From positions 2,356,001-2,420,000 of the forward strand of contig NZ_AP022617.1 in NCBI RefSeq assembly GCF_010731575.1: 64,000 bases of DNA, in the 5' to 3' direction. The position numbers and the translations under genes were made by a program. The first letter of the stretch is position 1. The number at the start of each line of letters is the position of its first letter. Under the pieces are notes generated by a model. The model did not search any database. It saw only the letters and a list, made by a program, of their open reading frames with translations, and was not told where the DNA came from. Below, piece by piece: positions 1 through 64,000 of the stretch. The DNA is from Mycolicibacterium monacense (GTDB taxonomy: Bacteria > Actinomycetota > Actinomycetes > Mycobacteriales > Mycobacteriaceae).

Positions 1-225
1 GATGGGTTCGGTCTTGGTCAGATACGGCAAGCTGAACTCGTTGGAGATCATCACGCCGTCGACGCCGCCGTCCCGCAGGGCGGCGAGTTCGCCCTTGGCA
101 CGGTCCACCACAGCGCGGATCCCGGCCGCGGAGTCGTATCCGGGATCGCCGGGCAGAGCAGACAGGTGCAGCATCGCGATCACGGGCTTCTGTACCGCGA
201 ACACCTCATCGAGCCAATTGGTCAT
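1..225 (-). CDS. BtpA/SgcQ-family TIM-barrel protein (3' end cut off)
   Basis: Only the first 75 residues lie in the window; the gene runs off its left edge. The N-terminus contains MLHLSALPGDPGYD, then an alternating helix/strand pattern ending in DGVMISNEFSLPY. This is the start of the BtpA family (photosystem I biogenesis protein BtpA / SgcQ), TIM-barrel proteins often found in sugar operons. Their reaction is not established. The gene diverges from the FGGY-kinase operon across 154 bases that hold a perfect palindrome, so it probably belongs to the same polyol regulon. The ATG at 225 is chosen because the family begins a few residues before the first strand. Family assignment is fairly sure; function is not. 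Confidence 0.72.
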   Translation of the reverse strand, partial: MTNWLDEVFAVQKPVIAMLHLSALPGDPGYDSAAGIRAVVDRAKGELAALRDGGVDGVMISNEFSLPYLTKTEPI

Positions 226-260
226 GGAACGCCTCTCACGGTTGTCGACGACATCCTGGA

Positions 261-275
261 TGTTATTAAATAACA
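261..275. promoter_or_regulatory. Perfect 15-bp palindrome, likely operator of the polyol locus
   Basis: TGTTATTAAATAACA has 7-bp arms around one central base and is AT-rich in GC-rich surroundings. It lies in the divergent gap, 36 bases from the BtpA-like start and 105 bases from the kinase start. The form suits a GntR, LacI or DeoR dimer. The regulator is not in the window, so its identity is unknown. Confidence 0.6.
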
Positions 276-379
276 GTCAACGTGCGGCAGTGCAGCGTTT
301 TACGTGACGGTTACACACAACGTGTGAGAATCTAACAGATACGCGGTACGGTCAGCATCCGAGCGAACGAGAGGACGGC

Positions 380-1864
380 ATGTCGCAGTTCACGATCGGT
401 GTCGACATCGGCACCACGGGGACCAAGACGGTGCTCGTCGACGTCGCGGCCGCGCGCATCGTCGCCCAGGCGTCCGCCGAGAGCCGGCTCTTCGCCGATG
501 CACCCGGACATGCGGAGGCCGACCCCGCACAGTGGATCGACAACGCGCACAGCACGATTCGGGCCGTCCTCGCGGAGTCCGGGGTGGCCCCCGGACAGGT
601 CGGCGCGCTGTCCACCACCGGTATGGTGCCCGCGGTCGTGCCCGTCGACGCCCACGGCGTCCCGGTCCGCCGGGCGCTGCTGCAGAACGACGCCCGCGCC
701 ACCGCACAGATCGAGCGGTTGCGGGAGGCGCTCGACGCCGCCGACGTCCTGGCCGCCACGGGATCGGCGATCACGCAGCAGTCGGTGGCGCCGACCGCAA
801 TGTGGCTGCGCGAGAACGATCCTGACACCTGGCACCGGACCGCCCGTCTGGTCGGGTCGTACGACTGGGTGCTCATGGCGCTGGGCGCGGGCCCCCACGT
901 CGAATTGAACTGGGCCATCGAGTCCGGCCTGGGCACCCTCGACGGACAGCAGTACGAGCCGATGTTCGCCGCGGCCGACCTCGGCGCGGACACCATGCCC
1001 GAGGTGCTGGCCCCCGGCGCTCAGGCCGGAACCCTCAGTGCCGCAGCGGCGGCGGCCACCGGGCTTCCCGAGGGGCTGCCGCTGATCGTCGGCGGGGCCG
1101 ATCACGTCCTGTCCGCGTACGCGGCAGGAGTGAACGCCGCGGGTGACTGGCTGGTGAAGCTCGGCGGCGCGGGCGACGTCCTTGCCGCCAGCGATACACC
1201 CGTCATCGACGGCCGGCTCTACCTGGACGCCCATCCGGTACCGGGTCGCTGGCTGCCCAACGGGTGCATGGCCACCAGCGGGAGTCTGATCCGGTGGTTC
1301 CAGACCCTGATCGGCGGCGTGGACCTCCTGCAGCTCGACGACGAGGCAGCCGGCCGCGACGCCGCCGAAATTCTCTGCCTGCCTTACTTTCTCGGCGAGA
1401 AGAGCCCCCTGCACGATCCCGATCTGCGCGGCGCCTTCGTCGGACTCGACCTGGCCCACACCCGGGCGGACATGTACCGGTCGGTGCTCGAGGCGATCGC
1501 GTTCGGGTTCAGACACCACACCGACGTGTTCACCTCGATCGGCGTCCCGCTGCAGCGGGCGATGGTCACCAACGGCGGCAGCAAATCGGTGCTGTGGAAA
1601 CAGATCCTCGCCGACGTCCTCGACACCCCGCTGTGGCCGGTGGTCGGGCACCCGGGGGCGTCGCTCGGTGCGGCGGTGATTGCGGCGATCGGCGTCGGCG
1701 CGCTCGACGACTGGGACGGCGCCGCACGTTTCCTCACCCTCGGCGACGCCGTCGAACCCGACCCGCGCCACGTCGACCGGTACGCCGAGGCCTACTCCCT
1801 GTGGCGCACTCTCGGCGGCGTGCTCACCCCCGTCTCCCACCAACTCGCCCGAAAGGCCAAGTGA
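380..1864 (+). CDS. FGGY-family carbohydrate kinase (xylulokinase-like)
   Basis: A 494-residue cytoplasmic ATP-dependent sugar kinase. It has the N-terminal phosphate-binding loop DIGTTGTK at residues 9-16, a GGADH segment whose Asp near 241 fits the FGGY catalytic base, and the C-terminal adenosine-binding NGGSKS near 398. Length and motifs match xylulokinase/ribulokinase relatives. The ATG follows GAGAGG at a 6-base spacing. The stop overlaps the next start in ATGA, so translation with the downstream dehydrogenase is probably coupled. In this operon it most likely phosphorylates the ketose that the dehydrogenase makes from an imported polyol. Whether that is xylulose, ribulose or a tetrulose cannot be read from sequence. 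Confidence 0.85.
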   Translation: MSQFTIGVDIGTTGTKTVLVDVAAARIVAQASAESRLFADAPGHAEADPAQWIDNAHSTIRAVLAESGVAPGQVGALSTTGMVPAVVPVDAHGVPVRRALLQNDARATAQIERLREALDAADVLAATGSAITQQSVAPTAMWLRENDPDTWHRTARLVGSYDWVLMALGAGPHVELNWAIESGLGTLDGQQYEPMFAAADLGADTMPEVLAPGAQAGTLSAAAAAATGLPEGLPLIVGGADHVLSAYAAGVNAAGDWLVKLGGAGDVLAASDTPVIDGRLYLDAHPVPGRWLPNGCMATSGSLIRWFQTLIGGVDLLQLDDEAAGRDAAEILCLPYFLGEKSPLHDPDLRGAFVGLDLAHTRADMYRSVLEAIAFGFRHHTDVFTSIGVPLQRAMVTNGGSKSVLWKQILADVLDTPLWPVVGHPGASLGAAVIAAIGVGALDDWDGAARFLTLGDAVEPDPRHVDRYAEAYSLWRTLGGVLTPVSHQLARKAK

Positions 1865-2655
1865 TGACTGCCGATTCACCCACGCTCCAGACCGCCGTGG
1901 TCACCGGCGCCGGATCCGGGATCGGCCGCGCCATAGCGACGACGCTCGCGGCCCGCGGCTGGCGCGTCATCGTCACCGACGTGAACCTCACCGGGGCCCA
2001 GGAGACGGTGGCCGGACTCGAGGATGCCGCCGGCCGCGGCCACGAGGCCCTGCAGTTGGACGTCACCGACGCCGCCGCGGCCGCCCGGCTCGCCGACGAC
2101 GTCGCCGACCGGCTGGGCCTGGACGCGTGGGTCAACAACGCCGGCGTATCGGCGATGGAGCGGTTCGTCGACGTCACACCCGGCCAGTACGACCGCACCC
2201 TGGACATCAACACCAAGGCGGTGTTCTTCTGCGGGCAGGCCGCGGCGCGGGCGATGATCCGCACCGGACGCCAGGGCACCATCGTCAACACCGCGTCCAT
2301 GGCCGCCAAACAGGGCCGCGTACCGTTCCTCACCGACTATGTGGCGTCGAAGTTCGCGGTGCTCGGCCTGACGCAGGCGATGGCCTACGAGCTGGCCGAC
2401 CACCAGATCACGGTGAACTGCGTGTGCCCCGGCTTCGTCGCCACCCCCATGCAGTCGCGGGAACTGGAGTGGGAGGCGCGGCTGACCGGCTCCACCCCGG
2501 ACGCGGTGCGTCAAAGCTGGATCGACGCAACGCCGTTGGCCCGGTTGCAGACTCCGGACGACGTCGCCCGCGCGGTGGCGTTCCTGGTCTCCGACGACGC
2601 CCGGTTCATCACCGGGGAAGCTCTTTCGGTCAACGGCGGTGCCTACATGGATTGA
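1864..2655 (+). CDS. Short-chain dehydrogenase, probable polyol dehydrogenase
   Basis: A 263-residue classical SDR. It shows the cofactor motif TGAGSGIG (14-21), NNAG (91-94), and the catalytic set Ser145, Tyr159 and Lys163 in YVASK. An acidic residue after the second strand (VTDVN) suggests NAD rather than NADP. The start overlaps the kinase stop by 4 bases. Its place between an FGGY kinase and a sugar ABC importer resembles the M. smegmatis tetritol/pentitol loci, where an SDR oxidises an alditol to a ketose. A D-threitol dehydrogenase-like role is possible, but the substrate is an inference. A weak AGGAAGTGAG element after the gene precedes the next start. Confidence 0.85.
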   Translation: MTADSPTLQTAVVTGAGSGIGRAIATTLAARGWRVIVTDVNLTGAQETVAGLEDAAGRGHEALQLDVTDAAAAARLADDVADRLGLDAWVNNAGVSAMERFVDVTPGQYDRTLDINTKAVFFCGQAAARAMIRTGRQGTIVNTASMAAKQGRVPFLTDYVASKFAVLGLTQAMAYELADHQITVNCVCPGFVATPMQSRELEWEARLTGSTPDAVRQSWIDATPLARLQTPDDVARAVAFLVSDDARFITGEALSVNGGAYMD

Positions 2656-2713
2656 GCCGGGGCCGCCGACCCGGTGAACTCGATCCAGCCAACCCAGTAG
2701 GAAGTGAGTACCC

Positions 2714-4045
2714 ATGAAGATCCCGAAGCTCGGCCGGCGCCCAGCGCGGCGGAAAGCCACGCGCTGGATGCCGGCATTGGCCATGACCGCAGGACTCGCT
2801 TTGGCCGGCTGCGCCGGATCCGGTGGCTCCGGCGACGAGCAGAGCTCGTCGGGGTTGGGGGACATCCCGACCGACACCAACGCAACCGTGCGGGTGCTCA
2901 TGGAGAACGTGCCCGACACCGACATCGTGCAGGGCATGGTCGGACAGTTCAACGAGAAGTACCCCGACATCAAGGTCCAGATCGAGACCATGACGTTCGA
3001 CCAGATGCGTGACCGCCTGGTGTCGTCGTTCCAGTCGGCCGAACCCGCCTACGACCTGATCGTCGTCGACAACCCGTGGATGGACGATTTCGCCGCCGCG
3101 GGCTTCCTCGAGCCGCTGAACGACCGGATCTCCTCGACCCCCGACTACCAGCCGGACGACTTCTTCCCGTCGCTGACCGACATCACCGACGTCGACGGCA
3201 CGACCTACGGGGTGCCGTTCTACAACTACGCACTGGGCTACATCTACAACAAGCCGGATCTGCAGGCCGCGAACCTGCAGGTGCCGACTGACCTCGACGC
3301 GCTGGTGTCGACGTCGCAGCGGCTCAAGGCGGGCGACCGCGCCGGTATCGCCATGCAGCCGCAGCGCGGGTACAAGATCTTCGAGGAATGGGCGAACTGG
3401 CTGTTCGCCGCGGGCGGGTCGATCTACGACGCGGAGGGTAAGCCGACGCTGAACACCGAGCAGGCCGCCCGCGCCCTGGACGCCTACATCGAGACCTACC
3501 GCACCGCGGCCCCGGCCAACAGCCTGAACTGGGGCTTCGACGAGGCCTTCCGCTCGGTCTCCGGCGGCAACGCCGCCTCGATGATCGGCTACAACTGGAA
3601 CCTGCCCGCGCTCAACGACCCCGCCGGGGCGTCGGGTGCGCGCGCCGGACAGTTCGCGTTGGCGCCGATTCCCGGCGGCAAGTCCGCGCTGGGCCTGTGG
3701 AGCTGGGCGATCCCGGCGAACTCGGCGGCTCCGGACGCGGCCTGGGCGTTCACGTCCTGGATCACCTCACCCGCCGTCGACGCCCAGCGCGTCGCCGAGG
3801 GCGGTGCGGTGACCCGCAAGGGTTCGCTGACCGATCCGAAGGTGCTGGCCGACGGGTACGGCGAGGAGTACTACCGCGTCGTCGGTGAGATCCTGGCCGA
3901 CGCAGCCCCGCTCTCCCAGGGCCGCGGTGGTGAGGAGATGATCCAGGCCGTGGGAACCGAGCTCAACGACGCGGCGGCGGGCAACAAGAGCGTGGCCGAC
4001 GCACTGCGCGACGCCCAGGCGGCCGCAGAGCGAATCCAGCAGTGA
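2714..4045 (+). CDS. Sugar/polyol ABC transporter substrate-binding lipoprotein
   Basis: A 443-residue extracytoplasmic solute-binding protein of the extracellular family 1 (maltose/UgpB type). A basic N-terminus (KLGRRPARRK) and a hydrophobic stretch lead to the lipobox LAGC with acylated Cys33, followed by a Gly/Ser-rich linker. Conserved sugar-binding features include YDLIVVDNPWMDDFA and the C-terminal AWAFTSWITSP segment. It is followed by two permeases and an ATPase and so completes a CUT1-type importer. Its position right after the dehydrogenase suggests it captures the same polyol. Specificity is not predictable from what I can see. Confidence 0.9.
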   Translation: MKIPKLGRRPARRKATRWMPALAMTAGLALAGCAGSGGSGDEQSSSGLGDIPTDTNATVRVLMENVPDTDIVQGMVGQFNEKYPDIKVQIETMTFDQMRDRLVSSFQSAEPAYDLIVVDNPWMDDFAAAGFLEPLNDRISSTPDYQPDDFFPSLTDITDVDGTTYGVPFYNYALGYIYNKPDLQAANLQVPTDLDALVSTSQRLKAGDRAGIAMQPQRGYKIFEEWANWLFAAGGSIYDAEGKPTLNTEQAARALDAYIETYRTAAPANSLNWGFDEAFRSVSGGNAASMIGYNWNLPALNDPAGASGARAGQFALAPIPGGKSALGLWSWAIPANSAAPDAAWAFTSWITSPAVDAQRVAEGGAVTRKGSLTDPKVLADGYGEEYYRVVGEILADAAPLSQGRGGEEMIQAVGTELNDAAAGNKSVADALRDAQAAAERIQQ

Positions 4046-4079
4046 CACAGGGGAATGCGACGGTCGCGGGAACGAGAAC

Positions 4080-4940
4080 ATGAGATTCAAGTACGGCATG
4101 CTGATGCCGCTGCTCGCCTTGTTCGGCGTGGCCGTCGGATTCCCGCTCTGCTATGCGGCCTACCTGTCGGTCACCGACTATCGGCTGACCGACCGCCGGG
4201 CCCCGGACTTCGTCGGCATCGCGAACTTCGGGTCCGCGCTTTCGAACTCCGCGTTCTGGGAGGCGTTCGGCACCACCGCGATCTACGTGGTGGTGGCGGT
4301 CTCACTGGAACTGGTCATCGGGTTCTCACTCGCTCTGGCGCTGCACCAGCAGAAGTGGGCCAAGGACCTGTCCCGGGCGATCGTGCTGGCGCCCATGTTC
4401 ATCACCCCGATTGCCGTCGGGCTGATCTTCCGGTTCCTGCTCAACGACCAGATCGGCGCCATCCCGGCGCTTTTGCACGCGGTCGGCACCGACTACGACT
4501 TCTTCGGCTCCGGCAAGGCGTTGCTCACCCTGGCGTTCATCGACGTGTGGCAGTGGACGCCGTTCATGGTGCTGCTCATCCTGGCGGGCCTGGAGTCGAT
4601 GCCCAAACAGCCGATGGAGGCCGCCCGCGTCGACGGCGCCGGCCCCGTCTACCGGCTGCGGCGGGTCCTGATCCCGATGCTGGCACCGGTGCTGACCGTC
4701 GCGGTGCTGCTCCGCGGACTCGACGCGCTGCGCGTGTTCGAGTACGTCTACGCCACCACCCGCGGTGGGCCCGGCACCGAGACCCAGACCCTGCAGTACT
4801 TCATGTATCTCGAGGGCATCCAGTTCTTCCGGCTCGCCCAAGCCAGCGCCATGGCCTTCATCGTGCTGGTGCTGGTGCTGGCCGTGATCGTCGTCGCCTT
4901 CCGCGCGATGGAGCGCAGCCGCGAAAGGACCACCGCCTGA
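4080..4940 (+). CDS. Sugar ABC transporter permease (UgpA/MalF type)
   Basis: A 286-residue inner-membrane permease with six predicted transmembrane segments. The first is at about residues 4-26. The EAA loop MEAARVDGAGPVYRLRRVLIP near residues 179-199 docks on the ATPase. It is the first of two heterodimerising permeases. Its stop overlaps the second permease start in TGATG, so the two are translationally coupled at equal stoichiometry. The 34-base gap after the binding protein is the largest inside the transport genes. The family is certain; the transported sugar is inferred to be a polyol from the operon. Confidence 0.9.
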   Translation: MRFKYGMLMPLLALFGVAVGFPLCYAAYLSVTDYRLTDRRAPDFVGIANFGSALSNSAFWEAFGTTAIYVVVAVSLELVIGFSLALALHQQKWAKDLSRAIVLAPMFITPIAVGLIFRFLLNDQIGAIPALLHAVGTDYDFFGSGKALLTLAFIDVWQWTPFMVLLILAGLESMPKQPMEAARVDGAGPVYRLRRVLIPMLAPVLTVAVLLRGLDALRVFEYVYATTRGGPGTETQTLQYFMYLEGIQFFRLAQASAMAFIVLVLVLAVIVVAFRAMERSRERTTA

Positions 4941-5755
4941 TGACCCGGCCGCGTCCCCTCGAGGTCCTGCGCATCGCCGTGCTCACCGCGGCGCTGGTGT
5001 TCGTGCTGTTTCCCATCGCCTGGGTCGCGCTGGCGAGTTTCAAGACGCCGGCGCAGATGTCCGAGCCGTTCCTCATCGCGTTCGGCCCCACCCTGGACAA
5101 CTGGCGCGCGGTGCTCGACTCGGGCATCTTCGCCGCCGCGGGCCGCAGCGTCGTGGTCGGTGTGGTCACCGTGGTGGTGAGCCTCGTGGTTGGCAGCATG
5201 GGCGCCTACGTGATCGCCAAATACCGCGCGGGTGGCTCGCTGACCCGCTTCGGCATGCTTGCCGCGCAAGTGGTTCCGCCCGCGGTGATGGTCTTCCCGT
5301 TCCTGACGATGGCCCAGGCGTTGCGGATGACCGACACGCTGGTGCCGGTGATCTTCGCGCACCTGTCGTTCGTGCTGCCGCTGGTGACCTGGTTTCTGAT
5401 CGGATTCTTCGAGGCCGTCCCGGCCTCACTCGAGGAGCAGGCCCGCGTCGACGGGTTCACCCGGTGGCAGGCGTTCCGGCTGGTCGTGCTGCCGCAGGTG
5501 CTGCCCGGCATCGGCGCGGCGGGGATCTTCGGGTTCACGCTGTCGTGGAACGACATGTTCTACGGGCTCATCCTGGCGCCCGGCAATGCCGCGATCCTGC
5601 CGGTGGCGATCTCGAACTTCAACACCTTCCGCGGCGTCCAGATCGGGACGATGAGCGCCGCGATCATGATCGCCATCGTGCCGGTGGTGGTCGCCAGCTT
5701 CTTCATCCAGCGACGCCTGGTCCAGGGGATCAGCGGCGGCGCGGTCAAGTACTAG
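4940..5755 (+). CDS. Sugar ABC transporter permease (UgpE/MalG type)
   Basis: A 271-residue inner-membrane permease. It has an N-terminal transmembrane helix (AVLTAALVFVLFPIAWVAL), the periplasmic ASFKTPAQMSEP loop typical of MalG-type partners, and the EAA motif EEQARVDGFTRWQAFRLVVLP near residues 165-184. It ends with the GGAVKY-type tail common in this subfamily. The ATG at 4940 sits inside the upstream stop (TGATG). An in-frame upstream extension exists but would run through the previous permease, so it is rejected. It acts with the partner permease and the ATPase encoded 19 bases downstream. Confidence 0.9.
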   Translation: MTRPRPLEVLRIAVLTAALVFVLFPIAWVALASFKTPAQMSEPFLIAFGPTLDNWRAVLDSGIFAAAGRSVVVGVVTVVVSLVVGSMGAYVIAKYRAGGSLTRFGMLAAQVVPPAVMVFPFLTMAQALRMTDTLVPVIFAHLSFVLPLVTWFLIGFFEAVPASLEEQARVDGFTRWQAFRLVVLPQVLPGIGAAGIFGFTLSWNDMFYGLILAPGNAAILPVAISNFNTFRGVQIGTMSAAIMIAIVPVVVASFFIQRRLVQGISGGAVKY

Positions 5756-5774
5756 TAGCGAGGAACTCCCCCAC

Positions 5775-6827
5775 ATGGCATCGGTCACCTTCTCAGCGGT
5801 CACCAAGGCGTTCGGCGACGCCACCGTGGTCTCGGAACTCGACCTCGAACTGACCGACGGCAGCATGACCGTGCTGGTCGGACCGTCGGGATGCGGTAAG
5901 ACCACGTCGCTGCGCATGCTCGCCGGGCTCGAGAAGGTCAGCTCCGGGTCCATCCACATCGGCGACCGCGACGTCACCGCACTGGAACCCAAGGAACGCG
6001 ATATCGCGATGGTGTTCCAGAACTACGCGCTGTATCCGCATCTGTCGGTGCGCGAGAACATCGCGTTTCCGCTGCGCGCCAAGAAGATCGCGCGCACCGA
6101 GGCGTTGCGGCGGGCCGATGGGATCGCCGAGTCGCTTGGCCTCGGTCACCTCACCGCACGCAAACCCAAGGATCTGTCCGGCGGCCAGCAGCAGCGTGTG
6201 GCGATCGGCCGCGCGATCATCCGTGAACCGTCGGTGTTCCTGTTCGACGAACCGCTGAGCAACCTCGACGCGAAGCTGCGCGTGGAGACCCGGACCGAAC
6301 TGCTGCGTCTGCAGCGCCGGCTCGGGATCACCTCGCTCTACGTCACCCACGACCAGGAGGAGGCGATGACGCTGTCGGACCGCATCGTGGTGATGCGCGA
6401 CGGCCGGATCGCCCAGGCCGCTCCCCCGGCGGAGGTGTATCGACGCCCCGCCGACACGTTCGTCGCGACGTTCGTCGGCAGCCCGAAGATGAACCTCGTG
6501 ACCGGCGCCGTGGCGGCCGGGGAGCTGCGCTGTGACGGCCTGCGGATGACCGTCGGCGGCCCCGACGCCCCAGCCGTGACGATCGGTGTGCGTCCTGACG
6601 ACCTCACGCTGTCGGCGGCCGCGGACGGTGCGGCGACGGTCGAACTGGTCGAGTTGCTGGGTCCGCGCGCGATCGTGACGGTGCGCGCCGGTGACGAACG
6701 GCTCACCAGCGTGGTCGCCGCCGCACAGTTGGCCGACATCTCCCCCGGCACCGCCGTCGAGCTGTCCGCGCGGCCCGCCGACGTGCACCGCTTCGACCCG
6801 CAGACGGGTGTGCGGCTGCCCGGATAG
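5775..6827 (+). CDS. Sugar ABC transporter ATP-binding protein (MalK/UgpC type)
   Basis: A 350-residue cytoplasmic ATPase. It has Walker A GPSGCGKTT (36-44), Q-loop VFQNYALYPH, signature LSGGQQQRV (about 134-142), Walker B FLFDEPLSNLD and switch His in VTHDQEEA. A C-terminal TOBE/regulatory domain (about 235-350) marks the CUT1 subclass. GAGGAA precedes the ATG. It is the last gene of the polyol operon: 18 bases later the convergent ctaB ends, and no clear hairpin terminator is visible between them. In mycobacteria one ATPase may serve several importers; here a dedicated copy is present. Confidence 0.92.
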   Translation: MASVTFSAVTKAFGDATVVSELDLELTDGSMTVLVGPSGCGKTTSLRMLAGLEKVSSGSIHIGDRDVTALEPKERDIAMVFQNYALYPHLSVRENIAFPLRAKKIARTEALRRADGIAESLGLGHLTARKPKDLSGGQQQRVAIGRAIIREPSVFLFDEPLSNLDAKLRVETRTELLRLQRRLGITSLYVTHDQEEAMTLSDRIVVMRDGRIAQAAPPAEVYRRPADTFVATFVGSPKMNLVTGAVAAGELRCDGLRMTVGGPDAPAVTIGVRPDDLTLSAAADGAATVELVELLGPRAIVTVRAGDERLTSVVAAAQLADISPGTAVELSARPADVHRFDPQTGVRLPG

Positions 6828-6845
6828 GCGCGCCCCGGTGGGTGG

Positions 6846-7778
6846 CTAGCTGCCCAGCAGGGTCGGCAGCGCCAGCACCGAGTCGACCGCCAGCGCGGCG
6901 AATACGACGGCCAGATAGTTGTTCGACTGCAGGAACAGTCGCAGCGGCTTGACCGGCTCGCCGCGCTTGACCCCGTTGTAGAGCTGGTGGGCCATCACCA
7001 GGAACCAGGTGCCCGCGAGCACCGCCACCGAGGCGTACAGCCAGCCGGTGGCCAGCGCCAGCGCCAGCGTGGTCAGCACCGTCAGCCAGGTGTAGATCAG
7101 GATCTGGCGGGTGACCTGACGCTCGGTGGCCACGGCAGGCAGCATGGGCACACCCGCCGCTTTGTAGTCATCCTTGTAGCGCATCGCCAGCGCCCAGGTG
7201 TGCGGCGGCGTCCAGAAGAAGATGATCGCGAACATCACCAGCGCCGGCCACTGGATGGTGCCGGTGACCGCCGACCAGCCGATCATCACCGGCATGCAAC
7301 CGGCCGCCCCGCCCCACACCACGTTCTGGGAGGTACGACGCTTGAGCAGCAGCGTGTAGACGAAGACGTAGAACGCGATGGTGGCCACGGCCAGCAGGCC
7401 GGACAGCAGGTTGCTGGTGCCCCACAGCCAGAAGAACGAGCCGACCGACAGGACCAGGCCGAAGATCAGCGCGTTGCGGGTCGGGACGGTGTCGCGGGCG
7501 AGCGGCCTGCGCGCGGTCCGCTTCATCTTCTTGTCGATGTCGGCGTCGGCGACGCAGTTGAGTGTGTTCGCACCTGCGGCGGCCAGCATGCCGCCGATGA
7601 GCGTGTTGAGGATCAGCAGCGGATCGACCGAGCCGCGATCGGCCAGTAGCATCGCCGGGATCGCGGTGACCAGAAGCAACTCGATCACGCGCGGTTTCGT
7701 CAGCGCCAGATAGGCCAGAACCGTGGTGCGGATGCGAGACGGCGCCCCATGGCTGAGGTGGCGCTCGCGAATGCTCAC
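6846..7778 (-). CDS. ctaB: Protoheme IX farnesyltransferase (heme O synthase)
   Basis: A 310-residue polytopic membrane enzyme of the UbiA prenyltransferase superfamily. It adds a farnesyl group to heme B to make heme O for cytochrome oxidase assembly. The N-terminal [18 protein letters not shown] matches mycobacterial CtaB. The first Asp-rich motif reads Asn74-x3-Asp78-x3-Asp82, and a second follows in YKDDYKAAG. The frame extends to 7847. The GTG at 7778 is preferred because GAGGGAG lies 8 bases before it and the downstream sequence ([10 protein letters not shown]) agrees with M. smegmatis CtaB as I recall it. It diverges from tkt. Confidence 0.93.
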
Positions 7779-7891
7779 GCAGTCAACTCCCTCATCGTTG
7801 GCGGTGGTCTTGGCGATGTTGATGGTCTTCCGCTTGGTGATGGTCACAGCCGCCGCGCAACATCTACTACAGACGATGGTAGACCGCTGGG

Positions 7892-7915
7892 GACCCTGCG
7901 GATGACCGCAGGGTC
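7892..7915. promoter_or_regulatory. Perfect 10-bp stem-loop in the ctaB/tkt divergent gap
   Basis: GACCCTGCGG, a 4-base loop (atga), then CCGCAGGGTC form an uninterrupted 10-bp stem. It lies 114 bases before ctaB and 146 bases before tkt in a 282-base gap that holds no gene; M. tuberculosis carries PE_PGRS27 there. No T-tract follows on either strand. It could be a leader structure of ctaB, an operator, or a terminator remnant. A possible tkt -10 (TAGGGT) lies near 7992. Confidence 0.5.
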
Positions 7916-8060
7916 ATTTCCGCACCACTACCGTAACGGGAGCACGAAATCTCCCCGCATGCACCATGCGGCGCCGCAGCCGGGAGCACTAGGGTTGGAG
8001 GCGCGGTCCGAAAGGTTGTGTGCGGCCGCTGACCGAACATTGCCACCAAGGAGCGAGCCA

Positions 8061-10154
8061 GTGACCACCGTCGACGACATCGCGACGCTGACCCAACCCC
8101 ACCACCCCGACGACTGGTCCGAGTTGGACTCCGTCGCGGTCGACACCGTGCGGGTGCTGGCGGCGGATGCCGTGCAGAAGGTCGGCAACGGCCATCCCGG
8201 TACGGCGATGAGCCTGGCGCCGCTGGCGTACACGCTGTTCCAGCGGACCATGCGGCACGACCCCAGCGATGTGCACTGGCTGGGCCGGGACCGGTTCGTC
8301 CTGTCCTGCGGTCATTCGAGCCTGACGCTCTACATCCAGCTCTACCTGGGCGGGTTCGGTCTCGAGCTCGAGGACATCCAGGCGCTGCGGACCTTCAAGT
8401 CGAAGACCCCGGGCCATCCCGAGTTCCGGCACACCAAGGGTGTGGAGATCACCACCGGCCCGCTCGGTCAGGGCCTCGCCTCGGCCGTGGGTATGGCGAT
8501 GGCGGCGCGCTACGAGCGCGGGCTGTTCGACCCGGACGCCGCGCCGGGCACCAGCCCGTTCGACCACCACATCTACGTGATCGCCTCCGACGGCGACATC
8601 GAAGAGGGTGTGACCAGCGAGGCGTCGTCGCTGGCGGGTACCCAGCAGCTGGGCAACCTCATCGTCTTCTACGACCAGAACCAGATCTCCATCGAGCACG
8701 ACACGAACATCGCGCTGTCGGAGAATGTCGCCGACCGCTACCGCGCCTACGGCTGGCACGTCCAGGAGGTCGAGGGCGGCGAGAACGTCGTCGGAATCGA
8801 AGAAGCCATCGAGGCCGCCAAGGCGGTCACGGACCGCCCGTCCTTCATCGCGGTGCGCACGATCATCGGCTATCCGGCGCCGAACAAGATGAACACCGGC
8901 GGCGTGCACGGCTCGGCGCTCGGTGACGACGAGGTCGCGGCGGTCAAGGAGGTTCTCGGCTTCGACCCGGACAAGACGTTCGAGGTGCGCGACGAGGTCA
9001 TCGAGCACACCCGCAAGCTCGTCCAGCGGGGCCGCGAAGCCCACGAGAAGTGGCAGCCCGAGTTCGACGCCTGGGCCGAGCGCGAACCCGAGCGCAAGAA
9101 GCTGCTCGACCGGCTGCTCGCCCAGGAGCTGCCGGACGGCTGGGACGCCGATCTGACGTACTGGGAGCCGGGCAGCAAGGCGGTCGCCACCCGCGCCGCG
9201 TTCGGCCAGGTGCTCAACGACGTCGCGCCGAAGCTGCCCGAATTGTGGGGCGGTTCGGCCGATTTGGCCGGTAGCAACAACACGACCATCAAGGGCGTGA
9301 AATCGTTCGGCCCGCCGTCGATCTCGACCGACGACTTCACCGCCGACTGGTACGGCCGGGTGCTGCACTTCGGTATCCGCGAACACGCGATGGGCTCGAT
9401 CCTGTCGGGCATCGTGCTGCACGGCCCGACGCGCGCCTTCGGCGGGACGTTCCTGCAGTTCTCCGACTACATGCGGCCGGCGGTGCGGTTGGCGTCGCTG
9501 ATGGACATCGACACCATCTACATCTGGACCCACGATTCGATCGGTCTCGGCGAGGACGGCCCCACGCACCAGCCGATCGAACATCTCGCCGCGCTGCGGG
9601 CGATCCCGAACCTGTCGGTGGTCCGGCCGGGTGACCCGAACGAGACGGCCTACGCCTGGCGCAGCATCCTGGCCCGCGGCAACGGCAGCGGCCCGGTCGG
9701 TTTCATCCTGACCCGACAGGGCATCCCGGTGCTGGAGGGCACCGACTCCGACGGCGTCGCCCGCGGCGGATACGTCCTCGGCGGCGGGAATCCCTCCGAT
9801 GACGCCGACGTCATCATCATCGCGACCGGATCCGAACTCCAGCTCGCGGTGGAGGCGAAGAAGCTCCTCGCCGAGAAGGACCTCACCGCATACGTGGTGT
9901 CCATGCCGTGCGTGGAGTGGTTCGAGTCGCAGCCGAAGGAATACCGCGACAGCGTCCTGCCGCCCAACGTCTCCGCGCGCGTCGCAGTGGAGGCCGCCGT
10001 CGCCCAGAGCTGGTACAAGCTCGTCGGCGACACCGGCGAGATCGTCTCCATCGAGCACTACGGGGAGTCCGCCGACGACAAGACGTTGTTCCGCGAGTTC
10101 GGCTTCACCGCCGAGGCCGTGGCCGCCGCCGCGGAGCGCACCATAAACAACTAA
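8061..10154 (+). CDS. tkt: Transketolase
   Basis: A 697-residue thiamine-diphosphate enzyme, close to the about 700 of M. tuberculosis Tkt. It moves two-carbon units between ketoses and aldoses in the non-oxidative pentose phosphate pathway. Visible are the catalytic-site [13 protein letters not shown] with His45, the TPP/Mg motif [18 protein letters not shown] from about residue 175 through YDQNQIS, and the pyrimidine-binding GIREHAMG. The GTG at 8061 follows AAGGAG at an 8-base spacing; the frame is open further upstream but without a better start. It leads an operon with tal, zwf2, opcA and pgl, so both branches of the pathway are made together. Confidence 0.96.
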
Positions 10155-10182
10155 CCGACAAGGCAAGGGCAGGTATCAGACG

Positions 10183-11301
10183 ATGACTCAGAATTCGAAC
10201 CTCGCGGCGCTCAGCGCCGCCGGGGTGTCCGTATGGCTCGACGATCTGTCCCGTGAGCGATTGCAGACCGGAAACCTGCAGGAGCTGATCGACACCCGCA
10301 GCGTCGTGGGGGTGACCACCAACCCGTCGATCTTCCAGGCGGCGCTGTCGAAGGGTGACGCCTACGACGCCCAGGTGAAGGAACTCGCCGAGCGCGGCGC
10401 CGACGTCGACGCCACCATCCGCACCGTCACCACCGACGACGTGCGCAACGCCTGCGACGTGCTGGCCAAGCAGTACGAACTGTCCGGCGGCGTCGACGGG
10501 CGGGTGTCCATCGAGGTCGACCCGCGGCTGGCGCACGATACGGACAAGACGATCCTGCAGGCCATCGAGCTGTGGAAGATCGTCGACCGGCCCAACCTGC
10601 TGATCAAGATCCCGGCCACCGAGGCGGGTCTGCCTGCCATCACCGCGGTGATCGCCGAGGGCATCTCGGTCAACGTGACGCTGATCTTCTCCGTCGAACG
10701 TCACCGCGCGGTGATGGACGCCTACGTGGCGGGTCTGGAGAAGGCCAAGGAGGCCGGCCACGACCTGTCCACGATCCACTCGGTCGCCTCGTTCTTCGTC
10801 TCGCGCGTCGACACCGAGATCGACAACCGCCTGGAGAAGGTCGGAACCGAGGAGGCCCTGGCGCTGCGCGGTCAGGCCGGCGTCGCCAACGCCCGGTTGG
10901 CCTACGCCGCCTACGAGGAGGTCTTCGTCGGCGGGTCGCGGTTCGAGGAGCTCAAGGCCGCCGGCGCCCGGGTGCAGCGGCCGCTGTGGGCGTCGACCGG
11001 GGTGAAGAACCCCGACTACTCCGACACCCTCTACGTCACCGAACTCGTCGCGCCGAACACGGTGAACACGATGCCGGAGAAGACGCTCGAGGCGGTCGCC
11101 GACCACGGTGTGATCACCGGCGACACGGTGACCGGCAAGGCCGCCGAAGCGCAGGCGGTGTTCGACAAGCTCGACGCCGTCGGCATCGACCTGCGCGACG
11201 TGTTCCTGGTGCTGGAAACCGAGGGCGTCGAGAAGTTCGAGAAGTCGTGGCAGGAGTTGCTCGAGGCCACGCAGGGCCAGCTCGACGAGAAGAAGTCCTG
11301 A
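10183..11301 (+). CDS. tal: Transaldolase
   Basis: A 372-residue cytosolic enzyme of the longer TalB-type subfamily used by actinobacteria. It transfers dihydroxyacetone units between sedoheptulose-7-phosphate and glyceraldehyde-3-phosphate. The N-terminus [15 protein letters not shown], the [12 protein letters not shown] strand and LLIKIPAT with Schiff-base Lys142 are diagnostic. It follows tkt by 28 bases and precedes zwf2 by 7, so it lies inside the pentose-phosphate operon. Nothing is missing, and length equals the usual mycobacterial protein. Confidence 0.96.
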
Positions 11302-11308
11302 GCCGCGC

Positions 11309-12880
11309 ATGGTGGCGGTGAACCGGCCGGTCCCCGGAGTGCCGACTCCCGCCCCGGCGGGTTGGCGGAATCCGCTGCGTGACAAACGCGATAAGCGCAT
11401 GCCCCGGATCGCCGGGCCGTGCGGTGTGGTCATCTTCGGGGTCACCGGCGATCTGTCCCGCAAGAAGCTGATGCCGGCGATCTACGACCTGGCCAACCGG
11501 GGGCTGCTGCCCGCGTCGTTCTCGCTCGTCGGGTTCGCCCGAAGGGACTGGGCCGACGAGGATTTCGGACAGGTCGTCTACGAGGCGGTCAAGAAGCACG
11601 CCCGCACCCCGTTCCGCCAGGAGGTGTGGGACCGGCTGGCCGAGGGAATCCGGTTCGTCCAGGGCACATTCGACGATGAAGCCGCCTTCGCCACTCTCGC
11701 CGAAACCCTGGAGAAGCTCGACGTCGAACGCGGCACCGGCGGCAATCACGCGTTCTACCTGTCGATCCCGCCGAAGGCGTTCCCGGTGGTCTGCGAACAG
11801 CTGCGTAGATCCGGGCTGGCGCGTCCCCAGGAGGGCCGCTGGAGCCGGGTGGTGATCGAGAAGCCGTTCGGCCACGACCTCGAGAGCGCGGTCGAACTCA
11901 ACTCGGTGGTGAACAGCGTGTTCCCCGAGGAGTCGGTGTTCCGCATCGACCACTACCTCGGCAAGGAGACCGTGCAGAACATCCTGGCGCTGCGGTTCGC
12001 CAATGAACTGTACGAGCCGGTCTGGAACAACAACTACGTCGACCACGTCCAGATCACGATGGCCGAGGACATCGGATTGGGCGGGCGCGCAGGCTATTAC
12101 GACGGCATCGGCGCCGCCCGCGACGTGATCCAGAACCACCTGCTGCAACTGTTGGCGCTGACGGCGATGGAGGAACCGGTCAGCTTCCATCCCCACGAGC
12201 TGCAGGCCGAGAAGATCAAGGTGCTCTCCGCGGTGCGGTTGGCTCAACCCCTCGACCAGACCACCTCCCGCGGTCAGTACACCGGCGGGTGGCAGGGCGG
12301 TGAGAAGGTGGTCGGCCTGCACGACGAGGAGGGGTTCTCCAAGACGTCGACGACCGAGACGTTCGCCGCGATCACCCTCGACATCGACACCCGCCGCTGG
12401 GCCGGGGTGCCGTTCTATCTGCGCACCGGAAAACGACTGGGCCGCAGGGTCACCGAGATCGCGCTGGTGTTCCGCCGGGCGCCGCACCTGCCGTTCGACG
12501 CGACGATGACCGAGGAACTGGGCCAGAACGCGCTGGTGATCCGGGTGCAGCCCGACGAGGGCATCACGCTGCGGTTCGGCTCCAAGGTGCCGGGCAGCGC
12601 GATGGAGGTCCGCGACGTCAACATGGACTTCTCCTACGGGTCGGCGTTCGCCGAGGATTCCCCCGAGGCCTACGAGCGGTTGATCCTCGACGTGCTGCTC
12701 GGTGAACCGTCGCTGTTCCCGGTCAACGCCGAGGTCGAACTGTCCTGGAACATCCTGGATCCGGTGCTGGACTACTGGGCTTCGCACGGCAAGCCGGATC
12801 CGTACGAGTCGGGCACGTGGGGGCCGGAGTCGGCGTTCGAGATGCTGCGGCGAGACGGCCGCGAATGGAGGCGGCCGTGA
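11309..12880 (+). CDS. zwf2: Glucose-6-phosphate 1-dehydrogenase
   Basis: A 523-residue enzyme oxidising glucose-6-phosphate to 6-phosphogluconolactone with NADP or F420-independent cofactors. It has the cofactor site IFGVTGDLSRKKL (about 46-58) and substrate-binding/catalytic RIDHYLGKETV from about residue 212. From WRNPLRDKRDKR to the C-terminal GREWRRP it matches M. tuberculosis Zwf2 closely. The first about 17 residues differ between species, so the exact start (ATG 11309 or a nearby GTG) is open. The end overlaps opcA by 4 bases, which fits OpcA acting as its assembly/activation partner. Confidence 0.95.
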   Translation: MVAVNRPVPGVPTPAPAGWRNPLRDKRDKRMPRIAGPCGVVIFGVTGDLSRKKLMPAIYDLANRGLLPASFSLVGFARRDWADEDFGQVVYEAVKKHARTPFRQEVWDRLAEGIRFVQGTFDDEAAFATLAETLEKLDVERGTGGNHAFYLSIPPKAFPVVCEQLRRSGLARPQEGRWSRVVIEKPFGHDLESAVELNSVVNSVFPEESVFRIDHYLGKETVQNILALRFANELYEPVWNNNYVDHVQITMAEDIGLGGRAGYYDGIGAARDVIQNHLLQLLALTAMEEPVSFHPHELQAEKIKVLSAVRLAQPLDQTTSRGQYTGGWQGGEKVVGLHDEEGFSKTSTTETFAAITLDIDTRRWAGVPFYLRTGKRLGRRVTEIALVFRRAPHLPFDATMTEELGQNALVIRVQPDEGITLRFGSKVPGSAMEVRDVNMDFSYGSAFAEDSPEAYERLILDVLLGEPSLFPVNAEVELSWNILDPVLDYWASHGKPDPYESGTWGPESAFEMLRRDGREWRRP

Positions 12881-13788
12881 TTGTCGACCTGCCCGACACC
12901 ACCACCAACGATCTGAACAAGAAGATCACGTCGCTGCGTGAGGAGGGCGGCGCGATCACGCTGGGCCGGGTGCTCACCCTGGTCATCGCCCCGGACTGCG
13001 AGGACCTGGTCGAGTTCTCGATCGACGCGGCCGTCTCGGCGAGCCGTGAGCATCCCTGCCGCATCATCGTGGTGGTCCCCGACGACCCCATCGCCGACGC
13101 ACCCCGCCTCGACGGGCAGCTGCGCGTCGGCGGCGACGCGGGGGCCGGTGAGGTCGTCGTGCTGCGCACCTCCGGACCGCTGGCCGCGCATGCGAGCAGC
13201 GTCGTGCTGCCGTTCCTGTTGCCCGATACGCCGGTGGTGGCGTGGTGGCCGGGTGTCGCCCCGGATGTGCCGGCACAGGATCCGTTGGGCCGTTTGGCGA
13301 TCCGGCGGATCACCGATGCGACCGGGACTGCGGATCCGCTGGCGTCGATCAAGGGCCGGTTGAAGGGCTACACCGCCGGTGACACGGACCTGGCCTGGAG
13401 CCGGATCACCTACTGGCGTGCCCTGCTCACCTCGGCGGTCGACCAGCCGCCCTACGAGCCGATCACCTCGGTGGTCGTGTCCGGGCTGAAGGACGAACCC
13501 GCACTCGACGTCCTGGCCGGGTGGCTGGCCAGCCGTGTCGACGGGGAGGTGCGCCGGGAGGTGGGACCGCTGCGGGTGGAGCTCGTCCGCCCCAGTTCGA
13601 CCATCACGCTGCGCCGTCCGCAGGAGGGCATCACGGCGACCCTGAGCCGCACGGGCCGCCCGGACGCGCTGTTGCCGTTGGCCCGGCGCGAGGCGCGGGA
13701 TTGTCTGGCGGAGGATCTGCGCCGCCTCGACGCGGACGAGATCTACCACGAGGCGCTGCAGGGTATCGACAAGGTGGTGTACGCATGA
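12877..13788 (+). CDS. opcA: Glucose-6-phosphate dehydrogenase assembly protein OpcA
   Basis: A 303-residue protein, exactly the length I recall for the M. tuberculosis homologue. OpcA proteins are needed for assembly or allosteric activation of glucose-6-phosphate dehydrogenase in cyanobacteria and actinobacteria. Starting at the GTG at 12877 gives [16 protein letters not shown], aligning with the family N-terminus, and creates a GTGA overlap with the zwf2 stop. The upstream in-frame ATG at 12865 is less likely. Characteristic stretches are [33 protein letters not shown] and the C-terminal [19 protein letters not shown]. The end overlaps pgl in ATGA. Confidence 0.94.
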
Positions 13789-14522
13789 CGGTTTCAGTGC
13801 GCCGGTACCCGGACGGCGATGCGCTGGTCACGGCGGTCGGTGACCGGCTCGCCGACGAGATCGTGTCGGCCGTCGAGTTCCGCGGGCGGGCGAACATCGT
13901 GTTGACCGGCGGCGGCACCGGCATCAAGCTCCTTGCCCGCCTCGGCACCCACGACGATCGCATCGACTGGTCGAAGGTGCATGTGTTCTTCGGCGACGAG
14001 CGGTACGTGCCCGAGGCGGACGACGAACGCAACGACAAACAGGCCCGCGAGACCCTGCTGGACCACATCGACATCCCGACGGCCAATGTCCACGCGATGC
14101 CCGCGGCCGACGGTGAGTTCGGGGACGACCTCGACGCCGCCGCGCTGGCCTACGAGCAGGTGCTGGCGGGGCAGGCCGAACAGGACGAACCGACGCCGGT
14201 GTTCGACGTGCACCTACTCGGGATGGGCCCCGAGGGACATGTCAACTCGCTCTTCCCGCATACCCAGGCGGTGCGCGAGACCGCCCGCATGGTGGTCGGC
14301 GTGACGGACTCCCCTAAACCGCCGCCCCAGCGGATCACGTTGACGCTGCCCGCGGTTCAACGTTCCCGCGAGGTGTGGCTGGTGGTGTCGGGTGACGGTA
14401 AGGCCGAGGCGGTCGCCGCCGCCGTCGGCGGCGCCGACCCCGACGACTGGCCGGCCGCCGGCGCCGTCGGACGCGAGGCGACGGTGTGGTTCCTCGACGA
14501 GGGCGCCGCCTCGCGGCTCTGA
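13785..14522 (+). CDS. pgl: 6-phosphogluconolactonase
   Basis: A 245-residue hydrolase of the SOL/DevB family that opens 6-phosphogluconolactone. Family features are the N-terminal [30 protein letters not shown] and [17 protein letters not shown] (about 141-157), which includes the catalytic His. The ATG overlaps the opcA stop (ATGA), so it is translationally coupled. It completes the oxidative branch in this operon; the 6-phosphogluconate dehydrogenase gene is not in the window. The following 187 bases to the next gene contain no convincing coding sequence. Confidence 0.95.
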
Positions 14523-14705
14523 CCCGCTACTCCTCGCCGACCCGCTGGGCCTGGGCGTCGTTCTGTGCGGCGGCGTAGCCGGCGGTGTAGTCGGCGATGC
14601 GGCGCAGCACGTCGCCGGTGCCCGAGGGTCTGGGGGCGTTCTCGCATTCGCGGGACTGCACGCAATTGAGACGTCAGGACGGCGTCGCCGGTTCCCCCGA
14701 CCCGT

Positions 14706-14711
14706 CATAAT
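14706..14711 (+). promoter_or_regulatory. Candidate leaderless -10 element
   Basis: CATAAT ends 7 bases before the ATG at 14719, placing the transcription start on the start codon. The next gene therefore need not be read from the pgl operon. Confidence 0.45.
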
Positions 14712-14718
14712 GGCGATC

Positions 14719-15093
14719 ATGGTGGACAGAAGCGGTCGGGGTACCACACGCACGGGCACTGAACGCATCAGGAAGCTCGCCCAGGCGGCGCTCAACGCCG
14801 ACGTGACGGTCGAGCAGGTCGACACCATCCTCGACGGCCTCAGCGACACCCTCGACGATCTCAACCGGTCGACGGCCAACTTGGACGTCACGCTGGAACG
14901 CTTCAACGAGACCATCAACCAGATCAACGCGTTGGCGCCGCGGCTCATCGCAGTGGTCGACCAGATGGAGGGCATCGTCGGCCGCGTCGAACGCCTCGTC
15001 GGTATGGGTGAGGCGGTGCTCGGCCCGCTGGCGGCGACGGAGAACGCGGTGCGCGGCGCACTCAACGCGGTGCGCCGCAGCACCGGCCTCTGA
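14719..15093 (+). CDS. Small coiled-coil protein, Rv1444c-like
   Basis: A 124-residue protein (127 if the ATG at 14710 is used) without signal peptide. After a basic start (VDRSGRGTTRTGTERIRK) nearly the whole chain is amphipathic helix with heptad-like spacing, for example VEQVDTILDGLSDTLDDLNRS and VVDQMEGIVGRVERLVGMGEAV. It thus probably forms a coiled coil or helical bundle. Its position after pgl matches the M. tuberculosis conserved hypothetical Rv1444c. Neither ATG has a Shine-Dalgarno sequence; a CATAAT hexamer supports leaderless expression from 14719. The function is unknown; lipid-droplet or membrane-surface association is one possibility for such helices, but nothing here proves it. 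Confidence 0.75.
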   Translation: MVDRSGRGTTRTGTERIRKLAQAALNADVTVEQVDTILDGLSDTLDDLNRSTANLDVTLERFNETINQINALAPRLIAVVDQMEGIVGRVERLVGMGEAVLGPLAATENAVRGALNAVRRSTGL

Positions 15094-15101
15094 CTTCTTC
15101 T

Positions 15102-15165
15102 GCGCGAGCAGACGCGAATGTACCCAATCACCCGGCGTGTCGCGGACATTTCTGTCTGCTCGCGC
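15102..15165. terminator. Long inverted repeat between convergent genes
   Basis: Two 20-base arms (15102-15121 and 15146-15165) pair with 3 mismatches around a 24-base spacer. The outer 12 bases, GCGCGAGCAGAC, pair perfectly. It fills the gap between the stop of the coiled-coil gene and the stop of ppc. It lacks a T-tract, as usual in mycobacteria. It probably acts as a bidirectional terminator and looks like a dispersed mycobacterial intergenic repeat. Confidence 0.65.
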
Positions 15166-15184
15166 TGGGAGGTGCAGTCGGGTC

Positions 15185-17989
15185 CTAACCGCTGTTGCGC
15201 AGCGCCGTCGCGAGCCCGCTCATGGTGAGCAGGATCCCGCGCTGCACCAGTTCGTCGTCCTCCCCCGACCGGTACCGGCGCAGCAGTTCGACCTGTAGAT
15301 GGTTGAGCGGTTCGAGATACGGGAACCGGTTGAACACCGAGCGGGCCAGCGCCGGGTTGTCGGCCAGCAGATCGTCCTGACCGGTGATCAGCCTGTGCAT
15401 CCGGATGGTGCGCTCGTGTTCGTCGGCGATCTTGTCGAATACACGGCGCCGCAGGTCCTCGTCCTCGACGAGCTCCGAATACCGCGCGGCCAGACCGAGA
15501 TCCGACTTCGCCAGCACCTGCGCCATGTTGGACAGCACGGTGCGGAAGAACGGCCACCGCCGGTAGAGGTCCTGCAGCACCCCCAGCCGGTCCTCGGATT
15601 CGGCCGCCCCTTCGGCGATGTACTGCTCGAAGGCGCTGCCGGTGCCGTACCAGCCGGGCAGCATGACCCGGGACTGGCTCCACGACAGCACCCACGGGAT
15701 GGCCCGCAGATCGGAGATGGACGTCGTCGGCTTGCGTGAGGCCGGCCTGCTGCCGATGTTGAGCGCCCCGATCTCGCTCACCGGGGTGGACGCCTTGAAG
15801 TAGTCGACGAATCCCGGTGTCTCGTGGACCAGTTCGGCGTATGCCCGCTGCGCCCTGGCCGCGAGATCGTCGAGTACCTCGTAAGCCGGCCCGGCCTCGT
15901 CCCCCAACCCCTCGACGTCGAGCAGCGTCGATTCCAGCGTCGCGGCCACCAGCGTCTCGAGGTTGCGGTGCGCGATCCGCGGTTCGGCGTACTTGGCGGC
16001 GATCACCTCACCCTGTTCGGTGATGCGCAGCGAACCGTTCACCGCGCCTGGCGGTTGCGCGAGGATCGCGTCGTAGCTCGGTCCACCACCGCGGCCGACG
16101 GTGCCGCCGCGTCCGTGGAAGAGCCGCAACCGGATACCGGTCTTGCGGGACGATTCGACCAGGTCGAGTTCGGCCCGGTAGAGCGCCCAGTTCGCGGCGA
16201 GATAGCCGCCGTCCTTGTTGGAGTCGGAGTAGCCGAGCATGACCTCCTGGCTGTCACCGCGTGCGGTGACCATGCCGCGGTACAGCGGAAGGTCAAGGGC
16301 CGCTTCGAGGATCGACGATCCGCGCTGTAGGTCGTCGATCGTCTCGAACAGCGGGACGATGCCGACCGGGGCGTACGGTTCGTCATCCGAGACGTCGAGC
16401 AGGCCGGCCTCTTTGAGCAGGATGGCCGCTTCGAGCATGTCCGACACCGACTCACACATCGAGATGATGTAGTTGGGCACCGCCTGCGGGCCGAACACCC
16501 GCACCGCACGCGCCCCGGCCCGGACGATGTCGAGTTCTTTTCGTGCCAGTTCCGACAGTTCGGCCTTCTGGGAGGTGAGCGGGCGACGGGTGGCCAGCTC
16601 AGAGACCAGCAGGTCGATACGGTCCGACTCTGGCAGCGAGGCGTAGTCGTCGTGCACACCCGCCCACGCCAGCAGTTCCGCCACGACCTCCTCGTGGACG
16701 TCGGAGTTCTGCCGCATGTCCAGGCCGGACAGGTGGAAACCGAAGACTCGCACCGCTTCTCGCAGGCGTAGCAACCGGTCGTCGGCGAGTACGGCGCTGC
16801 CGTGGCCCCGCAGCGACGCATCGATGACGTCGAGGTCGGCGAGCAGCTCGGCCGGCGTGGCGTAGCGCTCCAGGCCGAGGTCGAGTTCGTGTTCGGGCTG
16901 GTTGTCGAGAATCTCCAGGGCGGTGGCGGTGAGCCTGCCGTGGATCACCCGCAGCGCGCGCCGGTACGGTTCGTCGGCCCGGGCGGCCTCGTGACAGGCA
17001 TCGGCCAGTGCGGCGAGTTCGTCGCTCACGTGCACCAACCGCGCGGACATCGACAGTTCCTGCTCCAGCCCGGTCAGCTCGGCGAAATAGTGCTCGAAGG
17101 CCGTGTAGGCGGCGCGGGAAGTGGCCTGCCGCACCACCTCCGCGGTGACGTTGGGATTGCCGTCACGGTCGCCGCCGATCCAGGAGCCGGGCCTCAGGAT
17201 CGGTTCTGCCAGCAGGTCCGCGTCAGGCCACCGGGTCTGCAGTGCGGAGCGGACCTCGGCGTTGACGCGTGGGATGACCTCGAAGAACGCGGCGCGGTAG
17301 TAGCGCAGCCCGGTCTCGATCTCGTCCTGGATCTTCAAGCGCGACAGCCTGATCAACGCCGTCTGCCACAGCGTGAGGATGTGCCTGCGCAATTCCAGCT
17401 CGATGTCGCGCCCGTCGTCGGTGGTCTCGTGACCGTGTGCCCGCAGCCGCATGAGCTCGGTGATGCGGTGCTGGGTGTCGAACACCGTGCGCCTGCGGGT
17501 CTCGGTGGGGTGGGCGGTGATCACCGGCGACACCAGCGCACCGCTCAGCGCGGCCGACACCTCGTCGGAATCCAGTTGTGCGGAATCGAGTTTGGCGTAC
17601 GTCGCTGCCAGGCTGCTGTCCTGCGGCGGTTCACCGGCGGCCACGTGCACGGCACGGCGGCGCTCGCGGTGGATGTCCTCGGCCACGTTGGCCAGCAGTG
17701 CGAAATGGGTGAACGCCCGGATGACGGGTATCGCGGCGCGCACCCCGATACCGTCGAACAGTCCGGCGAGTTCGGCCCGGTCGATCTCGGAGCGGCGGAC
17801 CCGGAAGGACTCCACGCGGGCGCGTTCGACGAGGTCGAACACGTCCTCACCGTTCTGCTCGCGGACCGTGTCACCCAGGATGGCGCCCAGCAACCGGATG
17901 TCTTCGCGCATCGGCTCACTGGCTTCGCGGCCCACCTCGGTCCGGGTCACCGAGCCGATCGGTTCGAGCGCTTCTGGGAGGTCAGCCAT
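15185..17989 (-). CDS. ppc: Phosphoenolpyruvate carboxylase
   Basis: A 934-residue cytosolic enzyme that carboxylates phosphoenolpyruvate to oxaloacetate to refill the citric acid cycle. The catalytic [11 protein letters not shown] carries His160. The second active-site loop [14 protein letters not shown] lies near residues 620-633. The C-terminus is ALRNSG, a variant of the usual RNTG end. The frame continues to 18040, but [12 protein letters not shown] at 17989 fits the family N-terminus and has a GATACT hexamer 7 bases upstream. M. tuberculosis lacks ppc, whereas M. smegmatis and M. leprae have it, so the gene is a useful lineage marker. It is the last gene of the gap-side block. Confidence 0.95.
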
Positions 17990-17996
17990 GCGTTCC

Positions 17997-18002
17997 AGTA
18001 TC
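17997..18002 (-). promoter_or_regulatory. Candidate leaderless -10 element of ppc
   Basis: GATACT on the minus strand lies 7 bases before the ATG at 17989, and no Shine-Dalgarno sequence is present. It suggests that ppc has its own promoter in addition to read-through from upstream genes. Confidence 0.5.
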
Positions 18003-18063
18003 GGCGTCCGGCGGACCCGCCGCATGGCGGGCGGGTCCACGGGACGGTGGTCGTGGGGTCAGG

Positions 18064-18240
18064 TCAGACGTCGCCGGCGGGCTTGTCGGCGCCGGTGATG
18101 TCACGCTCGTGCTGCACGCGACGTTCCAGTTCGTCGTCATCGAGCGGGCGCGGTTCCTTCGCGTGCTCGCGATGATCGGGATGCACCTCTTCGGTCGGCA
18201 CCATCACGTCGCTGATATCGGGGTTGTCGTCTCGAGCCAT
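18064..18240 (-). CDS. Small acidic hypothetical protein, 58 aa
   Basis: A 58-residue, highly charged protein beginning MARDDNPDISDVMVPTEEV and containing RPLDDDELERRVQHERD. It has no signal peptide and no membrane segment, and it is probably largely disordered with one amphipathic helix. It lies between secG and ppc on the same strand (57 and 74 bases away). I do not recognise the family. The codon composition (third-position GC) agrees with neighbours, and the ATG at 18240 is the first sensible start, although the frame opens to 18273. No strong Shine-Dalgarno sequence precedes it. Confidence 0.6.
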   Translation of the reverse strand: MARDDNPDISDVMVPTEEVHPDHREHAKEPRPLDDDELERRVQHERDITGADKPAGDV

Positions 18241-18297
18241 GACAGGTCGATACCCACCGCGAGCTTGCGGCAACCCGTCTGTGACGGGTGTGACGGG

Positions 18298-18531
18298 TCA
18301 GCTGTACTTGATCTGCAGCGCCACGCCGACGATCGAGACCACCCAGATGCCGACGACGAACAGCGTCAACCGGTCGAGGTTCTTCTCGACGACCGTGGAG
18401 CCCGAGAGGCTCGACTGGACGCCGCCCCCGAACAGGGTCGACAGACCGCCGCCCTTGGCACGATGCAGCAGCACCAGGAGCACCACCAGCAAGCTGGTGA
18501 CGATCAACGTGATCTGCAGTGCGAGAACCAT
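18298..18531 (-). CDS. secG: Protein translocase subunit SecG
   Basis: A 77-residue inner-membrane subunit of the SecYEG channel. It has two transmembrane helices (about 3-22 and 55-74). The conserved cytoplasmic loop HRAKGGGLSTLFGGG is followed by QSSLSGSTVVEKNLDRLT. It is nearly identical in length and sequence to mycobacterial SecG as I recall it. It follows tpiA by 31 bases at the end of the gap-pgk-tpiA series, the common actinobacterial arrangement. The ATG at 18531 is set by alignment; upstream codons in frame are not family sequence. Confidence 0.95.
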   Translation of the reverse strand: MVLALQITLIVTSLLVVLLVLLHRAKGGGLSTLFGGGVQSSLSGSTVVEKNLDRLTLFVVGIWVVSIVGVALQIKYS

Positions 18532-18562
18532 GGCGGACAGCCTACAGGCCGGGAACCTGCGG

Positions 18563-19348
18563 TCAGGGCAGGGGCCCGCCGGCGGCGATCGCCGACAGCG
18601 TGGCGAACTGCTCACCGTCCAGGGAGGCCCCACCGACCAGCGCACCGTCGACGTCTTCCTGGGCCACGATCTCCCCGACGTTCTTGGCGTTCACCGACCC
18701 GCCGTAGAGCACCCTGATCCCGGCCGCCAGCTGCGGTGAGGAGAGCTTCCCGAGCTCGTCGCGGATGGCCTTGCACACCTCCTGCGCGTCGGCGGCGCCG
18801 GCCACCCGGCCGGTGCCGATCGCCCACACGGGTTCGTAGGCGATGACGGCCTGACCGATCTGCTCGGACGTCAGCCCCGCCAGCGAACCGCGCAACTGCT
18901 CGACGTTGTGCTCGACGTGGTTGCCCGCCTCACGCACCTCCAGGTGCTCACCGATGCAGACGATCGGGGTGATGCCGTGCCGGAACGCCGCGGCGGCCTT
19001 GGCGGCCACCAGCGCGTCGTCGTCGTGGTGGTAGGTGCGGCGCTCCGAGTGCCCCACGACGGCGAACGAGCAGCCCAGCTTGGCCAGGAACGCACCGCTG
19101 ATCTCCCCGGTGTAGGCACCGGAATCGTGCTGCGAGACGTCCTGTGCGCCGTAGCTCAGGCGCAGTTTGTCCCCGTCGACGAGCGTCTGCACGCTGCGCA
19201 GGTCGGTGAACGGCGGGATGACCGTCACGTCGACCTTGTCGAAGTACTTGTCCGGCAGGGAGAAGGCGATCTTCTGCACCAGCGCGATGGCCTCGAAGTG
19301 GTTGAGGTTCATCTTCCAGTTGCCGGCGATCAGCGGCTTACGGGCCAT
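18563..19348 (-). CDS. tpiA: Triosephosphate isomerase
   Basis: A 261-residue TIM-barrel enzyme interconverting dihydroxyacetone phosphate and glyceraldehyde-3-phosphate. Catalytic residues are all present: Lys12 in GNWKMN, His100 in VGHSERR and Glu172 in [11 protein letters not shown]. The C-terminal phosphate-binding YGGSVNAKN is also intact. It starts 3 bases after the pgk stop, so both are in one transcript with gap and secG. The length matches the family. Confidence 0.97.
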
Positions 19349-19351
19349 GGT

Positions 19352-20575
19352 CTAGGACTCCAGTACTTGGATGCCGGGCAGTTCCTTGCCCTCGAGGTAT
19401 TCCAGCGACGCGCCGCCGCCGGTGGAGATGTGGGAGAAGCCGTCCTCGGCCAGGCCGAGTTGGCGCACCGCCGCGGCACTGTCGCCGCCGCCGACGACGC
19501 TGAACGCGCCCTTGGCGGTGGCACCGATGATCGCCTCGGCGACACCCTTGGTGCCTGCGGCGAACGCGGGGAACTCGAACACGCCCATCGGGCCGTTCCA
19601 GAACACCGTCCTGGCGTTCGACAGCAGGTTGGTGAACCGCTTCACCGACTCGGGGCCGATGTCGAGGCCCATCTTGTCTTCCGGGATGCGATCCGCCGCA
19701 ACGGTTTCGGGTTCGGCATCAGCGGAGAACTCCGGCGCAACGACGATGTCGACGGGCAGGTGGATGACGTCGCCGTAGGTGTCGAGCAGTTCACGGCAGG
19801 TGTCGATCATCTCCGGTTGCACCAGCGACTTGCCGACCGAAACCCCCTGCGAGGCGAGGAAGGTGAAGCACATCCCGCCGCCGATCACCAGGCTGTCGGC
19901 CTTCTTGGCCAGCGATTCGATCACCGCGAGCTTGTCGGAGACCTTCGAACCGCCGAGCACCACCGCGTACGGGCGGTCGGTCGAGCTGGTGAGCTGTTCG
20001 AGCACCTTGACCTCGGCGGCCACCAGCGTGCCCGCGTAGTGCGGCAGCAGGGTGGCGATGTCGTACACCGACGCCTGCTTGCGGTGCACCACCCCGAAGC
20101 CGTCACTGACGAAGGCACCGTCGTCGCCGACGAGCTCGACCAGCGCCTCGGCCAGCTTCCGCCGCTCGCCGTCGTCCTTGCTGGTCTCGCGCGGGTCGAA
20201 ACGGATGTTCTCCAGCAGCAGGACGTCACCGTCGGTGAGCCCCTCCGCGCGGGCCAAAGCGTCGGTTCCGACCACGTCACCGGCGAGTTGCACGTGCCGG
20301 CCGAGCTTTTCGCTCAGCGCGGCCGCGACCGGCTTGAGCGAGTACTTCGGGTCCGGCCCGCCCTTCGGCCGCCCGAGGTGGGCGGTGACGATCACCTTCG
20401 CGCCGGCCTCGGCGAGCGCCTCGAGCGTCGGCACGGAGGCGATGATGCGGCCGGGGTCGGTGATGGCGCCGTTGTCGTCGAGCGGGACGTTGAGGTCGGA
20501 GCGCACGAGGACGCCCCTCCCCGCGATCTCCCTGTCGCCGTCGTTCAGCAGGTCTTCGAGCGTCTTGACGGCCAT
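19352..20575 (-). CDS. pgk: Phosphoglycerate kinase
   Basis: A 407-residue glycolytic kinase transferring phosphate from 1,3-bisphosphoglycerate to ADP. The N-terminal substrate domain has [12 protein letters not shown] and [10 protein letters not shown]. The hinge and nucleotide domain have [21 protein letters not shown] and the C-terminal GGGDSAAAV loop. It lies 36 bases after gap and 3 before tpiA. The length is slightly below the 412 of M. tuberculosis, with no missing motif. Confidence 0.97.
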
Positions 20576-20611
20576 GTCGCTAGTTCTTTTCCCCGTCGCT
20601 CCACTCGGCCA

Positions 20612-21682
<1,071 letters not shown>

Positions 21683-21712
21683 GTGGGGCCGGATTTCGGA
21701 CGCGCGGGCTGG

Positions 21713-22363
21713 TCAGTGCACGGCCAGGCTCTGATCGGCGTACGGATTGCCCAACCATCTACGGCGGATCTGCTGCAGCGTGCCCGCCTCCTCCAACTCG
21801 GCCTGCGCGACGGTGATCCGGCTGAGCATCTGCTGGTCGTGGCCGGCCACCGCGAGTGCGATGTGCTCGACGGACAACCCCTTCTGCACGACGTCGACGT
21901 CGGATCGGCCCTTGGCGTATTCGGTCAGCACAGGCGCCAGGGCGACGATGGCATCACATCCGTCGATGTCGAGCCGGTCGCATCGCTTGACGGGTCCCTT
22001 GAGCTGGGCCGCGAACCGCTCGGCGGCGCTCCCTCGTTGCACGGCGACGGTGAGTCCGTCGAGCTCGTCGACGGAATGCACGTTCGGGTGGTTCTCGGCG
22101 TCGACGGCAAGCGCCTGGCCGGCGATGAGGTAGGGCGGGGCGAAGGCGACCGGTCCGTCGGTGGCCGTGAGGCCGCCGGCCGCGCAGTCGACGTCGCCGC
22201 TGCCCAGCGCTTCGAGGACCTCGTCGACGGTTCGGTAGTCGACGAACTCCGCCCGGTCACCGAGGGCGTCGGCGATCGCATTGGCCAGGTCGACGTCGAG
22301 CCCACCCGGCATTCCGGTGAAGGGCGGGTTGGGAACGACGATGCCGACGCGGAGTGTGCCCAT
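21713..22363 (-). CDS. Periplasmic-binding-protein-like domain protein lacking a signal peptide
   Basis: A 216-residue protein of the SBP family 3 fold (amino-acid ABC binding proteins), for example LRVGIVVPNPPFTGMPGGLDVDLA, YRTVDEVLEALGSGDVDCAAGG and the hinge GLTVAVQRGSAAERF. It starts almost directly at the first strand. There is neither a Sec/Tat signal nor a lipobox, and no permease or ATPase gene is next to it. It may therefore be cytoplasmic, a sensor-like or orphan binding domain. The ATG at 22363 is preferred over 22381 because TACCGT lies 7 bases before it. It lies downstream of gap's promoter region, in tandem on the same strand. The ligand is unknown. Confidence 0.7.
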   Translation of the reverse strand: MGTLRVGIVVPNPPFTGMPGGLDVDLANAIADALGDRAEFVDYRTVDEVLEALGSGDVDCAAGGLTATDGPVAFAPPYLIAGQALAVDAENHPNVHSVDELDGLTVAVQRGSAAERFAAQLKGPVKRCDRLDIDGCDAIVALAPVLTEYAKGRSDVDVVQKGLSVEHIALAVAGHDQQMLSRITVAQAELEEAGTLQQIRRRWLGNPYADQSLAVH

Positions 22364-22370
22364 ACCGGCC

Positions 22371-22376
22371 ACGGTA
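22371..22376 (-). promoter_or_regulatory. Candidate leaderless -10 element
   Basis: TACCGT on the minus strand ends 7 bases before the ATG at 22363 of the orphan binding-protein gene. The position decides between two in-frame ATG codons. Confidence 0.45.
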
Positions 22377-22480
22377 GTCATGTCGTGATCGATGACGCCC
22401 TAATCGTGAGGACCCAGGGTCACGACTCCACGGTGCGCTCCTTCGTCATCGATGTCAGACCCCCCTGCGACGATGGGGTC

Positions 22481-23803
22481 ATGCCTTCGAGCGCACCGGG
22501 TTTCGTTCCCAGCGCACCTCGCGCTGCGCAGCTGGAGGCGTGCTTCGAGGAGCTGTCGGAACTGGCGGGCAAACGCAACGCCATCGACGGGCGCATCGTG
22601 GAGATCGTGGCCGAGATCGACCGTGACGGACTGTGGGGCGCCACCGGTGCCCGCTCCATCCCCGCACTGGTGGCATGGAAACTCGGACTGTCGTCGAAGA
22701 ATGCGAAGACCATCGCCGCCATCGCCCACCGGCTCGACGAGTTCCCCCGCTGCACCCGAGCTCTCCGCATGGGCCGACTGTCACTGGATCAGGTCGGAGC
22801 CATCGCCGACGGGGCGGGCGAGGGTTCCGATGAGCACTACGCCGAACTGGCCGCCAACGCCTCTGTCAGCCAACTCCGCACCGCCATCAAACTCGAACCC
22901 CCACCCCAACCCGAACCCGAACCCGAACCCGACGCCGACAGCGATGCCGACGTCGAACCGAAACCCCTCCCCGATCCGGCGGACCTACAGCCCTCGATCA
23001 CCACAACCTCCGACGAGCAGTACACCTACTGGCACATCAAGGTGCCCCACGTCGACGCGGCGAAAGTCGACGCCGCGCTGCACTCCCGCCTCGACGGGCT
23101 CATCGCCCAATGGAAACGCGACCACGGCGACCACGGCGACACCGACCACAAGGACGCCCGGGGGTTCGGGCGGCCGCCGATGCCGCGGCTGGCTGATGCG
23201 TTCATGGACATCATCGACACCGGCTGGGACGCCGAGGCCGCCCGCCGCCCGCATGGAGACCGCATCACGGTGGTCATGCACCTCGACATCAACGACCGTA
23301 TCGCCGCCCTCCATGTGGGCCCGCTGCTGTCGGATGCCGACCGGCGCTTCCTGGGTTGCGACGCCACCTGCGAAGTGTGGTTCGAACGCGACGGGCAACC
23401 CATCGGCACCGGGCGCACCACCCGCCTGATCAGCCGCCGACTGCGGCGCGCCCTGGAGTACCGCGACCGGACCTGCGTGGTCCCCGGCTGCGGTGCCACC
23501 CGCGGACTGCACGCCCACCACATTCAGCACTGGGAAGACGGCGGACCCACCGACCTCGACAACCTCGTGCTGGTCTGCCCCTACCACCACCGCCTGCACC
23601 ACCGCGGCGTCATCACCATCACCGGACCCGCATCAAATCTCACCGTCGCCGATGCCGCCGGCCGACGACTGCACTCGGGCTCGTTGGCCCGCCCACCGAC
23701 CACACCCCCACCCACAGTGCCGCCCTACCGGGGACCATCCGGCGAGCGCGCCGACTGGTGGTGGTACACACCATTCCAACCGCCGCCACCCACCACCAAC
23801 TGA
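22481..23803 (+). CDS. 13E12-repeat family protein (DUF222 plus HNH nuclease domain)
   Basis: A 440-residue member of the multicopy mycobacterial REP13E12 family. The N-terminal two-thirds is DUF222 (SARSIPALVAWKLGL-like helices, GRLSLDQVGAIADGAGEG). A low-complexity acidic/proline linker of Pro-Glu repeats (about 143-170, encoded by tandem CCCGAA) follows. The C-terminal HNH domain from about residue 331 has CVVPGCGATRGLHAHHI, the Asn-containing DLDNLVLVCPYHHRLHH and all zinc/catalytic residues. GACGAT lies 6 bases before the ATG, so the mRNA may be leaderless. The members are mobile or recombining in some species; the cellular role is unknown. It is flanked by accessory genes, consistent with a plastic site. 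Confidence 0.88.
   Translation: MPSSAPGFVPSAPRAAQLEACFEELSELAGKRNAIDGRIVEIVAEIDRDGLWGATGARSIPALVAWKLGLSSKNAKTIAAIAHRLDEFPRCTRALRMGRLSLDQVGAIADGAGEGSDEHYAELAANASVSQLRTAIKLEPPPQPEPEPEPDADSDADVEPKPLPDPADLQPSITTTSDEQYTYWHIKVPHVDAAKVDAALHSRLDGLIAQWKRDHGDHGDTDHKDARGFGRPPMPRLADAFMDIIDTGWDAEAARRPHGDRITVVMHLDINDRIAALHVGPLLSDADRRFLGCDATCEVWFERDGQPIGTGRTTRLISRRLRRALEYRDRTCVVPGCGATRGLHAHHIQHWEDGGPTDLDNLVLVCPYHHRLHHRGVITITGPASNLTVADAAGRRLHSGSLARPPTTPPPTVPPYRGPSGERADWWWYTPFQPPPPTTN
22905..22935 (+). repeat. Short tandem CCCGAA repeat inside the HNH gene
   Basis: About four consecutive copies of the hexamer CCCGAA encode a (Pro-Glu)n linker between the DUF222 and HNH domains. Such a run can vary in copy number by slippage without changing the frame. 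Confidence 0.7.
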
Positions 23804-23864
23804 GCGAGTCGGCCCGCCTTGAATCGGTTGCTGCGCAAAGCGATCGATCGCATACCGGTTGGCG

Positions 23865-25058
23865 TCAGGAAACCGCTACGGGTGTTTCAGATTTCGGTAT
23901 GCCCCGGCGGCGCCGCTGGTATGCCGCGAGGGCGATCGACGCCGCCGACAGCGCCGCGGCGACGCCGAACGCCGGGGCGAAGTGCGCGCCGCTGATGATC
24001 ACGCCCAGCGCGGTGGCGCCGACCGCCTGACCGAACATCAGCGCGATGAACAACATGGCGGTGCCCGCCGCCGCATGCGCCGGGTCGATGGCGGTGGTCC
24101 ACAGGATGAGCGACGAGGTGGCCGCGGTGAATCCCCAGCCGAAGGCGAAGCAGCCCACCAGTGCCGCCACCGTGACCTGCGGGACGATCGCGAGCAGGGC
24201 GATGGCGCCGGTCATCACCGAACACGTCAGGATCCAGGCGGCCACCGGCGTGAGTCGGGCCAGTGGTTTGGCGGTCAGCAGCAGTGCGGCAGAGCCCAGG
24301 CCGAGCACGATCCACGCGGTGATCGTGCCGCGTTGCGAACTGGCGCCGGTCTCGACGAGCAGGCTGCGGCCGTAGGTCCACACCGCACTGGACCCCGCGC
24401 CCATGAGGATCGCGGCGGCGATCGCGCCGATGTGGCGGGCTACCCAGGCCTTCGAGGGTCTGAGGTGCTGCCCCTGCGCCGGCCCGGTGCGGCGTCGGTC
24501 GACGGCCAGCACAGCGAGCGCGCATACCGCGGTGAGCACTCCGATCAGCACCCACGTGACACGCCACTGAGGAAGGAGCATCAGGGCCAGCACCCCGGCT
24601 GCGACCAGACCGGGACCCGTACCGGCGTTCACCATCGACTGCGCGCTGTCGACGCGGCGGGGGTCGACGTTGCGGGCCACGATGCTCACCAACGCCGGTG
24701 AAGCCAGGCCGGCACCGGCGGAGCTGACGACGGCGAAGACGCTGAAGACGGCGACGCCCGGCGCCGCCGCCATCCCCCACACGCCGCCGCAGGCTGTCAC
24801 GGCGGCCACCACGACCAACACTCGCGGCATCCGGTGACCGAGCACGAAGCCGGTGGCCGCGGCCGCGCAATACAGCAGAGACGACGCCGAGAAGATGTAT
24901 CCGGCGCCGGCCGCACCGAGGTGCAGGTCGGCCTGGATGTCGGGAAGGAACAACCCGTAGGCCAACCGCACGAGCCCGTACATGGCGGCGATGAAGCTGG
25001 TGCCAAAGGCGATGACCAGGGGGTCACGCCCGCCGACAAACGAAAACGACCGTTTCAC
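23865..25058 (-). CDS. MFS transporter
   Basis: A 397-residue major facilitator protein with about 12 hydrophobic segments, starting SFVGGRDPLVIAFGTSFIAAMYG. The MFS loop 2-3 signature is degenerate (GHRMPR). The frame is open to 25268 but would overrun the divergent TetR gene. The GTG at 25058 is chosen because TAGACT sits exactly 7 bases before it. The TetR gene starts 25 bases away on the other strand. This is the classical layout of a drug or metabolite exporter controlled by its own repressor. The substrate is unknown. Confidence 0.82.
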   Translation of the reverse strand: MKRSFSFVGGRDPLVIAFGTSFIAAMYGLVRLAYGLFLPDIQADLHLGAAGAGYIFSASSLLYCAAAATGFVLGHRMPRVLVVVAAVTACGGVWGMAAAPGVAVFSVFAVVSSAGAGLASPALVSIVARNVDPRRVDSAQSMVNAGTGPGLVAAGVLALMLLPQWRVTWVLIGVLTAVCALAVLAVDRRRTGPAQGQHLRPSKAWVARHIGAIAAAILMGAGSSAVWTYGRSLLVETGASSQRGTITAWIVLGLGSAALLLTAKPLARLTPVAAWILTCSVMTGAIALLAIVPQVTVAALVGCFAFGWGFTAATSSLILWTTAIDPAHAAAGTAMLFIALMFGQAVGATALGVIISGAHFAPAFGVAAALSAASIALAAYQRRRRGIPKSETPVAVS

Positions 25059-25082
25059 TTTCGCCAGTCTAGGCTGAGCCCC
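25041..25082. promoter_or_regulatory. Overlapping divergent promoters and possible TetR operator
   Basis: The minus-strand -10 TAGACT (25066-25071) and the plus-strand -10 TAGGCT (25070-25075) share two bases. Each lies 7 bases from its start codon. Next to them, AAACG-AC-CGTTT forms a perfect inverted repeat within the wider CGAAA...TTTCG pair (25041-25063). One bound repressor would block both promoters. Confidence 0.55.
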
Positions 25083-25655
25083 ATGCCGGTGCGCAAGAGC
25101 TCCGAGGACAGACTGCTCGATGCGGTCGACGACCTGGTGTTCTCGCGCGGCATCGAATCGACTCCGGTGGATGCGGTGCTCGCCCGGGCCGGCGTGTCGG
25201 CGGCCACGCTGTACCGCGGCTTCCGCAGCAAGGAGGCGTTGATCGCGGCCGCCCTCGAACGTCGCCACGAGCGGTGGCGGGTGGTGTGGGAACGGGCGAT
25301 CGCCGCCGCCACCGATGACGAGGAACGCCTGCTCGCGGTGTTCGACGCGGTCGACGCCTTCGCCCGGCGACCGGACGGCGCGCGGTGGTGCGCCTTCCTC
25401 GGCACCGCCGCGGAGTACGCCGATCCGCCCGCGGAGATCGCCGACGCCGTCGCACGCGATACGGACTATCTACGGGAACGGTTGCGCGAGTTGGCCTCTC
25501 AGCTTCCGTGCGGCGATCCGGACGGTCTGGCCGAAGCGATCCTTGTGGTGCTCACCGGGGAACTCGCGATGAGGTTGCGCGACGCGCGCCGCCGCCGGTC
25601 GACGGTCGGCCGCGAGATCGGCAGAACCTTGATCACCACCGCCCTCGCAGGTTAG
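25083..25655 (+). CDS. TetR-family transcriptional regulator
   Basis: A 190-residue repressor. The N-terminal helix-turn-helix (about 10-55) reads [43 protein letters not shown], with the typical recognition helix ending LYRGFRSKE. The C-terminal ligand domain is variable and not assignable. It diverges from the MFS gene and probably represses both. The ATG at 25083 has a TAGGCT hexamer 7 bases upstream and no Shine-Dalgarno sequence. Its stop overlaps the convergent whiA stop (TTAG). Confidence 0.88.
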
Positions 25656-26629
25656 GCGTCCTCGAGCAGATCGGGCGTGACGGCGGATTCGGTGTCCGGG
25701 ATGCCGTCCTGTTTGGCCTTGCGGTCGGCCATCGACAGCAGCCGCCGAATGCGCCCGGCGACAGCGTCTTTCGTCATCGGCGGATCGGCCAGCCGGCCCA
25801 GTTCCTCCAGCGAGGCCTGCCGGTGCTCGACACGCAGCTTGCCCGCGGACGCCAGATGGTCGGGCACGGTGTCACCGAGAATCTCGAGCGCGCGTTCCAC
25901 CCGCGCGGCCGCCGCGACCGCTGCGCGCGCCGAACGCCGCAGGTTCGCATCGTCGAAGTTCGCCAACCGGTTGGCGGTGGCCCGCACCTCCCGGCGCATC
26001 CGCCGCTCTTCCCACGTCAGCCGCGTGTCCTGGGCGCCCATCCGGGTCAGCAGCGCACCGATCGCCTCCCCGTCGCGCACCACCACCCGGTCGCTGCCGC
26101 GGACCTCCCGCGCCTTGGCGCTCACGCCGAGCCTGCGGGCGGCCCCGACGAGCGCGAGCGCCGCCTCGGGGCCGGGGCAGCTCACCTCGAGCGCCGAGGA
26201 CCGGCCCGGTTCGGTGAGCGAACCGTGCGCCAGGAACGCGCCCCGCCAGGCGGCCTCTGCATCGGCCACGCTGCCGCCGACCACCTGGGCGGGCAGCCCA
26301 CGCACCGGGCGTCCACGCAGATCGAGCAGCCCGGTCTGCCGGGCCAACGCCTCACCGTCCTTGGCCACCCGCACCACGTACCGCGTGCCCTTGCGAATAC
26401 CGCTGGCGGACAACATGTGTACGACCGCGTTGTAGCCGTACAGATCGTAGATGTCCTTGCGCAGCCGGCGCGCGATGATCCCGAGGTCCACCTCGGCCTC
26501 GACGACCACCCGGCCGGACACGATGTGCAGCCCGCCGGCGAAGCGCAGCAGCGACGCGACCTCGGCGCGGCGAGCGCTCACCGAGTTCACCACGAGTCGG
26601 CTCAGCTCGTCTTTGACCTCGGCTGTCAT
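25652..26629 (-). CDS. whiA: Sporulation/cell-division regulator WhiA homologue
   Basis: A 325-residue DNA-binding protein. The N-terminal part is a degenerate LAGLIDADG homing-endonuclease fold ([44 protein letters not shown]). The C-terminus is a helix-turn-helix ([26 protein letters not shown]). In Streptomyces WhiA works with WhiB on septation genes. The ATG at 26629 overlaps the yvcK stop (ATGA) and gives the family N-terminus; the GTG six bases upstream is less likely. It is the last of uvrC-rapZ-yvcK-whiA. Confidence 0.95.
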
Positions 26630-27648
26630 CGCCACGAGTCGTCACCTCTCGGTCGGTTCGAAGTCGGGGTGGACGCCGTCGGCACCTCATCGCGGCCCCC
26701 CGCCGTCCCGCGGAGCCGGACACCTTCGAGGGCCGCGGCCAGTCGCGCCGGATCATGTAAAGGTGTACCAGGTCGGCAGACGTCGGCGAACTCCACTCGG
26801 GCGTCGAGGATCTTCGCCGTCCGGCTCAGCTGGTCGCGTTCCCGGTCACTGGGCACCCGGCTGGCGTCGACGATGATGTCGTGCACGGTGAAGTTCGGCG
26901 CATGCTGGGACAACACGTGGATGTGGCGTTCGACGGAGAAGCCCGCCGTCTCCCCCGGCTCGGCGGCGAGGTTGAGCACCAGCGCCCGGCGCGCCGAGGT
27001 GGCGCGCAACGCCGCGGCGAGTTCCGGCACCAGCACATGCGGGATGACGCTGGTGAACCACGATCCGGGTCCCAGCACCACCAGGTCGGCCGACATGATC
27101 GCGTCGACGGCCTGGCGGGTGGCCGGCGGATCACCCGGCAGCAGCCGCACCCGGCGCACTTTGCCGACGGTGGTCGCGATCGCCACCTGACCACGGATCA
27201 CGCGGCTCATCCGGGGATCGGATTCCAGGCCGGCGACGTCGGCTTCGATCTGCAGTGCGATCGGGCACATCGGCAGCACCCGTCCCTTGACCCCGAGGAT
27301 GCGGCCCAACTCGTCGAGGGCGGCGACCGGGTCGGCCAGCACCTCCGAGAGCCCGGCCAGCATCAGATTGCCGATCGGATGTCCGGCCAGCGCCCCGCTG
27401 CCGCCGAACCGGTGCTGGATGATGGTCGCCCACAGCCGGCCGTGCGGACTGTCGGAGGCCAACGCGGCCAACGCCATTCGCAGATCGCCCGGCGGCACGA
27501 CGTCCAATTCGCTGCGCAGCCGGCCCGAGGACCCGCCGTCGTCGGCGACCGTGACCACGGCGGTGACGTGCGGGCTGAGCCGACGCGCGGCGGACAACGT
27601 CGCATAGAGCCCGTGTCCGCCGCCGAGTGCGACGATGCGTGGGCTCAC
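26626..27648 (-). CDS. yvcK: YvcK/CuvA-type gluconeogenesis and cell-wall factor
   Basis: A 340-residue cytosolic protein of the CofD/YvcK family, near the 342 of Rv1422 (CuvA). It has [14 protein letters not shown] at the N-terminus and [24 protein letters not shown], which bind a nucleotide sugar (UDP-GlcNAc in homologues), then [10 protein letters not shown] and the loop [12 protein letters not shown]. Homologues are needed for growth on gluconeogenic carbon and for peptidoglycan precursor flow, and are PknB substrates in mycobacteria. The GTG at 27648 has a strong GAGGGGGA Shine-Dalgarno; upstream in-frame codons run into rapZ. Confidence 0.93.
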
Positions 27649-27673
27649 CTGTCCCCCTCGCGTGCGGGGAAGC

Positions 27674-28591
27674 TCATTCGCGCCCCAGATCCCGGTGCAG
27701 CACCCGCACCGTGAGCTCGTCACCGCCTTGCAACCGCCCCGCCAGCGCCTCGGCTATCGCCACACTGCGGTGTTTGCCGCCGGTGCAGCCGATCGCGACG
27801 GTCATGTAGCGCTTCCCCTCCCGTCGGTATCCGTCGATCACGACGTTCAGCAGTCGATGGTAGGTGTCGAGGAACTCCTCCGCGCCGGGCTGGCCCAGCA
27901 CGTAGTCGCGGACGTCGGGGTGCTGACCGGTGTGCGGGCGCAACGCGTCGACCCAGTGCGGATTGGGCAGGAACCGCACGTCCATGACGATGTCGGCGTC
28001 CATCGGCAGGCCGTATTTGTAGCCGAACGATTCGACCGTGGCGCTGGTCTCCGCCACGACCTCGCCGCCGAAGGCGCGTTCGACGCTCTCCCGCAGGGCG
28101 TGCACCGACAGCTTCGACGTGTCGATCACGAGATCGGCCGAGGCGCGCACCGGTGCGAGCAGTGCCCGTTCCCGTGCGATGCCCTCGGCGAGCGTCTGGT
28201 CGCCCTGGAGCGGGTGGCTGCGGCGGTTCTGCTCGTAGCGGCGCACCAGGATGTCGTCGCTGGCCTCCAGGAAGAGCACGCGCGGGGTGATGTTGCGGGT
28301 GGCCAGATCGCGACGCACCCAGTCCAGGTCGCCGGTGAACCCACGCGAGCGTACGTCCATGACGACCGCGAGTTGGGTGATGCGTGAGCCGGCGGCCAGC
28401 CCCAGTTCCACCATGCGGGCGATCAGCTCGGGCGGCAGGTTGTCGGCGACATACCACCCGAGGTCTTCGAGCACCTTCGCCGCGGTTCCGCGGCCTGCCC
28501 CGGACAGCCCGGTGACGAGGACGACGTCGATCCCCGATTCCGGGTGATCGACATCCCCCCGCAGCTGTTCGCTCATGTCCGACTCTGTCAT
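27674..28591 (-). CDS. rapZ: RNase adapter / nucleotide-binding protein RapZ
   Basis: A 305-residue P-loop protein. Walker A is GLSGAGRG (about 28-35), Walker B-like [10 protein letters not shown] follows, and the C-terminal domain has [10 protein letters not shown]. In E. coli RapZ senses glucosamine-6-phosphate and directs small-RNA decay. The actinobacterial role is not established; the linkage to yvcK points to amino-sugar/cell-wall control. The start overlaps the uvrC stop in ATGA. Met6 is an alternative start. Confidence 0.93.
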
Positions 28592-30618
28592 CCCGTCACC
28601 CTGCGTTGATCATCGTCGATCACCGCTGCCGCCGTGCCCGAATCGGCCGGTGCGGCCTGCGGCACGCCCAGCGCCTCGAGCACGGCACGTGCGGTGGTGA
28701 CCCCGATCCCGGGCACCGCGGTGATCTCCTCGACCGACGCCTCCTTCAGTCGCGCCACCGAACCGAAGTGCGTGACCAGCGCTTTGCGCCGGTGTTCGCC
28801 GAGACCGCGCACCGAGTCGAGCGCCGACGCCGTCATCCGCTTGGACCGCTTGCTGCGGTGATAGGTGATGGCGAAGCGATGCGCCTCGTCGCGAACCCGC
28901 TGCAGCAGGTAGAGGCCCTCGCTGTTGCGCGGGAGGATTATGGGTTCGGGCCCCAGATCTGACCCTGAGGGCACCCACACCTCCTCGAGGCGTTTGGCCA
29001 GCCCGATCACCGCCACGTCGCTGATCCCCAGCTCGTCGAGGACCGCCTGCGCCGCGTTGACCTGCGGTGCGCCGCCGTCGACGACGAACAGATTGGGCGG
29101 GTAGGCGAACTTCCGTGACTTTCCTTCGGCGGACAACTCCGTCGGGTGCTGGGTGTCGTGCAGGTGCCGGTAGAAGCGGCGCCGGGTTACCTCGGCGATG
29201 GAGGCGACGTCGTCGCTGCGGCCGTCGCCCGCGGCTTCGCGGATCGCGTAGTGCCGGTAGTCCGACTTGCGGGGCAGCCCGTCCTCGAACACCACCAGTG
29301 AGGCCACCACATCGGTGCCCTGGACGTGGCTGATGTCGATGCACTCGATCCGCAACGGGGCATCGGCCAACCCGAGTGTGTCCTGAATGCTCTGCAGCGC
29401 AGCGGTTCTCGCGGTGAAGTCGCCCGCCCGTTTCAGTTTGTGCTGGGCCAGCGCCTCTTTGGCGTTGCGCTGCACGGTCTCGAAGAGCGCCTTCTTGTCG
29501 CCGCGCTGCGGCACCCGCAGTGCCACCCGGGAGCCCCGCAGCTGCGACAGCCACTCGGTCAACTCGTCGGCATTGTCGGGCAGGCACGGCACCAGCACCT
29601 GACGCGGAACGGGATTGGTCGCCTCGTCCTGGCCGGAGTCGCCCGCATTGTCGCCGGCACTGCCGAGTTCGGCCTGATCACCGTAGAACTGGGTGAGGAA
29701 CTGTTCGACCAGCTGCCCCTCCCCGGATTCGCCGGGCTCGCCGGACTTCTCGACGATCCAGCCGCGCTGACCGCGCACCCGGCCGCCGCGAACGTGGAAC
29801 ACCTGCACCGCGGCCTCGAGATCGTCGTCGGCGAAGGCCACGACGTCGGCGTCGGTCCCGTCGCCGAACACCACGGTCTGCTTCTCCAGCGCGCGCCGCA
29901 GGGCGCCGATGTCGTCGCGCAGCCGCGCTGCCCGCTCGAAGTCGAGGTCCTCGGCGGCGGCGGTCATCTTCCGTTCCAGGTCGCGGACCAGGCGGTCGGT
30001 CTTACCCGCCAGGAAGTCGCAGAAATCCAGCACGATCTGGCGGTGCTGCTCGGCGCTGACCCGCCCGACGCACGGCGCCGAGCACTTGTCGATGTAGCCG
30101 AGCAGGCACGGACGGTCTATCTGGTTGTGCCGCTTGAACACTCCGGCCGAGCAGGTCCGCGCCGGGAACACCCGGGTGAGGAGGTCGACGGTCTCGCGGA
30201 TCGCCCAGGCGTGCGAGTACGGGCCGAAGTAGCGCACCCCCTTCTTACGCGGGCCGCGGTACACCTTCAGCCGCGGGAACTCCTCGTTGAGGGTGACGGC
30301 CAGCACCGGGTAGGACTTGTCGTCGCGGTAGCGGATGTTGAACCGCGGATCGAACTCCTTGATCCAGTTGTACTCGAGCTGCAGCGCCTCGACTTCGGTG
30401 TTGACGACGGTCCACTCGACCTTGGCCGCCGTCATCACCATCTGCCTGGTCCGCGGCGCCAGACCGGAGAGGTCGGCGAAGTACGAGTTCAACCGGCTGC
30501 GCAGGCTCTTCGCCTTGCCGACATAGATCACCCGGCCGTGCGGGTCGCGGAACCGGTAGACGCCCGGTTCGACGGGGATCGACCCGGGTGCGGGTCGGTA
30601 CGTCGATGGATCGGGCAC
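28588..30618 (-). CDS. uvrC: UvrABC excinuclease subunit C
   Basis: A 676-residue nuclease making the dual incisions of nucleotide excision repair. The order is: GIY-YIG domain ([22 protein letters not shown], 1-95), Cys cluster region, UVR helix (about 205-240, [14 protein letters not shown]), RNase H-like nuclease domain ([12 protein letters not shown]) and C-terminal tandem helix-hairpin-helix ([32 protein letters not shown]). The GTG at 30618 has TAACCT 6 bases upstream, so the operon mRNA is likely leaderless. It heads uvrC-rapZ-yvcK-whiA. Confidence 0.96.
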
Positions 30619-30624
30619 GCTCTT

Positions 30625-30630
30625 AGGTTA
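30625..30630 (-). promoter_or_regulatory. Candidate leaderless -10 element of uvrC
   Basis: TAACCT on the minus strand ends 6 bases before the GTG at 30618, with no Shine-Dalgarno. It would drive the uvrC-rapZ-yvcK-whiA operon. Confidence 0.5.
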
Positions 30631-30715
30631 CTGCCGCGGCGACAGCGGGTTGGAGCCGCGCGACCCGCCCGACAAGCCACGGCGTGACCTACGGACAGGT
30701 CGCGAGTGACTCCGC

Positions 30716-30721
30716 TACCGT
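30716..30721 (+). promoter_or_regulatory. Candidate leaderless -10 element of the gamma-glutamyltransferase gene
   Basis: TACCGT ends 6 bases before the GTG at 30728. Confidence 0.45.
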
Positions 30722-30727
30722 CGAAGG

Positions 30728-32692
30728 GTGCGGATACCGGCGTCGGTGCAGAAGGTGACCGCCCTGCTCGGAGGGGTCGTGTTGCTCATGGCCGGATGCT
30801 CCGATGCCGAGCAGGCTCCTCCCACCCCGCCTCCGGTGCCGTGCGAAATGGTGTCGAACGGCACTCCCACGCCCAAGACCCCCGCGGCCGCGCCCCCGGG
30901 GCAGGCCGGGGAAGACCTGGCCAACGAGCCGGAGGTGGGCACCGGGTACCGCAAGGACATGACGGCGGTGCGCACCGCTCGTTACTCGGTGTCGACGGCG
31001 AATCCGCTGGCCACCCAGGCCGCGTGCCGGGTGCTCCGCAACGGCGGCACCGCGGCCGATGCGATGGTGACCGCCCAGGCGACGCTCGGACTCGTCGAAC
31101 CCCAGTCCTCCGGCGTCGGCGGCGGTGGCTTCCTGCTGTACTACGACGCCGCATCGGGCGCGGTGCAGGCCTACGACGGCCGTGAGGTCGCCCCCGCCGC
31201 GGCCACGGAGAACTACCTGCGGTGGGTCAGCGACACCGACCGGACACCACCCAAACCCGATGCGCGGGCGTCCGGGCGTTCGATCGGCGTCCCCGGCATC
31301 GTGCGGCTCTTGCAGACCGCGCACGAGGCGCACGGGAAGACCACATGGCGTGAGCTGTTCGAACCGGCCGTCCAACTCGCCGACGGCGGCTTCGACGTCA
31401 GCCCCCGGCTGGCGGCGGCGATCTCCGACAGCCGGGCGGAACTGAGCGCCGACACCGCCGCCGGAAAGTACTTCCTCAACGCCGACGGCAAGCCGAAGAC
31501 CGCGGGCAGCCGCCTGACCAACCCCGCCTACGCCAAGACCCTGAGCGCGATCGCCTCCGACGGCGCCGACGCGTTCTACACGGGTGCGATCGCCGAGGCG
31601 GTCGTCGAGGCCGCGGCGGACACCTCGGGTGGACGCACCCCCAGCGCGATGACGCTGCAGGATCTCGCCGCGTACAAAGTCGAGGTCCGGCAGCCCCTGT
31701 GCCGTCCGTACCGCGGTAAGGAGATCTGCGGGATGCCGCCGCCGTCGTCGGGCGGTCTCGCGGTGCTTGCGACACTCGGGATGCTGGAGCGCTTCCCGAT
31801 GGCCGACCACCGCCCCGACGACATCGACCGCAACGGCGGCAGGCCCGACGCGATGGGCGTGCACCTCATCTCCGAGGCCGAGCGGCTGGCCTACGCGGAC
31901 CGGGACCGCTACGTCGCCGACACCGCGTTCGTGCCGCTGCCCGGCGGCACGGCGGACACGCTGCTGAACAGCGCCTACCTGGCCGGCCGCGCCGCACTGA
32001 TCAACGAGCAGCGCAGCATGGGCGTCGCCAAACCCGGAGAGTTCGGTCCGCCCGCCGCACCCACCCCGCAACCACGCGAGCACGGCACCAGCCAGGTCAG
32101 CATCGTCGACTCCTACGGGAACGCGGCGTCGCTGACCACCACCGTGGAGTCGCAGTTCGGCTCGTTCCACATGGTCGACGGGTTCCTGCTGAACAACCAG
32201 CTGACCGACTTCGCCGCCGAACCGGCGGGCCCCGACGGCGTACCCGTGGCCAACCGCGTGCAGCCGGGTAAGCGGCCGCGCAGCACCATGGCCCCGACGC
32301 TGGTCTTCGACGCTTCGACCGGTCCGCCCGGCACCAGGGGTCCGCTCTACGCGGTGCTCGGCTCCCCCGGCGGCGCGGTGATCATCCAGTTCGTGGTGAA
32401 AACCGTTGTCGGAATGTTGGATTGGGGTCTGGATCCGCAGCAGGCGGTGGGCATGGTGGATTTCGGGGCCGACAACAGCCCGGAGACCAACGTCGGCGGT
32501 GAACATCCCAACGTCGACATCGCCGACAACGGCGACCACGATCCGCTCGTGACAGGTCTGCGCAGACTCGGTCACCGCGTCGATCTGGCCGACCAGTCCA
32601 GTGGGCTGTCGGCGATCGTCCGCGACGACACCGGCTGGATCGGCGGCGCCGACCCACGCCGCGAGGGAATGGTCATGGGCGACGGCCGGTGA
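30728..32692 (+). CDS. ggtB: Gamma-glutamyltransferase, exported lipoprotein
   Basis: A 654-residue precursor of an Ntn-hydrolase that cleaves gamma-glutamyl bonds (glutathione and related peptides) outside the membrane. The signal peptide ends in LMAGC with lipid-anchored Cys24 and is followed by a Pro-rich linker. The large-subunit hallmark is EPQSSGVGGGGFLLYYDA. Autoprocessing would occur before Thr454 in EHGTSQVSIVD, releasing the small subunit with its own catalytic Thr. SQFGSFHMVDGFLLNNQLTDF and RPRSTMAPTLVFD are further family signatures. M. tuberculosis GgtB is encoded elsewhere (Rv2394), so this position differs. The stop overlaps the acetyltransferase start (GTGA). Confidence 0.92.
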   Translation: MRIPASVQKVTALLGGVVLLMAGCSDAEQAPPTPPPVPCEMVSNGTPTPKTPAAAPPGQAGEDLANEPEVGTGYRKDMTAVRTARYSVSTANPLATQAACRVLRNGGTAADAMVTAQATLGLVEPQSSGVGGGGFLLYYDAASGAVQAYDGREVAPAAATENYLRWVSDTDRTPPKPDARASGRSIGVPGIVRLLQTAHEAHGKTTWRELFEPAVQLADGGFDVSPRLAAAISDSRAELSADTAAGKYFLNADGKPKTAGSRLTNPAYAKTLSAIASDGADAFYTGAIAEAVVEAAADTSGGRTPSAMTLQDLAAYKVEVRQPLCRPYRGKEICGMPPPSSGGLAVLATLGMLERFPMADHRPDDIDRNGGRPDAMGVHLISEAERLAYADRDRYVADTAFVPLPGGTADTLLNSAYLAGRAALINEQRSMGVAKPGEFGPPAAPTPQPREHGTSQVSIVDSYGNAASLTTTVESQFGSFHMVDGFLLNNQLTDFAAEPAGPDGVPVANRVQPGKRPRSTMAPTLVFDASTGPPGTRGPLYAVLGSPGGAVIIQFVVKTVVGMLDWGLDPQQAVGMVDFGADNSPETNVGGEHPNVDIADNGDHDPLVTGLRRLGHRVDLADQSSGLSAIVRDDTGWIGGADPRREGMVMGDGR

Positions 32693-33138
32693 CCGCACCG
32701 CACGTCACCCAGCTGACAGAAGCCGACTGGCAGCAGTTCGCCGTGGTGCGGTTGCGGGCGCTGACCGATTCGCTCGGTGTCGACGACCCGCAGTACCGGC
32801 ACGAGTCCTCCTTCACCGCCACGCAGTGGCGCCGCCGACTGCGCGAACACGCCCAGTTCGCGGTCCTCGCCGACGGCCGTCCGGTCGGTCTGATCAGCGC
32901 CCAGCGCGAGAGCACGCAGTCGGTCTACCTGTACTCGCTGTGGCTGGACCCGGATGCGCGCGGACACGGGCTGGCCCGCCCACTGGTCGAGGCGGCGGTG
33001 GACTGGGCGCGCAGCCAGCGGGCGCACACCGTGACGCTGCGGGTGGCCGCCGACAATGCGGTGGCGCGTGCGGTGTACGAGAGCGTCGGGTTCCGGATCT
33101 CGGCCGCGACCGTCGGCCCGCGCCACGAACTGGCCATG

Positions 33139-33153
<15 letters not shown>
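32689..33153 (+). CDS. GNAT-family N-acetyltransferase
   Basis: A 154-residue cytoplasmic acetyltransferase. The acetyl-CoA site is LDPDARGHGLARPLVEAA (about 85-102, R/QxxGxG/A form), followed by VTLRVAADNAVARAVYESVGF. The acceptor substrate is not predictable. It starts in the stop of ggtB (GTGA overlap), so the pair is co-translated. Its last 15 bases overlap the convergent PH-domain gene. Confidence 0.88.
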
Positions 33154-35380
<2,227 letters not shown>

Positions 35381-35489
35381 TGTCTGCCACCCTTACCGGT
35401 TCCCGAATCCGCAGAACCAGGAAAAATCAACGTCTCAGCTTCAGTATGAACCACCGGAGCGGGCCGATTATTGCCAGTGCTACTCGGCG

Positions 35490-36101
35490 TCACTCACGGG
35501 ACGTGCTCATCAAGCGTTCGACGTATTTGGCGATGACGTCGACCTCCAGGTTCACCCGGGTGCCGATCGGCGCCGTGCCGAGGATGGTGAGTTCCCGTGT
35601 GGTGGGGATCAACGACACCTCGAACCAGTCGTTTTCCGAGGCGCGACCCAGCGCGGACACGGTCAGCGAGACCCCGTCGACGGTGATCGACCCCTTCTCC
35701 ACGACGTAGCGCGCCAGCGCCGTCGGCAGCGCGATGCGCACCACCTCCCAGTGCTCCGAGGGTGTGCGCGCAATCACATGCCCGGTGCCGTCGACGTGGC
35801 CCTGCACGATGTGCCCGCCCAGGCGGCTGTTGACCGCGGCGGCGCGTTCGAGGTTGACCCGGCTGCCCACGCCCACATCGCCGAGGCTGGAGCGGTCCAG
35901 GGTCTCACCCATCACATCGGCGCTGAACACGCCGCCGGGCTGGATCTCCACCACGGTCAGGCACACCCCGTTGACCGCGATCGAGTCGCCGTGGCCGGCG
36001 TCGGCGGTGACGACCGGCCCGCGGATCACCAACCGGGCCGCATCCGTGAGGTCTTCTTTGCCGACGACCTCGCCGACTTCTTCGACGATTCCCGTGAACA
36101 C
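35490..36101 (-). CDS. ribC: Riboflavin synthase alpha chain
   Basis: A 203-residue enzyme that dismutates two lumazine molecules to riboflavin. Two lumazine-binding repeats (about 1-97 and 98-192) are visible, starting MFTGIVEEVG and GHIVQGHVDGTGHV. It leads the ribC-ribBA-ribH-PH block. The GTG at 36101 has TAGCCT 6 bases upstream and no Shine-Dalgarno, so the message appears leaderless. It diverges from lprG across 83 bases. Confidence 0.94.
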   Translation of the reverse strand: MFTGIVEEVGEVVGKEDLTDAARLVIRGPVVTADAGHGDSIAVNGVCLTVVEIQPGGVFSADVMGETLDRSSLGDVGVGSRVNLERAAAVNSRLGGHIVQGHVDGTGHVIARTPSEHWEVVRIALPTALARYVVEKGSITVDGVSLTVSALGRASENDWFEVSLIPTTRELTILGTAPIGTRVNLEVDVIAKYVERLMSTSRE

Positions 36102-36107
36102 CCGACC

Positions 36108-36113
36108 AGGCTA
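36108..36113 (-). promoter_or_regulatory. Candidate leaderless -10 element of ribC
   Basis: TAGCCT on the minus strand ends 6 bases before the GTG at 36101. Confidence 0.45.
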
Positions 36114-36172
36114 GTCCCCGCGCAACGGGGTCCGCGCCGACCGCGCAACCGGATCCCCGGGTCGCCACCCTC

Positions 36173-36178
36173 TACGAT
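36173..36178 (+). promoter_or_regulatory. Candidate leaderless -10 element of lprG
   Basis: TACGAT ends 6 bases before the ATG at 36185; no Shine-Dalgarno is present. Confidence 0.45.
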
Positions 36179-36184
36179 GCAGTC

Positions 36185-36895
36185 ATGCCGACGAGCCCTC
36201 GCCATGCCGCCCAGGCCCTGATCGCCGTCCTCCTCGCCGCCGCGATGTTCGTCGCGGGTTGCTCCTCGTCGTCGGAGGACGCCGACAAACCACTTCCGGA
36301 TGCAGCGACGTTGCTCCAGGACTCCACTCAGACCACCCGTGACCTCCAGAGCGTGCACCTGAACCTGACGGTGCAGGGCACGATCGAGGAGTTGCCGATC
36401 GAATCGCTGGAAGGCGATCTGACCAACACCCCGGCGGTGGCCGCCTCGGGTAAGGCGAACATCGTCTTCCTCGGCCAGCGCCTCGACGGCGTCGAGTTCG
36501 TCGTCGCCGACGGCAACCTCTACGGGGCCATCAGCGCGGGCAGCTTCCAGGACTTCGGCCCCGCCGTCGACATCTACGACGTCGCGGCCATCCTCAGTCC
36601 CGACAAGGGCCTGGCCAACGTGCTCTCCAACTTCAGCGATCCGAAGTCCGAGGGCCGCGAGACCGTCAGCGGTGTGGACACCGTGCGGGTGACCGGCACG
36701 GTCAGCGCCGAGGCCGTCAACGCGATCGCCCCCCAGATCGGCGCGACCGGCCCGGTGCCCGCGGTGGCCTGGATCGAAGAAGAGGGCAGCCACAACCTGG
36801 CGCAGGTCAAGTTGGAGCCCAGCGCGGGCAACAGCGTCACGATGACGCTGTCGGACTGGGGTAAGCAGGTCACCGTCACAAAGCCGGCGGTGTGA
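36185..36895 (+). CDS. lprG: Lipoarabinomannan/triacylglyceride carrier lipoprotein LprG
   Basis: A 236-residue lipoprotein. The signal peptide ends in FVAGC with lipid-anchored Cys26. The mature LolA/LppX-like fold has a hydrophobic cavity that carries triacylated glycolipids to the cell surface. [22 protein letters not shown] and the C-terminal [18 protein letters not shown] fit the family. It overlaps the P55 start (TGATG). The pair is a conserved mycobacterial lipid-export and drug-tolerance operon. Confidence 0.94.
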
Positions 36896-38562
36896 TGCAG
36901 CCCACCGAGGTCGGGCCGGCCATCGCACCGGCGAACAGCCGAAGCCGTCGGATCGCGATCAGCGCGGGCAGTCTCGCGGTCCTGCTCGGCGCGCTCGACA
37001 CCTATGTCGTCATCGCGATCATCCGCGACATCATGTTCGACATCGGGATCGCGATAAACCAGATCCAACGCGTCACGCCGATCATCACCGGGTACCTGCT
37101 CGGCTACATCGCCGCGATGCCGCTGCTGGGCCGGGCGTCCGACCGGTTCGGACGCAAGCTGGTGCTGCAGCTCAGCCTGGCCGGCTTCGCGATCGGGTCG
37201 GTGGTCACGGCGTTGTCGAATGACCTGACACCCATGGTGATCGGCCGCTTCATCCAGGGTGTGGCCAGCGGCGCACTGCTGCCGGTCACCCTGGCACTGG
37301 CCGCCGACCTGTGGGCGACCCGCAACCGCGCCTCGGTGCTCGGCGGGATCGGCGCGGCGCAGGAACTGGGCAGCGTGCTGGGCCCGCTCTACGGAATCGC
37401 CGTGGTGGCCGCGCTGAGCACCTGGCGTGACGTGTTCTGGATCAACGTGCCGCTCGCGGCGATCGCGATGGTGCTGATCCACTTCAGCCTGCCTGCCCGT
37501 CTCAAACCGGAGCGACCGGAGAAGGTCGACGTGGTCGGCGGCGTCCTGCTGGCGATTGCGCTCGGCCTGTCGGTGATCGGCCTGTACAACCCGGCCCCCG
37601 ACGGCAAACAGATCCTGCCCGACTACGGCCCGCCGACGCTGATCGGCGCCGTCGCCGCGTTCGTGGCCTTCTTCGTGTGGGAGCGATTCGCCCGCACCCG
37701 TCTGATCGAACCGGCCGGTGTGCACTTCCGGCCGTTCCTGGCGGCGTTGGGCGCGTCGCTCTGCGCGGGTGCGGCGCTGATGGTCACGCTGGTCAACGTC
37801 GAACTCTTCGGCCAGGGCGTGCTCGGCAAGGATCAGACGGAGGCCGTCCTGCTCCTGCTTCGGTTCCTGATCGCCCTGCCGATCGGAGCGCTGCTCGGTG
37901 GCTGGCTGGCCAGCCGCATCGGTGACCGGCTGGTGGCGTTCGCCGGCCTGATGATCGCCGCGGGCGGATACCTGTTGATCTCGAAGTGGCCGGTCGACCT
38001 GCTCTCGGCCCGTCACGATCTCGGGTTCGTCACCCTGCCGGTCCTCGACACCGACCTGGTGATCGCCGGGATCGGCCTCGGCCTGGTGATCGGTCCGCTG
38101 ACGTCGGCGTCGCTGCGGGTGGTGCCCGCCGCACAGCACGGCATCGCGTCGGCCGCGGTGGTGGTGTCCCGGATGATCGGCATGCTGATCGGGCTGGCGG
38201 CGCTGTCCGCGTGGGGGCTGTACCGGCTCAACCAGCACCTGCAGACGCTGCCGTTCCCGCCCGGGGCCGACACGCTGGCCGAGCGGTTGGCCGCCGAGGC
38301 GGACCGCTACCGCGCGGCGTACGTGCTGCAGTACGGCGACATCTTCATCGTCACCACGATCATCTGTGTGGTCGGCGCACTGCTCGGGCTGCTGATCAGC
38401 GGCAGGAACGAGCATGCGGACGAGTCCCCGGTGCCCGTGGGTGCCGATCACGGGGACGATGCGCCCACCCAGTTCATCAACGTGGCAGGCGCCTCGGGAG
38501 ACGCCGATCAGACCACGCGCCTACCGCGGCAGACACCGGGCAGGCACCGCGACGAAGTCTGA
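36895..38562 (+). CDS. MFS efflux/triacylglyceride exporter P55
   Basis: A 555-residue membrane protein of the DHA2-type major facilitator superfamily with about 14 helices. [21 protein letters not shown] opens helix 1; loop 2-3 is [29 protein letters not shown] is the motif C region. It is the Rv1410c (P55) homologue and is somewhat longer than the 518 of M. tuberculosis because of an extended N-terminus and a charged C-tail. It works with LprG. The ATG at 36895 overlaps the lprG stop; a GTG one codon earlier is possible. It ends one base before the convergent small gene. Confidence 0.92.
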
Positions 38563-38563
38563 G

Positions 38564-38716
38564 TCAGCAGCGCTCGATACCGGGCCGGAGCAGGCGGTGG
38601 CCCTCCCGGGCGTCGGGACGGCCGGGGAGCACGCCGCGCAGCGGACCCCAGACGAACGACCCCACGGCGCGGGGTGCGGCGGCCGGGATGCTGAACCATT
38701 CCTGTAGTGCAGTCAC
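38564..38716 (-). CDS. Small hypothetical protein, 50 aa
   Basis: A 50-residue basic protein beginning VTALQEWFSIPAAAPRAVG and ending RLLRPGIERC. It has no obvious domain and only a mildly hydrophobic middle (SFVWGPLRGVLPG). The GTG at 38716 has AAAGGA at 8 bases, a good Shine-Dalgarno. A 9-codon frame (ATG at 38742) ends over this start (GTGA) and could couple its translation. A palindrome-bearing promoter lies about 60 bases upstream. I do not recognise it. Confidence 0.5.
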   Translation of the reverse strand: MTALQEWFSIPAAAPRAVGSFVWGPLRGVLPGRPDAREGHRLLRPGIERC

Positions 38717-38771
38717 GCGTGACGTCCTTTGTTCGTGCTCATCGCGCGCACATCGTCGGTGAAAGCGCTTT

Positions 38772-38785
38772 GGTACAAGTGTACC
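38772..38785. promoter_or_regulatory. Perfect palindrome overlapping a -10 element
   Basis: GGTACAAGTGTACC has 6-bp arms and a 2-base centre. On the minus strand it contains TACACT (38779-38784), a good -10 whose transcript would start about 30 bases before the 9-codon frame and 56 before the 50-aa gene. The overlap suggests an operator. Confidence 0.5.
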
Positions 38786-38867
38786 GAGAGACGCCACCGA
38801 ATTGGCTTTCCCCAGTTGGGGGCATGTCGGCTGTTCACTGTGAGTTTGCCCGACGGTCGGGCTGGGC

Positions 38868-39869
38868 TCAGCCGGGCACCAGTGAGAGCAGGACGTCGGG
38901 CCCGATCGGGGTGATCCCGTCGAAGCGCCACCGCTGGGCGTGGGCGATGCTCAGCACGCCGACGTCGTCGACGGCGGTGACCGGCCCGCCGAGCAGGATC
39001 GGCGCGACGTAGGCCACGATCCGGTCGATCGCCCCGGCCCGCAGGAACGCCCCCGCCAGTGTCGGCCCGCCCTCGAGGATGACGTCGGTGCGATCGGACA
39101 GCGCCCGCAGCACCTCCTGCGGGTCACGGGTGCGGATCACCATGGTGCGCGAATCATCGTTCAGCACACGCGAATCCGAGGAGATCTCGCGCTTGCCGAC
39201 CACCACCCGCAGGGGTTGGCGTTCGGCCAGGCTGCCGTCGGGCAGCCGCGCGGTCAGCACCGGATCGTCGACGAGCACCGTGCCGGTGCCGACGACGATC
39301 GCATCCGCGACCGCCCTGCGGCGGTGCACGTCGGTCCTGGCCGCCTCGCTGGTGATCCACTGGCTGCTGCCGTCGGCGGCGGCGCTGCGGCCGTCCACGC
39401 TCGTGGCGAACTTCCAGGTCACGTGGGGTTTACCGGTGCGCTGTTTGTGCAGCCACTCCCGCAGCACCCCGCCGGCGACGGCATCGCCGAGCACCCCGGC
39501 GGTCACGGTGACACCGGATTCACCGAGCCGGGCCGCTCCCCCGGCCGCCACCGGATTCGGATCGGGCACCGCGTACACGACGGCCGAAACCTCCGCTGCC
39601 AGAAGGGCATCCACGCACGGTGGGGTCCGGCCGTGATGGTTGCAGGGCTCCAGCGTCACCACCGCGGTGCCGCCGGCCGCCTTCCGTCCGGCGCGCCGCA
39701 ACGCCATCACCTCGGCGTGCGGGCCACCTGGCGGCTGGGTCGCACCCACCCCGGCGACCTCACCGTCGGCGTCCAGGATGACCGCGCCGACAGGCGGATT
39801 CGGATACGTGCCGCCCTTGACGCGGTCGGCCTGTTCGACGGCCAGCGCCATCGCGGCCTCGGGAGTCAT
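38868..39869 (-). CDS. ribG: Bifunctional riboflavin deaminase/reductase
   Basis: A 333-residue enzyme doing the second and third riboflavin steps. The N-terminal cytidine-deaminase-like domain has zinc ligands in HAE (51-53) and PCNHHGRTPPC (Cys76, Cys85). The C-terminal reductase (about 145-333) has TWKFATSVDGRSAAADGSSQWITS and LEGGPTLAGAFLRAG. The usual EPCSH is EPCNH here, a mild variation. The start overlaps the rpe stop (ATGA). It is the last gene of fmt-rsmB-rpe-ribG and is separated from the other rib genes by lprG-P55. Confidence 0.94.
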   Translation of the reverse strand: MTPEAAMALAVEQADRVKGGTYPNPPVGAVILDADGEVAGVGATQPPGGPHAEVMALRRAGRKAAGGTAVVTLEPCNHHGRTPPCVDALLAAEVSAVVYAVPDPNPVAAGGAARLGESGVTVTAGVLGDAVAGGVLREWLHKQRTGKPHVTWKFATSVDGRSAAADGSSQWITSEAARTDVHRRRAVADAIVVGTGTVLVDDPVLTARLPDGSLAERQPLRVVVGKREISSDSRVLNDDSRTMVIRTRDPQEVLRALSDRTDVILEGGPTLAGAFLRAGAIDRIVAYVAPILLGGPVTAVDDVGVLSIAHAQRWRFDGITPIGPDVLLSLVPG

Positions 39870-40543
39870 CAGGACAGATGTTTGGACGCGGCGCCGGCCT
39901 GCTCGCGCAGCGAACGCACCGCCGCGGCCGGGTCCTGCGCGCTGTACACGGCGGATCCGGCGACGAAACAGTCGACCCCGGCCTCCGCGGCGGCGGCGAT
40001 GGTGTCTTCGTTGATGCCGCCGTCGATCTCGACCAGCACGGTCAGCTCACCGGAGTCGACCAGGCGCCGCACGATGCCCACCTTCGGGAGCACCTCGGGG
40101 ATGAATTTCTGCCCGCCGAAACCGGGTTCGACCGACATGACCAGCAGGGTGTCGAACTCCCGCAGGATCTCCAGGTAGGGATCGATCGGGGTGCCCGGTT
40201 TCACCGCGAGCCCGGCCTTCGCGCCGGCGGCGCGGATGTCGCGGGCGACCGCGATCGGATTGTCGGTGGCCTCGGCGTGGAACGTGACGTTGTGCGCCCC
40301 AGCCTCGGCGTACGGCGGCGCCCACCGCTCGGGGTTCTCGATCATCAGGTGGCAGTCCATCGGGATGTCGGTCACATTCAGCAGGGACTCCACCACCGGC
40401 AGCCCGAGGGTCAGGTTCGGGACGAAGTGGTTGTCCATGACGTCGACGTGCAGCCAGTCGGCGCCGGTGACCGCGGCGGTCTCGTCCGCGAGCCGGGCGA
40501 AGTCGGCGGACAGGATCGACGGTGCGATGAGGGGGTGCGCCAT
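39869..40543 (-). CDS. rpe: Ribulose-phosphate 3-epimerase
   Basis: A 224-residue TIM-barrel enzyme interconverting ribulose-5- and xylulose-5-phosphate. [14 protein letters not shown] opens it; [16 protein letters not shown] has metal/catalytic residues, as do [10 protein letters not shown] and [26 protein letters not shown] and FVAGSAVY complete the phosphate site. The ATG at 40543 gives the conserved MAHPLIAPS start; longer in-frame sequence lies inside rsmB. It starts 5 bases after rsmB and overlaps ribG. Confidence 0.95.
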
Positions 40544-40548
40544 GCGGA

Positions 40549-41916
40549 TCAGATTACTTGCAGCGCTGCGGCGAACATCGCGTCCGTCCCGTGACGGTGG
40601 GGCCAGAGCTGGACGTAGGGGCCGTCGCCGAGGTCGTCGACGGGGTCGAACAGCGCCCGGGTGTCCAGTGCGGTGACCGGCTGTCTGCGGACCGCGTCGG
40701 CGACCACGCCGACGGTCTCGGCCAGGTGCGGTGAACACGTCGCGTAGAGCACCACGCCGCCGGGACGGGTGAGCCGGATCGCCGAGGCCAGCAGTTCACG
40801 CTGCAGGCGGGCCAGCCCCGGCACGTCGCCGGGTTGCCTGCGCCACCGCGCCTCCGGCCGCCGCCGCAGTGCGCCGAGGCCGGTGCACGGTGCGTCGACG
40901 AGCACCCGGTCGAAACCGGGTTCCAGGCCGGGGTCGCGGCCGTCGACCCGCAGCACCGTGACGTCGAGGCCGCGGGTGTTCTCCTCCACCATCTCGGCGC
41001 GGCGCGGTGCCGGTTCCACCGCGGTGAGCGGGCCGGGGGCCAGCGCCGCCAGCATCGCGGTCTTCCCGCCCGGCCCGGCGCACAGGTCGAGCCACCGGCC
41101 ACGGTCGTCGTCGACGGGGGCCAGGGTGAGCGCACGCGCCACCAGCTGGCTGCCCTCGTCCTGCACCAGCGCACTTCCGTCGCGGACCGGGTCGAGGCGG
41201 CCCGGGTCCCCGCCGGGCAGGTACACCGCGTAGGGCGAATAGCGACCCACCTCGCCGCCGACGGCCGCCGCGAGTTCCTCGGCGCTCAGCACCCCGGGCC
41301 TGGCGGCGAGGTGCACCAGCGGGCGGGCGTCGTCGCTGGCGAGCAGTGCGTCCAGCTCACCGGCGCGGGCGCCGAGCGCATCGGTGAAAGCCTGTGCGAC
41401 CCACCGCGGATGCGCATGGGTGAACGCGATGTGGCCGACCGGGTCGGTGTCGGCGGGCGGTGCGAGCTCGGCGACCCAGGACTGCTCGTCGCGGCCGGCG
41501 ATCTTGCGCAGCACCCCGTTGACGAAACCCGCTCGCGCCGTGTCGAATTCGATACCGGCCTGTTCGACGGTGGTCGACACCGCGGCGTGCGGTTCCACCC
41601 GCGTGCGCAGCAGCTGATAGGTGCCGAGCCGCAGGAGGTCGAGCAGGACGGGGTCGATCCGGTCCACCGGCCGCCCCGCGGCGGCCTCGATGACCGCGTC
41701 GAGCAGACCGCGGCTGCGGCAGGTGCCGTAGGTGAGTTCGGTGGCGAACGCGGCGTCGCGCCCGTCGAGGCCGCGCTCGTTGAGCAGCGCGGGCAGCGCG
41801 AGGTTGGCATACGCGTCGCGTTCGGATACCGCGCGCAGCACGTCGAACGCGACGCGGCGGGCCGGGTCCAGCGGTTTGCGGCGGTTGCGCTGCGGACGGT
41901 GCGGCGGGCGGGTCAT
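40549..41916 (-). CDS. rsmB: 16S rRNA m5C967 methyltransferase family protein
   Basis: A 455-residue SAM-dependent RNA methyltransferase (Fmu/Sun). The N-terminal NusB-like RNA-binding domain spans about 20-160. The catalytic Rossmann domain has [14 protein letters not shown] (about 275-288), [19 protein letters not shown] and the catalytic Cys in LYATCSPH (about 388-395). The ATG at 41916 overlaps the fmt stop (ATGA) and starts a basic tail, [14 protein letters not shown]. An open extension upstream lies in fmt. Confidence 0.93.
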
Positions 41917-42839
41917 TGCGCCGACACCGACGCGTCGAGGCGGGCGCCGCGCGCCCAGTCGGCGGCGTTCATGGGTTTCTTGCCCGGCGGCTGGACGGTG
42001 CCCAACCGCACCGGTTCCGTCGCGGTGCCGACGTGCACCGCGTTCTTGAGCACGCGGATGGCACCCGGGGCGAGGGGTTCGGCGGACTCGGGGGCGACCG
42101 GTCCCAGCTTCACGCGCGCGTCGCCGATGACCGTCCAGGCGCCCGGATTCGGGGTGACGGCGCGGATCCGGCGGTCCACGACGTGGGCGGGCAGATCCCA
42201 CCGGACGCGGGCCTCGTCCACGGTGATCTTGGGGGCGACGGTGACGCCGTCGGCGGGTTGCGGCACCGCCTGCAGGCGGCCGTCGGCGATGCCGTCGAGG
42301 GTGCTCTCCAGCAGGTGCGCACCGGATTCGGCGAGGCGGGTGAGGAGTTCACCGGCGGTGTCGTTCGCGCGGATCGTCTCGGTGACCACGCCGTAGACGG
42401 GGCCGGAGTCCAGTGCCGGTTCGATGAGGAAGGTGGTGGCGCCGGTCACCGCGTCCCCGGCGGCGATCGCGGCCTGTACCGGCGCGGCCCCGCGCCAGGC
42501 CGGCAGCAGCGAGAAGTGCAGGTTGATCCAGCCGTGCGGCGGCACGGCGAGCAGTCGCTCCGACAGCAGCGCGCCGTAGGCGACCACGGCGCAGCAGTCC
42601 GGCGCCAACTCGCGCAGTTCGGCGACGAACTCCTCGGAGTTGGGCTTCGGCGGTCGAAGCACCGGGATGTCGTGGTCGAGTGCGAGCCGCGCGACCGGCG
42701 AGGGGGTCGGCCTACCGCGGCGGCCCGCCGCCGCATCGGGGCGGGTCAGCACGGCCACCACCTCGTGGCGGGGCGATGCGATCAACCGCTGCAGCGAGGG
42801 CAGGGCGGGCTCGGGGGTGCCGGCGAAGACGAGACGCAC
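41913..42839 (-). CDS. fmt: Methionyl-tRNA formyltransferase
   Basis: A 308-residue enzyme formylating initiator Met-tRNA with 10-formyl-THF. Catalytic residues are Asn106, His108 and the [13 protein letters not shown] loop (110-122). The N-terminus is [16 protein letters not shown]. The C-terminal OB-like domain follows from about residue 205. The GTG at 42839 has TAGACT 6 bases upstream, which suggests a leaderless promoter between LemA and fmt. It leads fmt-rsmB-rpe-ribG. Confidence 0.95.
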
Positions 42840-42845
42840 CGAGAC

Positions 42846-42851
42846 AGTCTA
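42846..42851 (-). promoter_or_regulatory. Candidate leaderless -10 element of fmt
   Basis: TAGACT on the minus strand ends 6 bases before the GTG at 42839, so fmt can be transcribed apart from the LemA pair. Confidence 0.5.
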
Positions 42852-42858
42852 GGAGGGC

Positions 42859-43395
42859 TCAGCGCGGGGTCTGGTAGTACTCACGCTCGGACACCCCGGC
42901 CGGGCCCGCGACGAACATCCACGGGATGGTGGTGGTGAGCCGGTTGAGCGTGGCGACCGCGTCGTTGTAGTACTGCCGCGCGAAGGCCAACTTGTTCTCC
43001 GTATCGGCGAGGTTGCGTTGCAGATCGAGGAAGTTGGCCGACGAGTTGAGCTTCGGGTACGCCTGCCCCAGCGCGAGCACCTGGCCGACGGCGGTGTCGA
43101 GTTCCCTCTCCGCGGCGCTGCGCTGCGCCACCGACCGCCCCGCCGTCGCGGACGCCACGGCCGCCCGCGCGGTGCTGACGTGGTCGAGGATCGTCTTCTC
43201 GTGCGCGGCGAAGGTCTGCACGGTGTGCACGAGGCTCGGGATGAGCGACGCCCGGCGCGTCAACTCGACGTCGATCCCGGCCAGCGCCTCGGCGACCCGG
43301 ACGTCGGCCGCCCGGAGTTTGTTGTAGCCCATCACGAATCCGGCCAGCGCGAGCACCGCCAGCACCAGCACGAGCACCAACACGAAGCTCACCAT
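42859..43395 (-). CDS. LemA family protein
   Basis: A 178-residue membrane-anchored protein. One N-terminal helix (about 3-22, FVLVLVLVLAVLALAGFVMGYN) is followed by the cytoplasmic/extracytoplasmic LemA helical bundle: VRVAEALAGIDVELTRRASLIPSLVHTVQ and KLNSSANFLDLQRNLADTENKLAFARQYYNDAV. The function of the family is uncertain. It overlaps the DUF2207 stop by 7 bases and has GGAGG at 9 bases, so the two form a unit. This pair replaces the Rv1403c-Rv1405c genes found at this point in M. tuberculosis. Confidence 0.9.
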   Translation of the reverse strand: MVSFVLVLVLVLAVLALAGFVMGYNKLRAADVRVAEALAGIDVELTRRASLIPSLVHTVQTFAAHEKTILDHVSTARAAVASATAGRSVAQRSAAERELDTAVGQVLALGQAYPKLNSSANFLDLQRNLADTENKLAFARQYYNDAVATLNRLTTTIPWMFVAGPAGVSEREYYQTPR

Positions 43396-45209
43396 GAACC
43401 GCCGCCTCCTCCTCCGCCGCCGCCCCCGCCACCGCCGGAGAAGCTGCTCCCGCTGCTGCTACTGCTGCTCGACGACGACGAGGCCGCCTGCGATGCCGTG
43501 TAGGCGTTGATCGACGACGACAGCGCCGATTCGAAACTCTCGAACCCGCCGCCGCCGTCGGAGCCGCCGGTGAAACTCGAACCCGACGGCGTCGAGCTGT
43601 GGTACCACTCCGGTTGTGGGGCGGGCACTCCCATCACCATCTCGTATTTCTTGGCCCACAGCGCGGCGACACCCGCGGCCACGGCGAACGGCAGGTACGC
43701 GGTGTAGAGGTCCTTGCGGGCGGCGAAATCGAACCGCGCCTCGGCGGAGTCGGTGCACAGCATCCGGTGGAAACCGCCCACCTGCGACCACAATTGGCGG
43801 CCCTCGGGGGTGCGACGGGTTCCGAGGCCGCCGAACCACGCCGGGATGGTCACGACGAAGAACATCGCGAACGGCAGACCCGCCATGGTGGTCGCGAAAC
43901 CCCAGCCGAAGAAGCCGCACACCGCGAGGACCGCGGCCAGGATGTTGGCTGTCTGCAGCCAGCCCTCCCGGCCGCGTTTGACCATCACACCGTCGTCGAG
44001 CGCCCAGTCCTTCACGGCGGCAGCCATATCGGTGCGGGCCTTGCTCAGCTTCTCCCCCGCTCTGGCGGTGTGTTTGGCCTCGAACTCGGTGCCTGTGCCG
44101 ATGACCTTCAGCGCCGAGCCCACCGCGACGCCGACCGGGTCGACATCGGCCCAGCGGCTCTTGCCCGCGGTCCCGCGGACCTCCCACTGTTTGGAGTTGA
44201 CCTGGACCAGCGTGACGAGGTCCTGTTCGGCGAGGTGGAACAGCGTGGCCGTCAGCCCGTGGCGGGGCACCTTCTCCGTGCGGATGTACTCGGCCTGGAC
44301 CGGACCGATTCCGGGCGGCGGGGCGTACTGCAGCGGGAACGCCGGCGGGCGTTCGACGGCCGACCTGGTCCACACGTATCCGCCGAGTGCGGCGAGGGCG
44401 CTGAGCCCGAGCATCCAGGTCAGACCGTCGACCGAACCGCCGAGGATCCGGTCCCAGCGGTGCGACCAGGGCAGTTCGTCGCGCGGGGGTGGGTCGGCGT
44501 CGACGCCGGTGCGGACGGTGACCGGGGTGCGGGGCGGCAGATCGCGCGCCTCGATGCGCACCGTGCGACCGGTCGTGGTCAGGTCGCACGCCCGCCCGAC
44601 GCCGTAACCCACGCTGCACTGGACGCCGGTGACGTCGGCGGGCAGGGTCACGCTGATCTCCGCGCGGTCGATCCGGTTGTTCCACGACGGTGCGATGACG
44701 TTCCAGAAGAACGTCGACGGCGCGTTCGGGTCCCCGGTGGTGGTGGCGAAGCGGCGGTCGGCGCCGGTGTCCCCCGGATCGAGCACACCCGGGATGCGGT
44801 AACGCATTTCGAAGACGTGGTCACCCGGGCTGAGCGTGACCTCGGCCGAGCCGATCTTGGCGACGCGGAACCGTTCGCCGCTCTCCCACAGCATCTCGTA
44901 GGGTTCCGGGGCGCCGTCGCGGGTGACCGACTCGACGACGGGGCGCTGGCGGATCCGGGGGCTGTTGGGGTTGACCACATCCCAGTAACGGAAGATGCCG
45001 TGCCTGTCGGCGGGGAACTCGCCGGTGATGGTCTCGACCGCGGTCAGTTCACCGTCGTCGGCGACGACGAAGTCGGCCCGGTAGTCCCGGATCACCATGG
45101 GGTCGTCGACGGTGCCGCCACCGGATCCGCCGCCGTCGAACAGCAGCGGCCACAGCAGCCCGGCGGCGATGAGCAACAAGGTGATCGACCACGCGAGCAG
45201 CCGCCGCAT
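43389..45209 (-). CDS. DUF2207 membrane protein with Gly-rich tail
   Basis: A 606-residue protein. The N-terminus is a signal/anchor (LLAWSITLLLIAAGLLWPLLF) and an extracytoplasmic DUF2207 domain (about 35-245: DYRADFVVADDGELTAVETITGEFP, HGIFRYWD, HVFEMRYRIPG). Further helices lie near 270, about 420-460 and 505-525. The C-terminus is a Ser-rich stretch followed by a long Gly run ending in GGSW, the shape seen in TPM/YgcG-like partners of LemA. The adjacent LemA gene overlaps it. The role is probably in the membrane or cell envelope; nothing more specific is visible. Confidence 0.88.
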   Translation of the reverse strand: MRRLLAWSITLLLIAAGLLWPLLFDGGGSGGGTVDDPMVIRDYRADFVVADDGELTAVETITGEFPADRHGIFRYWDVVNPNSPRIRQRPVVESVTRDGAPEPYEMLWESGERFRVAKIGSAEVTLSPGDHVFEMRYRIPGVLDPGDTGADRRFATTTGDPNAPSTFFWNVIAPSWNNRIDRAEISVTLPADVTGVQCSVGYGVGRACDLTTTGRTVRIEARDLPPRTPVTVRTGVDADPPPRDELPWSHRWDRILGGSVDGLTWMLGLSALAALGGYVWTRSAVERPPAFPLQYAPPPGIGPVQAEYIRTEKVPRHGLTATLFHLAEQDLVTLVQVNSKQWEVRGTAGKSRWADVDPVGVAVGSALKVIGTGTEFEAKHTARAGEKLSKARTDMAAAVKDWALDDGVMVKRGREGWLQTANILAAVLAVCGFFGWGFATTMAGLPFAMFFVVTIPAWFGGLGTRRTPEGRQLWSQVGGFHRMLCTDSAEARFDFAARKDLYTAYLPFAVAAGVAALWAKKYEMVMGVPAPQPEWYHSSTPSGSSFTGGSDGGGGFESFESALSSSINAYTASQAASSSSSSSSSSGSSFSGGGGGGGGGGGGGSW

Positions 45210-45236
45210 ACCGTTCTCCTGTCCGGTCGGTTCGCC

Positions 45237-47234
45237 TCACCCTATGTGCAACGGGTCGATCTGCACACGCGCCGGCTCGGTGTCGTGACGGGCACTCAAC
45301 ACGCCGGTCCCCCGCCGGAGGGCGGCCGCCAACGCCAGCCCGCGATCGCGGGGCACGCGCACCAGCATCCGGCTCACCGCGGCGTCCGGCGATGTGCCGG
45401 GCGGCCGCCGGGCGCCGACGGGCAGATCGACCGGGCCCAGGGTCTCGGCGTCGTCGGGCAGGTCCGCGGTCTCGAGCAACGCCGTCACCGCCGCGAAGTC
45501 GCCGTCGACGGCGGCGATGTGCACCGCGGGTGGCAGCCCCACCTCGGATCTCGAGTCCAGTTCGGATTCCGCGTGTCCCACCGGGTCCCAGCGGATCAGC
45601 GCCTGCACCGTCGGGATCGCCGACTCGGCGACCACGGTGACCACGCCGCCGTCCGCGCGTGAGCGCACCAGCGCCGCGGCCGCCATCCACCGGCGCAGGG
45701 TGTCCTCGGCCGCGCGCAGATCCTGCCGCCCGAGCAGTGCCCAGCCGTCGAGCAGCAGCGCGGCGCCATATCCGGCCGCGGGTTCGGGTTCGGCGCCCGG
45801 GGTGGCGACCACCAGCGCGGGTTCGTCGGCGACGGTGCCCACCATCGCCTCACCGCTGGAGGTGACCACCGGTGTACCCGCGAACGCCCGGCCGAGCTCC
45901 TCGGCGGTGCGTCGAGCGCCCACCGCCACCGCCCGCATCGAATCCGATCCACAACGGCCACAACGCAATCCGAGTTCCTCGCGGCCGCACCACCGGCACA
46001 TCGCCGCACCGCCGCGCTCGAGCAGCGACAGCGGGCCGGTGCAGTGCCTGCACCGGGCGATGGCGCGACACCGCGCGCAGGCCAGCGCGGGCAGGTAACC
46101 GCGACGGGGTACCTGCACCAGCACGGGTCGGCCCGCCTGAAGGGCGGCGCGGGCGGTGCGCAGCGCCACCGACGGCAGACGTGCGGTGTGCGCGGCCGGA
46201 TCGCGCTCCTGCTCGAATCCGCTGTCCTCCAGTGCGATCACCCGCGGTGCCGCCGCCCGCACCACCGGGCGCGGGGCGACGAGGTCGTGGGCCCACCTGC
46301 TGCGGACCAGCGCCTGGGACTCCGCGGTGCGGGAGTGGCCGCCGATGAGGGCCGCGCAGCGCAACTGGTGCGCGCGCAGCATGGCCACCTCGCGTGCGTG
46401 CGGATACGGTGCGCGCGGTTCGGCCAGGCTGTCGTCACCGTCGTCCCAGACCATCACCAGCCCGAGGTCGCAGACCGGGGCGAACACCGCACTGCGCGTG
46501 CCGATCACGAACCGGGCACCGCCGCGCAGCACCGACAGCCAGCGTTGGTACCGCTGCGACGGGCCGAGTCCGGCCGAAAGCGCGACCACCCGCTCGTCGG
46601 CGAGCAGCGTGACCGCGGCGGCGTGCAGGGCGTCGACGTCACGCTGATCCGGCACGATCGCCAGCACGCCGCGGCCGCTGCCCACGGTGAGCGCCGCCGC
46701 CTCCGCCAGCCGGGTCGCCCACCGCTCACCGGGAAGCGCCTGCCACACCGCACGGGCGGCGCGCCCCTCACCCACCGCGCCGAGGAACTGTTCGGCGCGC
46801 GGATAGGCCCGCCAGGCCGTGAGGTCGATCGCGGGGACGTCGACCGCGGGCAGCTCGGCGGCCGGTTTCTTCTCGGCGCCGGCGTGCCGCGGCGGTACCG
46901 CCAGGCGCAGCACGTCGGGGCGGGTGCCGGCATAGCGGGCGGCGACCGCGTCGACGAGCCGGCGCACGTCCGGGGTCAGCACCTGTTGCGGCGAGACCAC
47001 CCGGTCCAGCCAGCCCAGCTGCCCGGGGTGGTCGGTCTCCGAACGCCGCTCGAGCAGGAACGCGTCGACCAGGCGGCCGTGGAAACGCACCCGCACCCGC
47101 ACACCGGGCTGGGCGTCGTCGGAGCACTCGGCGGGCACCAGATAGTCGAATTCCCGGTCGAGATGGGGCACCGACAGCATCGGCAGCACACGCGCGATCG
47201 GCTCGTGTTCGGCCGGCTGCCGGGTTTTCGTCAC
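45237..47234 (-). CDS. priA: PriA-type replication restart protein, ATPase motifs degenerate
   Basis: A 665-residue relative of primosomal protein N'. The N-terminal 3'-DNA-binding region (VRVRFHGRLVDAFLLERR) is normal. The zinc module has CARCRAIARCRHC, CRWCG and CGRCG. The helicase core is eroded: where GxGKT should be there is PGERWATRLAEA, and the DEEH box reads DDGD. VIGTRSAVFAP is preserved. It therefore cannot hydrolyse ATP as E. coli PriA does. Actinobacterial PriA proteins are known to share this loss. The GTG at 47234 has AGAGG at 6 bases. Confidence 0.9.
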   Translation of the reverse strand: MTKTRQPAEHEPIARVLPMLSVPHLDREFDYLVPAECSDDAQPGVRVRVRFHGRLVDAFLLERRSETDHPGQLGWLDRVVSPQQVLTPDVRRLVDAVAARYAGTRPDVLRLAVPPRHAGAEKKPAAELPAVDVPAIDLTAWRAYPRAEQFLGAVGEGRAARAVWQALPGERWATRLAEAAALTVGSGRGVLAIVPDQRDVDALHAAAVTLLADERVVALSAGLGPSQRYQRWLSVLRGGARFVIGTRSAVFAPVCDLGLVMVWDDGDDSLAEPRAPYPHAREVAMLRAHQLRCAALIGGHSRTAESQALVRSRWAHDLVAPRPVVRAAAPRVIALEDSGFEQERDPAAHTARLPSVALRTARAALQAGRPVLVQVPRRGYLPALACARCRAIARCRHCTGPLSLLERGGAAMCRWCGREELGLRCGRCGSDSMRAVAVGARRTAEELGRAFAGTPVVTSSGEAMVGTVADEPALVVATPGAEPEPAAGYGAALLLDGWALLGRQDLRAAEDTLRRWMAAAALVRSRADGGVVTVVAESAIPTVQALIRWDPVGHAESELDSRSEVGLPPAVHIAAVDGDFAAVTALLETADLPDDAETLGPVDLPVGARRPPGTSPDAAVSRMLVRVPRDRGLALAAALRRGTGVLSARHDTEPARVQIDPLHIG

Positions 47235-47285
47235 CCGACACCTCTAGCAGACGGCCCGGACACGCCGGTGCGAGGGCCGCGCGGA

Positions 47286-48608
47286 TCAGGACCCGAAGTG
47301 CTCCTTGTAGATCTGCCCGTGCACGCCGACGGTGCGGTCGACGACCTGGGAGATGGTGAAGTCGCTCGCCGCCGACAGGTACGCGTAGGCGGTGGCGCGG
47401 TCCATCCCGCGGTCGCGTTCGAGATAGTCCAGGGCGTTGACCACGGCGCGGCGCATCGCGACGTCCAGATCGCTGCCCTGCCCGCCGACGGCGCCGTCCG
47501 GGTCGGACAGCCCGATCGGAATCCAGGCCTGTTCGGTCTCGGCGAACGGGTAGCGGTAGGCCACGCTCGGCGCGTCCCCGGAGCCGGGTTTGCACACCGT
47601 GAGCCGGAATGTGCCCCGCAGCGAGCCCTCCATCGCCGTCAGCGCCACCTCACCGTCACCCATCGCCATGTGCGGATCCCCCACGTAGAACAGCGCACCC
47701 GGGGCGAACACCGGCAGGTAGAACGTCGATCCGGCGCCGAGCAGCTTGATGTCGATGTTGCCGCCGCCGAGGGTCGGCGGGATCGAGTTGGCGTTGGGGG
47801 CGTTGAGGCTCTCGTCTCGGGCGAACGCGACGCCCAACATGCCCATGAACGGGTTGAGCGGGAAGCGCACCGACCCGCCCGCCCCGACCGGCATCACCCC
47901 GCGGCCCTCTTCGACGGGGGTGAACACCGAGACGTCACCCCATTTGGTGGGGTCGGGATCGGATCGGCCGTCGGTGTCCGTCGGCGGCATCACCTCGGCC
48001 AGCGAGATTCCCGCGGGCGCCGCCTTGTCGGCGGTCATCCCGAGCGCCCCCTTCCCGTGCCGGCTCGACACCACGCCGTAGGGCACCCGCGGGATCGTCT
48101 CGAGTGTCTCGATCTTCAGCACGTCGCCGGGTTCGGCGCCCTCGACGAAGATCGGGCCCGTCACCACGTGCGGGCCGTCCTTGGCGAAGTTGCGGGGTGT
48201 CCGGTTGTACTCGGCGGCAATGGCTTTCGCGTCATCGAGGACATCGGCCTCGCTGACACCGAGCCCGCCGAAGTACTCGACCGGGTTGCGGCCCTGGTCT
48301 TCGAGGATGCCCTCGTGCGAAAGGGCGTCGATGGTGACGGTCTGCCCGGACCGCATCCGCAGCACCGGCGTGGCGTGCACGGTCGGGACGTAACCCCACA
48401 GCACCTGGTCGGGCAGCGACGACAGGTAGTGGTCGCCGCTGCGGTCACCCTGACCGGGCTGCAGCACCGGGATCGACGCGTACGGGGGGTCGGCGGTCGT
48501 GGCCGACGAGGTGTCCCTGGCGCATGCCGCGGCCACCGCGGTGGCCCCGACACCGACCACCGCCGTCTGAAGGAATCCCCTGCGCCCGAACCCGTGTGTT
48601 CCGCTCAT
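47286..48608 (-). CDS. Tat-exported acetamidase/formamidase-family protein
   Basis: A 440-residue protein. The N-terminus has a twin-arginine signal, GRRGFLQTAVVGVGATAVAAAC, with a possible but weak lipobox before Cys29. The rest is the FmdA/AmdA fold: MRSGQTVTIDALSH, GPIFVEGAEPGDVLKIETLE, then FYLPVFAPGALFYVGDPHMAMGDGEVALTAMEG and the C-terminal ISQVVDRTVGVHGQI. Most acetamidases are cytoplasmic, so a Tat signal is unusual and implies folding (perhaps with metal) before export. The substrate is unknown. It follows the lysoplasmalogenase gene by 39 bases. Confidence 0.85.
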   Translation of the reverse strand: MSGTHGFGRRGFLQTAVVGVGATAVAAACARDTSSATTADPPYASIPVLQPGQGDRSGDHYLSSLPDQVLWGYVPTVHATPVLRMRSGQTVTIDALSHEGILEDQGRNPVEYFGGLGVSEADVLDDAKAIAAEYNRTPRNFAKDGPHVVTGPIFVEGAEPGDVLKIETLETIPRVPYGVVSSRHGKGALGMTADKAAPAGISLAEVMPPTDTDGRSDPDPTKWGDVSVFTPVEEGRGVMPVGAGGSVRFPLNPFMGMLGVAFARDESLNAPNANSIPPTLGGGNIDIKLLGAGSTFYLPVFAPGALFYVGDPHMAMGDGEVALTAMEGSLRGTFRLTVCKPGSGDAPSVAYRYPFAETEQAWIPIGLSDPDGAVGGQGSDLDVAMRRAVVNALDYLERDRGMDRATAYAYLSAASDFTISQVVDRTVGVHGQIYKEHFGS

Positions 48609-48647
48609 GGCGCGACGTTAGCCACGCTACGTTTCGGTCCGGTTAGC

Positions 48648-49406
48648 TCACGTTTCCGGCCGGTTTACCGTGCGACCGAAGAAGAAGCCAGCGGTGATCA
48701 GCAACAGCGACGCCGCGTAGGCCCACCAGATCGGCACCGCGAGCGCCTCCGTGTCTTCGGGCGCGAGCACGAACTTGCCGATCCCGATCATCGCGTCCGA
48801 CACCGCGAAGCAGACCGCACCGAGCGCCGTCCACGGGGTGGGCAGATCGGCCAGCAGCGCGGCGCACACCATGGCGCCGAGCACGGTGATGTAGGCGGTG
48901 ACGGGCACGGCCATCCCGTCGGCGAGCAGGCGCGGCCAGAACCACACCAGCAGCGCACCGCACGCGATCACGGTGAGCGCGACGGCCACCGACCGCGGCG
49001 CCGACCGGGCGGCGAGCGGAACCAGCGCGGCCAGGAAGCACAGGTGCGCGACGAGGAACGACGCGAGGCCGAGCACGAACGACGGCTCCCACCACGGGAT
49101 CGCCAGCAGGAAGTCACCGCATGCGGAGAACACCAGCGCGGGCACCAGCCAGCGGCGCTCCCGGCGGATCGGATGGCCGGCCGCGGCCACCGCCAGCAGC
49201 ACCGCGGCCAACGCCTTCACCGCTGGCTGGGCGACGAACTGGCCGGTCAGTTCCGCGCCCGACGGCACCCGCAGCGCGGTGACGATCAGGAACACCCCGT
49301 AGCCGGCCGCGACGGCGGCCGCGGCGGCCCACCACAGGGCGGTCCGCCGGTGTGCGTACGGTGAGGTCGTGTCTGTGGCTGACGAGAAACCGCCGATCGA
49401 CGACAT
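48648..49406 (-). CDS. Lysoplasmalogenase (YhhN/TMEM86) family membrane protein, Rv1401-like
   Basis: A 252-residue protein (fewer if a later start is used) with about 8 hydrophobic helices. Family features are [51 protein letters not shown] and [13 protein letters not shown]. The Asp residues in SACGD and AVSD are the likely catalytic pair of YhhN enzymes, which hydrolyse vinyl-ether lysophospholipids. No ATG, GTG or TTG precedes helix 1 except the ATG at 49406. That start lies 37 bases inside the divergent lipase gene and has TACCTT 7 bases upstream. Start confidence is moderate. Confidence 0.75.
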
Positions 49407-49419
49407 TCTGAGAAAGGTA
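49357..49419. promoter_or_regulatory. Head-to-head overlapping leaderless promoters
   Basis: TACGGT (49357-49362, plus) ends 6 bases before the lipase GTG at 49369. TACCTT (49414-49419, minus) ends 7 bases before the ATG at 49406. Each promoter thus lies inside the other gene and the 5' ends overlap by 38 bases. Confidence 0.45.
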
Positions 49420-50331
49420 CTGGACGCGGTGCCGTTCCAGTTCTCGGTCGACGAGGGCGCCGAGGTGATTCGCCGCAAGCTGCGTGACCTGCCCCGGCGG
49501 GAGGTCCATCCCGAGGTCGAGGCGCAGGACCGGACGATCCCGGGGCCCGCGGGCGACATCCCGATCCGCGTGTACCGGCCCGCGACCGCGGAGTCGTCAC
49601 CGCCGGTGGTGGTGTTCTTCCACGGCGGCGGGTTCGCCGCCGGAGACCTCGACACCCACGACGGTGAATGCCGGCACCACGCGGTGGCCGCCGACGCGGT
49701 CGTGGTGGCCGTGGACTACCGGTTGGCGCCCGAACATCCGTACCCGGCCGCGGTCGAGGATGCGTGGGCGGCGCTGACCTGGGTCGCCGGACACGGCGCC
49801 GAACTGTCGGTGGACACGAACCGCCTTGCAGTGGCCGGCGATTCCGCCGGCGGGAACCTGTCGGCGGTGATGACCCACCGCGCCCGTACGCGGGGCGGAC
49901 CGCCCATCGCCTTCCAGCTGCTGTGGTATCCGGTGACGATGTGGGACATGTCGCTGCCGTCGGTGACCGAGAACGCCGGCGCACCGATCCTGGACCGCAC
50001 CGCGATGGACGGGCTGTCGCGCTGGTATGCCGGTGAACTGACCGATCCCGGGCACGAGCTGGCGCCGGGCCTGGCGGACGACTTCACCGGGCTGCCGCCG
50101 GCGTACATCGCGGTCGCGGGGCACGACCCGCTGCGCGACGACGGTATCCGCTACGCCGAATTGCTCTCCGCCGCAGGCGTTCCGGTCGAAGTGCACAATG
50201 CGGAGACGCTGGTGCACGGATACCTCGGCTACGCGGGTGTGGTGCCCTCGGCGACGGCGGCCACCGACCGTGGGCTGGCGGCGTTGCGGGCGGCGCTACA
50301 CCCCGAGGCGGGTCAGCGTCCCGAGAAGTAG
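49369..50331 (+). CDS. Alpha/beta hydrolase, hormone-sensitive-lipase type (LipH/LipI-like)
   Basis: A 320-residue esterase/lipase. The oxyanion motif HGGGF starts at His85, the nucleophile Ser159 sits in GDSAGG, and acid/base residues are in the [10 protein letters not shown] loop and LVHGYLG near 283. No signal peptide. M. tuberculosis has lipH (Rv1399c) and lipI (Rv1400c) here; only one copy is present. It probably hydrolyses short- to medium-chain esters. It ends 19 bases inside the convergent SDR gene. Confidence 0.9.
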
Positions 50332-51203
50332 TGCCCCTGCTCGAGATCGTCGATCAGCCCGACGTGCGTCGGCTTCCAGGCGAACGCCTGTCGCGTGAGA
50401 TCGCTCGAGGCGGGCACATCGAGAGCGAACAGCGCACCGATCCACCCGAAGTGAGCGGCCGTCGACGGCCCCGGAATCGACCTGACCGGCACGTCGAGGT
50501 GTCGGCCGATGATCTCGGCGATGTCGCGGACCGGCACGCCCTCGTCGTCGACCGCGTGCAGGACGGCGCCGGCGGGTGCGTCCTCCACCGCACGCCGGAA
50601 CAGTGCTGCGGCGTCCAGCCGGTGCACCGCAGGCCACCGGTTGGTGCCGTCGCCGGGATGACCGGACACGCCCTGGCGACGCGCGATGCCGATCAGGTGG
50701 GCGACGAAGCCGTGATCGCCCTCCCCGTGCACGGTGGGCGGCAGCCGCAGGATCGAGACCCGGACCCCGTGGTCGGCCCACGGCAGCGCCGCCGCCTCCG
50801 ACAAGCGCATCGAACCCGCGCCCGCCGCAACCTGTTCGGTGATGAACCCGGTCGGACTCGCGAGACCGGCCATCCCGGAGGCCACGACGAGAGGCCGATC
50901 CGATCCGGCCAGCACGGCGCCGAGCGTCTGGATCGCGCGCCGGTCGAGCTCCGCGGCGTTCGCGTAATCGTCGAAGTCGTGGCGGTACGCCAGGTGGATG
51001 ACGCCGTCGCAGGCGTCGGCCCCCGCTCGGATGCCGTCGGGATCGGTCAGGTCACCGCGGTGCACCTCTGCTCCGGCCGCCGCGATCGCGTCGGCTGACG
51101 CGCTCGACCGCGCCAGCCCGACGACGCTGTGACCGGCCGCGATCAACTCGGCGACGACGGCCGAGCCGATGAAACCGGAAGCGCCGGTGACGAAAATCCG
51201 CAT
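50313..51203 (-). CDS. NAD(P)-dependent epimerase/dehydratase-like SDR
   Basis: A 296-residue extended SDR. The cofactor motif is TGASGFIG (6-13). It has VHRGDLTDPD and RLPPTVHGEGDHGFV, but no YxxxK: at that place it reads MRLSEAAAL. This pattern defines an actinobacterial subgroup of putative oxidoreductases with NRWPAVHRLDAA. The ATG has a perfect AGGAGG 4 bases upstream. Upstream are two TetR operator copies, so it is the probable target of the divergent TetR gene. The substrate is unknown. Confidence 0.85.
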   Translation of the reverse strand: MRIFVTGASGFIGSAVVAELIAAGHSVVGLARSSASADAIAAAGAEVHRGDLTDPDGIRAGADACDGVIHLAYRHDFDDYANAAELDRRAIQTLGAVLAGSDRPLVVASGMAGLASPTGFITEQVAAGAGSMRLSEAAALPWADHGVRVSILRLPPTVHGEGDHGFVAHLIGIARRQGVSGHPGDGTNRWPAVHRLDAAALFRRAVEDAPAGAVLHAVDDEGVPVRDIAEIIGRHLDVPVRSIPGPSTAAHFGWIGALFALDVPASSDLTRQAFAWKPTHVGLIDDLEQGHYFSGR

Positions 51204-51212
51204 GATTCCTCC

Positions 51213-51262
51213 TGATGTCAGTGACTGTCATCAGAGTAACGCCGATGACAGTCACTGTCATC
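51213..51262. promoter_or_regulatory. Duplicated TetR operator in the SDR/tetR divergent promoter
   Basis: Site B (51244-51262) GATGACAGTCACTGTCATC is a perfect 19-bp palindrome. Site A (51214-51232) GATGTCAGTGACTGTCATC differs by one arm base and extends by one T:A pair. Centres are 30 bp apart. TACTCT, a -10 for the SDR gene, lies exactly in the 11-base spacer (51233-51238). TAGGAT (51267-51272), the -10 for tetR, follows site B and ends 6 bases before the ATG at 51279. Confidence 0.85.
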
Positions 51263-51278
51263 CCGTTAGGATCTGGGC

Positions 51279-51854
51279 ATGGTCCGCTGGCAACCCGACG
51301 CCCGGGGGCGCCTCGAGCAGGCGGCCCTGGAGTTGTACGCGGAACGCGGTTTCGACGGGACCACGGTCGCCGACATCGCCGACCGGGCCGGCCTGACTGA
51401 ACGCACCTTCTTCCGGTACTTCGCCGACAAGCGCGAGGCGCTGTTCGGCGGCCAGACCGCAATGATCGATCTGATGGTCAAAGCCGTTGCCGCAGCGCCG
51501 GATTCCGTCGCACCGATCGAAGCTGTCGCATCGGCGCTGAACGCGGTGGCGGCCACCTTCGACGGCCGTCTCGACGACGTCCGCCGGCGTCAGGCCGTCA
51601 TCGCCGCCACGCCGGCCCTCCAGGAGCGCGAATCGTCGAAACTGGCACTCTTGGCCGCCGCGCTGACAGATGCGCTGCGCGCCCGCGACGTCGCCGAAAC
51701 GACCGCTCGGCTGGCCGCGGAGACCGGCGTCGCCGTCTTCCGCATCGCCTTCGAGCGCTGGGTCGCCGGTGGCGATCAGCGTGATCTGGCGCAGCACCTT
51801 CGCGAGTTGCTCGACGAGTTGGCCACGATGACCGCGCGACCCACCACCACGTGA
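51279..51854 (+). CDS. TetR-family transcriptional regulator
   Basis: A 191-residue repressor. The N-terminal domain has RLEQAALELYAERGFDGTTVADIADRAGLTERTFFRYFADKREALF, a canonical TetR helix-turn-helix (about 8-55). The C-terminal ligand domain is not assignable. It diverges from the SDR gene; two palindromes between them are its probable binding sites, giving joint repression and autorepression. The ATG at 51279 appears leaderless. The gene is followed by the monooxygenase after 67 bases. Confidence 0.92.
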   Translation: MVRWQPDARGRLEQAALELYAERGFDGTTVADIADRAGLTERTFFRYFADKREALFGGQTAMIDLMVKAVAAAPDSVAPIEAVASALNAVAATFDGRLDDVRRRQAVIAATPALQERESSKLALLAAALTDALRARDVAETTARLAAETGVAVFRIAFERWVAGGDQRDLAQHLRELLDELATMTARPTTT

Positions 51855-51921
51855 CCCCTTTGACCGATCGCCGCGGCGTCGGCTAGAACGGCAGGCGAGG
51901 CCCGCGACGGAAGGCGGCACG

Positions 51922-53401
51922 ATGCCCGACCACCACACCCTCATCGTCGGCGCCGGTTTCGCCGGGATCGGCGCGGCGATCGCACTGGACAAGGCGGGTT
52001 TCGCCGACTACCGCATCGTCGAGGCCGGAGACGCACCCGGCGGCACCTGGTACTGGAACACCTACCCGGGCATCGCCGTCGACATCCCGTCGTTCTCCTA
52101 CCAGTTCTCCTTCGAGCAGAGCCCGGACTGGTCGCGCACGTACGCGCCGGGCCACGAACTACGGGCCTACGCCGAACACTGTGTCGACAAGTACGGCCTG
52201 CGGGACCGGATCCGGTTCGGCACCGAAGTGCTCGGCGCGACGTTCGACGAAGGCGCCGACGAGTGGCGGCTGCGCCTGGACTCCGGTGACGAACTGACCT
52301 CACGGTTCCTGATCAACGCGACCGGTGTGCTGACCGTGCCGAACATGCCCGACATCCCGGGCGTCGACTCCTTCGCCGGAACCACCATGCACACCGCCCG
52401 CTGGGACGCCGGAGTGGACCTGCGCGGTAAGCGGGTGGCGGTCATCGGCACCGGGGCGTCCGCGGTGCAGGTGATCCCCGAGATCGCCCCGCTCGTCGAG
52501 CGCCTCGACGTCTTCCAGCGCACACCGATCTGGTGCTTCCCGAAGTTCGACGTGCCGCTGCCGCGGGCGCTGCGCGGCGCGATGCGGCTGCCGGGCGGAA
52601 AAGCCGTGCAGCGGTTGCTGAGTCAGGCCTACGTCGAGTTCACGTTCCCGCTGGCCGCGCAGTACTTCACCATCAACCCGCTGGCCAAGCGGATGGACAC
52701 GATGGGCAGGTCCTATCTGCGCAAGCAGGTCGACGACCCGGCGACCCGGGACAAGCTGACGCCGCGCTACGCGGTGGGCTGCAAACGCCCCGGCTTCCAC
52801 AACACGTATCTGGCCACGTTCAACCGCAGCAACGTCCGGTTGATCACCGAGCCGATCGACAAGATCACCGGGTCCGGGGTCTGCACCACTGACGGGCAGA
52901 GCCACGACGTCGACGTGCTGATCCTGGCCACCGGCTTCAAGGTGGCCGACACCGACGCGCAGACCTTCGCGATCCACGGTTCCGGCGGCCGGTCGCTTGC
53001 GGAGTTCTGGGAGACCAACCGGCTGCAGGCCTACGAGGGCGTCAGCGTGCCGGGGTTCCCGAACCTGTTCTCGGTGAGCGGCCCGTACGGATATGTCGGC
53101 TCGTCGTACTTCGCCCTCATCGAGACCCAGACCCGCCACATCGTGCGGTGTCTGCGGGAGGCGCGGCAGCAGTCGGCCGACCGGGTCGAGGTGAGCCGGG
53201 CGGCCAACGACCGGTACTTCGACGAGATGATGCGCAAGCGGCACCGCCAGATCTTCTGGCAGGACAGCTGCCGCGACGCGCGCAGCTACTACTTCGACCG
53301 CAACGGCGACGTGCCGCTACGGCCGGCCAGCACGCTCGAGGCGTACTGGCGCAGCCGGCGGTTTCCTCTCGACGACTACGAGTACTCGCCCCGCATCGTC
53401 G

Positions 53402-53418
<17 letters not shown>
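51922..53418 (+). CDS. FAD-dependent Baeyer-Villiger-type monooxygenase, Rv1393c-like
   Basis: A 498-residue class B flavoprotein. The FAD motif is GAGFAGIG (10-17). The Baeyer-Villiger fingerprint is FxGxxxHxxxW(D), here [12 protein letters not shown] from Phe151. The NADPH Rossmann is GTGASAVQ (about 178-185). Such enzymes insert oxygen next to a ketone, giving esters or lactones; EthA is a relative. Shine-Dalgarno GGAAGG precedes the ATG. It may be co-regulated with the upstream tetR. The stop overlaps convergent metK by 17 bases. Confidence 0.9.
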
Positions 53419-54610
<1,192 letters not shown>

Positions 54611-54751
54611 GTCTGATCCTCACTCGTATTGAGACTTGTACTGAACTTCCGCATGTTTGATTAGCCCGTCAAATCGTATCGGTGCCCAGTTGCACCCAAG
54701 CGTGTACCCGAGCCCCGCGCAACCCTTTGATGCAGCCGAATCCCCCGCCGG

Positions 54752-56002
54752 TCACCCGTTGCTGTTCTGCAGAAAGGCGACGATCGCGTCCACGATACGG
54801 CTGGCCATCAGAGTTTTCGAACCGTGCTCCAGCGCGGTCTCGGTTCCGTCGGCGGCCAGCAGCCAACCGTCGTTGTTGTCGACCTCGAACGCGCGGTTAT
54901 CGCCCACCGCGTTGACGACCAGAAGGTCCGAGCCCTTGCGCTTGAACTTGGCGCGGGCGTGGAACAGCACGTCACCGTTCGCGTCGCCGGTCTCGGCGGC
55001 GAAACCCACGATCGCCCGCATGTTGGGCAGCTGTCCGTCGGCGCGCGCCCGGACCGCCCCGGCGAGGATGTCGTCGGTGCGGGTCAGGTCGATCGTCGGC
55101 GCGTCCTCGCCGGGATCGCTGGACTTCTTGATCTTGCTGGTCGCGGCGTGGACGGGCCGGAAGTCGGCGACCGCGGCCGCCATCACCAGCACGTGCGCGG
55201 CGGGGGCGTGTTTGGACACCGCATCGCGCAGTTGGGCCGCGGACCCGATGTGCACCACCTCGACACCGGCCGGGTCGACCAGACCCGCGGTGTTCCCGGC
55301 GATCAACGTGACGTCGGCGCCGCGCTGGGCCAACACCCGCGCCATCGCGTAGCCCTGCTTACCGGAACTGCGGTTGCCGATGAACCGGACGGGGTCGATC
55401 GGTTCGCGGGTGCCGCCGGCGGTCACCAGGGCCTTCACCCCGGCCAGGTCGTAGGGCAGCGCGTCACCGCGCACCAGCAGCAGTTGGGCCAGGGTGGCGA
55501 TCTCCTCGGCCTCGGGCAGCCGGCCGGCACCGCTGTCGGCGCCGGTGAGCCGCCCGGAGGCGGGTTCGAGGACGACCGCGCCACGGCGGCGCAAGGTCGC
55601 GACGTTGTCCACGGTCGCGGGGTGGAACCACATCTCGGTGTGCATCGCCGGGGCGAACAGCACCGGGCACCGGGCGGTCAGCAGCGTGGCGGTCAGCAGA
55701 TCGTCGGCGCGGCCGGCGACCGCACGGGCCAGCAGGTCGGCGGTGGCCGGCGCTACGACCACCAGATCGGCGTCCTGCCCGATGCGCACGTGCGGCACCT
55801 CGTGGACGTCATCCCAGACCCCGGTGTGGACGGGGTGGCCGGACAGGGCCTCGAACGTCGCGGCGCCGACGAAGCGCAGCGCCGACTCGGTGGGCAGCAC
55901 GCGGACGTCGTGTCCGGCTTCGGTCAGCTGACGGACCAGCGTGCACGCCTTGTAGGCGGCGATGCCTCCGGCGACGCCGACGATGATCCGCTTGCGGTCC
56001 AC
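54752..56002 (-). CDS. coaBC: Phosphopantothenoylcysteine synthase/decarboxylase
   Basis: A 416-residue bifunctional coenzyme A enzyme. The N-terminal CoaC flavin domain (about 1-190) has VGVAGGIAAYKACTL, VVAPATADLLARA and FAPAMHTEMW. The C-terminal CoaB synthetase has ALVTAGGTREPIDPVRFIGNRSSGKQG (from about 212) and FAAETGD. The GTG at 56002 is 15 bases after rpoZ. It belongs to the mihF-gmk-rpoZ-coaBC unit. Confidence 0.96.
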   Translation of the reverse strand: MDRKRIIVGVAGGIAAYKACTLVRQLTEAGHDVRVLPTESALRFVGAATFEALSGHPVHTGVWDDVHEVPHVRIGQDADLVVVAPATADLLARAVAGRADDLLTATLLTARCPVLFAPAMHTEMWFHPATVDNVATLRRRGAVVLEPASGRLTGADSGAGRLPEAEEIATLAQLLLVRGDALPYDLAGVKALVTAGGTREPIDPVRFIGNRSSGKQGYAMARVLAQRGADVTLIAGNTAGLVDPAGVEVVHIGSAAQLRDAVSKHAPAAHVLVMAAAVADFRPVHAATSKIKKSSDPGEDAPTIDLTRTDDILAGAVRARADGQLPNMRAIVGFAAETGDANGDVLFHARAKFKRKGSDLLVVNAVGDNRAFEVDNNDGWLLAADGTETALEHGSKTLMASRIVDAIVAFLQNSNG

Positions 56003-56017
56003 TCCGGACGCCCTGAG

Positions 56018-56341
56018 CTACTCGCCCTCGGTGTGCTCGAGCAGGTCCTCGTGGATCTCGCGCAGGGCGATCGACAGCGGCTTCTCCTGCAGGCCGGGCT
56101 CGACCAGCGGGCCGACGTACTCGAGGATGCCGTCACCGAGCTGGTTGTAGTAGTCGTTGATCTGGCGGGCGCGCTTGGCGGCGTAGATCACCAGCGCGTA
56201 CTTGCTCGACGCCCGATCCAGCAACTCGTCGATGGGCGGATTGGTAATGCCCAGCGGCGTGTCGTAGGCGCCGGCGGCGGCCGCGTCGATGGTCAGGTCG
56301 TCCACGGCGGTCAACTGCGCGTCGGCGTGCGGGGTGCTCAC
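56018..56341 (-). CDS. rpoZ: DNA-directed RNA polymerase omega subunit
   Basis: A 107-residue subunit aiding RNA polymerase assembly. [37 protein letters not shown] is the strongly conserved region, and the C-terminus [10 protein letters not shown] matches other mycobacteria. The frame continues to 56383, but the GTG at 56341 has AGGAGA at 8-9 bases and begins STPHADAQL, as in M. smegmatis. The variable N-terminus differs between species. Confidence 0.97.
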
Positions 56342-56399
56342 GTAAAAAATCTCCTGGCGATGTGCGGAAGGTGAGAGGTTCACCTCTGCTTGGGGCGGA

Positions 56400-56996
56400 T
56401 CAGGCCGGATTCGTGCCGGCCGACGTGTGGCCCACCAGCAAGGATACCAATTCTGAGCAGGCAGATTCCAACTGGCTGTTCACGACGACCACATCGAAGT
56501 CGCTCTGCGCGGCCAACTCGGTGCGCGCAGTGTCCAGCCGTCGGCTCATCACGTCCGGCGTTTCGGTGCCGCGACCCACCAACCGGCGTTCCAGCACCTC
56601 CCAGCTCGGCGGGGCGAGGAACACCGAGAGGGCCTCGGGCATGGCTTGTTTGACCGCCCGGGCGCCGGCCAGATCGACCTCGATCAGCACCGGCCGACCC
56701 GCCGCGGTGGCCTCGCGGACCGGCCGGGCCGGGGTGCCGGAGCGGTGCAGGCCGCCGTGGATCTCGGCCCACTCCAACAGGGCGCCGTCGTCGATGAGCT
56801 GCTGAAACGCCTCGGGGGTGACGAAGGAGTAATCGACCCCGTCCACCTCGCCCGGACGCGGGGCCCGCGTGGTGGCTGAGACGCTGAAGTACAGGTCGGG
56901 AATGCGCTCGCGCAGGCACCGCACCACGGTGGACTTCCCGACAGCGGAGGGGCCGGACAGGACAACGACCCGTCCGACCCCTCGGCCGGTGTTCAA
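56400..56996 (-). CDS. gmk: Guanylate kinase
   Basis: A 198-residue enzyme phosphorylating GMP. Walker A is GPSAVGKST (15-23); [20 protein letters not shown] is the GMP-binding segment, and LIEVDLAGA the Walker B. The start codon is TTG at 56996; the family N-terminus cannot begin later, and no ATG or GTG is in frame before mihF. It follows mihF by 10 bases. Confidence 0.94.
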
Positions 56997-57006
56997 CGTG
57001 TGCGCC

Positions 57007-57324
57007 CTAGGACTGATCGAACTTCTCGAGCAGAGCCTTGCGCTGGCGGTCGCCGAGACCGCGCAGCCGGCGGGTCGGGGCGATCTCGAGTTCGGTCATG
57101 ATCTCCTGCGCCTTGACCTTGCCGACCTTCGGCAATGCCTCCAGCAGCGCGGAGACCTTCATCTTGCCCAAGACCTCGTCGGTCTCGGCATCCTTGAGCA
57201 CCTGCTTGAGGTTGGTGCCGCCGCGCTTCAGCCGATCTTTGAGCTCGGCACGCGCTCGACGTGCGGCAGCAGCCTTCTCCAACGCTGCCGCGCGCTGTTC
57301 GTCGGTCAACTGGGGAAGGGCCAC
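57007..57324 (-). CDS. mihF: Mycobacterial integration host factor mIHF
   Basis: A 105-residue nucleoid protein. [32 protein letters not shown] is followed by the helix-two-turn-helix region [21 protein letters not shown] and the C-terminal [18 protein letters not shown] that binds DNA. mIHF is essential in M. smegmatis and shapes DNA for phage L5 integration. The frame extends to 57411, but the GTG at 57324 has GGAGGAA at the ideal spacing. It leads mihF-gmk-rpoZ-coaBC. Confidence 0.95.
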
Positions 57325-57733
57325 GGGGTTCCTCCGTCTCTGGCGATTTCTCTCGGCCATCTTTTTCTGTCTCGGCTGGTAGAACCAGCCAGCGACGACG
57401 ACCGTACCCACGCAGCCCGACGAAAGCTAACCCCACCCCCGCGTTTCTCGATCAAAAGCCCAGCGTGTAGTGGTGCGCGACGCTGCGGAGCGTCGGCGCG
57501 TCGCGCGGGCTGCACGCCGGCCGCAACGGCCGATTTGCCTGTCCAACAGGGGTTTTGCGGCCGAAATGTGCCCACGAACCGTCCCGGCTGGGTCTGAAGT
57601 GCAGGTAGAGGGTTCGGCGGGGGTAGGCCGCAAACTTAAATTTTCGCTGGTCACGGCGTGTCGGGCGTGTCGGGGACGCCTTGCGCGGACGCCACCGCCG
57701 CGCAGCCCGCGCTCAACCGACTGGGTATCCAGG
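57325..57733. other. Gene-free interval upstream of mihF
   Basis: About 410 bases without a supportable gene. In M. tuberculosis PE/PPE genes lie here. It must hold the mihF promoter and perhaps a long leader. An AT-rich island (57632-57645) in GC-rich sequence contains TAAATT (plus) and TAAGTT (minus) hexamers, both -10-like. The rest shows G/C-rich sequence without repeats I could detect. Confidence 0.5.
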
Positions 57734-57797
57734 GCACCGAGTGTGAAGCCACGGCGCTGTTCGGGCCGTTTTCTCGCCGTGGGTTCACACTCGGTGC
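57734..57797 (-). terminator. 23-bp inverted repeat ending pyrF
   Basis: Arms 57734-57756 and 57775-57797 pair at 22 of 23 positions around an 18-base loop. The right arm contains the last four codons and stop of pyrF. No T-tract follows. It probably terminates the pyr operon and looks like a dispersed intergenic repeat. Confidence 0.65.
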
Positions 57798-58603
57798 GCG
57801 AGGTACGCCACGTCGTCGCGCATCCGCTCGGCGGCGCCGCGCAACGCGTCCACGTCCGGCCCGGCGCGCAGCACCTCACGTGACACCGTCGGCAGCAGCT
57901 GGCCGGGACGGGCGCCTCCGAGACCGCCGAGAGCCTCCGGACGGCCGCCCTGGGCGCCGACACCGGGCACCAGCACAGGGCCACCGAGTGCGCTCACATC
58001 GGGCGGTTCGGTGACGGTGGCGCCGACGACCACTCCGACCGACCCCGGACCCCCGGCTTCACGGTTCACCGCGGCGGCGGCGTCGACGATGGACTGCGCG
58101 ACCGTGCGGCCGTCGACCCGGGCGCGCTGCACGCTCGCCCCCTCCGGATTCGACGTGGCGGCGAGCACGAACACGCCCCGCCCGTGTGCGGCGGCGGTGT
58201 CGAGGAGCGGCTGAAGCGAGCCGAAGCCCAGATACGGCGATGCGGTCACCGCGTCGGCGGCCAGCGGCGACTCCCCCGCCCACGCCTGGGCGTAGGCCGC
58301 CATCGTGGAGCCGATGTCGCCGCGTTTGGCGTCGGCCAGCACCAGGACGCCGCGCGCGCGCAGTTCGGCGATCGTGCGTTCGAGCACCGCGAACCCCGCC
58401 GAGCCGTACGCCTCGAAGAACGCCACCTGGGGTTTGACGATCGCGAATCCGGCGAACGCCTCGACGCAGATCTCACAGAACCGGCCCAGGCCGTCGGCGT
58501 CGACGGACAGCCCCCACGAGGTCAGCAGTTCCGGATGCGGGTCGATACCCGGGCACAGCGGTCCGCGGCTCGCGACCGCCTCGGCGAGCCGCTGCCCGAA
58601 CAC
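57785..58603 (-). CDS. pyrF: Orotidine 5'-phosphate decarboxylase
   Basis: A 272-residue enzyme (274 if started at CTG) making UMP from OMP, of the actinobacterial/subfamily 2 type. [32 protein letters not shown] (catalytic Lys-Asp pair) and [11 protein letters not shown] are diagnostic. The GTG at 58603 lies 3 bases after the carB stop. Alignment with M. tuberculosis, which begins two residues earlier, points to CTG at 58609, overlapping the carB stop as CTGA. Which is used is open. It is the last gene of the pyr operon. Confidence 0.92.
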
Positions 58604-58605
58604 CG

Positions 58606-61943
<3,338 letters not shown>

Positions 61944-61944
<1 letters not shown>

Positions 61945-63107
61945 TACTTCTCCTCCGACATCTGGTCGACGAACTGGTCGAACAGATAGTTCGCATCGTG
62001 CGGGCCGGCCGCGGCCTCCGGGTGGTACTGCACCGAGAAGGCCCGCCCGTTGACGAGTTTGACGCCTTCGACGACCCCGTCGTTGGCGCAGGTGTGGCTG
62101 ACGACGGCCGCCCCGAACGGGGTGTCGAAACGTTCACCCGCTTCGCCTTCGAGCGCGAAACCGTGGTTCTGCGCGGTGATCGCGACGCGACCGGTTGCGT
62201 GGTCCATCACCGGCACGTTGATGCCGCGGTGACCGAACACCATCTTGTAGGTGCCCCGGCCCAGAGCCCGGCCGAGGATCTGGTTGCCGAAGCAGATGCC
62301 GAACAGCGGGATGCCGGCGCCCAGCACCTCCCGGGTGACCTCGACGACATGGTCGGCCACCGCCGGATCGCCCGGCCCGTTGGACAGGAACACCCCGTCG
62401 GGTTTGAGGTCGGCGATCTGCTCGAAGGTGGCCCGGGCGGGCAGCACATGGCTGCGGATGCCGCGCCGCGCGAAGTTGCGCGGGGTGTTGGTCTTGATGC
62501 CGAGGTCGATCGCCGCGACGGTGAACCGGTGGGCCCCCTCGGGTTCCACGATGTAGACATCGTCGGTGCTGACCTTGTCCGCCAGGCTCGCGCCGAGCAT
62601 GCCCGGTTGGCTGCGGACGCGTTCGAGCAGTTCCGACATCGGTGCGGCGGACTCGTCGCCGCTGAAGATGCCCGCCTTCATGGCGCCGCGGGTGCGCAGA
62701 TGGCGCACCAGCGCGCGGGTGTCGATACCGGCGATGCCGACGACGCCCTGGCGGACCAGTTCCTCGTCGAGGGTGCCGGTGGCGCGCCAGTTCGAGGCGC
62801 GCGGCGACGGGTCGCGGACGGCGTAGCCGGCTACCCAGATCCTGTCGTCGCGGCTCTCGGCGTCTTCGTGGTTCCAGCCCGTGTTGCCGATCTGCGGTGC
62901 GGTCGCGACCACGATCTGGCCGTAGTAACTGGGGTCGGTGAGAGTCTCCTGGTATCCCGACATCCCGGTCGAGAACACCGCCTCACCGAGTGTCTGCCCG
63001 ACGGCGCCGTAGGGCACCCCGGTGAAGACCCGCCCGTCCTCCAGGACGAGAAGGGCCACGGCCCCATCGATGCGCGATCCGCTTCGCGTCTCGCTCGTGT
63101 TGCTCAC
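61944..63107 (-). CDS. carA: Carbamoyl-phosphate synthase small chain
   Basis: A 387-residue glutaminase subunit. The C-terminal class I amidotransferase has the nucleophile Cys in [11 protein letters not shown] (about 270) and His/Glu in SVQYHPEA. The N-terminal domain has [15 protein letters not shown] and [17 protein letters not shown]. The GTG at 63107 overlaps the upstream stop (GTGA). Longer in-frame sequence lies within the membrane-protein gene. Confidence 0.96.
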
Positions 63108-63604
63108 GCTACTTCCTCCAGCCAGCGGTCGTACTTGGTGCGGTCGTCGCCGCGGAATCCGGTGTCGATCTCGGTACCCGACGGGAGGCGCCATCGGATG
63201 GCCAGGATGCCGTCGTGGGTGAGGGCTTTGCCGACCATGCCGCGCTCCGTGCGGATCGCGGTCACCGATTCCGCGGGGATCCAGATCGAGTGGGCGCCAC
63301 TGCGCTGCACCATGATCCCCTCGGGGAACCGGGTCAGCACCGCCTTGGTGCGGTAACCGAGATCACCCACGACGATCCGGTCGTGCCAGTTCGGCGCCAG
63401 CGTGCAGCCGACGTAGAGGCCCTTCATCGGGGGGATGACGGCCTGGCTCACCGTATCCGGCAGCGGCGGCAGTTTACCGATCAACTTGACCTGCCGTTGG
63501 GCGCGGCTGTGCCACCCGCGCATCATGGCCCGGATCAGCAGCCCGATCGCCACGACGATGACGGCCGCCAGGACGAGCGACGTGACGAGGGTCCCGGTGT
63601 TCAC
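63104..63604 (-). CDS. Membrane protein of the pyr operon, Rv1382-like
   Basis: A 166-residue protein with one N-terminal helix (about 5-27, [23 protein letters not shown]). A soluble domain follows ([27 protein letters not shown], then [15 protein letters not shown]), with a PH-like feel. It overlaps both neighbours by 4 bases (pyrC stop, carA start), so it is fully inside the operon. The function is unknown; it is conserved at this place in mycobacteria. Confidence 0.88.
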
Positions 63605-64000
63605 AGGCTCGGACTCTTCCCGTCGCGGGCGGTCACCTTGCCGCGCAACATGGTCAGCGTGACCGTGGCGGGCAACGTCATCTCCTGGAACGGCGTGTTG
63701 TCGGAGCGGCTGGCCAGCGCGGAGCCGCTGACGGTCCAGGTGGCGTCGGGATCGACGACGGTCAGGTTGGCCGGCTCCCCGACCTCGATCGGACGGCCCT
63801 GATCGGGTAGGCCGACGATGCGGGCCGGGGCCTCGCTCATCACCCGCGCGACGTCGCGCCAGCTCAGCAGGCCGGGTTCGACCATGGTCCGCACCACCAC
63901 CGACAGCGCCGTCTGCAACCCCAGCATTCCGGGCCGGGCTGCGGCGAATTCGCACATCTTCTCGTGTTCGGCGTGCGGGGCGTGGTCGGTGGCCACACAG
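63601..64000 (-). CDS. pyrC: Dihydroorotase (5' part outside window)
   Basis: The C-terminal 132 residues of the amidohydrolase that closes dihydroorotate. [13 protein letters not shown] holds the metal/substrate-binding Asp and His of type I enzymes. [38 protein letters not shown] and the composite-domain end ([18 protein letters not shown]) are typical. The stop overlaps the next start (GTGA). It is upstream in the pyrimidine operon. Confidence 0.94.

Follow-up and report, generated by a model that had tools for sequence, protein, structure and literature searches.

In the mycobacterial pairs described by Balhana 2015, whose table lists 30 regulators, the TetR gene lies divergent to its target, mostly less than 200 bp from it and with a palindrome between the two (PMC4482099). 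The mycofactocin repressor MftR, likewise a mycobacterial TetR repressor, is described as having one 27-bp operator, T-N2-GGCA-N5-TGCC-N2-A, and long-chain acyl-CoA as its ligand (PMC8728441). For the Tet repressor, the report on the mutants V36F, E37A, and P39K, engineered for tetO-4C5G, describes how changes in the helix alter operator choice (PMC6515661). Our survey of the open-licence literature, judged by titles and the beginnings of abstracts, found no study treating the TetR/SDR pair considered below, its motif or a two-residue code.

The locus studied here has the same divergent layout as the pairs of Balhana 2015. In the window, by which we mean the whole 64,000-nucleotide stretch of Mycolicibacterium monacense DNA that was analysed, an SDR gene on the reverse strand and a tetR gene on the forward strand are separated by 75 bases, and two 19-base palindromes, sites A and B, lie inside these bases (Table 1). 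The regulator is assigned to the TetR family by its TetR_N domain (PF00440, 52.8 bits against a cut-off of 24), and the two conserved intergenic palindromes are candidates for the palindromic operators that the family has at its own or a divergent promoter. It has in common with MftR the TetR_C_14 domain, which is the MftR C-terminal domain, but its score of 91.5 bits lies well below the cut-off of 224.9 for MftR itself (NCBIfam TIGR03968), and two 19-bp sites are found in place of the single 27-bp operator described for MftR (PMC8728441). The divergent TetR switch itself is of a known kind and is widely spread; the new aspect of this system, and an unusually clear one, is the proposed code that relates the recognition helix to the letters of the operator.

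Table 1. Genes, candidate operators and predicted promoter elements of the tetR/SDR locus (positions in the window)
Feature	Position	Strand	Description	Basis
SDR gene	50313..51203	-	296 aa; extended-SDR fold; TGxxGxxG kept; no YxxxK	Pfam, conservation, AlphaFold2, Foldseek
SDR Shine-Dalgarno	51208..51213	-	AGGAGG; abutted by site A	Read from sequence
Site A	51214..51232	.	GATGTCAGTGACTGTCATC; predicted operator; one arm mismatch; 33.5 bits; kept beside orthologues	Repeat search
Predicted SDR -10	51233..51238	-	TACTCT; within the 11-nt spacer	Read from sequence
Site B	51244..51262	.	GATGACAGTCACTGTCATC; predicted operator; perfect, 1-nt centre; 32.7 bits	Repeat search
Predicted tetR -35	51245..51250	+	ATGACA; left arm of site B	Promoter scan
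Predicted SDR -35	51256..51261	-	ATGACA; right arm of site B; 17 nt from -10	Read from sequence
Predicted tetR -10	51267..51272	+	TAGGAT; ends 6 nt before the start codon	Promoter scan
tetR	51279..51854	+	191 aa; TetR_N and TetR_C_14; recognition helix T40-E41-R42-T43	Pfam; alignment for the helix

A preliminary description of this DNA had placed two palindromes 30 bp apart between the SDR gene and tetR, and the sites are found just so, 30 bp from start to start and with an 11-nt spacer (51233–51243). It had also stated that the sites differ by one arm base; that arm difference is present, but the centre base differs as well, making A and B unequal at 2 of 19 positions. In a first-order Markov simulation of the window (n = 40), palindromes of this shape with no more than one mismatch occur 20.9 times on average compared with 27 observed, and perfect ones 0.8 times compared with 1 observed, so that a single palindrome carries little weight. 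The window has one close pair of similar palindromes, defined as 19–45 bp apart with at least 15 of 19 positions equal; none of the 40 simulations has any. Across the whole genome, only A and B match GATGACAGTNACTGTCATC with up to three mismatches. A looser search, with a degenerate pattern and two mismatches, returns 24 further genome sites versus 6 for the backwards control; the best of the 24 reaches 17.3 bits with a matrix from the relatives, versus 33.5 bits for A and 32.7 bits for B, and a scan of the genome with the matrix finds nothing near these two scores elsewhere. The idea of a larger regulon in this genome was considered and set aside on these scores.

Within the genus, a TetR is present at E ≤1e-20 in 65 of 148 genomes, giving 79 loci (L007–L085), and at least two sites are found in 40 of the 41 loci that combine Glu41-Arg42 with a divergent SDR. 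Beyond the genus, relatives were gathered by a named-genome scan (best 80 of 247 matches), a plasmid search (26 records, 10 of them taken) and a phylum search (11 of 296 genomes at 1e-35), and several of these loci are metagenome-derived records. Like pairs lie beside relatives in Actinomycetota, Chloroflexota, Dormibacterota, Eremiobacterota, Acidobacteriota, Myxococcota, Deinococcota, and Pseudomonadota, and a Nostoc plasmid has a weaker pair beside a TetR relative. A later set of 97 further loci came from a class-wide search (match in 84 of 394 genomes), from which all new rows were taken in except G735, of the same genus.

When the first set was scanned with position 8 left blind, at least two sites were found in 144 of 156 upstream segments of the Arg42 class, compared with 2 of 3072 control segments elsewhere in the same loci. 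At least two sites are kept in 97 of 100 loci of the first set that have Glu41-Arg42 and an SDR, and in 56 of 68 Arg42 loci of the later set. Fewer than two were found in 12 of 156 Arg42 loci of the first set and 12 of 68 of the later set, and a finder based on symmetry detected no pair in 42 of 278 loci. All of these are counts of loci, not of independent events: repeated genomes give identical rows (L008/L099, L011/L140, L012/L107, L013/L105, L016/L104, and L019/L110), L026 and L116 look alike, L225 shares its operators with L170, and some of the later loci may be repeats of earlier loci. The preliminary description had taken the palindromes for TetR operators that act on the promoters of tetR and the SDR gene and had named the absence of the palindromes beside orthologous genes as evidence to the contrary. 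They are kept there, at the 144 of 156 versus 2 of 3072 given above, and their letters follow the recognition helix, which favours that proposal; both palindromes are very probably operators of the adjacent TetR.

The relation between helix and operator involves two residues. Among the first 181 loci, arm position 8 is G in 428 of 472 half-sites beside Glu41-Arg42 regulators, whereas beside regulators with Lys, Arg or Thr at 41 and Arg42 it is C in 73 of 78 and G in 0; beside Ala41 it is mixed (15 T, 18 C, and 11 G of 44). The rule for residue 41 recurs in the later set, with G in 175 of 180 half-sites for Glu41-Arg42, C in 40 of 46 for Lys/Arg/Thr41-Arg42, and G in only 3 of 72 for all non-Glu residues with Arg42. 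The symmetry-based finder, which used symmetry and the outer GATG/CATC only, located a pair in 236 of 278 loci, and the presence of Glu41 matches that of G at position 8 in 233 of these 236. With the same finder, all 760 half-sites beside Arg42 regulators carry C at position 6, whereas 168 of the 172 beside Ser42 regulators carry G there. In 41 of 43 cases the Ser42 operators have a length of 20 bp, and the 19-bp scan yields no sites of this class by construction.

On the best tree, there are 9 changes at residue 41, and all 9 of the independent contrasts agree (one-sided p 0.002), in a test of Arg42 loci only that used a tree built without the recognition helix, ignored branch support and picked pairs greedily. 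Restricting the test to well supported branches left 2 pairs (about one each way), 4 pairs (about 2.7 for and 1 against) and 1 pair (for) in three runs, numbers too small for these tests to reach significance. The Arg/Ser42 switch occurs once or twice on the tree, so it is the counts themselves that carry the residue-42 part.

We consider it fairly likely that these regulators share a natural two-residue code, with arm base 8 determined by residue 41, and arm base 6 and operator length by residue 42, and that protein and operators have made about nine joint switches at residue 41 with the paired layout unchanged. In this code, Glu41 would specify G, Lys, Arg or Thr41 mostly C, and Ala, Pro or Ser41 C or T, with Ala sometimes G, while Arg42 would specify C in a 19-bp operator and Ser42 G in a 20-bp operator. 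Residues 41 and 42 presumably touch operator bases 8 and 6, and we take them to correspond to residues 38 and 39 of the Tet repressor. The specificity mutants reported for that protein have recognition-helix residues that set operator letters, as we propose here; those mutants were engineered, whereas the present system offers natural variation at two residues across one subfamily (PMC6515661). If the relation is causal, the operators of uncharacterised members would be readable from two residues, and the natural pairing of helix and operator makes the site choice of a TetR directly testable with single-residue swaps. By sequence, the nearest solved relative is 2dg7, a putative transcriptional regulator in the PDB that aligns over almost the full length (E 6e-42 with the single sequence and 2e-61 with the profile), and which we take to be SCO0332 of Streptomyces coelicolor. 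Its recognition helix reads T-R-R-S, versus T-E-R-T in the TetR of the window, and the rule therefore predicts C at position 8 of its operator.

Both sites overlap predicted promoter elements, and each arm of site B contains the predicted -35 of one of the two divergent promoters. In the predicted tetR promoter, 16 bases separate the -35 from the -10, and the latter lies 4 nt past site B, in agreement with the preliminary description, which had the tetR -10 directly after the palindromes. A TANNNT ending 6–8 nt before the tetR start is seen in 162 of 180 TetR loci compared with 421 of 73800 control anchors, and because this element is kept at that distance from the start codon across relatives, the tetR mRNA is probably leaderless. 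An SDR -10 inside the spacer had also been proposed, and the predicted TACTCT falls there, with a predicted SDR transcription start near 51226 that site A covers. The SDR -35 and -10 are 17–18 nt apart in 71 of 102 loci, and no -10 of fitting placement was found in 19 of the 102.

Arm position 5 was compared over the 82 Glu41 loci that have both an SDR and a 19-bp pair, the rows of which are related. It is T in 78 of 82 loci in the outer arm of A, divided in the inner arm of A (A 40, T 34, and G 8), mostly T in the tetR-side -35 arm of B (T 64 and A 17), and A in 60 of 82 in the SDR-side -35 arm of B. An A at this position improves a TTGACA-like -35, so the SDR-side arm of B seems shaped for promoter function, whereas the tetR-side arm for the most part does not, a reading for which these counts are suggestive only. 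We also considered a grading of the two sites by symmetry, the preliminary description having held that they may differ in affinity, and discarded it: A outscores B in spite of the perfect symmetry of B, and position 5, at which the arms are unlike, is loose in three of the four arms.

From the features observed, namely both sites, their conservation with the TetR, their tracking of the recognition helix and the conserved -10 elements, we infer with high confidence a switch in which A and B are the operators of the adjacent TetR. One dimer bound to B would cover the -35 of both divergent promoters, at their predicted positions, and shut off tetR and the SDR gene alike. A second dimer on A, with both sites then occupied, would cover the SDR transcription start and tighten SDR repression, and a small molecule, probably a substrate of an NAD(P)-dependent oxidoreductase, would release the repressor. 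A simpler scheme, in which only B matters and A is a relic or weak accessory, agrees with the finding that in most SDR-linked loci B begins about 33–37 bp ahead of the tetR start, whereas the position of A varies with the spacing; we regard it as unlikely, since at least two sites persist in nearly all loci of the first set with Glu41-Arg42 and an SDR and since A scores as high as B in the window. Palindromes in general can also serve another DNA-binding protein or act as RNA hairpins, such as a terminator or attenuator. Such a role is highly improbable here: no terminator-like site was found in 51100–51400, the sites lie upstream of or at the predicted transcription starts, and the operator letters follow two residues of the TetR across phyla.

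Within the two-operator switch, it had further been suggested that two dimers bind cooperatively to sites three helical turns apart, which would make the phase between them essential, and we view this as a tentative idea that is somewhat doubtful. Pair spacing is 29–34 bp in 117 of 143 loci, 35–36 bp in 6, 39–45 bp in 16 and other in 4. The main class fits a requirement for phase, as do 10 loci at 43 bp (about four turns), nine of them from Chloroflexota, but the 6 loci at 35–36 bp are about half a turn off. Furthermore, no peak at 10.5 bp is seen in the phase measure, which is 0.65 there and rises from 0.42 at 8 bp to 0.72 at 13 bp, and promoter geometry, with the -35 in B and the start in A, may instead set the spacing. 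In the nine Chloroflexota loci with operators 43 bp apart (L112, L113, L115, L120, L123, L135, L144, L149, and L151), inspection by eye shows a tetR with a Shine-Dalgarno and a TATAAT-like -10 between the sites, indicating another promoter layout. A different arrangement is seen in L260, L281, L282, L284, and L294, where TetRs without a clean pair lie beside arrays of several GCCAGTCACTGGC-like repeats, and in four of these five (L281, L282, L284, and L294; not L260) the helix is N-E-R-T.

The preliminary description had allowed for control of the downstream monooxygenase by the same switch. We obtained no support for the monooxygenase as a third member: it does not occur next to any of the 180 other tetR loci in the first set (about 1.5–2.5 kb covered per side for most), and neither tetR nor SDR is present in any of 14 other monooxygenase loci, which are the best matches from 33 of 41 genomes. 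In those 14 loci, a lipase gene lies upstream (within about 0.5 kb) in 8, metK downstream in 10, and both in 7. The tetR/SDR pair of the window (50313–51854) sits between a lipase gene and a monooxygenase–metK pair. Because lipase and metK flank the monooxygenase in many of those loci and tetR/SDR is in none of them, the pair was probably inserted between lipase and monooxygenase in the lineage of the window, with empty sites elsewhere. By eye, the monooxygenase has a TTGACC (51860–51865) and a TAGAAC (51884–51889) separated by 18 bases; nothing comparable is evident ahead of this gene in the 14 relatives when viewed unaligned, and this makes a promoter of its own a weak argument against control. 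Read-through from tetR across the 67-bp gap may reach the monooxygenase.

The AlphaFold2 model of the SDR has a pLDDT of 94.9, and the glycine motif of extended SDRs is nearly invariant, with T6, G7, and G10 at 1.00 and G13 at 0.98 over 141 aligned SDRs. Among the 50 Foldseek matches listed, most are nucleotide-sugar epimerases or dehydratases, with TM to the query of 0.69–0.79. The active-site Tyr and Lys of catalytic SDRs, sought as YxxxK, are absent from the SDR of the window; its residues 132–138 read MRLSEAA, and at position 133 the multiple alignment has Arg in all 32 of its rows and the pairwise-aligned SDRs have it in 79 of 141. As the target enzyme is without the catalytic pair usual in SDRs, its inducer could give a lead to unfamiliar chemistry.

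A relative of this SDR is present in 222 of 278 loci. Among the 56 loci without one, we scanned the divergent genes of eight, chosen because their stored orientation was the reading one and the divergent frame was clear, and found seven other NAD(P)-type oxidoreductases (three classical SDRs, three zinc-type dehydrogenases/quinone reductases and one GFO/IDH/MocA) and one cupin; other loci were viewed by eye, and some had no obvious target. Hence the regulator group seems tied to redox enzymes, which suggests that the inducer may be a reducible or oxidisable small molecule, and the system would represent a cross-phylum TetR/oxidoreductase switch with defined candidate operators. In L081, L083, and L084, regulators of the Thr41 class lie beside cupin genes, not dehydrogenases (by profile scan for L081 only). 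In the mycobacterial locus L017, a TetR of the same class as that of the window lies, by eye, between a FabG-like SDR and a quinone-reductase-like gene, and a further operator ahead of the latter points to a possible two-target version.
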